A stretch of 34,809 nt of DNA. It comes from an uncultured Oscillospiraceae bacterium. GTDB taxonomy: Bacteria > Bacillota > Clostridia > Oscillospirales > Oscillospiraceae. Under the pieces are notes generated by a model, which made no database searches, was not told where the DNA came from, and was given only the letters and a program-made list of their open reading frames with translations. The first letter of the stretch is position 1. The number at the start of each line of letters is the position of its first letter. Shown in pieces: positions 1 to 34,809 of this stretch. The DNA lies in contig CANQCS010000025.1 in the NCBI GenBank assembly GCA_947589745.1, positions 1 to 34,809 of the forward strand, given 5' to 3'. Made by a program: the position numbers and the translations under genes.

Positions 1-118
1 TCTTTCCCTCGCAGCGCAGTTCCAATACTTTCAGCCGTGCGTCTGTCTGCTTATCCCGGTTTGCTTTCCTTGCCGCCACGATCTTCTGATAGTCTTCTTC
101 GCTAAATTTGTACTTCAT
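1..118 (-). CDS. IS630-type transposase, N-terminal part (runs off the window)
   Basis: The minus strand from an ATG at 118 reads MKYKFSEEDYQKIVAARK and on through KANRDKQTDARLKVLELR, 39 residues up to the window edge. This resembles the N-terminus, just before the helix-turn-helix, of IS630-family (Tc1/mariner-like DDE) transposases in Clostridia. An AAGGGTG ribosome binding site lies 7-8 bases before the ATG. An extended -10 (TGG then TATAAT) lies just upstream, as expected for an IS promoter near its end. The flank beyond about 186 is repeat-block DNA, so the element appears to sit in or beside a repeat unit. The family call is from recognition of a short stretch; the catalytic part cannot be seen. 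Confidence 0.6.
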   Translation of the reverse strand, partial: MKYKFSEEDYQKIVAARKANRDKQTDARLKVLELRCEGK

Positions 119-136
119 CTTTCGTCACCCTTTGCT

Positions 137-142
137 ATTATA
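137..142 (-). promoter_or_regulatory. Extended -10 promoter of the transposase
   Basis: On the minus strand the sequence TGGTATAAT gives a perfect -10 with an upstream TGn extension, about 19 bases before the start codon at 118. No good -35 hexamer is visible, which is usual for extended -10 promoters. Confidence 0.5.
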
Positions 143-185
143 CCACAGTTCTTCTTGCTTCGCTACTTTTTATTGGAGAATAGTA

Positions 186-1720
186 TTACATCGCCGCTCC
201 AACGAGATCGGACTTCGCCAATTTTGCTCTGTCCGATCTCACTTTTTGTTTTGCCTTTACGCATAGGCATAGCCACAGGCACTTGGCGGGCGTCTCATAA
301 ACGGCCACCTCGTGCTCCGCGCCCAAGATGCCAGCGCGATAATCATCTTGTTGCAGGCTGTCCCGAACACTTACGTTTAAGGATACGCATCTCTCCACAT
401 ACTCTTATTGCCTGCGGCGAAAAACGGCGAATATTTTGCCCCACAAAACTACTCACAAACTGACTCACAACATTATCTCGACAGGCCACATATCCACGAA
501 CGACACTTACTCACACCCTCGATCACGCGCCCGCCCAAACACCCCGGCGCCCTTCTTTACGCTGTTCCGAAACCGCAGCAGGCCCGGAACCGTAGTGCCG
601 TTCCGCCGCTGCCCGGCTCCACTCTGCACAGCCTTCGCTATTTCGCTCCGGCCGTGCGCTTTTGTCTGTAGGGATTTACACGCCTGAGCGCAGCCCCTGG
701 CATCTGGCGGGCGGCCCTGACGTTCTGTCCTTTAGAGCTTGTCAATGGACTATGGCTTTCGGGCCCTGCGCCCTTCTCTATTCTTGAACGGAATCGCAGC
801 ATACCCGAAACCGTAGGGTGGCTCTGCCGCTGCTAGATGAAGACTGTAGTATATCTGACTTCGAACGGCATCGCTGTGCAGCCTCCGCTAAAACTTATAC
901 ACGCTCCGGCTGCATCTTTCCATTGGGCCTTTTGTACATAGGCACAGCCCCTGTCATTTGGCGGGCGGCCCCGGCGTCTGTGTTTTAGAGCTGCCGAAGG
1001 ACTCTGGCATTTAGGCATTGCGCCCTTCTCTGTGTTTACCCAAAAGCGAGGCATATCCGGAACCGTAGTATCGTTCCGCCGCTGTAGGCCCGAAACTGTT
1101 GTGTGCATGATTCACTGCGGCTCCACTATGCGCGGCCTTCGCTATTTCGCTCCGGCCGTGCGCTTTTTCTGTAGAGACTTATACGCCTGAGCGAAGCCAC
1201 TGACACTTGGCGGGCGCCTCGGCATCAGCATCCTCTGCATATCCGAAACTACAAGACTGAACAGATGCGGTGTGCCCCCACGCCCGATGTGCCTGCGCTA
1301 TGATCCTCTTGTTGCAGGCTGTCCCAAATGTTTACATGTATGGGAACGCATCTTTTACACTTACCACCTGTGGCAAAGGCGAATACTTGGACTACTCACA
1401 GGCCGACTCACACCCCAACTCAAACATGGCGCCCTTCTTTCCACTGACCCGAAAACGCAGCTTACCCGAAACTGTAGTGCCGCTCCGCCGCTGCAGAGCC
1501 TGAACTGTTGTACCCATGACTCACAACGGCTCCACTATGCACAGCCTTCGCTATTTCGCTCCGGCCGTGCGCTTTTATCTATGGGGGACTCACACGCCTG
1601 GGCGAAGCCCCTAACACCTGGCGGGCGACCCTGACGTTCTGTCCTTTAGAGCTTGTCAATGGACTATGGCTTTCAGTATCATTACTTATCATGTCATGTT
1701 ATGTCCTGCCAACTTTAAGG
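186..1720 (-). repeat. Degenerate structured-repeat block 1 (sense strand minus)
   Basis: This stretch has no credible gene. It holds about five copies of a unit recognised by a conserved run of landmarks. On the plus strand these are GCGCCCTTCT (549, 769, 1020, 1430), then CCGTTCCGCCGCTGC, then a hairpin with loop TTCGCTATTTCGCTCC, then a CTGGCGGGCG box. The hairpins are at 204-240, 626-657, 878-913, 1130-1161 and 1539-1570. Tandem units are about 220-250 bp apart; the wider gap (1020 to 1430) contains a partial second module (about 1240-1330), and another partial one lies at about 300-370. A 46-bp stretch at 715-760 recurs identically at 1629-1674. 'Sense' here means the strand on which the loop reads GGAGCGAAATAGCGAA. 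Confidence 0.8.
204..240 (-). ncRNA. Variant repeat hairpin with swapped stem
   Basis: A perfect 10-bp stem (204-213 GAGATCGGAC, 231-240 GTCCGATCTC) encloses a 17-base loop reading AGAGCAAAATTGGCGAA on the minus strand. The loop resembles the constant loop of the repeat family (GGAGCGAAATAGCGAA) while the stem is unrelated to the usual one. The sequence GTTGGAGCGGCG after the stem matches the GTGGAGCCGCGG that follows the hairpin in other units. On the plus strand the stem is followed by ACTTTTTGTTTT, so a rho-independent terminator is an alternative reading. Confidence 0.5.
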
Positions 1721-1879
1721 CGCATCTCATATAGCAGGATAATCAAGTTCACTCACGACGACCATAGATCCATGTGCCTACGAGGAATCCTTAGAATAAC
1801 GCACATCAAAATTCGATTCTGACGAGGAGGAAGCGAACTATGATTTTGCTCACTGTATATGTTTAGTCTTTTCCCTCCT

Positions 1880-2000
1880 ACAGCAAGAGCATCTTCTTTG
1901 AGAGACTCTGCATCTATAGTGCGGCTGCTGCTGTTATCGCGGCCCGGCTGCGTTGCGAGGCTGTATGGGAGATGTTGAATGGCGCGGACCCGCTGCTGGT
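1880..2000. repeat. Module D, first copy
   Basis: A segment containing TCGCGGCCCGGCTG, preceded by a CCTACAGCA box and followed by GGAGATG, recurs with gaps at about 13635-13770 in the same orientation. Both copies lie at the high-coordinate end of a repeat block whose sense strand is minus (blocks 1 and 3), that is at its 5' side. The copies differ by indels that break any shared reading frame, so coding is unlikely. Confidence 0.5.
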
Positions 2001-2157
2001 ATGAGTGTAACGAGGCGCACCGCTCTTTCTCTGCTGCCCGATACTGATGTCCCCGATGTCCTTGAGGTCCCTTGGCGAGTTCCGAAAATATGGATGTGTG
2101 AGCCGCCCGCCGGGCGTCTGTGGCTATGCCTACATGAAGAAGGCTCAATGTAAGAGC

Positions 2158-2185
2158 GTAGCCGAAGCGGAATAGCGAAGGCTAC
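2158..2185 (+). ncRNA. Repeat hairpin, GTAGCC/GGCTAC stem
   Basis: A perfect 6-bp stem (2158-2163, 2180-2185) closes a 16-base loop, GAAGCGGAATAGCGAA. Compared with GCACGGCC/GGCTGTGC at 3404-3435 and GCAGTC/GACTGC at 11887-11914, both sides of the stem have changed together while the loop is nearly constant. Confidence 0.55.
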
Positions 2186-3147
2186 AAAGCGATGCCGTTT
2201 GATGTCCAGTCCACTACAGTTTTCCACCAAGCAGCGGCAGAGCGCCCTTACGGTTCCGGACGAGCTGCAGTTTCGGGTAAGCACGGAGAAGGGCGCCGGA
2301 CCTGAATGCCAGTGGCCCCTAGCAAGCTTTGAAAGAGCAGGTGTTGAGGACGCCCGCCAGGATGTCAGGGGCTGTGCCTAAGTGTGAAAGGCTCAATGTA
2401 AAAGAGCGGCCGGAGCGGCATAGCGCAGGCTGCAAAGCGGAGCCGTTTGAAGTCCAGTCCACTACAGTTTTCCACCATGCAGCGGCAGAGCGCCCTTGCG
2501 GTTCCGGGCGAGCTGCGATTCCAGGACAGTATAAGGAAGGGCGCCGTAATATGAGTAGACATAAGAGTGCGCACTTCGGATGGGTCATTCCCCTTTTTCC
2601 GTCGTAGGTGATAAGTAGTCAAAAGGAGAGGCAGTCCTTGAACGCAGGTATTAGGGACAGCCTACAGCAAGATGGTGATCGCGTTGGCATCTTAGGTATC
2701 GGGGCACGCCACAGTCATCCGGGAAGCTCCGCACGCCCACCGTGCTGTAAGGCAGCAAAAGGCGGAACGCTTGCGTCTTCGCCGGGATGATTGGGAAGAT
2801 ACTCTGTCATACAGTCACGAATGCGCCGAGGGAACAAGAACGCCTGGGACGCCCGCAAGGTGTCTGTGGCTGCGCCTCTGCGAAAAAGGCTCAATACAAG
2901 AGCGCAGACGGAGCGGCATAGCGGAGGCTGCACAGCGATGCCGTCTAAGGTCAGACTTACTACGGTTCTCGCTCAGCAGCGGCAGAGCGCCCCTACGGTT
3001 CCAGCAGAGCCGCGTTTCCGGGTAAGCGTAAGGAAGGGCGCAGTGAACTGGATGTCAGGGCCTCCGGCAATCTCCGAAAGCATAGGCGTCTGGGCCGCCC
3101 GCCGGATGCCTGTGGCTGCGCCTGAGCGTAAAAGCTCAATAAAAAAG

Positions 3148-3186
3148 GCGGAACTTGACAGTGCTCAAAGCAGCGTCAAATTCCGC
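3148..3186 (+). ncRNA. Repeat hairpin with long unrelated stem
   Basis: A 12-bp stem (3148-3159 GCGGAACTTGAC, 3175-3186 GTCAAATTCCGC, one mismatch) closes a 15-base loop, AGTGCTCAAAGCAGC. It sits where the usual hairpin sits: the GGCTGCGCCTGAGCGT box precedes it and the ACTACGGTTCCG box follows. Confidence 0.5.
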
Positions 3187-3403
3187 GGGGCGGCGCCGTA
3201 ACGTCTCATCACTACGGTTCCGTATATGCAGGCGCCAGACCACTACGGTTTTGGGAAAGCTGGGTTTCCGGGCCAGAATGGAGAAGGGCGCAGTGGATTG
3301 GATGTCATGGCTTCTCGGCAAATCTTTGAAAGAGTAAATGTCAGGGTCGCCCGCTGAATGCTGGGGGCTTCGCCCAGGCGTGTGAGTCCCCTCAGATAAA
3401 AGC

Positions 3404-3435
3404 GCACGGCCGGAGCGAAATAGCGAAGGCTGTGC
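3404..3435 (+). ncRNA. Repeat hairpin, type I consensus form
   Basis: An 8-bp stem GCACGGCC (3404-3411) / GGCTGTGC (3428-3435) closes the 16-base loop GGAGCGAAATAGCGAA. One pair is G-U on this strand and would be an A-C mismatch on the other strand, which favours the plus strand as the folded one here. A second hairpin just upstream (3363-3369 GGGGGCT, 3385-3391 AGTCCCC) also contains a G-U on this strand. Confidence 0.55.
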
Positions 3436-3560
3436 AGAGTGGAGCCGCGGTGGGTCATGCACACAACGGTTCCGGACCGGCAGCGGCGTAACGGCACTAC
3501 GGTTCCGGGTAAGCCGCGGTTCCGGGGCAGCGAAAAGAAGGGCGCGGAGTGTTATTGAGG

Positions 3561-3982
3561 CAGGGTAAGAGTTGGGGGAGATGTAGGATGGACCCATCCG
3601 CCAAGGTGGATGTTGGAGTACTACGGTCGAGTCGCAGCTGGGGAAGGGGGAGGAGAGGGGACATGTAGCGAAGGTAGAGACTCCACAGATGATGTATTAA
3701 CATTGTTTTTGCGCAGCGACCCGGTGCCTGAGAGTTCCCGGAGCTGCATCTCCCTGCGGTATCCGGACATCTCCGGCCGGAATGCACGTTGCCGGGGCAA
3801 GGCTTGCGGGTAAATGTCTGTATGGACAAAAACGATATAGGAGAGGAAAGAGGAGATAGGGGGGAGATGAGAGAATGACGTCACAAGAAAAGTCCGCATC
3901 CTTCAAGAGAATGCGGATGTATCTCAAAACGGATCTGATTCCATATTTTCGGAGGTCACTGCTCCCGCCTGACTCTGTGCCT
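3561..3982. other. Gene-free spacer between repeat block 2 and the AAA-ATPase-like gene
   Basis: I see no gene, repeat unit or convincing terminator here. It is purine-rich (runs of GGGGAGGAGAGGGG) and covers the place where the missing C-terminal domain of the neighbouring AAA-ATPase-like protein would be expected. No recognisable nuclease-domain remnant is visible in the minus-strand frames. Confidence 0.5.
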
Positions 3983-5458
3983 TCAGACGGCATCCTCTGC
4001 TCGATGAATGGCGGGAGGGAGCGATGAGGCAGATGCGGGCGGGCCAAGTCGTTCGAGTTTTTCGAGGATCTCAACCTGGCATACGCAAGAGACCTCTTTG
4101 TTTGGGATCGCAACATCGTAAAATTCGTTCCAGCCGGCCATCATCCTCTCACTGACCGGCGTCAGATACCCCGCCATGAGCAGGAAACTGTAGATGTATG
4201 AGGGGTTACTGTGCATCTGCGGGTATACGACATTGGAGTCTATTTTCGTTCGTAATGTCTTTCCGGACAACAGTGCTTTCAGGTCGTTTGCTATCTCATC
4301 GCCTGATACAGAGATGGCATCGTTGATGATATCATTGCTCCCTGCGGCTTGCCAGAACACCCCCGGCCGGCACCCGCTGCCGAAATAACGGATGACCGAG
4401 TATGGAGCGAAGATGTCACTGTGGCCGAACCGGTATCCGCCGTACCATTCACATATCTCATCGATCTTGTCTTCTGAATGATAGTACGCGGCCATCGTTC
4501 TGATTTCATCCGGCGTGAGTCCAAAATACTCGCTGTACCGGCTGTCCAGTACTGTATTGACTTTGATGTTGTTGAGACCGCCCAAAACACTGTCCTGGGC
4601 CAGACGCAGTATACCAGTCAGGAAACCAAACGTTAGATGCGGGTTGTCCTTCAGTCCGCCAGAGAAAAGATTCCGCAAGAAAGACACCGCCTCGTCGTAG
4701 AATCCGCAGATGTGTCCCTGCTGAATGGGAACATCGTAGTCCTCGATGATGATGACCGGCGCCACCCCATGGTGTTTGTGGAGCATGGCGGACAGGTCCC
4801 GCAGGATACCGGAAAGCTCTACTTTTGACATCTCGCCGGAGAGCAGCCTGTTGAATATCGACTTCTCAAAATCATCGCATCTCGGACTGCCTTTCAGCTC
4901 CGGGTGACGTAACGCCTCCTGTGCCAGCGTCTTCCTGATCGCTTCGTATGTGTACTCCCAGGTGTCGTACTTGCAATCTTTGAATGTGATGAAGATGACC
5001 GGATATTTTCCCTGGCAGTCCCTGTACTTCTTTCCGCATCTCCATATCTTCTTGGATCGGAAGTAAACGGATGTGTCCTTTTCCGATAGCTCAAAGAAGA
5101 CCCGGAGCATGTCCATATTGAGCGTTTTCCCAAAACCCCGCGGACGGGTGAATAACGACACCATTGGCCGTTCGTCCAAAAAGTCCCGGATCAACAGCGT
5201 CTTGTCCATATAATAGTACGAGGTCGAAGCGGTGCGGTAGTCCGAAACGCCAATGGGGAGAGGCAGCCTGTCAACATCCCGCGTCTGTTTGTCCCTGCTT
5301 CGCCGGTCAGATGGCTTTTCTGTGTTTTCCGGGACACTCCAGGAGCGGCCATGCTTCACGGCTCCCGGTACTCGGCCTGAGCTGCAGAGACCGGTGACCC
5401 ATCTTTCGGAGACACCCCATCTTTCTGCCGCCTCCTTGACCGTCATCATTCGTACCAC
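3983..5458 (-). CDS. AAA-ATPase-like protein with N-terminal HTH, C-terminally shortened
   Basis: Residues about 5-50 form a MerR/excisionase-like helix-turn-helix (MTVKEAAERWGVSERWV). The rest matches the AAA-ATPase-like family (PF09820): YYYMDKTLLI, a Walker A-like RPRGFGKT near residue 105, LRNLFSGGLKDN and YGGYRFG. Family members normally continue for roughly 120-150 residues into a PD-(D/E)XK nuclease domain. Here the protein ends soon after IPNKEVSCVCQVEIL, with a low-complexity tail, so that domain is missing. The Walker B-like site reads IIIEDYD near residue 239; the usual order is IDEYD. A GTG at 5458 with GGAGGT six bases upstream is my preferred start; the ATG at 5449 is an alternative. 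The gene stands alone between inverted repeat units. The family's function is unproven; it is often suspected to be mobile-element derived. This copy may be a decaying pseudogene. Confidence 0.75.
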   Translation of the reverse strand: MVRMMTVKEAAERWGVSERWVTGLCSSGRVPGAVKHGRSWSVPENTEKPSDRRSRDKQTRDVDRLPLPIGVSDYRTASTSYYYMDKTLLIRDFLDERPMVSLFTRPRGFGKTLNMDMLRVFFELSEKDTSVYFRSKKIWRCGKKYRDCQGKYPVIFITFKDCKYDTWEYTYEAIRKTLAQEALRHPELKGSPRCDDFEKSIFNRLLSGEMSKVELSGILRDLSAMLHKHHGVAPVIIIEDYDVPIQQGHICGFYDEAVSFLRNLFSGGLKDNPHLTFGFLTGILRLAQDSVLGGLNNIKVNTVLDSRYSEYFGLTPDEIRTMAAYYHSEDKIDEICEWYGGYRFGHSDIFAPYSVIRYFGSGCRPGVFWQAAGSNDIINDAISVSGDEIANDLKALLSGKTLRTKIDSNVVYPQMHSNPSYIYSFLLMAGYLTPVSERMMAGWNEFYDVAIPNKEVSCVCQVEILEKLERLGPPASASSLPPAIHRAEDAV

Positions 5459-5560
5459 ATCTTCACCTCCGCTCATCGCATGCGCAGGATCAACTAACAC
5501 ATGTTGATTATATCTTATATTCAGAATAATCTCAACCCCGCATGCCCGATCCTCAGGCAT

Positions 5561-5939
5561 ATCCCATTATGGATTGTCTGGACACACGGATGCTGCCTTG
5601 CTCCTCATCCGCTCTGGCAGATAGTCAAGGTCGTTGTCTATAGGGACAATTTCCCGATGAAACAGCTTTAATGTTAGGCATTCGTCAGTCACATGGGGAG
5701 AGGCCTGAGGAGATGCCTGATGCCGATAGCATCCAAGCCAGGGCAGGGGAGGGACCTTTCTCCGCCGTACCCTGTGCATTTTGTGGGCCCACCGTCTCCT
5801 CAGACATCCACTCCCATGTCCCCATACTTCGCGTCCTGCCCCCCCGGACCGGTCCCCCTGTGTTATCTCACGGCTCATCGGTCCCCGGCATCTCGCTCCT
5901 GAGCAGTATGGAAACGGGAGAGGGGAGACCTGAGAGGGA
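5561..5939. other. Gene-free spacer
   Basis: No convincing gene. A minus-strand open stretch contains REIVPIDNDLDYLPERMR (about 5590-5660), which looks more protein-like than its surroundings. I cannot assign it to a family and it has no start with a ribosome binding site. It could be a remnant of a gene destroyed by repeat expansion. Confidence 0.35.
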
Positions 5940-6270
5940 GGGCCTGGCACCCTTCTCTGCGCCTACCCGAAATCGTGGCTCACCCGGAACCGTAGGGTCG
6001 TTCCGCTGCTGCCGGTCCGGAACTGTTGCGTGTATGATTTGCTGCGGCTCCACTATGCACCGCCTTCGCTATCTCGCTCCGGCCGTGCGCTTTTATCTGT
6101 AGGGACTTACACGCTCAGGCGCAGCCCCTGGCATCCTGGCGGGCGTCCCTGACGCCTTTGTATTCGGTGATTGTCGATGGACCCTGACTTCCAGTTCACT
6201 GCGCCCTTCTCTGCGCAGACCCAGAAACGCAACTTCCCCCGAAGCCGTAGTGGTTTCGGACCTATACGCT
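5940..6270 (-). repeat. Structured-repeat unit pair right of the AAA gene (sense strand minus)
   Basis: One full unit, from CACCCTTCTCTGCGCC at 5948 with its hairpin at 6057-6088 (loop TTCGCTATCTCGCTCC on plus), is followed by the start of a second at 6207 (GCGCCCTTCTCTGCGC). The P1-type box GGCGTC-AGG-GACGCC is perfect near 6140-6155 on the minus strand. Its orientation is opposite to block 2, so the AAA-ATPase-like gene lies between inverted, inward-pointing copies. Confidence 0.75.
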
Positions 6271-6336
6271 CAAAATATGTAAGAAAGAAACAATGAGTTA
6301 TATAGATACCCACACCTTATGGCTGGGTCGATTCAT

Positions 6337-6367
6337 CCCGCGACCGACGTTGTCGGTCGGGGTTTTC
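6337..6367 (+). terminator. Terminator-like hairpin
   Basis: CGACCGAC (6341-6348), loop GTT, GTCGGTCG (6352-6359), then GGGGTTTTCTC. It would act on the plus strand, where no gene precedes it, so it may stop antisense transcription running toward the convergent pucR-type gene. On the minus strand there is no T-run. Confidence 0.4.
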
Positions 6368-6419
6368 TCGACATATTTTGTGATAAAAATAGTACGACTT
6401 TGACAACGGCCCCAATGTA

Positions 6420-7979
6420 TCACTTTCGCCTGTATTCTTTGTCCCACAAATTCAGCAGATTCATTGAGATCTTTATCCGCCCCATCTGTTCGTTTTCAAG
6501 ATCTTCCAGTGAAATACCGATAATATCTTCAATAGCTGCAATACGGTAGGACACGGTATTTCGGTGCATATTGCTCTTTTCCGCAGTTCTTTTGACATTG
6601 CAACCGTTGTCAAGATAATTATACAGAGTATTAAGCAGATCCTGCCCTTTTTCCTGAAGGCCCAACAACGGGAAAAGAATTGGGTCACAATACTTTAACG
6701 GTATCTGCCTATCCTCAGTCAGCGAATCTATAACTGCCCTACCGAAAATATCCCCGTAAAATACGATCCTGTTTCGGTCAGAGCAGTAGGAGAGACTCGT
6801 TTTTGCTTGCTGTAAAGCGGCGGTCAGGTATTCGTATCCCTTTATGCTCATGCTGACCCCTATCCTGATCCCGGTTACATCTAAAAAGCGGGATATCTCT
6901 GCAGTTAAAAATTCCTGCTCCCGTTCTTTGCTCTGCATGATCCCGATGATCTGTTTATCGTAATAATAGTATTGGAGGAACGGACAAACTCTCTTTAGCC
7001 GGCGCACATAGGAGACATATTCCTCCGGAGTGACCGGCTCCCCTACCGCATTTTTGCTGATAGCAAGCAGACTGTAATGATCGCTTTTCCGCCACTTCAT
7101 CTCCTCATAAAACTTGGACTTTAAGTCTTCAGAGACTCCTTCGCCGTTGACCAGTTTTGCAAAGACGACATGGCTGCTGTTTTCCTGCATCCCGATCTCT
7201 TTGAACAGCGCATCGGAGCATTCCAGGCGCTTCTGTATATGATAAATGATGGACAGATCCGCATTCTCATATTTCGCCGTAATTTCATCCATTGCCAAAA
7301 ATGCGATAGGCGTTCCGTTTCTGTTCCTGAGGATAGCCGAGATATATCGGTTTTCGGAGGGAATGTCTATCTCCGGATAGAAAAGAGGGACAACTGAATC
7401 CATATTTGCTTCCAGAAATCCCAGATATCCGGGTCGCAGAGCCTGAATAGAACCGAATCCATATTCAACAACATTTTTCCATATGGGATCTTCAATCGTT
7501 TCCGGAAGTTTGCCAGCGTATGCGATCAGGGAAAAGGAGGTATCAAACAGGGCGACCGGATCAGGAAAATGCCTGACTGCAATGTCCATTTGCTTTTGCA
7601 AAGGATCTCCCGCCAAAATGCTTTCCGAGAGATCTGCATCCCAGCAGTTATACAGGTCAAGGACCTGCAATAGCCTGTCATAAACCTGATCTAACTCGTC
7701 TTCCGTGTCAAGTTCAAGGATTTTCCATTTTGGCGAGATCCTCTTTCTATCCGGACATTTCCCCACAACGATAAATTTCAGTTCCTCAGCCAGATCTTGG
7801 TTTGACAATTCCAAGAAATTCGTACCAGACAACAGATATGCATAATTTTTTTTGCACTCTGTGTGCAGATTAAGACGATAAATATTGTTAATAGTCATTT
7901 CCACCGAAAACGGACTGCCCATTATCGTTGGGTGAAGATCTCCCACCTCTTTCGCTATCATTTCAATGTTTACTTTCAT
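6420..7979 (-). CDS. PucR/CdaR-type transcriptional regulator
   Basis: A 519-residue DNA-binding regulator. The C-terminus carries the PucR-family HTH (HTH_30): DNGCNVKRTAEKSNMHRN followed by TVSYRI, about residues 460-500, preceded by the typical PLLGLQEKGQDLLNTLYNYL. The long N-terminal and central part would hold the sensor and the GGDEF-like region of CdaR/PucR proteins, but no specific ligand motif is seen. The ATG at 7979 has GGGAG nine bases upstream; an in-frame TTG at 8003 lacks a better site. It lies downstream of the GcvT-like gene on the same strand with a terminator between, so it probably has its own promoter and may control that neighbour. The effector is unknown. Confidence 0.8.
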   Translation of the reverse strand: MKVNIEMIAKEVGDLHPTIMGSPFSVEMTINNIYRLNLHTECKKNYAYLLSGTNFLELSNQDLAEELKFIVVGKCPDRKRISPKWKILELDTEDELDQVYDRLLQVLDLYNCWDADLSESILAGDPLQKQMDIAVRHFPDPVALFDTSFSLIAYAGKLPETIEDPIWKNVVEYGFGSIQALRPGYLGFLEANMDSVVPLFYPEIDIPSENRYISAILRNRNGTPIAFLAMDEITAKYENADLSIIYHIQKRLECSDALFKEIGMQENSSHVVFAKLVNGEGVSEDLKSKFYEEMKWRKSDHYSLLAISKNAVGEPVTPEEYVSYVRRLKRVCPFLQYYYYDKQIIGIMQSKEREQEFLTAEISRFLDVTGIRIGVSMSIKGYEYLTAALQQAKTSLSYCSDRNRIVFYGDIFGRAVIDSLTEDRQIPLKYCDPILFPLLGLQEKGQDLLNTLYNYLDNGCNVKRTAEKSNMHRNTVSYRIAAIEDIIGISLEDLENEQMGRIKISMNLLNLWDKEYRRK

Positions 7980-8067
7980 AGCATATTTCTCCCGCTCATC
8001 CAATCTATCCTATCTACTCGAATATAGTAATATATTCACCACAAATCCCGCCCTCTGTCAATAGAAA

Positions 8068-8092
8068 ACCCCCTGCCAAAACGGCAGGGGGC
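8068..8092 (-). terminator. Rho-independent terminator of the GcvT-like gene
   Basis: Stem CCCCCTGCC (8069-8077) / GGCAGGGGG (8083-8091) with a 5-base loop; on the minus strand it is followed by TTTTCTATTG. It lies about 55 bases past the stop codon at 8147. Confidence 0.8.
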
Positions 8093-8146
8093 ACAAAAAC
8101 CAGGACAAGATGGGAAGTTTTATCCCAGGGATCCCCCTCTCAGCCT

Positions 8147-9514
8147 TTAGTCAAACACCGGATGAGGAATGGTTTCTGTATCGAAATTTTCATTTCTGCC
8201 TTCCTTGATGTACGGGAACAATGTCACTGTGGCCCGGATACGCACCTGATTCGTACCGGGATTCCCCCAGAGGACCTCCACTTCTTTACCCTCTACGGCA
8301 TATTCTTCAGCGACCGTGCAGATGGAGATCATCTCCCTTGTTTTTGCTACCAGTGTTCTTCCGGAGGACGCGCCGATCATCCTGTCGCCGTCATAGACAG
8401 CGTCGATATGGATACCACTGCAGTTCCTGACATAATCATAATCGCAGACCATATCCATGTAATCATACCGCTTGTCCGGATCCATGACGCCTGCCTGCAC
8501 CTTCAGGACATCTTCTTTGTTCCAAATCAAATGGACGGCGGTATTATGAGGCCTGGCCGCTTCCGCCATCAGCGCTTCTTTGCCTATGAAATCGTGATTG
8601 AATTTGACAAGGTTCCCCCAGCCGCAGTCGAACGGGCTCCGATATATGAGCTCACTGTCACGAGGAAGGCTTCCTGTATAGATGGTGGGATCCTGCGGCG
8701 TATCAAACGGAACACCAAAATGCTCTGCGATCTGGAAAATACTCCCCTCACAGTGCTCATTGATATATCCATGCCTGCCAATCTCCTGGATCCCGTATTT
8801 CTTGCCAACATCGAGAAGCTTTTGGTATACCGCATGGGCGTCTTCAATACTTCCGTGTACCTCATAGCCAAGAGTTCCGGCCATCCCTGTGCGGAGTACG
8901 AAGACATCTTTCCCACCGATCTTTGCATCCGCCGTATACATGAACTTCAGGTCGTGCAGATCCTGTTTGGTCGCCTCCTCCACGATTGGAAGAGAGTTCG
9001 GTCCGCACATCTGGAAGAAGAAATTGGTCTCGCCGGCGAAGCTGCTCTCAAAATGGAAACGATTTCCGGCCATTTGGTTCAGCATATTGGGATCCAGGAA
9101 GCAGGTCGCCAGGAAATCTTCTTCACTTCTGCGGATAACGATGCCGTCCAGCATGATTTTCCCGTTTTCGTCGCAGATGATCGTATGGCGAGCTTTTCCG
9201 ACAGGAAACACTTTGAAGGTATTCACGCTCACTACCCCAAGTAGGTCCAGAAATTCCTTTCCATGGACCTTATACATGGAAAAGGGGTTCAATCCTTCGT
9301 GGAGCGAGCATGTGTCGTGCCAGCTCATATCCTCTACGTCCCAACGGTCGAACGCAAAGGGGTGAAGCGGCCACGCGCCGTCGGAATCGGGGTGCCATAC
9401 GCCCTCCGATGACACATACACCTTATTCTTCGGGATCGTCCCGGGAATATAAGGTGAAAGCTTGATGGGGGTACCTTCGATTTTGCCTGCAAATAGGTTC
9501 TCAATGCCAGCCAT
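8147..9514 (-). CDS. GcvT-fold aminomethyltransferase-like protein (possible tetrahydrofolate-dependent O-demethylase)
   Basis: A 455-residue protein of the aminomethyltransferase/GcvT superfamily, longer than glycine-cleavage T proteins (about 365) and close in length to LigM/DesA-type aryl O-demethylases. Those enzymes move a methyl group from a methoxy-aromatic to tetrahydrofolate. Supporting features are SWHDTCSLHEGLNPF near residue 75, FDCGWGNLVKFNHDFIGKEAL in the region of the T-protein folate domain, TGMAGTLGYEVHG, and a C-terminal barrel ending in IRATVTLFPY. A GGAGG lies eight bases before the ATG. No gcvH, gcvP or lpdA is adjacent, which argues against glycine cleavage. Its only functional neighbour is the PucR-type regulator. 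The substrate is an inference; a dimethylglycine- or sarcosine-type demethylase is the alternative. Confidence 0.7.
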   Translation of the reverse strand: MAGIENLFAGKIEGTPIKLSPYIPGTIPKNKVYVSSEGVWHPDSDGAWPLHPFAFDRWDVEDMSWHDTCSLHEGLNPFSMYKVHGKEFLDLLGVVSVNTFKVFPVGKARHTIICDENGKIMLDGIVIRRSEEDFLATCFLDPNMLNQMAGNRFHFESSFAGETNFFFQMCGPNSLPIVEEATKQDLHDLKFMYTADAKIGGKDVFVLRTGMAGTLGYEVHGSIEDAHAVYQKLLDVGKKYGIQEIGRHGYINEHCEGSIFQIAEHFGVPFDTPQDPTIYTGSLPRDSELIYRSPFDCGWGNLVKFNHDFIGKEALMAEAARPHNTAVHLIWNKEDVLKVQAGVMDPDKRYDYMDMVCDYDYVRNCSGIHIDAVYDGDRMIGASSGRTLVAKTREMISICTVAEEYAVEGKEVEVLWGNPGTNQVRIRATVTLFPYIKEGRNENFDTETIPHPVFD

Positions 9515-9689
9515 TCCGTTTTCCTCCGTTCTAAATTTTTGATAGCTTTGATACAGTTATTTTACAGAAATATGGCTGGTTTGTGTTAGCCCTTTCTGCA
9601 CAAATTCTTTTTTTATTTTGTGCGTTTTTGTACATATCACGGACGGCCATCCATAAAACCGCTCACAGACTGGCTCACGTCCCTGCTCC

Positions 9690-12600
9690 TACGTCCGCTA
9701 AAGCACCCTTGCGCCCTTCCTTACGCTTACCCGGAATCGCGGCTCGTCCGGAACCGTAGGGGCGCTCTGCCGCTGCCGAGCGGGAACCGTAGTAAGTCTG
9801 ACTTCATGCGGCATCGCTATGCAGCCTCAGCAATACCGCTCCGTCTGCGCATTTTATATTAGCCTTTTGCGCTCCAGCACAGCCCCTAGCATCCGGCGGG
9901 CGTCCCAGGCGTTTTTGACCTCTCTGCGCATCCGTAACCGCGGGGCTAAGTATCCTCCCTATCATCCCGGCGAAGATGCAAACGTTCCTTCTTCTGCTGC
10001 CTTACCGCACGGTGGATGTGCGGAGCTTTCCGGATGACTGTGGCGTGCCCCCGGTGCTTTAGATGCCGGCGCGATCACCATCTTGCTGTAGGCTGTCCTG
10101 AATGTCTGCGTTCAAGTGCCGACTCTCATTCTTGACCTTTCACCACCTACGGCGTAAAAGCAGACGCATACATCAACTCTTGCCACTACTCCGACGTTAC
10201 ATGGAACCCTTACCCTCACAAAACCCTAACATTACCCTCACATCCTAGCGCCCTTCATTACGCTTACCCGGAACCGCATCATACCCGGAACCGCAGTACC
10301 GTTCCGCCGCTGCCAGTCCGAAACCGTTGTGTACATGATTCACCTCGGCTCCACTCTGCACAGCCTTCGCTATACCGCTCCGGCCGTGCGCTTTTGTCTG
10401 TAGGGACTTACACGCTTTGGCGAATTGACTTCTCGGCGTATTTGGAACCGCGGGTCTGAACATTTTCCCAATCATCCCGGCGAGGACGCATGTGCTCCTT
10501 CTTCTGCTGCTTTACCGCACGGTGGACGTGCGGAGCTTCCCAGATGATCGTGGCGTACCCCAGGTGCCTAAGATGCAGACGTGACCACCATCTTGCTGCA
10601 GACTGTCCCAAATCCCAGCGCCCTTCTTTACGCTGTTCCGGAACCGCAGTTCATTCGGAACGGTAGTATCGTTCCGCCGCTGCTATGCCGAAACTGTAGT
10701 GCGCTTGACTCACCACGGCTCCACTCTGTAGTCTCCGCTATGCCGCTCCGACTGCGCTTTTGTATGTAGTGACTTACACGCTCAGGCGCAGCCCCTGGCA
10801 TCCGGCGGGCGTCCCAGACGCCTGTGCTTTCGAAGATTGCCGGAAACTCTGACATCCAGTTCACTGCGCCCTTCTTTACGCTGTTCCGAAAACCGCAGCA
10901 TACCCGGAACCGTAGTACCGTTCCGCCGCTGCCAGTCCAAAACTGTTGTGTACATGATTCACCGCGGCTCCACTATGCACCGCCTTCGCTATACCGCTCC
11001 GGCAGTGCGCTTTTATCTGTAGGGACTTACACGCTCAGGCACAGCCACAGGCACCTGGCGGGCGACCTAAACGTTTTGACCTCTCGGCACATCCGTAACT
11101 GCGTGGCTAAACACCTTCCCTATCATCCTGGCGAAGACGCAAGCGTTCCACCTTTTGCTGCCTTACCGCACGGTGAACGTGCGGAGCTTTCCGAATGACT
11201 GCGGCGTGCCCCGATGCCTAAGATGCCGGCGTGATCACCATCTTGCTGTAGGCTGTCCTGAATGCCTGCGTTCAAGGGCCGACTTTCATTCTTGACCTCT
11301 CACTCTTGCCACTACTCCGACGTTACATGGGACCCTTACCCTCACAAAACCCTAACATTACCCTCACATCCCAGCGCCCTTCATTACGTTTACCCGAAAC
11401 CGCAGCGCACCTGGAACCGTAGTGCCGTTCCGCCGCTGCCAGTCCGAAACCGTTGTGTACATGATCCACCTCGGCTCCACTCTGCGCGGCCTTCGCTATT
11501 TCGCTCCGGCCGTGCGCTTTTGTCTGTAGGGACTTACACGCCTTGGCGAAGCCCCTGGCACCTGGCGGGCGTCCCTGACGTTCTTGCTCCCTCGGCGCAT
11601 CAGTAACTGCGGAACTGAGCATCTTCCCAATCATCCCGACGGAGACGCAAGCGTTCCGTATTCTTCTGCCTTACCGCACGGCGGACGTACGAAGCTTCCC
11701 GGATGACTGCGGTGTGCCCCCGGTATCCCGGATGTCGGCGCGATAACCATCTTGCTGTAGGCTGTCCCAAAACCCTGCGCCCTTCTTTACGCTGTTCCGA
11801 AACCGCAGCTCATCCGGAACGGTAGGGTCGTTCCGCCGCTGCTATGCCGAAACTGTAGTGTGCTTGACTCACCACGGCTCCACTCTGCAGTCTCCGCTAT
11901 GCCGCTCTGACTGCGCTCTTACATTGAGCCTTTTACACGGATGCGCAGCCCCTGGCATCCGGCGGGCGACCCTGGCACCCACGCTTCAGAGCTTGCCGAA
12001 GACCTCAGCGTTCGGGCACTGCGCCCTTCTTTGTCCTTACCCGGAACTGCAACAGACCCGAAACTGTAGTGCCGCTCCGCCGCTGCCTGTTCGGAACTGT
12101 TGTATGTAAGACTCACCGCGGCTCCACTCTGCACAGCCTTCGCTATTTCGCTCCGGCCGTGCGCTTTTGTCTGTAAAGCTTTACACGCTTGGGCACAGCC
12201 CCCGGCACTTAGCGGGCGACCCAAGCGTCTTCCTCCGTATATCCAAAACCACACGACAAAACGTCCTGGTCCTGATTGCTACTGTTTTTGCTGATGCCCT
12301 CTATACGGCTCCAGGATGCCCTAAAATCACTTTTGAAAAAGAACGTATCCTGTGTACTCACCTGAATATATGGATGCAGCCAGAACGCTTCCTGTGGCCG
12401 CGCAGTGCCATTCTGCCTCTGCGGATGTCCATCTCGTCGCAGGCTATCCCAAATACTTACATGAGAATGAGAGGATCTCTTCGCTCTCTCTTTTTGTCTG
12501 TGGCGAAAATGCGCGAATATTTAGGCGCACCGGCCGACTCTCATCCCTGCTCCAACGAACCTCTGTCCCATGGGAGCGGCACGCACTCATCGCCTGCTCC

Positions 12601-13260
12601 TCTGTCTGCCCGGACATCCAAACGCCCTTCTCTGTACTGGCCCGGAAATGAAGCTTGCTCGGAACCGCAAGGGCGCTCTGCCGCTGCTCGGCCGAAACCG
12701 TAGTGAGCCTGACTTCATACGGCATCGCTTTGCAGCCTCCGCTATGCCGCTCCGACTGCGCTTTCCATTGAGCCTTTTACGCTCTGGCGTAGCCCCCGGC
12801 ATTCGGCGGGCGTCCCAGGCATCCATGCTTCCAGAATTTCAGAGAAACCCTGACATCCGGGCACTGCGCCCTTCCTTATGCTTACCCGGAACGGCAGCAG
12901 ACCCGGAACTGTAGTACCGTTCCGCCGCTGATGGTCCGAAAATGTTGTATACTCAACTCACCACGGCTCCACTCTGCACGTCCTTCGCTATACCGCTCCA
13001 GCCGTGCGCTTTTGTCTGTAGGGATTTTAGGACTTCAGCGAAGTCCTTGGCACATGGCGGGCGCCCCTGCATCCATCCTTCTCCGCATATCTGGAGTCGC
13101 GGTCGTTGGCATCTTCTCAGCTACCTCGGAAAAGACGCGGACGTTCTTTCTTTTTCAGCCCTGCCGCATAGTGCGCGGGCGAAATATATCAGATGTTTGC
13201 GGCGTGCCAATTCTCCAGGATGCCCGCGCTGATGGCTTCTTGTTGTAGGCTGTCAAAATA
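9690..13260 (-). repeat. Degenerate structured-repeat block 3 (sense strand minus), with higher-order repeat
   Basis: The largest block, 3.5 kb without a credible gene. Module A starts at about 9710, 10250, 10619, 10868, 11366, 11777, 12020, 12619 and 12868. Hairpins with a 16-base loop are at 9820-9847, 10358-10389, 10728-10755, 10977-11008, 11484-11515, 11887-11914, 12131-12162, 12732-12759 and 12976-13007. Module B copies (CCGCAC/GTGCGG hairpin, then CACCATCTTGCTGTAGGCTG) are near 9970, 10470, 11120 and 11630, with diverged ones near 12300 and 13110. The order B-A-B-A-A occurs twice, at about 9950-11100 and 11100-12240. The segments 10177-10262 and 11303-11388 differ at only about two positions. 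Confidence 0.85.
11887..11914 (-). ncRNA. Repeat hairpin, GCAGTC/GACTGC stem (type II)
   Basis: A perfect 6-bp stem encloses a 16-base loop that reads AGAGCGGCATAGCGGA on the minus strand. Related copies at 10728-10755 and 12732-12759 keep the loop and most of the pairing. Together with the type I stems this gives compensatory change at several stem positions. Confidence 0.55.
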
Positions 13261-14483
13261 CTGGAGGTTTCGGACTACTCATGATCGAGAGCTTCATACG
13301 AGTTCTGATAGCCGCTGTGTCTTTCTTTACGCGGGTCCAAAACGCAACATCTTCGAGACAGAAGGGTCTTTCTGTTGCTTTTGGGCGAATTGCTCGCTCC
13401 ATGCAGTTGCGCTTCGCGTCCTCCTCTCAATACGCCGCGGCTATTCTCAGTCTGTAAAGAACGCCAGACGACGGTAAGCCCATTTGCGACATACTGGAGC
13501 CATGTCTTCCATACTTTCTCTGTACGTCCAAACCGCAGCATGAATGTCTTCTCGTTGAAAGCCCCAGGGTCAGTAACGTGACTGCGAGCCATATCGAGAC
13601 AAAGCGGCATTTCGGAGCCACAGGCATTTCTTCCCCCTACAGCAGTAGATTCTTCATCGGGGGCAGCAGTTTCCTTGTGCATCAACTGCGGCTGGTGTCG
13701 CGGCCCGGCTGAGCTGCAGAGCCGCTGTGGAGATGATGGATGACGTGGCGCCGGTTTCGATGCGCCCGTCACGCGGCACGATTTTTTGCTGCCTGCATGA
13801 GCAGTCCCGTCACGTCTTCGCATGTCATCGTTCCGCCTCCAGTAAGAAATCTCAGCTGACTGCTTTCTGGACGGGCGCCCGTTCGTACACACTCGCAGCA
13901 GTTCCGGCTGACACATGTTTGTCAGAGCCTGTGTCGTTGGCCGGATTCCCGTATACACAAACACGGCGGGCGTGAGAGGGCGGAGGAGGGATGCAGGGAA
14001 GGCAGGAGAGTCCGCTCTCATTCGGAACGAAAGCCGGACTGGCTCCGTGCATTCCTCATGCGCCTCGCCTTCTTTCTGATGAGACATGTCTGAGATGACT
14101 GAAGTCTTTTGTCCCTAAAGACATTCGAGCATCAACGAAGGCACCGACTTCATGCATACATCTGATGCTTTTTTCCGGGGCCATGTCTGAGGAGACCTGA
14201 GAGCTGAGATTTGAGCCTTTCTCCGCGGCTTGAGGAAATGAGAGAGTAGGTGCCGGAGGCAGACGAGAGAGCCGATGAGTCAAGGGCAGGGGAGATGGGA
14301 GGGGCGACGATGTGTACCGTGTCCCCAGCCCCTGTCCCGGCTGCGGAAGGAGATAGATGCGAGAGCCTGACAGAAACCGCCCCGGATTGCCGAAGAAAAC
14401 CAGTCCGGGGCGGCGTATATTCGTTTCCAATCTCCTGACGATGGGCGGACACAGCGCCTTGGCCCCGGAACAGGGGGAGAGGC
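13261..14483. other. Degenerate gene-free region right of block 3
   Basis: No convincing gene. A minus-strand reading frame of 270 codons is open at 13275-14087 but has odd composition, no family motifs and no good ribosome binding site. Weak traces of the repeat unit occur near 13320-13450, such as TTTACGCGGGTCC and a degenerate CGAATTGCTCGCTCC loop. Module D recurs at about 13635-13770. The 14200-14480 part is purine-rich like 3561-3982. Confidence 0.5.
13635..13770. repeat. Module D, second copy
   Basis: CCCTACAGCAGTAGATTC followed by TGCGGCTGGTGTCGCGGCCC and GGAGATGATGGATGACG aligns with 1880-2000 in the same orientation. As in the first copy, it stands on the 5' (sense) side of a minus-sense repeat block. 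Confidence 0.5.
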
Positions 14484-14768
14484 TCACTTCTTTCCCCGGC
14501 GCCGGAAGTCCTCCTCGATGCGATCCTTCCAGTCGGAGGACAGCGCCGCCTGGGGGCAGGCGCGGACCGCCGACACCGCCTCGCTGATGACCTCATAGTT
14601 GAGGGCAGTTCCTACGCTGTCGCACTGGTAGCGGACGGCCATGTCCGGGGCGATGCCGAAGCGGGGCGGCCTCGCGGGCGGCGTCGATGTTGGCACCCAG
14701 GAACAAGAACTCCCAACCATACCGCTCCTTCTGCCGCTGGATCATCTGCTTCACCCGGTCGTAGTTCT
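14484..14768 (-). pseudogene. C-terminal fragment of a vWA-domain protein, frameshifted
   Basis: Read on the minus strand, the first frame gives YDRVKQMIQRQKERYGWEFL then FLGANIDAAREA. A second frame continues RFGIAPDMAVRYQCDSVGTA to DWKDRIEEDFRRRGKK and a stop. Joined, they match the end of small von Willebrand factor A proteins of Clostridia (GWEFLFLGANIDA followed by RFGI is typical). The shift falls at the GGGG run at 14663-14666, where one extra base explains the break. There is no start codon: the N-terminal two thirds are lost at about 14768, next to an A/T-rich stretch unlike either side. The fragment is dead unless the run is a sequencing error, and the missing N-terminus makes that insufficient. 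Confidence 0.7.
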
Positions 14769-15029
14769 AAAGCCATTGTCAAGGGGAAATTTGAGATTTT
14801 CAATTAACTGATTTCATTATGCGACAATCTTAAAAACACAAATCACAAAAGAGCATGACGGTCCGTCAAGGGACTGCCATGCTCTTTTGCTGATACCAGG
14901 GGGCTTCATGGTGAACCCCCTTGAACGCACCCCCTAGAGGTTTAGAAGAGAGAATAGAACAGAGTGGTTACGGAGCGAGCGGGACCAGATCACCTGGAGC
15001 ACAACCTGGGGCCTTTCGTGTCCCATTAG
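14769..15029. other. Junction between the accessory region and the arabinose operon
   Basis: No gene. It holds an A/T-rich stretch (14770-14850) that abruptly replaces the GC-rich vWA fragment, the terminator hairpin at 14847-14888, and a second hairpin (GGGGGCTTCA / TGAACCCCC, about 14900-14922). The A/T-rich part could be the end of a mobile element, but I cannot identify terminal repeats. Confidence 0.4.
14847..14888 (-). terminator. Terminator downstream of the ara operon
   Basis: An 11-bp outer stem AAAAGAGCATG (14847-14857) / CATGCTCTTTT (14878-14888) is symmetrical, so it could act on both strands. It lies about 140 bases past the araM stop and is the first A/T-tailed hairpin after the operon. 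Confidence 0.65.
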
Positions 15030-16268
15030 TCAAAATGCCATGCAGCGGCGCAGCCGCATCAGCGTAAGCCGGTTTCGCACGGCAGGGGAGTGATCCTGCA
15101 GGACCGGCAGCGCTGCTTGGGCCACGCCGATCTCTTCCAGTTCTGTCATGGCACCAGCATGGTGGTTCAGCACCCGGAGCGTTTCCGGCGCAGGGATATG
15201 AGAGACGATCTCCCGCACGGCGTCCCAGTTCTCCGCCAGGCGCTGGGGGATGACCTGCTCTGCCACGTCGTTTTGATTCTCTTTTATCAGTTCGCCAGCC
15301 AGCGTTTCACCGTAGACCGCCTCCAACTCTTCCCTCTCATAAGGCCGGTAGCTGTGCCAGGCCGGGGCAGTCTGTGCGGCCAGCCGGCGGTACTCCCCGC
15401 TGGCCAGGACCGTGCCCACGCCCACCTTTTCCCCGTGAAGGGCCGTAGAGGAGATACCGTGGGGCGCCATCTCGATCATATGGGAGATGTGATGCTCCGC
15501 ACCGGAGGCGGGGCGGGAGTTGCCCATAAGCTGCATGGCCACGCCGGACAGGAGCAGGCCGTAGGTCAGCTTCTCTATGGCCTCCGGCTCGCGCCGCCCG
15601 ATGCCCTCCGCAGCCCCGGCGGCCAGCGCCAGGGCCTCTCTCATCAGGTCTGCCACCGCTTCGCAGTAGAACTCCCCGGTGAGGATATGGCTGATCTCCC
15701 AGTCGCTGAGGGCGATGTATTTGCCCATCATGTCCCCAAAGCCCGATGCGGCCAGATAAGCGGGCGCCGCCGCGATGACGTCCAGGTCCGCCGCCACAAG
15801 CTTTGGCGCGGCGGCCGGGACTGTTTTCTTGGCTCCGTGCATGGTCATCGCCGCAACAGAGGAGCAGAAGCCATCCACGCTGGCGGCGGTAGGGCAGGAG
15901 ACAAAGGGGATGCCCCGCTGGCAGGCGCAATACCGGGTAAGATCGTGGACCGTTCCCGCGCCCACGGCAATGAGATACGCAGCGCCTTCCGGCAGCCGTT
16001 CCTCCAGCAGGGCCACGCCCCGCTCGTTGGCATGGAGATCCTTTTTCGGCAGCACCACCTCCCAGGACGCTGCCGGACGGCGGCCCGCCGCGGCGCGCCA
16101 GGTGTTTTCGTCGTAGATTGCCGCTGCGGGGCCGGACAGTCCCTCCTGCGCGCAGAGCTCTGTCACCCCCGGCAGGCAGCCCGCCTCAATGACGATCTTC
16201 CCGGTGGCCGGCGTGGTGCGCAGCTCCGCCGCCAATTTGGAAAAGGTCTCCCTTGTTTCCAGGATCAT
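15030..16268 (-). CDS. araM: sn-Glycerol-1-phosphate dehydrogenase (AraM/EgsA family)
   Basis: A 412-residue cytoplasmic NAD(P)H-dependent, metal-containing dehydrogenase of the family that reduces dihydroxyacetone phosphate to sn-glycerol-1-phosphate. Visible motifs are the nucleotide-binding GAGTVHDLTRY (residues 103-113), SCPTAASVDGFCSS (124-137), the metal-ligand Asp179 in SGFGDMMGK, and the His ligands in GAEHHISH (257-263 region) and LHGEKVG (His278). These line up with Bacillus subtilis AraM. AGGAGG lies seven bases before the ATG. It is the last gene of the operon, 42 bases after the FGGY kinase gene. In B. subtilis araM also sits inside the arabinose operon; why a G1P dehydrogenase belongs there is not settled. 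Confidence 0.88.
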   Translation of the reverse strand: MILETRETFSKLAAELRTTPATGKIVIEAGCLPGVTELCAQEGLSGPAAAIYDENTWRAAAGRRPAASWEVVLPKKDLHANERGVALLEERLPEGAAYLIAVGAGTVHDLTRYCACQRGIPFVSCPTAASVDGFCSSVAAMTMHGAKKTVPAAAPKLVAADLDVIAAAPAYLAASGFGDMMGKYIALSDWEISHILTGEFYCEAVADLMREALALAAGAAEGIGRREPEAIEKLTYGLLLSGVAMQLMGNSRPASGAEHHISHMIEMAPHGISSTALHGEKVGVGTVLASGEYRRLAAQTAPAWHSYRPYEREELEAVYGETLAGELIKENQNDVAEQVIPQRLAENWDAVREIVSHIPAPETLRVLNHHAGAMTELEEIGVAQAALPVLQDHSPAVRNRLTLMRLRRCMAF

Positions 16269-16310
16269 TCCGGTTCCTCCTTTTGATCCTTTTTCTTTCA
16301 GGCAAACGGA

Positions 16311-17882
16311 TCACAGCATCTCCGTGGCCAGCTTCTCCACGGGCAGCGCCTTCCGATATTGCTCCAGGAAGGCCGTGAAGCCCGCAATGTCACGCTCGTC
16401 CGCCATGAGGGTAGAGGACTTCGCACCGGCGAATACCTTGTTTTCCAGGTAGTCCTCGAGTGTCTCACTATCCTCCTTCCACAGCATATACGCCGCCAGC
16501 AGGGCCATGCCGTAGGGCCCGCCCTCCCCGGCGGTCTCCATGACAGACACAGGCACCCCAGCTGCCGCGGACAGCATCCTCTGGCCCACCTCCGGCGTCT
16601 TGAAAAATCCGCCGTGGCCGTAGAGCTTGTCAATGGGCACCTGCTCCTGGCCGGTGAGGATATCCAGGCCGATCTTCAGTGTGGCCAGCGCCGACAGCAG
16701 GTGCGTCCGCATGAAGTTGGCCAGGGTGAGCCTTGCGTCCGGCGTCCGCAGGAAGACGGGACGGCCCTCGTCCAGGTCCGTGACTCCCTCGCCGGAGAAG
16801 TAGTTGTAGCTGAGCAGCCCGCCGCAGTCCGCCTCGCCCTCCAGCGCCTTTCGGAACAGCAGGGTGTAGAGCGTCCCCTTGTCCACCTTGGCCCTGATGG
16901 CCTCCGCGAACTCGCCCAGGAGGTTCACCCAGGCGTTGATATCGCTGGTGCAGTTGCTGCAGTGGACCATGGCCACCGGCGCCCCGGCGGGAGTGGTCAC
17001 CATGTCGATCTCCCGATGGACGCCCAGGGGCCGGTCCACCACCACCATGGCAAAGTCGCTGGTACCGGCGGACACGTTGCCGGTGTGGACCCGGACGGAG
17101 TTGGTGGCCGCCATTCCGGTGCCCGCGTCGCCCTCACAGGGGGCCACAGGGATGCCGGGCCGCAGGTCCCCCGCGGGGTCCAGGAACCGGGCGCCCTCTT
17201 CTGTCAGGTATCCGGCGTTCGCCCCGGCGGGCAGCACCTCCGGCAGCACGTCCTCCAGCGTCCAGGGGAAGTTCCGGGGCGCGATGAGCCTGTCGAACTT
17301 CTCCACCATGTCCCGGTCGTAGTCCTTTCCGTCCGGCGCGATGGGAAGGATGCCGCTGGCTTCCCCCACCCCCATGGCGTGGCGGCCTGTCAGCCGGTAG
17401 TGGATATATCCGGCCAGGGTGGTCAGATGGGCCAGCCGCGGCAGGTGCTCCTCCCCGTTGAGGATCGCCTGGTAGAGGTGGGCGATGGACCACCTCTGGG
17501 GAATGTTGAAGCCGAAAAGCGCCGTCAGCTCCGCCGCGGCCGGACCGGTGATGGTGTTCCTCCAGGTGCGGAACTCCGCCAGTTGCTCCATGTCCCTGTC
17601 AAAGGGCAGATATCCGTGCATCATGGCGGATACGCCAATAGCCCCCACGGTGGTGAGCTCTGTGCCGAGCTTCTCCCGCACATCCCGCTTCAGGTTGGCG
17701 TAACAGTCCTGAAGTCCCGTGTGGATCGCCTCCATGGAGTAGGTCCACACGCCGTCCACCAGCTGGTTCTCCCACTCGTGGTCGCCGCTGGCGATGGGGG
17801 TGTGGTCCTTGTCGATGAGCACCGCTTTGATCCGGGTGGACCCCAGCTCAATGCCCAGTACGGTTTGTTTGAGATCGATCAT
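16311..17882 (-). CDS. FGGY-family carbohydrate kinase, probable L-ribulokinase
   Basis: A 523-residue sugar kinase of the ribulokinase/xylulokinase superfamily. The N-terminal ATPase-fold phosphate loop is [17 protein letters not shown] (residues 10-26). The sugar-site region has WRNTIT and GEASGILPI; the C-terminal half has [12 protein letters not shown] and [17 protein letters not shown], followed by [15 protein letters not shown]. Length fits the family. Directly downstream of araA and a GH93-like gene and upstream of araM, it is best read as the kinase that phosphorylates L-ribulose, although it belongs to a divergent group often annotated only as FGGY kinase or xylulokinase. An AGGGG lies eight to nine bases before the ATG. 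L-xylulose or D-xylulose are the alternative substrates; sequence alone does not decide. Confidence 0.85.
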
Positions 17883-17922
17883 CAGATCGCCCCTGCCTTT
17901 CCTGCAAAATTACGATATAGAG

Positions 17923-17949
17923 CGGCTGAGGACAACACGTCCCCAGCCG
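17923..17949 (-). promoter_or_regulatory. Intercistronic hairpin between the GH93-like and kinase genes
   Basis: CGGCTGAGGAC / GTCCCCAGCCG with a 5-base loop. The single odd pair is G-U in the minus-strand mRNA but A-C on the other strand, so it fits folding in the operon transcript. No T-run follows, which suggests mRNA processing or stability rather than termination. Confidence 0.5.
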
Positions 17950-17979
17950 TAATGCGCGGGATGAATGCGCGGCGGTCCA

Positions 17980-19146
17980 TCACACCGTCCCCAGGTTTCC
18001 GATGCCGTAGGAGATCTGGAGCAGCACCCGGTCGCACTGGGTAGGAGCCAGCTGCAGCAACCGCGCCCCGTCCTCAATGGTACACATGCCCATGCTCCAT
18101 CCCGCCTGGTGGATGCGGGCGTCGTAGCTCACCAGCATGGGGACCCGCTCCCAGGGGCCCTCGCCCAGATGATAGTTCACCAGGAAGTCGCCCGGGTCCC
18201 GCAGCTTCAGCTCTCCGCTGTCCCGTTTGCCGGAGACGATGACGGTGCCGTCGGGCCCGCCCTGGGGCACCCACAGGCAGTAGGGCATATTGCCCAGGTA
18301 CATGCCATCGGCGGTTTCGATGCGCTTGCCCCAGTCCTCCGGGTCGCCCCAGTCCACACCGTCCCCGGAGAAGCGGCAGTACACGTCGCAGGTGGGCGGG
18401 TCGCCGGGGCCGCAGTCCCGGAAGCAGACGATCTCGTAGCACATGAAGTACCGGCCGTTGGGCAGCCGCGTCACGATGGCCATGCCGGGCCGCTGGAACC
18501 CGTCGGGGATGGCGCAGACCATCCGGGGCTCCTCCCAGGTGAGGCCGCCGTCCTTTGACACCGCTGCGGCCAGCGTCTGGTTGTACCGCCGGTCGGCGTG
18601 GGGCCGCTCGTCGGTGTAGACCACCGTCAGGTCCCCGGCGGCGTTCAGATACAGGAAGGGCTCCCACACCGGGCCCAGGGCGTCGAAGTTCTGCTCAATG
18701 GGCGGGCCTCCGGCGCAGATGGAGGACCGGTATTTCCAGGTCTTCCCCTGATCCAGGCTCACGAACAGCAGCAGCTCCGTGCTCTCAAAGCTGAGGGGGA
18801 TGGAGTTCCCCGTCAGCAGCAGCGCCCCCTCCGGCAGGTCCCCGATCGGATGGGGCAGCTCCAGCAGCATGGGCTGGAACCGCATCCCGAAGCCGTTTTT
18901 GGTGTCCTCCACCTGGCTGTACTTCTCCCAGGTGATGCCGTGGTCCCGGCTGGCGAAGATAGGGAATACCGGCGGCTCCTTCAGGGTATAGTGGTCAAAG
19001 GTGGCCAGGATGAGGCCGTTCAGCTCCCCGGCGTGGTGCAGCTCCACAGGCCGGGGGTACAGTACCCCGCCGCCGTTGGAGTAGATCTCCTCCCGCCGGG
19101 GCGAATAGACCACACCGGCGTATTCCTTTTGCAATTTCAGTGCCAT
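17980..19146 (-). CDS. Sialidase-fold protein, probable GH93-type exo-arabinanase
   Basis: A 388-residue protein with four Asp-box motifs of the six-bladed sialidase beta-propeller: SRDHGITW (66-73), SLDQGKTW (130-137), SKDGGLTW (197-204) and SGDGVDW (260-266). There is no signal peptide, so it is cytoplasmic. GH93 exo-alpha-1,5-L-arabinanases share this fold, this length and this early glycine-rich start (SNGGGVLYPRP). It lies between araA and the kinase gene with a GAGGGAG ribosome binding site. I infer that it trims imported arabino-oligosaccharides, releasing arabinobiose. A true sialidase is less likely because no nan gene is nearby. The bacterial proteins of this type are mostly uncharacterised, so the activity is an inference from context and fold. 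Confidence 0.65.
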   Translation of the reverse strand: MALKLQKEYAGVVYSPRREEIYSNGGGVLYPRPVELHHAGELNGLILATFDHYTLKEPPVFPIFASRDHGITWEKYSQVEDTKNGFGMRFQPMLLELPHPIGDLPEGALLLTGNSIPLSFESTELLLFVSLDQGKTWKYRSSICAGGPPIEQNFDALGPVWEPFLYLNAAGDLTVVYTDERPHADRRYNQTLAAAVSKDGGLTWEEPRMVCAIPDGFQRPGMAIVTRLPNGRYFMCYEIVCFRDCGPGDPPTCDVYCRFSGDGVDWGDPEDWGKRIETADGMYLGNMPYCLWVPQGGPDGTVIVSGKRDSGELKLRDPGDFLVNYHLGEGPWERVPMLVSYDARIHQAGWSMGMCTIEDGARLLQLAPTQCDRVLLQISYGIGNLGTV

Positions 19147-19173
19147 GATCGGCTCCCTCCTCTTTTCTCCAAC

Positions 19174-19208
19174 AGGTCCCGCATAAATCAGGGATCTATG
19201 CGGGACCT
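19174..19208 (-). promoter_or_regulatory. Intercistronic hairpin between araA and the GH93-like gene
   Basis: A perfect 12-bp stem, AGGTCCCGCATA (19174-19185) / TATGCGGGACCT (19197-19208), with an 11-base loop that can pair further. It lies right after the araA stop and has no T-run, so it is probably an mRNA stability or processing element. Confidence 0.55.
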
Positions 19209-19219
19209 CTCTCGTCTTC

Positions 19220-20698
19220 CTACAGGTTTTTCAGCTTCCAGGCGATGTCGTTGTAGAAGAGCTCCTTTTCCAGCCCCTCCACGGTGGTGTCCTTGGTGAT
19301 GTGGACGAACTCAATGTCCATCATGTTGGCCCAGTCCTTCATCTGCCCGGCGGACACGTCGTAGCTCAGCACCGTGTGATGGGCGCCGCCGGCGGTGATC
19401 CAGCACTCCACCCCGGTGGTGAGGCTGGGCTCCGCCTGCCACATGACCCGCGCCACGGGCAGGTTGGGCATGGGCAGGATGGGCTTCACGCAGTGGATGT
19501 CCTGGACGATGAGGCGCAGGCGGCCGCCCATGTCGATGAGGGAGACCACGATGGCGTCGCCCTCCCTGCCCTCGAAGACCAGCCGGGCGGGGTCCTTCTC
19601 GTTCATGCCGATGCCCAGATGGTGGGTCTCGATCCGGGGCCGGCCGGCGGCCACGGAGGGGCAGACCTCCAGCATATGGGCGCCCAGGCTGTACTCCGCA
19701 CCGGGGACCAGGTTGTAGGTGTAGTCCTCCATGAAGGCGGAGGCGCCGTTGCCGTTCTCGCCCATGGCCTTCAGGATGGCGGTCATGGCGGAAACCTTCC
19801 AGTCCCCCTCGCCGCCATAGCCGTAGCCCTGAGCCATCAGGTGCTGGGAGGCCAGGCCGGGCAGCTGCTCCATGCCGTACAGGTCCTGGAAGGTGTTGGA
19901 GAAGGCCTTGCAGCCCTCGGCGTCCAGCATCTTCTTCATGGCGATCTCTTCCCGGGCCTGATACCGGATGGCGTCCATGTTATCCGTGGCGATGTCGTAG
20001 CTGGCCTTGTAGACCTCCACCATCGCGTCGATCTCGGCCTCGGTGACGGCATTCATCTCCTTCACCAGGTCGCCCACGGCCCAGGTGTTCACCTGCCAGC
20101 CCAGCTTGGTCTGGACCTCCACCTTGTCGCCCTCGGTGACGGCCACTTCCCGCATGTTGTCGCCGAAGCGCATGACCTTCATCTCTTTGGACACGGCCAC
20201 ACCGATGGCGGCCTTCATCCAGTCGCCCAGCCGCTTCTGGACAGTCTTGTCAGTCCAGTGGCCGGCGATGACCTTCCGGGGCATCCGCAGCCGGGCAGCG
20301 ATGAAGCCGTGCTCCCGGTCGCCGTGAGCGGCCTGGTTCAGATTCATAAAGTCCATGTCGATCTCCTCGTTGGGGATCTCCACGTTGTACTGGGTGGCCA
20401 GGTGGCAGTAGGGCTTCTGGAGATTCGCAAGGCCGTTGATCCACATCTTGCTGGGGGAGAAGGTGTGGCACCAGGCCACGATGCCGGCGCAGTTGTCGTC
20501 GTAGTTGGCCTCCTTCAGCACGTCGGTGATCTCCTTGTTGGTCTTGGCGGTGACCTTGTAGATTAGGGGATAGGGCAAGACCTTGGTCAGCTCCGCCGCC
20601 ATCTCGGCGGCCCGCTGGGCCACCGTCTCCAGCACCTCGGGGCCGTACAGGAACTGAGAGCCCACCACGAACCAGAACTCTTTCGCTTTCATGTCCAT
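19220..20698 (-). CDS. araA: L-arabinose isomerase
   Basis: A 492-residue cytoplasmic enzyme that converts L-arabinose to L-ribulose, the first step of arabinose use. It opens with KEFWFVVGSQFLYGPEVLE, the family signature, and carries CAGIVAWCHTFSPSKMWING, DFMNLNQAAHGDREHGF and ETHHLGIGMNEKDPARLVF, covering the Mn-binding and active-site regions. Length is normal (about 495). An AAGGA lies ten bases before the ATG at 20698; an in-frame TTG six bases earlier is too close to it. A dispersed repeat fills the gap to the DUF6171 gene upstream. araB-like and araM follow downstream but araD, the next step, is not in this window. Confidence 0.97.
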   Translation of the reverse strand: MDMKAKEFWFVVGSQFLYGPEVLETVAQRAAEMAAELTKVLPYPLIYKVTAKTNKEITDVLKEANYDDNCAGIVAWCHTFSPSKMWINGLANLQKPYCHLATQYNVEIPNEEIDMDFMNLNQAAHGDREHGFIAARLRMPRKVIAGHWTDKTVQKRLGDWMKAAIGVAVSKEMKVMRFGDNMREVAVTEGDKVEVQTKLGWQVNTWAVGDLVKEMNAVTEAEIDAMVEVYKASYDIATDNMDAIRYQAREEIAMKKMLDAEGCKAFSNTFQDLYGMEQLPGLASQHLMAQGYGYGGEGDWKVSAMTAILKAMGENGNGASAFMEDYTYNLVPGAEYSLGAHMLEVCPSVAAGRPRIETHHLGIGMNEKDPARLVFEGREGDAIVVSLIDMGGRLRLIVQDIHCVKPILPMPNLPVARVMWQAEPSLTTGVECWITAGGAHHTVLSYDVSAGQMKDWANMMDIEFVHITKDTTVEGLEKELFYNDIAWKLKNL

Positions 20699-20727
20699 AT
20701 ACAAATCATCCTTCTTAAATTAAAACC

Positions 20728-20822
20728 ATATATCGTTACCGTGCGGCAGATGTAGGAATAGCAACGTTTTGGTAGCGATATGAAAGTTCTTTTCGATACT
20801 TTTGCTTTCAAGAAAAAGTATT
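20728..20822 (+). repeat. Dispersed ~95-bp palindrome-ended repeat, copy A
   Basis: Starts at CGTTACCGTGC and ends in the imperfect palindrome GATACTTTTGCTTTC / AAGAAAAAGTAT (20795-20822). It is homologous to copies at 22601-22697 (inverted) and 32115-32208. It lies in the araA/DUF6171 gap, antisense to the operon, and its last bases form the stop codon of the DUF6171 gene. Copy A is the most diverged in the palindrome. Confidence 0.8.
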
Positions 20823-21072
20823 ATTTCCATTTCTTGTAGGGGCACCGCCCCCTCCGGGACGCGGCCCTGAGCTCCACATAGCACCCGCAGGCGAGGCAGG
20901 TCCCCGCCTCCAGGTAGCCGCAGTCCTTGCAGGCTGCGAGCCGCCGCCGGTATTCCGCCTCCGGTGTCCGCTCCCTCGGCGGAGTGCTCTCGATGTGTTC
21001 CTTCAGCGTTCGGAGATACGCCTCCTGGTCGTACTCCTCCAGGAGGCACCTCCGGCACCGGCGCTCTGTCAT
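20821..21072 (-). CDS. Small Cys-rich protein, DUF6171 family
   Basis: An 83-residue protein with eight cysteines (6, 9, 48, 51, 59, 62, 64, 77): an N-terminal CRRC, then [20 protein letters not shown] and a final RCPYKKW. The spacing suggests one or two zinc or Fe-S sites. The layout agrees with the DUF6171 family, which I recall as an uncharacterised Firmicutes family. Its ATG overlaps the stop of the GH51 gene (ATGA, 21069-21072), so translation is coupled and the gene is real despite its size. The stop lies at the edge of dispersed repeat copy A, which may have supplied it. The reason for its place in an arabinan operon is not known. Confidence 0.75.
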
Positions 21073-22562
21073 CGCAGCTGCACCGATACCACGCCGCAGG
21101 CCGGCAGAGTGAACGATACGCCGCCCTCCGCCGGTCGCACCGGCAGAGGCTGCTCCGCGACCGCCTCCGGCGCGTCGAACGTGTTGTGCTGGTGGGCCTC
21201 CCCGGCCAGCAGCGTACCGATGACGCTCACCGGTTTCCATTCGGTGAAGGCCAGGCGCACGGTCTGCTCCTCCGTCATGGAGAGGTTGGCCGCCGTCACC
21301 GTCACGGTGCCGTCCGCCCTGCGGGAGGCGGAGGCCTGCACCGCGGGCAGCTCCGTGCCGCCCACGGTCCCCGCGTCCACCTCCACCGGCAGGGCCTGCG
21401 CCCCCTGGTGGTCCCGGTACATATGGAAGACATACCAAGTGGGCGTGCGGATCATCTTCTCCCCCTCGGTCAGCAGCACCGACTGGAGCACGTTCACCAT
21501 CTGGGCGATGCAGGCCATCTTCACCCGGTCGCAGTGGTTGTTGAAAATGTTCAGCGTCACCGCCGCCACCAGGGCGTCCCGCATGGTGTTCTGCTGGTAG
21601 AGGAACCCCGGATTGGTGCCGGGCTCCACGTCGTACCAGGTCCCCCACTCGTCCACGATGAGGCCGATCCGCTTGTCCGGGTCGTACTCGTCCATGACGG
21701 AGCCGTGGAGGCGGATGAGGTCCTCCATGTAGAGGGCCTTGGCCATGGTGGTGTACCACTCCTCCTCGTTGAAGACCGTGGCGCTGCCCTTGTTCTTCCA
21801 CCCGCCGGGGTGGACATAGTAGTGGAGACTCAGCCCGTCCATGAAGCCGTGGGCGTCCTCCGGCTGAGGGAAGGCGAAGCAGGTGGAGAGCACTTTCCTT
21901 GTCCACTCGGCCTGGTCCACATTGGGCCCGCCGCAGATCTTCCGGATGGGCGCGGCGTTGTTGTAGTGGCGGACATAGGTCTGGTAGCGCCGGTAGAGGT
22001 TGGCGTAGTACTCCGGCGTCATGTTGCCGCCGCAGCCCCAGTTCTCGTTGCCCACGCCGAAGTAGTCCACCTGCCAGGGCTCCTTGTGGCCGTTCTTTTT
22101 CCGAAGCTCCGCCATGGGGGAGACTCCGTCGAAGGTCATGTACTCCACCCACTCGCTCATCTCCCGGACCGTGCCGGAGCCCACGTTGCCGTTGACATAG
22201 GTCTTGCACCCCAGCTGGCGGCAGAGCTCGAAATACTCGTGGGTGCCGAAGGAGTTGTCCTCCACCACCCCGCCCCAGTGGGTATTGACCATGCGCTTGC
22301 GCTGTTCCCTGGGGCCGATGCCGTCCTGCCAGTGGTACTCGTCGGCGAAGCAGCCGCCGGGCCAGCGCAGTACCGGCACCCGGATCTCCCTGAGCGCCTC
22401 CACTACGTCGGTGCGCATCCCGTTGACGTTGGGGATACCGCTGTCGGGACGCACAAAGATGCCCTCATAGATGCACCGCCCCAGATGCTCCGAGAAGTGG
22501 CCGTAGATCTCCGGGGCGATGCGTCCCAGGGACCGGGTGCCGTCAATATGGATCGTTGCCAT
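21069..22562 (-). CDS. abfA: GH51 alpha-L-arabinofuranosidase
   Basis: A 497-residue retaining exo-enzyme that removes L-arabinofuranose from arabino-oligosaccharides. It shows the GH51 start [17 protein letters not shown], then [19 protein letters not shown], the acid/base Glu173 in [11 protein letters not shown] and the nucleophile Glu305 in LIVDEWGTW. The C-terminal beta domain ends in [15 protein letters not shown]. No signal peptide, so it acts inside the cell, as Bacillus AbfA does. AGGAGG lies eight bases before the ATG, and the palindromic end of dispersed repeat copy B lies about 40 bases upstream. The gene follows the endo-arabinanase gene and overlaps the DUF6171 gene by four bases. 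Confidence 0.96.
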
Positions 22563-22600
22563 TCAGAAGTCCTCCTGAATTGTCTGATTATCGTTCGTCT

Positions 22601-22697
22601 TATACTTTTTCTTGAAAGAAAAAGTATCAAAAAGAACTTTATCCTCGCTCTCAAAGCGTTGCGATTCCTACATTTTCTGCACGGTAACGAAGTGCAC
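22601..22697 (-). repeat. Dispersed ~95-bp palindrome-ended repeat, copy B
   Basis: On the minus strand it runs from CGTTACCGTGCAG to a 13-bp palindrome (TACTTTTTCTT tc AAGAAAAAGTA, 22601-22628 region). Its palindrome end faces the GH51 start, in the same orientation as that gene, as copy C does with GH88. Confidence 0.85.
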
Positions 22698-22716
22698 TTT
22701 TAATGAGAGAATAGTA

Positions 22717-24180
22717 TTAGTTCTCCAGCGCGTTGAGGCCGCTGCCCCACACTGAGATGCCGGTCTCGTCGTCCAGCGCGGCGAAGGTCATCACGTTCTT
22801 CTGCCCGTCCTCATCCCACTGGACCAGAAAGATGCCGGTGTAGGTCTTGCCGTCCAGGACCAGCTCCGCCTGATCATCGCCGGTGAGGGACCAGGTGCCC
22901 TCCGCATCGCCGGACACCTTGCCGTCCTTGCTCAGCTTGATGCTGACGGACTCGTGCATCTCGGCGCTGATGTCCCGGCCGTGGTCAATAAGCTTGTAGC
23001 TGCCGGCGATGTCGTCCGCGCTGACCGCTCCGGCGGTCTCGCCCACATAGCGGTAGGGCGCGATCACCGGCCAGCCGTCGGCGTTGAAGAACATCTGATG
23101 GACCCGGACCTCGTGCGCCTCGCCCCGGCCCTCAAACCGGGTGTGGTAGATGATGAAATACTTGCCGCTCTCCTCGTCGTGGAGGATGGAGTTGTGGCCG
23201 GGGGACAGATAGCCGTCCCGGTCCTCGCCCAGCTCGCCCTTCTCCCACAGGAACTTGTAGCAGCCCATGAGCTTGGTGCCGTAGTTGGCGGCGGTGGCGT
23301 CGCTGAAGGTGGAGCCGAAGGGCCCCTTGCAGTCGATCATGTCCTGGCCCATGGAGTCGTAGTAGGGGCCGTCGGGGGCCTCGGCCCGGCAGACCCGGAC
23401 GTTGTAGCCGCCGTCGGAGTCCAGCCCGCCGAAGGAGAGGAACATATAGTAGTAGCCGGTATCAGGGTTATAGGTCACGTAGGGGGCCTCGATGCGCAGA
23501 TGGTTGCCGCCCAGGATCTTCTTCCCGTAGCCGTCCATCTCCAGGGGCATACCGGTGACCGGGTCCATCTCCTTGATGAAGATGCCGCCGGAATAGGAGC
23601 CGTACATCATCCACAGCCGCCCGTCCGCGTCGTAGAACACGCAGGGGTCTACCGCGTTGGGGTCCTGGGTGGGGTTGTAGAACCCCTTGAATCCGTTCAT
23701 CTCATAGGAGCCGTCCCCGGAGTAGAGGAACAGGCCCTGGTTCACATAGGGGCCGGCCACGCTGTCGGACACCGCCATACCGATGCAGGACTGGGGGCTG
23801 TCCCCCTGGCAGTTGCAGTAGTACATATGGTACTTGCCGTCCTGGAGCAGGATGACGTCGGGGGCCCAGAAGGTGTCGCTGCGGCTCCAGGCAAAGGCGT
23901 CCGCGAACTCGGTGAGCACATTGGGGATGATGGTGGTGTTGTTCTTCACCTTGTCGTTGAGCTGCTCCCAGTTCATAAGGTCGCTGGTCCTGGCCACGGC
24001 CATGTGGGAGCCGAAGATGTAGTAGCTGCCGTCCTCGCCCTTCACGATGGCCGGGTCGTGGACGGAGGCGTTCTGGAAGGTGTGCTCCACCGGCGTCTCG
24101 CTCTGGAGCTTACCGCCGCAGGCGGTCAGCGCCAGCAGGAGAGCCAGGCACAGCGCCGCCAGGCGGGTCATTTTGCGCAT
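22717..24180 (-). CDS. GH43 endo-alpha-1,5-L-arabinanase, lipoprotein
   Basis: A 487-residue secreted, membrane-anchored enzyme that cuts the arabinan backbone. A signal peptide (RLAALCLALLLALTAC) ends in lipobox LTAC with Cys21. The five-bladed GH43 propeller has the general base Asp42 (HDPAIVK), the modulating Asp178 (NAVDPCVF) and the acid Glu231 (RIEAPYVTY). GYYYMFLSFGGLDSDGGYN follows. From about residue 390 a second beta domain (GSYKLIDHGRDIS to WGSGLNALEN) matches the C-terminal domain of two-domain arabinanases such as B. subtilis Abn2. The start at 24180 has AAGGAG nine bases upstream; earlier in-frame starts would bury the signal peptide. It is the only extracellular hydrolase of the operon. 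Confidence 0.93.
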   Translation of the reverse strand: MRKMTRLAALCLALLLALTACGGKLQSETPVEHTFQNASVHDPAIVKGEDGSYYIFGSHMAVARTSDLMNWEQLNDKVKNNTTIIPNVLTEFADAFAWSRSDTFWAPDVILLQDGKYHMYYCNCQGDSPQSCIGMAVSDSVAGPYVNQGLFLYSGDGSYEMNGFKGFYNPTQDPNAVDPCVFYDADGRLWMMYGSYSGGIFIKEMDPVTGMPLEMDGYGKKILGGNHLRIEAPYVTYNPDTGYYYMFLSFGGLDSDGGYNVRVCRAEAPDGPYYDSMGQDMIDCKGPFGSTFSDATAANYGTKLMGCYKFLWEKGELGEDRDGYLSPGHNSILHDEESGKYFIIYHTRFEGRGEAHEVRVHQMFFNADGWPVIAPYRYVGETAGAVSADDIAGSYKLIDHGRDISAEMHESVSIKLSKDGKVSGDAEGTWSLTGDDQAELVLDGKTYTGIFLVQWDEDGQKNVMTFAALDDETGISVWGSGLNALEN

Positions 24181-24202
24181 AAGGATCTTCTCCTTTCTCA
24201 TA

Positions 24203-24229
24203 AAGGGCCGGGACGGCGTCCCGGCCCTT
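24203..24229 (-). promoter_or_regulatory. Intercistronic hairpin between the two GH43 genes
   Basis: AAGGGCCGGGAC / GTCCCGGCCCTT with a 3-base loop, a perfect GC-rich palindrome between the stop of one GH43 gene and the start of the next. Only TTTA follows on the minus strand, so partial termination or mRNA protection is more likely than full stop. Confidence 0.6.
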
Positions 24230-24236
24230 GTTCGCT

Positions 24237-25559
24237 CTATTTGGTCACTTTCCCCCAGCAGCACTGGCCGAACTCGTCGATGCCGGTCAGCGCCAGGGCC
24301 TCCCCGCCGTTCTCAAAGTCCTCGCAGCGGTAGCAGACGGATCTGCGCAGCAGGGGGCTGTCCGCCGCCAGGCGGACGTTGCCGGAGGGCTTCATCCGGT
24401 TGTCCCGGTCATCCAGGACGATCATCTCCCACATGGCCCCGGCCGGAGGATCCACCGGCAGGCAGGCCTCGCCGGCATAGGGCTCCGGCCCCAGCACCGG
24501 CCAGCCGTCCACAAAGAACATGGGGCGGATCATCATATAGTGGTTCCGGTAGCTGTGCCGGTCAAAGACCGGATCGTACCGGCGGTCCCTGGGATTCCCG
24601 TCCCGGATGTGGTGGACAAAGAAGTACCGGCCGCTCACCGGGTCGAAAAAGGGCACCCCGTGGCCCGGTCCCCGCAGGCCGCCCCACTGCCAGCCTCCGC
24701 CGGCCTTCCGATTTGGCGCGGCGGCCCGGAAGTGGTAGCTGTTGGCCAGCTTCAGGCCCAGGCTCTTTCCGGCCATGTCGCGGCCCTGGTAGTCCAGATA
24801 GGGCCCAAGAGGCGCCCTGGATCGTCCCACCCGGATGTCGTATCCGTCCCCCAGCCAGCCATAGGAGAGAAACAGATAGTAGTATCCGGTTTCAGGGCAG
24901 TACTGAATGGCCGCCCCCTCTGGCCCGTCCAGGGCCGGAGGGGGCATTTTGTGGGCAACGCACTGTCCCAGGAAGCGGGGGTCCGGGTCCACCGGCAGGC
25001 CGGTGTCGGACCGCAGCTCCTTCATATAGATGCCTCCGAAGAAGGAACCGTAGATCAGCCACACCTGTCCCTCCGGCGTGTGGAGCACATGGGGGTCGAT
25101 GGCGTTGGGGAGGCTGTCGTCGGTGCCCCAGCTGTCCACCGCTACGCCCCGGTTCTCAAAGGGCCCCAGGGGGTCTTTGGCCACCGCCAGCCAGATGCGG
25201 GACTCAGAGCTGCCGAAGTCGCGGGTGGCGGAGTAGTACATGCGGTACTCCTCCCCGCTGTACTCCACATAGGGGGCCCAGAAGGCCCTGGTGGGGGGAT
25301 ACTCCCCGTTGTCCCTCGCCTGCCGGATGGAGGCGGGGGAGAGAACGGGGCCGTGATAGGTGAAGTGGACCAGGTCCCCGGAGACCCGGACGGGGATGCC
25401 GATCCTCCGGCCGTGATTTCCGGGGCCGCCAAAGTCCGTACAGTAGGAGTAATACTTTCCGCTTCTGGGATCCCACATCATGGAGGGATCGTGGGAGCCG
25501 TAGGGGGGATTGCCCTCCACGTCCGGCTCATTCAGGCGCAGTACGCCGCTCAGGTCCAT
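24237..25559 (-). CDS. GH43 arabinanase/arabinosidase, cytoplasmic
   Basis: A 440-residue GH43 protein without a signal peptide. Catalytic residues are Asp24 (GSHDPSMMW), Asp155 (PNAIDPHVL) and Glu214 (DGPEGAAIQY). The GYYYLFLSYGWLGDGYDIRV stretch and the FVDGWPVLGPEPYAGE end resemble the endo-arabinanase group. The position of the acid (GPEGAA rather than the usual IEAP) marks a divergent subfamily. It starts one base after the stop of the permease gene (TGA-T-ATG) and is therefore translated with the transporter. I infer that it cuts imported arabino-oligosaccharides. The exact bond specificity cannot be told from sequence. Confidence 0.88.
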   Translation of the reverse strand: MDLSGVLRLNEPDVEGNPPYGSHDPSMMWDPRSGKYYSYCTDFGGPGNHGRRIGIPVRVSGDLVHFTYHGPVLSPASIRQARDNGEYPPTRAFWAPYVEYSGEEYRMYYSATRDFGSSESRIWLAVAKDPLGPFENRGVAVDSWGTDDSLPNAIDPHVLHTPEGQVWLIYGSFFGGIYMKELRSDTGLPVDPDPRFLGQCVAHKMPPPALDGPEGAAIQYCPETGYYYLFLSYGWLGDGYDIRVGRSRAPLGPYLDYQGRDMAGKSLGLKLANSYHFRAAAPNRKAGGGWQWGGLRGPGHGVPFFDPVSGRYFFVHHIRDGNPRDRRYDPVFDRHSYRNHYMMIRPMFFVDGWPVLGPEPYAGEACLPVDPPAGAMWEMIVLDDRDNRMKPSGNVRLAADSPLLRRSVCYRCEDFENGGEALALTGIDEFGQCCWGKVTK

Positions 25560-25560
25560 A

Positions 25561-26424
25561 TCAGCCCTTTACGCCGGAGAGCGCCATGGACTCGATGATG
25601 TACCGCTGGAAGAAGAAGAACAGCAGCAGGGTGGGCAGCATGGAGATGACGCTGGCCGCCATAATGAGGGGATAGTTGCTGTTCACGGCGTACTGGTCGT
25701 TGAAGGAGCGGATGACCACCTGCAGGGTCCACCACTTCTGGTTCTGCACGAAGATGGTGGGGGCCAGGTAGTCGTTCCAGATGCCCATGAACCACAGGAT
25801 GATCTGGGTCATCAGGGCGCCCTTCATCATGGGCAGGAACACCTTGTAGTAGATCTGGAAGAAGGAGCAGCCGTCGATCTTCGCCGCGTCCACCATGTCG
25901 TTGGGGATGCTGGACAGGTTCTGGCGCAGGAAGAAGATGATGCTGACGTTGCCGAAGAGCCCCGGGATGATCAGGGGCAGCAGGCTGTTGGTCCAGCCGA
26001 TCTTGGTGAACATGACGTACTGGGGGATCATGACCACCGCGAAGGGGATCATCATGGTGGCCAGCAGGGCCAGGAACATCTGCTCACGGCCCTTAAAGCG
26101 CAGCTTGGCGAAGGAGAACGCCGCCAGGGAGGACGTAAAGCCGCCCACCACCAGCACGGGGATGGCCACCGTCAGGCTGTTGCGGATACCGGAGAGGAAC
26201 AGGCCCCTGTGGAGCACCTCGGTGTACATACCGTTCACCCAGGGGTTGGGGATGACGGAGAAGTTGGCGGAGAGGATCTGATTCTTCGTCATAAACGAGC
26301 ACATGATCATGTAGAACAGCGGGAACACCATGACGACGGCCCCCAGGCTCAGCACCACAAAGAGGACCTTGTCCAGGGCGCGGCTGCCCTTGGACTGCAC
26401 GCCGCCGCTAGAAACCTTTGCCAT
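25561..26424 (-). CDS. ABC sugar transporter permease (MalG/AraQ type)
   Basis: A 287-residue inner-membrane permease with six predicted helices. The first follows ALDKVLFVVLSLGAVVMVFP and the last ends SMLPTLLLFFFFQRY. The EAA loop that contacts the ATPase reads VDAAKIDGCSFFQIYYKVFL. Size and order (after MalF-type permease, before hydrolases) match B. subtilis AraQ. AGGAGG lies ten bases before the ATG, and only a short gap separates it from the upstream permease gene. The matching ATPase is not encoded here, so a shared MsmX-like ATPase is expected elsewhere in the genome. Confidence 0.92.
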   Translation of the reverse strand: MAKVSSGGVQSKGSRALDKVLFVVLSLGAVVMVFPLFYMIMCSFMTKNQILSANFSVIPNPWVNGMYTEVLHRGLFLSGIRNSLTVAIPVLVVGGFTSSLAAFSFAKLRFKGREQMFLALLATMMIPFAVVMIPQYVMFTKIGWTNSLLPLIIPGLFGNVSIIFFLRQNLSSIPNDMVDAAKIDGCSFFQIYYKVFLPMMKGALMTQIILWFMGIWNDYLAPTIFVQNQKWWTLQVVIRSFNDQYAVNSNYPLIMAASVISMLPTLLLFFFFQRYIIESMALSGVKG

Positions 26425-26439
26425 TTTTCATTCCCCTCC

Positions 26440-27375
26440 TTAGTCGATGGTCTTGACCCATTTATCCTGACCGTAGAAGTTGATGGCGGTCACGATAAAG
26501 ATGATGATGGCGAGGATAAAGGCCATGGCGGAGCCGTAGCCCATCTGCTGGCTCTTGAACGCCTTGTCCCACAGGTAGTACACCACCGTGGCGGCGGAAT
26601 AGTTGGTACCGCCGTTGGACACCATGACGGAGACCTCGACAAACACCTGGAAGCCGCCGATGATGCCCGTGATGAGCAGATAGAAGGTCACAGGGGACAC
26701 CAGCGGGATGGTGATGTTGCGGAACGCCTGCCAGCCGTTGGCGCCGTCGATGGTGGCCGCCTCGTAGTAGTCCCTGGGGATGTTCTGCAGGCCGGACAGG
26801 TACAGGATGATGGAGGTGCCCAGGCCCTTCCAGGTCATGAAGATGATCATGGCCACCTTGACCCAGGTCTCGTCGCCCAGCCAGTTGGGGCCCTTGCCGC
26901 CGGAGATGGCCTTGATGATGATGTTGAACAGGCCGTAGTCGTAGTTGAACACCCACGCCCACAGGATGGCCACCGCCACCAGGGAGGAGATGACCGGGAC
27001 GTAGTACATGGTGCGGAGGATCTTCACGCCGGGGATCTTCCGGTTCATGGCCGTGGCGATCAGCAGGCCCAGGACCATGCCGATGGGAATGCCGATCATG
27101 TAGATGACTGTGGTACCCATGGTCTTCCAGAACCGCGCGTCGGTCAGGAGCTCGGCGTAGTTCTTAAAGCCGATAAAGTTGTTGAGGATGCTGTTGGTGC
27201 CAGTCCAGTTGGACAGGCTGGCCACGAAGGCGAATACGATGGGGAACGCGCTGAACAGGCAGAAGCCGATGAAGGGCGCCGCCACGAACAGGCGGCCCCA
27301 GCGCTGCTCCTGCAGCGCCATCTGGCTCATGTGGGGTTTGGTCTTTGCGGGGTTCGCCGCGGTAGAAGCTGCCAT
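26440..27375 (-). CDS. ABC sugar transporter permease (MalF/AraP type)
   Basis: A 311-residue inner-membrane permease. After a short charged N-terminus comes FVAAPFIGFCLFSAFPIVFA, and the EAA loop reads YYEAATIDGANGWQAFRNIT. It pairs with the downstream MalG-type permease to form the channel of an arabino-oligosaccharide importer. The ATG at 27375 (MAASTAANPAK) has GGGGGAG upstream; the in-frame extension to 27462 would run into the intercistronic hairpins and is not used. The gene is separated from the binding-protein gene by 131 bases of hairpins. Confidence 0.92.
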   Translation of the reverse strand: MAASTAANPAKTKPHMSQMALQEQRWGRLFVAAPFIGFCLFSAFPIVFAFVASLSNWTGTNSILNNFIGFKNYAELLTDARFWKTMGTTVIYMIGIPIGMVLGLLIATAMNRKIPGVKILRTMYYVPVISSLVAVAILWAWVFNYDYGLFNIIIKAISGGKGPNWLGDETWVKVAMIIFMTWKGLGTSIILYLSGLQNIPRDYYEAATIDGANGWQAFRNITIPLVSPVTFYLLITGIIGGFQVFVEVSVMVSNGGTNYSAATVVYYLWDKAFKSQQMGYGSAMAFILAIIIFIVTAINFYGQDKWVKTID

Positions 27376-27402
27376 AATTTTGATACTCCCCCTTTGATGA
27401 AA

Positions 27403-27507
27403 GCGGCGGACCGGATCAGGCGGATCCGGTCCGCCGCGATTCGTATGTTGGAAACAACTCACATGATGGCGGCAGAGCCGCCATCATGGAACAGCACTAG
27501 TGCTGTT
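27403..27507 (-). promoter_or_regulatory. Three consecutive hairpins after the binding-protein gene
   Basis: Hairpin 1: GCGGCGGACCGGATC / GATCCGGTCCGCCGC (27403-27417, 27423-27437). Hairpin 2: CATGATGGCGGC / GCCGCCATCATG with a 3-base loop (27462-27488). Hairpin 3: the palindrome AACAGCAC-TA-GTGCTGTT (27490-27507), touching the binding-protein stop codon. None has a proper T-run. Such stems after a binding-protein gene commonly protect its mRNA and lower expression of the permeases. Confidence 0.7.
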
Positions 27508-28904
27508 TAGCCCGCGTTGGTGCCCGCGTCGGCGGTCTCCCAGGCCTTGTCCAGGGACTCCTGCATCTTGGGCTTCAGGTCGTTGACGAAGTCGTCGATG
27601 GAGGCGTAGCTGCCGGACCGGTAGGCGGTCATGCCTTCCCAGAACATGGAGATCCACTCGTTATTGGGGGTGTAGTCGGACTCCTGCATCCGGCCCACGG
27701 CCACGTCGGAGCCGTTGATGTAGTTGAAGATGACGTCCACATTGGACGGATAGGTCACGGTGCCGTCAGCCACGGCGGCCTTGAAGTCGTCCTGCAGGCT
27801 CTGCAGGTTGGGCACCTGGACGCTGGAGCTGCCGTCCATACCGGACAGCTGCTTCTGGCCCTCGGGGTCGGTGGACAGGTAGTTGATGAGCTCCAGGGCG
27901 ATATCCTTCTTCTCGCTGGTGGCGCTGATGCAGAAGCCAACGGTGCCGTTCCAGGTGTAGGACACGCCGGTGGACAGGGTGGGATAGTAGCACAGATCCC
28001 AGTTATAGGGGAAGGTGTTGGGGTCCATGAAAGAGGCGACGTCCCAGGTACCGGCGGCGTAGAAGCCGGTCTGACCGGCGATCCAGCGCTGATAGGGCCC
28101 AAGGGCGACATCCTGCTCATAGGTGGGCGTGACGCCGTACTTGAAGGTCAGGTCGAAATACTTCTCAAGGGCCTCCTTGAACTCCGGGGTGTCGATGGTG
28201 ACGGTCCGGTTGGTCTCATCCAGGAAGCCGGCGCCGTTGGAGTACACGTACTGCTGGAACATGTACAGATCGGCGAAGCTGGCGCCCCACTGGTCGATCT
28301 CGCCGTCCTGGTCGGTGTCCATGGTCAGCTTCTGGCAGACATCCACGAACTCCTCGTAGGTGTAGGGCTTCTCGGGGTCGGGATAGGGCACGCCGGCCTT
28401 GTCAAAGACGTCCTTGTTGTAGGCGTAGGCGAAGGTGGAGGCGTCCTTGGGCAGGGCGTACAGCTCGCCGGAGCCGATGCTGGTGCCGTCGTACTTGTAG
28501 AAGTTCAGGGTATTCTGGGGCAGGTCATCGGTGGAGATCCCGGCCTCCTGCAGCAGCGGGGTCAGGTCGGCCACATAGCCGTTGTCCACGTAGCTCTTGA
28601 CAGCCGCGGGGCCCACGTAGAACACGTCGGGCAGGTCGTTGGCGGTCATCATGCCGGTCAGGGTGGTGTTGTACTGGTCCTGGGTGGTGATCTGGAAATC
28701 GATGTCGTCGATCTCGTCCTTGTGCTCCTCCTTGAACTTGTCGATCATGGCGGTGTAGACTTCCTGCTCATGGTCGTTCATGTACAGGAAGACCTTCAGG
28801 GTTTTGCTGCCGCCGCCGCTTCCGCAGGCGGACAGGCATCCCAGGGCCAGGACAGCGCCCAGGAAGAGACAGACGATACGCTTCAGGGACCGCGATGTTT
28901 TCAT
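27507..28904 (-). CDS. ABC transporter sugar-binding lipoprotein
   Basis: A 465-residue extracellular solute-binding protein (family 1). The signal peptide RIVCLFLGAVLALGCLSAC ends in lipobox LSAC with Cys27, followed by a GSGGGS linker. The mature part starts KTLKVFLYMNDHEQEVYTAM and contains YALPKDASTFAYAYNKDVFD and GYMYGSYTWNGTVGF-like segments typical of oligosaccharide binders. It captures arabino-oligosaccharides for the two permeases downstream (inferred from context; AraN of B. subtilis is the counterpart). GGAGG lies eight bases before the ATG at 28904. As first gene of the operon, with stabilising hairpins behind it, it is likely the most expressed. Confidence 0.92.
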   Translation of the reverse strand: MKTSRSLKRIVCLFLGAVLALGCLSACGSGGGSKTLKVFLYMNDHEQEVYTAMIDKFKEEHKDEIDDIDFQITTQDQYNTTLTGMMTANDLPDVFYVGPAAVKSYVDNGYVADLTPLLQEAGISTDDLPQNTLNFYKYDGTSIGSGELYALPKDASTFAYAYNKDVFDKAGVPYPDPEKPYTYEEFVDVCQKLTMDTDQDGEIDQWGASFADLYMFQQYVYSNGAGFLDETNRTVTIDTPEFKEALEKYFDLTFKYGVTPTYEQDVALGPYQRWIAGQTGFYAAGTWDVASFMDPNTFPYNWDLCYYPTLSTGVSYTWNGTVGFCISATSEKKDIALELINYLSTDPEGQKQLSGMDGSSSVQVPNLQSLQDDFKAAVADGTVTYPSNVDVIFNYINGSDVAVGRMQESDYTPNNEWISMFWEGMTAYRSGSYASIDDFVNDLKPKMQESLDKAWETADAGTNAG

Positions 28905-28974
28905 GTGACATTCCTCCAATTCTCTTTTAGAAAAAGATAAATTACTTTGGCATTTTATTGCCTCCGCGTCACCT

Positions 28975-29003
28975 ATCTTACCACTGCTTTCCAGGAGAAG
29001 CAA
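28975..29003 (-). promoter_or_regulatory. Candidate promoter of the arabinan operon
   Basis: On the minus strand TTGCTT, a 17-base spacer and TAAGAT, about 70 bases before the binding-protein start. The match to consensus is weak (3/6 and 4/6), as in promoters that need activation. No clear operator palindrome or cre site was found next to it. Confidence 0.35.
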
Positions 29004-29094
29004 TCACTTTCCGAAAGAAATTCACATTTTCGTCAGTTTCGACAAGCGTCCTTGATTTCTTTTGTAAATATTTCACTACGAACTAAACTATTTT

Positions 29095-29135
29095 GAAAGA
29101 AAAAGTCCGCCGCCCTCCCTGGGAGGGCGGCGGAC
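29095..29135 (-). terminator. Strong rho-independent terminator of the GH43_26-type gene
   Basis: A 15-bp GC-rich stem, GTCCGCCGCCCTCCC (29105-29119) / GGGAGGGCGGCGGAC (29121-29135), followed on the minus strand by TTTTTCTTTC. It lies 18 bases past the stop codon and separates this gene from the arabinan operon. Confidence 0.92.
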
Positions 29136-29152
29136 ACGCGATCACGGGCAGA

Positions 29153-30127
29153 TCACCAGTTCTGGGGCACATGCCGGAACTGGGGGAACCCCTGACCGTC
29201 ATAGGTCACTGGCGCGATATACACATGGCGGTTGGGGTCATAGAGGGGATTCCCCACCAGCTGGCTGTACTGGCGGGCGTGGTAGACCAGCAGGTCCGTC
29301 TCCCCGTCGTCCGCCTTGACAAAGCAGTTGTGGCCGGGGCCGTGCAGGCCCTTGCCGCCGTCGCTCTGGAGCACCGGGCGGCGCAGCTTGGTCCAGTTGG
29401 CGGGGTCCAGCAGGTCGTCGTCCTCGCTGGCCCACAGCATCCCCATGCAATAGAGCTCCCCGGTGGTATTGGCGGAAAAGGTGAGGAATATCTTCCCGTC
29501 GTGCTTGAGGATGGCGGGGCCCTCGTTGACCCAGAAGTCCCCCCGCTCCCAGCCGTAGTCCGGGGTGCTCAGCAGCTCCTGGATGGTGGCCAGCTTGTTG
29601 GGGGCGGCCAGCCGGGCAATGTACAGGTTGGAGATCTGCTTGCCCACGCCGACTTTTTCCGCCCAGACAAAGTAGCGCTCCCCCCGGCAGGAGAAGACGG
29701 TGGCATCCAGAGAGAAGCCGCGGAAAGAAAAGGGGTCGTCGTCAGCGGCCCGCATGGGGCCCATCTCCACCCAATCGTCCACCATGGGGTCCCCCAGGCA
29801 GCGGAGCACATAGGGGCGGATCTCCCAGACGTCGTCCTTATCCCCGCCGGCATAATAGATGTAGTATACCCCGTCGATGCGGTGGATCTCCGGCGCCCAG
29901 ATGTGGATGCTCTGGGGACCGGACTCGTGCTTGACGAACACCGTTCGCTCAGGGGCGTCCCGGAGCCCCTCCAGGGTGTCGGAGTGGCGCAGCGCGATCC
30001 GGTCGTACTCCGGCACAGAGGCGGTGAAGTAGTACCCGGCCTCGTCGCTCCGCATGATATAAGGGTCTGCCCGCTGCCGGATAAAGGGCCGGTTGTACGC
30101 GGTCTCGCGGACAGATTGGTTCAACAT
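29153..30127 (-). CDS. GH43 subfamily 26-type exo-alpha-1,5-L-arabinofuranosidase
   Basis: A 324-residue cytoplasmic single-domain GH43 enzyme. It shows Asp21 (RADPYIMR), Asp141 (SLDATVF) and Glu202 (WVNEGPAIL), with SVPEYDRIALRHSDTLEGL and SIHIWAPEIHRIDGVYYIYY, the signature of the group containing Streptomyces avermitilis Araf43A, which releases arabinose one unit at a time. The ATG at 30127 sits seven bases after AGGAGG; the ATG at 30133 is too close to it. It has its own consensus promoter and terminator, so it is expressed apart from the main operon. Confidence 0.9.
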   Translation of the reverse strand: MLNQSVRETAYNRPFIRQRADPYIMRSDEAGYYFTASVPEYDRIALRHSDTLEGLRDAPERTVFVKHESGPQSIHIWAPEIHRIDGVYYIYYAGGDKDDVWEIRPYVLRCLGDPMVDDWVEMGPMRAADDDPFSFRGFSLDATVFSCRGERYFVWAEKVGVGKQISNLYIARLAAPNKLATIQELLSTPDYGWERGDFWVNEGPAILKHDGKIFLTFSANTTGELYCMGMLWASEDDDLLDPANWTKLRRPVLQSDGGKGLHGPGHNCFVKADDGETDLLVYHARQYSQLVGNPLYDPNRHVYIAPVTYDGQGFPQFRHVPQNW

Positions 30128-30173
30128 GGTCATACCTCCTACTGCGGCCCAAAGGAGCTGCCGCTACCCGCCA

Positions 30174-30202
30174 TTATAGCGTGGAGGGTTCCAGGTTTCA
30201 AG
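30174..30202 (-). promoter_or_regulatory. Promoter of the GH43_26-type gene
   Basis: Minus-strand TTGAAA (30197-30202), a 17-base spacer, TATAAT (30174-30179). A near-consensus housekeeping promoter about 45 bases before the start codon. Confidence 0.8.
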
Positions 30203-30265
30203 TAGTATTTTTAGGTTTTTGTAAAATATTATATTTATATAGCTAAAATTTGTCACTTCTCACTG

Positions 30266-30294
30266 TCGACAACCGGAATGCGCTCCGGTATAAT
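30266..30294 (+). promoter_or_regulatory. Promoter of the YesL-type gene
   Basis: TCGACA (30266-30271), a 17-base spacer, TATAAT (30289-30294). It diverges from the GH43_26 promoter; about 63 bases of A/T-rich DNA lie between the two -35 boxes, room for a shared operator. Confidence 0.8.
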
Positions 30295-30348
30295 AGCAGT
30301 AATGACGAGAGGGCCGTCAGGGCCCGCTGGTATAAGGAGGGAAGCATC

Positions 30349-31005
30349 TTGTTTTCTATGGAAGGGCCCCTGTGGCGGGCGATGAACTTTATCGCCGATG
30401 TGGTGATCCTGCACTTTCTCTGGCTGATCTGCTCCCTGCCGCTGGTGACTATCGGCGCGTCCACCACGGCGCTCTACTACGCCATGATGAAGCGCATCCG
30501 CACCAACGAGGGCCATGTCACCAGCAACTTCCGGCGGGCTTTCCGGGAGAACTTCAAGCAGGCCACCGCGCTGTGGCTCATCGTGGCCGTGGTGGGCGCC
30601 GTTCTGTGGCTGGATCTGAACTTCTGCTCCACCTGGGACAGCCTCGCCGCCAAGGTGATGCTGGTGGGCTGCGCGGTGCTGCTGGTCCCCTGCTGGATGG
30701 TGCTGCTGTATCTCTTTCCTGTGCTGGCGAAATTCACCGGGACCCTGTACAGCACCTTCAAAAATGCGCTGCTCCTGAGTGTGCGGCACCTGCCCATGAC
30801 CTTCCTGCTCACGGTGATCTGGGCCACGGTGTGGATGCTGCTGGCCGCCTTCCCGCCCTTTTCGGGGCTCATGCTCATCTCCGGCGCCGGACTGATCGCC
30901 TGGATCACCTCCTACATCTATATCCAGGTCTTTCGCACCTACCTTCCCGACGAGCTCCGGGAGGACCAGGAGAAGACCGACAATGAGTGGCTGCACCGGG
31001 AATGA
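30349..31005 (+). CDS. YesL/DUF624-family membrane protein
   Basis: A 218-residue integral membrane protein with about five hydrophobic segments (VVILHFLWLICSLPLVTIGA, LWLIVAVVGAVLWL, MLVGCAVLLVPCWMVLLYLF, TFLLTVIWATVWMLLAAF, LISGAGLIAWITSYIYI). DUF624/YesL proteins are common beside pectin and arabinan ABC importers, where their role is unproven. I take the TTG at 30349 as start, eight bases after AAGGAGG; the ATG at 30358 is too far. The next gene is the ArsR-type regulator, behind a terminator. Confidence 0.85.
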   Translation: MFSMEGPLWRAMNFIADVVILHFLWLICSLPLVTIGASTTALYYAMMKRIRTNEGHVTSNFRRAFRENFKQATALWLIVAVVGAVLWLDLNFCSTWDSLAAKVMLVGCAVLLVPCWMVLLYLFPVLAKFTGTLYSTFKNALLLSVRHLPMTFLLTVIWATVWMLLAAFPPFSGLMLISGAGLIAWITSYIYIQVFRTYLPDELREDQEKTDNEWLHRE

Positions 31006-31015
31006 TCCGTTTTGA

Positions 31016-31059
31016 TTCCGTGGAGGCTGCGCGGGGATGCGCCCTCCACGGAATTTTTT
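31016..31059 (+). terminator. Rho-independent terminator of the YesL-type gene
   Basis: TTCCGTGGAGG (31016-31026) / CCTCCACGGAA (31043-31053) followed directly by TTTTTT. It lies ten bases past the stop codon. Confidence 0.93.
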
Positions 31060-31060
31060 G

Positions 31061-31089
31061 TTGACGTTCCCAGGCGGCTTTGCTACAAT
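31061..31089 (+). promoter_or_regulatory. Promoter of the ArsR-type regulator gene
   Basis: TTGACG (31061-31066), a 17-base spacer, TACAAT (31084-31089), starting right after the T-run of the previous terminator. Confidence 0.85.
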
Positions 31090-31123
31090 AATTAATGTTT
31101 TGTGATAGAAAGGGTGAATGCCT

Positions 31124-32059
31124 ATGATGCATATTGAAAATCTGAGCGAGGGGCTGAAGCTGTTCAAAGCCCTGGGGTCCGAGGTCCGGCTGGAGATCGT
31201 GCGCCTGCTGGTGGATCAGCCGATGAACATGAACGAGCTGGCCGGAAAACTCCATATCACCAACGGGGCGCTGACCACCCATATCCGGAAGCTAGAGGAG
31301 TGCGGCGTGGTGGGCATCTCCAACGACGCCAACGGCCACGGCAATCAGAAGATCTGCCACATCATCCCGGATAAACTGCTCATCGACATCAAGAGCGCCC
31401 CTTTGGAGATGGAGAACACCTGCTCCGTGGATCTGAAGGTGGGCCGGTACAGCAGCTGCCGGGTCAACCCTACCTGCGGCCTGGCCGCCGCCGACCGCAT
31501 CATCGGCGCGGTGGACGACTACCGCTACTTCAACCACCCGGACCACTTCGACGCGGATATCCTGTGGTTCACCCAGGGCTTTGTGGAATACCAGGTCCCC
31601 AACTTTGCCTCCACCTACGGACACATCACCCAGGTCACCGTCTCCGCCGAGCTGTCCTCCGAGGCCCCCGGCGTCAACAGCCAGTGGCCCTCCGACATCA
31701 GCTTTTACATCAACGACATCATGGTGGGGACCTGGACCTCCCCCGGTGACTACGGCGACGTGCGGGGCGTCTTCACGCCCAGCTGGTGGTTCCCGGACTG
31801 GAACCAGTACGGCCTGCTGAAGATGCTGACAGTCAACCGGAAGGGGACCTTCATGGACGGCCTCCCCATCTCCGATGTGACGATCGGGGACCTCAAGCTG
31901 GACGGGACCCAGGTGTTCAATCTCCGCTTTGCCGTGGACCAGAGGGCCGCCCATGTGGGCGGGCTGACCATTTTCGGCAAGACCTTCGGGAACTATGCCC
32001 AGGATATCCAGGTCTCCCTGGGCTATGTGGCGGACCCGGCCGCCGGACGGATGGACTGA
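31124..32059 (+). CDS. ArsR-type winged-helix regulator with large C-terminal domain
   Basis: A 311-residue regulator. Residues about 8-85 are an ArsR-type winged helix (LFKALGSEVRLEIVRLL, then NELAGKLHITNGALTTHIRK). The remaining 210 residues are unlike metal-sensing ArsR proteins: a Cys-containing GRYSSCRVNPTCGLAAADR, then a Trp- and Tyr-rich beta-sandwich-like stretch (SDISFYINDIMVGTWTS, FTPSWWFPDWNQYG). This suggests a sugar-binding domain fused to the DNA-binding part. An AAAGGG lies nine bases before the ATG at 31124; the ATG at 31118 is too close. The gene stands alone after a terminator, in the middle of the arabinan locus, where no AraR-type regulator is seen. It is therefore the likely local regulator, by inference. 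Confidence 0.82.
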   Translation: MMHIENLSEGLKLFKALGSEVRLEIVRLLVDQPMNMNELAGKLHITNGALTTHIRKLEECGVVGISNDANGHGNQKICHIIPDKLLIDIKSAPLEMENTCSVDLKVGRYSSCRVNPTCGLAAADRIIGAVDDYRYFNHPDHFDADILWFTQGFVEYQVPNFASTYGHITQVTVSAELSSEAPGVNSQWPSDISFYINDIMVGTWTSPGDYGDVRGVFTPSWWFPDWNQYGLLKMLTVNRKGTFMDGLPISDVTIGDLKLDGTQVFNLRFAVDQRAAHVGGLTIFGKTFGNYAQDIQVSLGYVADPAAGRMD

Positions 32060-32114
32060 CGTCTTTTCATGAGAGAAAGATGCAATATGTCATTGCGTTC
32101 TTCAATTAGAATGA

Positions 32115-32208
32115 TATGGCGTTACCGTGCAGGAAATGCAGATATCGCAGCGTTTTGAGAGCGACAGTAAAGTTCTTTTTGATACTTTTTCTTTCAAGAA
32201 AAAGTATC
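32115..32208 (+). repeat. Dispersed ~95-bp palindrome-ended repeat, copy C
   Basis: From ATATGGCGTTACCGTGCAGG to the perfect 13-bp inverted repeat GATACTTTTTCTT / AAGAAAAAGTATC (32181-32208). The GH88 ribosome binding site AGGAGGT follows immediately, so the repeat forms the 5' untranslated region of that gene. The repeat can be read through in frame with GH88, which would give a false N-terminal extension. Confidence 0.88.
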
Positions 32209-32220
32209 AGGAGGTACGCC

Positions 32221-33321
32221 ATGTGGGAACAACTGGCCCGAGAGATCTGTGACAAGACGCTCCTCGTCTGCCGCCGGAGCGGGGACAGGATCCCGTACCT
32301 GACCGGCAGGGACGGACGGTTCGACGACCAGACGGACCGAAATATCTCCTGGTGGACCAACGGCTTTTGGGCCGGTCAGCTCTGGCAGGTGTACGCCTTC
32401 ACCGGGGACGAGGACCTGCGGCGGACCGCTGTGGCCATCGAGGAGAAGCTGGACCGGGCCCTGCTGGACGACATGGGCATGGACCACGACAGCGGCTTCA
32501 AGTGGCTCCCCACCGCTGGGGAGGACTACCTGCTCACCGGCTCCGGGGACTCCCGGCGCCGGCTGCTGCTGGCCGCCTCCAATTTGGCGGGGCGGTTCAA
32601 CCCTGCGGGAGAGTTCATCCGGGCCTGGAACGACCGGGAGGGAAAAAACGCCGGCTGGGCCATCATCGACTGCCTGATGAATCTGCCTCTGCTCTACCGG
32701 GCCTCGGACCTCACCAGCGACCCGCGGTTCGCCCAGGTGGCCGCCCGACATGCCCACACCGCTGTCCGGCATTTTCTGCGGCCTGACGGCTCCTGCGAGC
32801 ATATCGTAGTCTTTGACCCCGTCTCCGGCAAAAAGCTGGACACCCTGGCGGGCCAGGGCATGTACGCCGGCTCCGCATGGAGCCGCGGTCAGGCCTGGGC
32901 GATTTATGGCTTCACCCTGTCCTATCTCCACACAGGAGACACCGCTTTCCTGGACGCGGCAAAAAAGGCAGCGGCGTTCTTCTGCGGGCACATCCCTGCC
33001 TCCGGTTTAATTCCGGCGGATTTCTGCCAGGGACCGGACTGCGATTTTGAGGATGACAGCGCCGCCGTCATTGCCGTCTGTGGCCTGCTGACCCTGGCAG
33101 AGGCAACGGATGATGGGGCGTACAAGACCGCGGCGGAGCGCTTGCTGTCCGCGCTGGTAAAGCACGGCCGCTGCGACCTGACGCCGGACACCGACTGCCT
33201 CCTGACGCGGTGTTCGGTGAGCTATGACGCGCCCGTCCACGATCACCCCCTCATCTACGCCGACTACTTCTTCACCGAGGCGGTGCTGAAGCTGGCGGGG
33301 AAAGGATTGGTCATATGGTGA
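32221..33321 (+). CDS. GH88 unsaturated uronyl hydrolase
   Basis: A 366-residue cytoplasmic (alpha/alpha)6 enzyme that hydrates and releases the 4,5-unsaturated uronic acid left by polysaccharide lyases. Motifs are NISWWTNGFWAGQLW (41-55), Asp90 in MDHDSGFKW and Asp150 in GWAIIDCLMNLPLLY, corresponding to the two catalytic Asp of Bacillus unsaturated glucuronyl hydrolase. RGQAWAIYGFTLSYLHTGD and ADFCQGPDCDFEDDSAA follow. The start at 32221 has AGGAGGT right upstream. It overlaps the DUF2264 gene by seven bases, so the two are co-translated. No lyase gene lies in the window. Confidence 0.9.
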   Translation: MWEQLAREICDKTLLVCRRSGDRIPYLTGRDGRFDDQTDRNISWWTNGFWAGQLWQVYAFTGDEDLRRTAVAIEEKLDRALLDDMGMDHDSGFKWLPTAGEDYLLTGSGDSRRRLLLAASNLAGRFNPAGEFIRAWNDREGKNAGWAIIDCLMNLPLLYRASDLTSDPRFAQVAARHAHTAVRHFLRPDGSCEHIVVFDPVSGKKLDTLAGQGMYAGSAWSRGQAWAIYGFTLSYLHTGDTAFLDAAKKAAAFFCGHIPASGLIPADFCQGPDCDFEDDSAAVIAVCGLLTLAEATDDGAYKTAAERLLSALVKHGRCDLTPDTDCLLTRCSVSYDAPVHDHPLIYADYFFTEAVLKLAGKGLVIW

Positions 33322-34439
33322 CGCGGAAGCTGTGGCTGGACACCATGCTGAAAACGGCGGAGCCGGTACTGACCGCTCTGTCGGAAAACCGGCTGAAAAC
33401 GGCCCTCCCTACGGAATTTCATCCCGACCGGGCTCTCTACGCGCCCCTGGAGGCATTTGGCCGGACCATGTGCGGCATGGCCCCTTGGCTGGATGCCCGG
33501 GTGTCCGGGGATGAGCAGGCATTACAGCAAACATATCAGGCTCTGATCCAGACGTGTATGGCCCATGCCGTGGACCCGGAGGGCCCGGACTACATGAACT
33601 TCACCGAGGGCTACGGGCAATCCCTGGTGGACGCGGCTTTCCTGGCCCATGCCGTCCTCCGGGCGCCCCACGCTTTATACTTCGATCTGCCGGAAGAGGT
33701 CCAGCAGAACCTGACGCAGGCCCTGGCCTCCACACGGAGGTTCACCCCCTATGAGAGCAATTGGCTCTTTTTCTCCGCCATGATCGAAACCGTACTGCGG
33801 CGGGTGGGAGAGGCATACGACATGGCCCCCATCGACCGGGCCCTGGATGCCTTTCAGAAGTGGTACGCAGGAGACGGCCTCTACGGCGACGGGGCCTTCT
33901 TCCATGCGGATTACTACAACTCCTTCGTCATCCACCCCATGATGGTGGACATCCTGCGGGAGCTTCGGGACAGTGAGCCGTACCGCATGCTCTATGACAC
34001 GGAGCTAAGGCGCGCCAAACGGTACGCCGGCACTCTGGAGCGGCTCATCATGCCCGACGGCAGTTACCCGGTGCTGGGCCGCTCTGTGGCCTACCGGTAC
34101 GGGGCGTTCCAGCTTTTGAGTCAGGCGGTCCTGGAGGACTTTCTCCCGGAAACCGTCACCCCCGCTATGGCCCGGTGCGGCCTGACGGCGGTGTTGGAGC
34201 GGGTCCACCGGGAGAACATCTATGACGGGAACGGTTTTCTCCTCCCCGGCGTCACCGGGTATCAGCCCTCCTTGGCCGAGTCCTACATCAGTGTTGGCAG
34301 CCTCTACCTGGCTGAAACGCTGTTCCTCCCCCTGGGCCTGCCGGAGGCCCACCCCTTCTGGAGCGATCCTGACGAGTTCTGGACGCAGAAACGCATTTGG
34401 GCAGGAATGGACGCTCCTAAGGACCACGCGGAGGACTGA
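33315..34439 (+). CDS. DUF2264 protein, GH154-like
   Basis: A 374-residue protein of the DUF2264 family (PF10022): GRTMCGMAPWLDARV near residue 50, YMNFTEGYGQSLVDAAFLAH, FTPYESNWLFFSAMIE, YGDGAFFHADYYNSFVIHPM and PDGSYPVLGRSVAYRYGAFQ. The family has an (alpha/alpha)6-barrel character, and some members are classed in GH154, for which beta-glucuronidase activity was reported in Bacteroides arabinogalactan use (from memory). AAAGGA lies eight bases before the ATG, inside the end of GH88. Together the pair points to uronic-acid-containing oligosaccharides. The activity here is an inference. Confidence 0.85.
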   Translation: MVTRKLWLDTMLKTAEPVLTALSENRLKTALPTEFHPDRALYAPLEAFGRTMCGMAPWLDARVSGDEQALQQTYQALIQTCMAHAVDPEGPDYMNFTEGYGQSLVDAAFLAHAVLRAPHALYFDLPEEVQQNLTQALASTRRFTPYESNWLFFSAMIETVLRRVGEAYDMAPIDRALDAFQKWYAGDGLYGDGAFFHADYYNSFVIHPMMVDILRELRDSEPYRMLYDTELRRAKRYAGTLERLIMPDGSYPVLGRSVAYRYGAFQLLSQAVLEDFLPETVTPAMARCGLTAVLERVHRENIYDGNGFLLPGVTGYQPSLAESYISVGSLYLAETLFLPLGLPEAHPFWSDPDEFWTQKRIWAGMDAPKDHAED

Positions 34440-34553
34440 AGTCTTTCTGTTTAGTCTGGAACGGAAATGCGGTACAGGCCCGATGTAGCCAGGTCGCGCC
34501 GGAAAACTATCCTTTTTGTGGCACTTTGATGAATTATTAATCCAGTAGAAATC
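34440..34553. other. Spacer after the DUF2264 gene
   Basis: No gene and no clear terminator hairpin. It becomes A/T-rich toward the convergent reading frame that ends at 34554. Confidence 0.4.
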
Positions 34554-34809
34554 TTATTTTAGAATCGGTGTGTACCCGGCTACCAAGAATATGATGGTGC
34601 CCACAGTGACGGCCACGCCGATACCCACCAGTATCCACAAATTTCGCACAGCGACCACCGGCCATATGGCCACAAAGGTGGAGGCAAACGGGACAAAGCA
34701 CCCCTGTGACACACCAAACGCCTCCCAGCTCTCCAATGTCATTAAGTTAAAGCATTCATACAGCCGCCCGGTACCGCGCAAAGGTATCGGGCAATTTATT
34801 TTGTGAAAA
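34554..34809 (-). CDS. Possible C-terminal part of a membrane protein (runs off the window)
   Basis: The minus-strand frame is open from the window edge to a stop at 34554, about 84 codons. The last 45 residues form two hydrophobic segments (FVPFASTFVAIWPVVAV and LWILVGIGVAVTVGTIIFLV) and end AGYTPILK. No start codon with a ribosome binding site is visible, so either the gene begins beyond the window or this is a remnant. I do not recognise the family. Confidence 0.4.
   Translation of the reverse strand, partial: FHKINCPIPLRGTGRLYECFNLMTLESWEAFGVSQGCFVPFASTFVAIWPVVAVRNLWILVGIGVAVTVGTIIFLVAGYTPILK

Follow-up and report, generated by a model that had tools for sequence, protein, structure and literature searches.

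The window, i.e. the whole stretch of DNA analysed here, is 34,809 nt long and is the entire contig C25 of a 4.05-Mb genome in 252 contigs. It starts with one end of an IS630-type element, followed by an array of non-coding repeats that is interrupted by an AAA-ATPase_like gene and, further on, by a PucR-type and a GCV_T-fold gene (Table 1). The array is a mosaic of two modules. The first, M1, is a unit of ~205 nt bounded by CGCCCGCC and GAAGGGCGC, and the hairpins described below form only a small part of it. The second, M2 (query of 230 nt), is interspersed among the M1 units; 14 of its 16 matches in the window, C105, C204 and one relative span at least 120 model positions, and RNAalifold gave energies of -11.9 and -16.5 for its two strands. 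A reading made beforehand without database searches (the sequence-only reading) had placed the repeats in three noncoding blocks at 186-3560, ~5926-6258 and ~9690-13260. This placement is correct, but the reading overlooked the larger M1 unit and the fact that the halves of block 1, 1a and 1b, are oppositely directed. In the tightest runs the M1 units follow each other every 244-254 nt. This spacing and the occurrence of 1-nt indels between orthologues argue against coding, and we rejected a coding origin of the array on these grounds. The GC-skew profile gave no information on function.

Table 1. Features of the array locus and of the E2 arrays. For array blocks and hairpins the strand given is that of the GGAGCG..ATAGCG loop, opposite to the terminator-like strand with the T-tail.
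Feature	Position	Strand	Basis
One end of IS630-type element, other end on C204	1..186	-	
Array block 1a	186..1653	-	nhmmer units
Type D hairpin, 10-bp stem GAGATCGGAC/GTCCGATCTC, 17-nt loop; + strand continues ACTTTTTGTTTTG	204..240	-	
Partial M2 copies	319-368, 1262-1334	-	
Type A hairpin	626..657	-	loop-pattern list
Type B2 hairpin GCAGCC/GGCTGC, 24-nt loop	878..913	-	
Type A hairpin, one mismatch	1130..1161	-	
Type A hairpin	1539..1570	-	
Array block 1b	2079..3564	+	nhmmer units 2079, 2326, 2830, 3071, 3322
Type B hairpin GTAGCC/GGCTAC	2158..2185	+	
Type B hairpin	2406..2433	+	
Further M2 copy	2644-2869	+	
Type B hairpin, one mismatch	2904..2931	+	
Type C hairpin GCGGAACTTGAC../..GTCAAATTCCGC, unrelated loop; CTTTTTT next on - strand	3148..3186	+	
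Type A hairpin	3404..3435	+	
AAA-ATPase_like gene between blocks 1b and 2	3983..5560	-	
Array block 2, one M1 unit and one partial unit	5926..6258	-	nhmmer units
Type A hairpin, one mismatch	6057..6088	-	
Two genes between blocks 2 and 3: PucR-type HTH 6420-8003; GCV_T-fold protein 8147-9514	6420..9514	-	
Array block 3, M1 units interleaved with M2 modules	9697..13258	-	nhmmer units, M2 search
Type B hairpin, one mismatch	9821..9848	-	
M2 module, short GC-rich hairpin CCGCAC..GTGCGG	9881..10109	-	
Type A hairpin	10358..10389	-	
Further M2 copies	10424-10618, 11044-11269, 11550-11777, 13045-13258	-	
Type B hairpin, one mismatch	10728..10755	-	
Type A hairpin GCACTGCC/GGCGGTGC	10977..11008	-	
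Type A hairpin GCACGGCC/GGCCGCGC, one mismatch	11484..11515	-	
Type B hairpin GCAGTC/GACTGC	11887..11914	-	
Type A hairpin	12131..12162	-	
Type B hairpin	12732..12759	-	
Type A hairpin, one mismatch	12976..13007	-	
E2 array stretches	L097 (G000 C8) ~477-2040; L098 (C226); L075, L076 (G019)		

The pattern GGAGCGNNATAGCGNA occurs exactly 14 times on C25 and 21 times in the whole genome, and the same pattern read backwards does not occur at all. With up to three mismatches there are 30 matches in the window compared to 11.2 expected, a number that none of 100 shuffles reached. The match at 33218 is a stemless chance match and was dropped from the hairpin counts. From the pattern list and by eye we identified 20 hairpins in the window: 17 have a 16-nt loop, and the other three are variants with a 24-nt loop of the same sort (type B2), a related 17-nt loop (type D) and an unrelated loop (type C). 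The sequence-only reading had described ~20 hairpins with a constant 16-base loop. The number stands, and so do the stems and positions it named, but the 16-nt loop is found in the 17 copies only, and the hairpin at 3148, to which the constant loop had also been ascribed, does not share it. Stems C and D occupy the same slot in the unit as A and B with quite different letters.

To count M1 units, 23 loop-centred stretches were made into an nhmmer model, which was applied to C25, C105, C204 and the contig L070 of a relative. In the window's own genome this gave 31 full units, 19 of them on C25, nine on C204 and three on C105, besides partial units. A separate DNA search of the whole genome yielded 35 matches, all confined to the same three of the 252 contigs. 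An intergenic stem-loop repeat family calls for at least seven similar copies with a common hairpin outside genes, and with 31 full copies and pairing above controls M1 qualifies as one.

Array 1a probably runs on beyond the start of the contig. Both halves of the IS630-type element, at the start of C25 and at the start of C204, match, at 92-93%, one and the same copy (L135) at another place in the genome, and the C204 part carries a DDE_3 domain. The coverage of the M1 model is split across the two contig ends, with positions 9-94 on C25 and 121-206 on C204. The matching halves and the split model suggest that the IS probably divided one array, so that C25 1653-186 would neighbour C204 through the element, an arrangement pieced together from contig ends and not read from assembled sequence. 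Towards the end of C204 (L012 ~3945-4015) we also noticed by eye a run of 12-bp tandem repeats like TCCGTGGTACGC.

Many copies and an IS630-type element within the array are what one would expect of a mobile hairpin element (REP/RAYT, MITE) moved by a hairpin-recognising transposase, an option that the sequence-only reading had listed. However, the IS seems to lie inside an M1 unit and not at its border, and the copies form a regular array on three of 252 contigs. In addition, no Y1 transposase (PF01797) was found in the 98.83% complete genome, whereas the domain is present in five of 14 control genomes. We consider a mobile hairpin element extremely improbable.

Besides its own genome, M1 appears to occur only in L070, as far as we searched and with limited sensitivity. 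The loop pattern had a single match in each of five of 98 other genomes, compared to three for the backward control and ~7 that 13 fixed bases would give by a hand estimate. Scanning named genome contigs with a pattern gave six loci (L069-L074), of which L070 is a true relative; L074, which was read in part, was rejected as it has its match in coding-looking sequence without an array. A covariance-model search of 400 genomes of the family matched only the own genome, and with 10 candidates per genome and strict filters it could have missed distant relatives. Neither phages (searched with one M1 unit) nor plasmids (searched with block 3) gave a match and three viral pattern scans returned nothing, and we rejected a phage or plasmid origin on these results. 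This narrow range is also what a neutral satellite would show, an explanation to which we return below.

L070 is a 4.6-kb contig with a coverage of 3 that is filed under a rabbit-gut Mailhella MAG, and it is probably a misbinned contig from a relative of the window's species. Two stretches of the window align collinearly to it, 14277-11311 (84%) and 6253-5736 (86%), and the gene content between these array segments differs. At 3038-3280 L070 has an HTH_3-type gene between array units (HTH_3 over cut-off, MqsA antitoxin below cut-off) that replaces the PucR-type and GCV_T-fold pair of the window. Neither of these window genes has a match at E 1e-30 among 24 congeners, a set in which only eight genomes reach 90% completeness with contamination of 5% or less. 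The ORF at 13275-14087 (270 aa), which adjoins the array, has no Pfam match, differs from L070 by 19, 30 and 25 substitutions at the three codon positions, and its L070 counterpart contains two stops. Within it, window 13281-13580 and L070 ~697-996 are identical at 289 of 300 positions (96%), with flanks at 86% and 81%. Over 13275-13579 the substitutions number 0, 7 and 4 at the three positions of the listed ORF's frame, which hints at another frame.

We then asked how well the arms pair. The gapless set A1 holds the 32 hairpins with a 16-nt loop from the window, C105, C204 and L070, 23 of which are distinct; B2, C and D hairpins were left out of it and of the tree. A second alignment, A2, from which the covariance model was made, holds 35 of 38 units, with three of type C left out and six ends redrawn by hand. 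As A2 misplaces the arms of types A and B, pair counts were made on A1. Across the 23 distinct hairpins 82.6% of the cells are paired; shuffles gave 74.4%, with none of the 500 reaching the real value, and slid controls gave 17.9-44.3%. In 21 cells both sides have changed, compared to 7.2 in shuffles (again none of the 500 as high), and the covariation score is 0.371 compared to 0.205. Counted by pairs, four pairs changed on both sides and there are 11 further pair types; 130 and 201 of 500 shuffles reached these values, i.e. they are not above chance. The excess in pairing and in doubly changed cells agrees with the view that a folded element and not a protein lies behind the repeats.

Recombination between two ancestral repeat types alone, which the sequence-only reading had named as the alternative, does not explain everything. 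Pair 5-28 occurs as five standard pair types (A-U, G-U, G-C, U-G, U-A). On a tree of the flanks the minimum number of changes is 12 for this pair, seven for pair 7-26, four for pair 3-30 and one for the A/B type, although such counts would be raised by recombination among copies, and the tree is weak, with 8 of its 29 inner branches starred. Stems C and D also speak against only two types. An all-against-all search for covarying helices in a MAFFT alignment of 30 units gave no clear set of helices and ranked the hairpin twelfth; this alignment misaligns the A/B arms, and transitions make G-T pairs cheap.

The array could also be a neutral satellite, junk spread by slippage and gene conversion. 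Its arms would then be kept paired by template switching at imperfect palindromes, which alters both arms together without selection. A neutral satellite is the chief rival explanation, and a number of observations fit it: several copies carry a stem mismatch (e.g. 6057-6088), and the loss of a pair in such copies indicates a loose constraint. The changes between orthologues are also dominated by transitions (333 compared to 132 transversions).

The five orthologous hairpins of the window and L070 bear on both sides of this question. The loop is identical at 74 of 80 positions (92.5%) and the tail at 48 of 51 (94.1%), compared to 61 of 72 (84.7%) for the arms and 680 of 855 (79.5%) for the rest of M1. 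Assuming independent sites and without correction, the difference to the rest of M1 has p = 0.004 for the loop, 0.010 for the tail and 0.36 for the arms. Loop and tail letters are better kept than the rest of M1 and the arms are not significantly so, and the latter is again in line with a neutral satellite. The former is not, as template switching of stems does not predict a loop and T-tail conserved above their surroundings. The hairpin at 11484..11515 corresponds in L070 to GCACTGCC/GGCAGTGC with zero mismatches.

Read on the strand opposite to the loop strand, the hairpin leads directly into a T-rich tail. At least four Ts in 10 nt were found in 39 of the 40 copies in the window, C105, C204 and L070 (17 A, 15 B, four B2, three C, one D; as the copies are related these are not 40 independent observations), with a mean of 5.45. 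The background on the T-tailed strand is 2.35 Ts per 10 nt, and 20% of its 10-mers have at least four. On the loop strand the mean after the hairpin is 1.27 Ts per 10 nt in 33 copies, the chance match at 33218 included. T-tails are found with A and B and likewise with the non-homologous stems C and D, which a neutral satellite does not lead one to expect, and we regard that explanation as rather unlikely overall.

Both parts of an intrinsic terminator, a stable stem and a T-rich tail on the same strand, are present, with strong stems in C and D and weaker ones in A and B. The C and D copies have long stems followed by runs of 4 to 6 Ts, and the four that we folded gave -19 to -29.4 kcal/mol with z scores of -4.2 to -5.2 (-26.7 kcal/mol and z -5.0 for 3148..3186, -19.0 kcal/mol and z -4.5 for 204..240). 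Three A/B hairpins gave only -11.8 to -12.9 kcal/mol with z scores of -1.9 to -2.9, and tails in A and B are often interrupted (GCTTTTGT, GCTCTTAC). Type C comes nearest to an ordinary intrinsic terminator, and type D has a terminator-like stem and tail but a 17-nt loop. A terminator scan of 1-14300 (loop of 3-8, 5 Ts in 8) reported 12 sites compared to 13.0 by chance and no M1 hairpin; none of these hairpins, C and D included, falls under this short-loop, dense-T-run definition. The orientation of the array blocks does not consistently follow the neighbouring genes: in the terminator sense block 1b is placed behind the AAA gene, as the related E2 array described below is behind rplL, and neither block 2 nor block 3 points to the end of a gene.

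The conserved loop could instead point to a structured or processed RNA made from the loop strand, with the loop as a site for a protein or another RNA. Nine of its 16 columns are invariant in 32 copies, and it is, as noted, well kept between orthologues. RNAalifold gave a consensus of -18.9 for the loop strand compared to -12.9 for the T-tailed strand (30 units, as unit 10228 without start motif was dropped here, in the helix search and for the z scores). Among the inner six pairs there are nine G-T pairs read on the loop strand and three of the mirror A-C type; over all eight pairs the counts are 12 and 15. The T-tailed strand is not favoured by these wobble pairs, and that they do not tell the strand of the hairpin is in line with a neutral satellite.

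On the other side, the T-tail lies on the strand opposite to such an RNA, and the module as a whole hardly folds. The mean z score of the 30 units is -0.90 and -0.96 on the two strands, with three and seven units under -2, barely better than chance, as a neutral satellite would also have it. Rfam gave no match in the window at the gathering score and none in 9600-13300 at E up to 1, and the nine promoter-like sites in 1-14300 are no excess over the 9.9 expected. The new structured RNA put forward by the sequence-only reading is unlikely to cover the whole unit, and we consider an RNA of the loop strand improbable. Its third suggestion, a protein-bound array, may apply, given the unusual conservation of the loop between orthologues.

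Our preferred reading, which we hold with slightly better than even confidence, is that of a lineage-specific, locally amplified mosaic non-coding array in which the M1 hairpin is intrinsic-terminator-like on the strand opposite to the one first described. The mosaic of modules itself, its confinement to three contigs, the pairing, the T-tail on one strand and the better conservation of loop and tail against one relative are established by the data. The array would grow and reshuffle by tandem duplication, recombination and loss. The M1 hairpin, with its stem, loop and immediate T-rich tail, would work as, or descend from, an intrinsic-terminator-like element, and the letters of the stem could vary or be replaced freely provided that pairing holds, which would give rise to the swapped stems. 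Recombination between modules may exchange the genes between the blocks. Pairing kept above chance and a conserved tail fit a terminator as far as arms and tail are concerned, and judging by these features the hairpins may stop transcription. A conserved loop is unnecessary for termination and is unexplained by termination alone. One could go further and see the array as an insulating platform, with serial transcription stops, a loop bound by a trans-acting (anti)termination factor and repeats that recombine to swap accessory genes (PucR-type and GCV_T-fold in one strain, an Xre-type helix-turn-helix in the other), but we rate this extension as very improbable.

Intergenic stem-loop repeats as such are already known. 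Some of the SLS families have been suggested to act as terminators (PMC2267715), and M1 resembles them in being multi-copy and intergenic with a common hairpin. Unlike the SLS families as portrayed there, the M1 hairpin is a minor part of a 205-nt module, the arrays are local and mosaic, and several unrelated stems occur per slot. REPs are 20-40 bp long, tagged by GTAG or CGTC and in some cases tied to RAYT transposases, and termination is among the roles proposed for REP/BIME (PMC3733652). Extragenic palindromes in many copies, with close units in opposite orientations, are shared with them; on the other hand, M1 copies are not scattered and the host genome has no RAYT-type (Y1) transposase. 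Among palindromic candidate RNAs from the human microbiome 230 of 250 were predicted terminators (PMC8040213), and we liken them to the M1 hairpins in that respect only.

With Rho-independent terminators M1 shares a stem and a T-rich tail on one strand and a stem free in sequence with its pairing kept. It differs from them in the loops of 16-24 nt in A, B and D, in the weak tails of A and B and in the dozens of copies placed serially in non-coding DNA. A search of open-access literature by titles and abstract openings found no description of an M1 array. M1 stands apart from the known intergenic stem-loop repeats in its size, its local mosaic arrays, the several unrelated stems per slot and the fact that its genome has no REP transposase.

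If the hairpins stop transcription, they offer a natural set of ~40 related terminators in which the stems are swapped and the loop stays mostly the same, and this set could be used to ask which parts of a terminator selection acts on. It would also mean that a bacterial lineage can build satellite-like arrays on the kilobase scale that enclose strain-variable genes. Should the array be neutral, it would provide a clean test of paired-arm change without selection.

When the genus was searched at the DNA level, one of the 24 other genomes gave a hit, through two short matches (30 and 22 nt, E 0.007). These led us to E2, another family of non-coding arrays on the kilobase scale, which carries short iterations of the GTGAG/CTCTGAG type. 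E2 is carried by G019, the nearest congener by L7/L12 (99% identical), and by the own genome on C8, C226 and C127. On C8 it begins ~30 nt past the strong intrinsic terminator of rplL. A short motif beside the hairpin, seen by eye as CGCCTGGGCGCAGCC(C/A)CTGGCATC, is common to E2 and M1. With nhmmer it was matched weakly 18 times (E between 7e-4 and 0.8), always in the same relative orientation, across five of the six E2 stretches, and never in a reversed set or in three shuffled sets. Repeated 11-mers after rplL number 142 in the own genome and 0-34 in the others (15 genomes with >300 bases there). Taken together, the position after the rplL terminator, the shared motif and the excess of 11-mers suggest that a small lineage has multiplied stretches starting at terminators, and the first two also count in favour of the terminator-like reading of M1. 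Past the E2 arrays we also saw by eye iterations like CTCCTAATTCCCAAAAT and AAAATCTCGGAATAATTCGG, on L097 (C8) at ~200-440 and on L098 at ~1550-1650.
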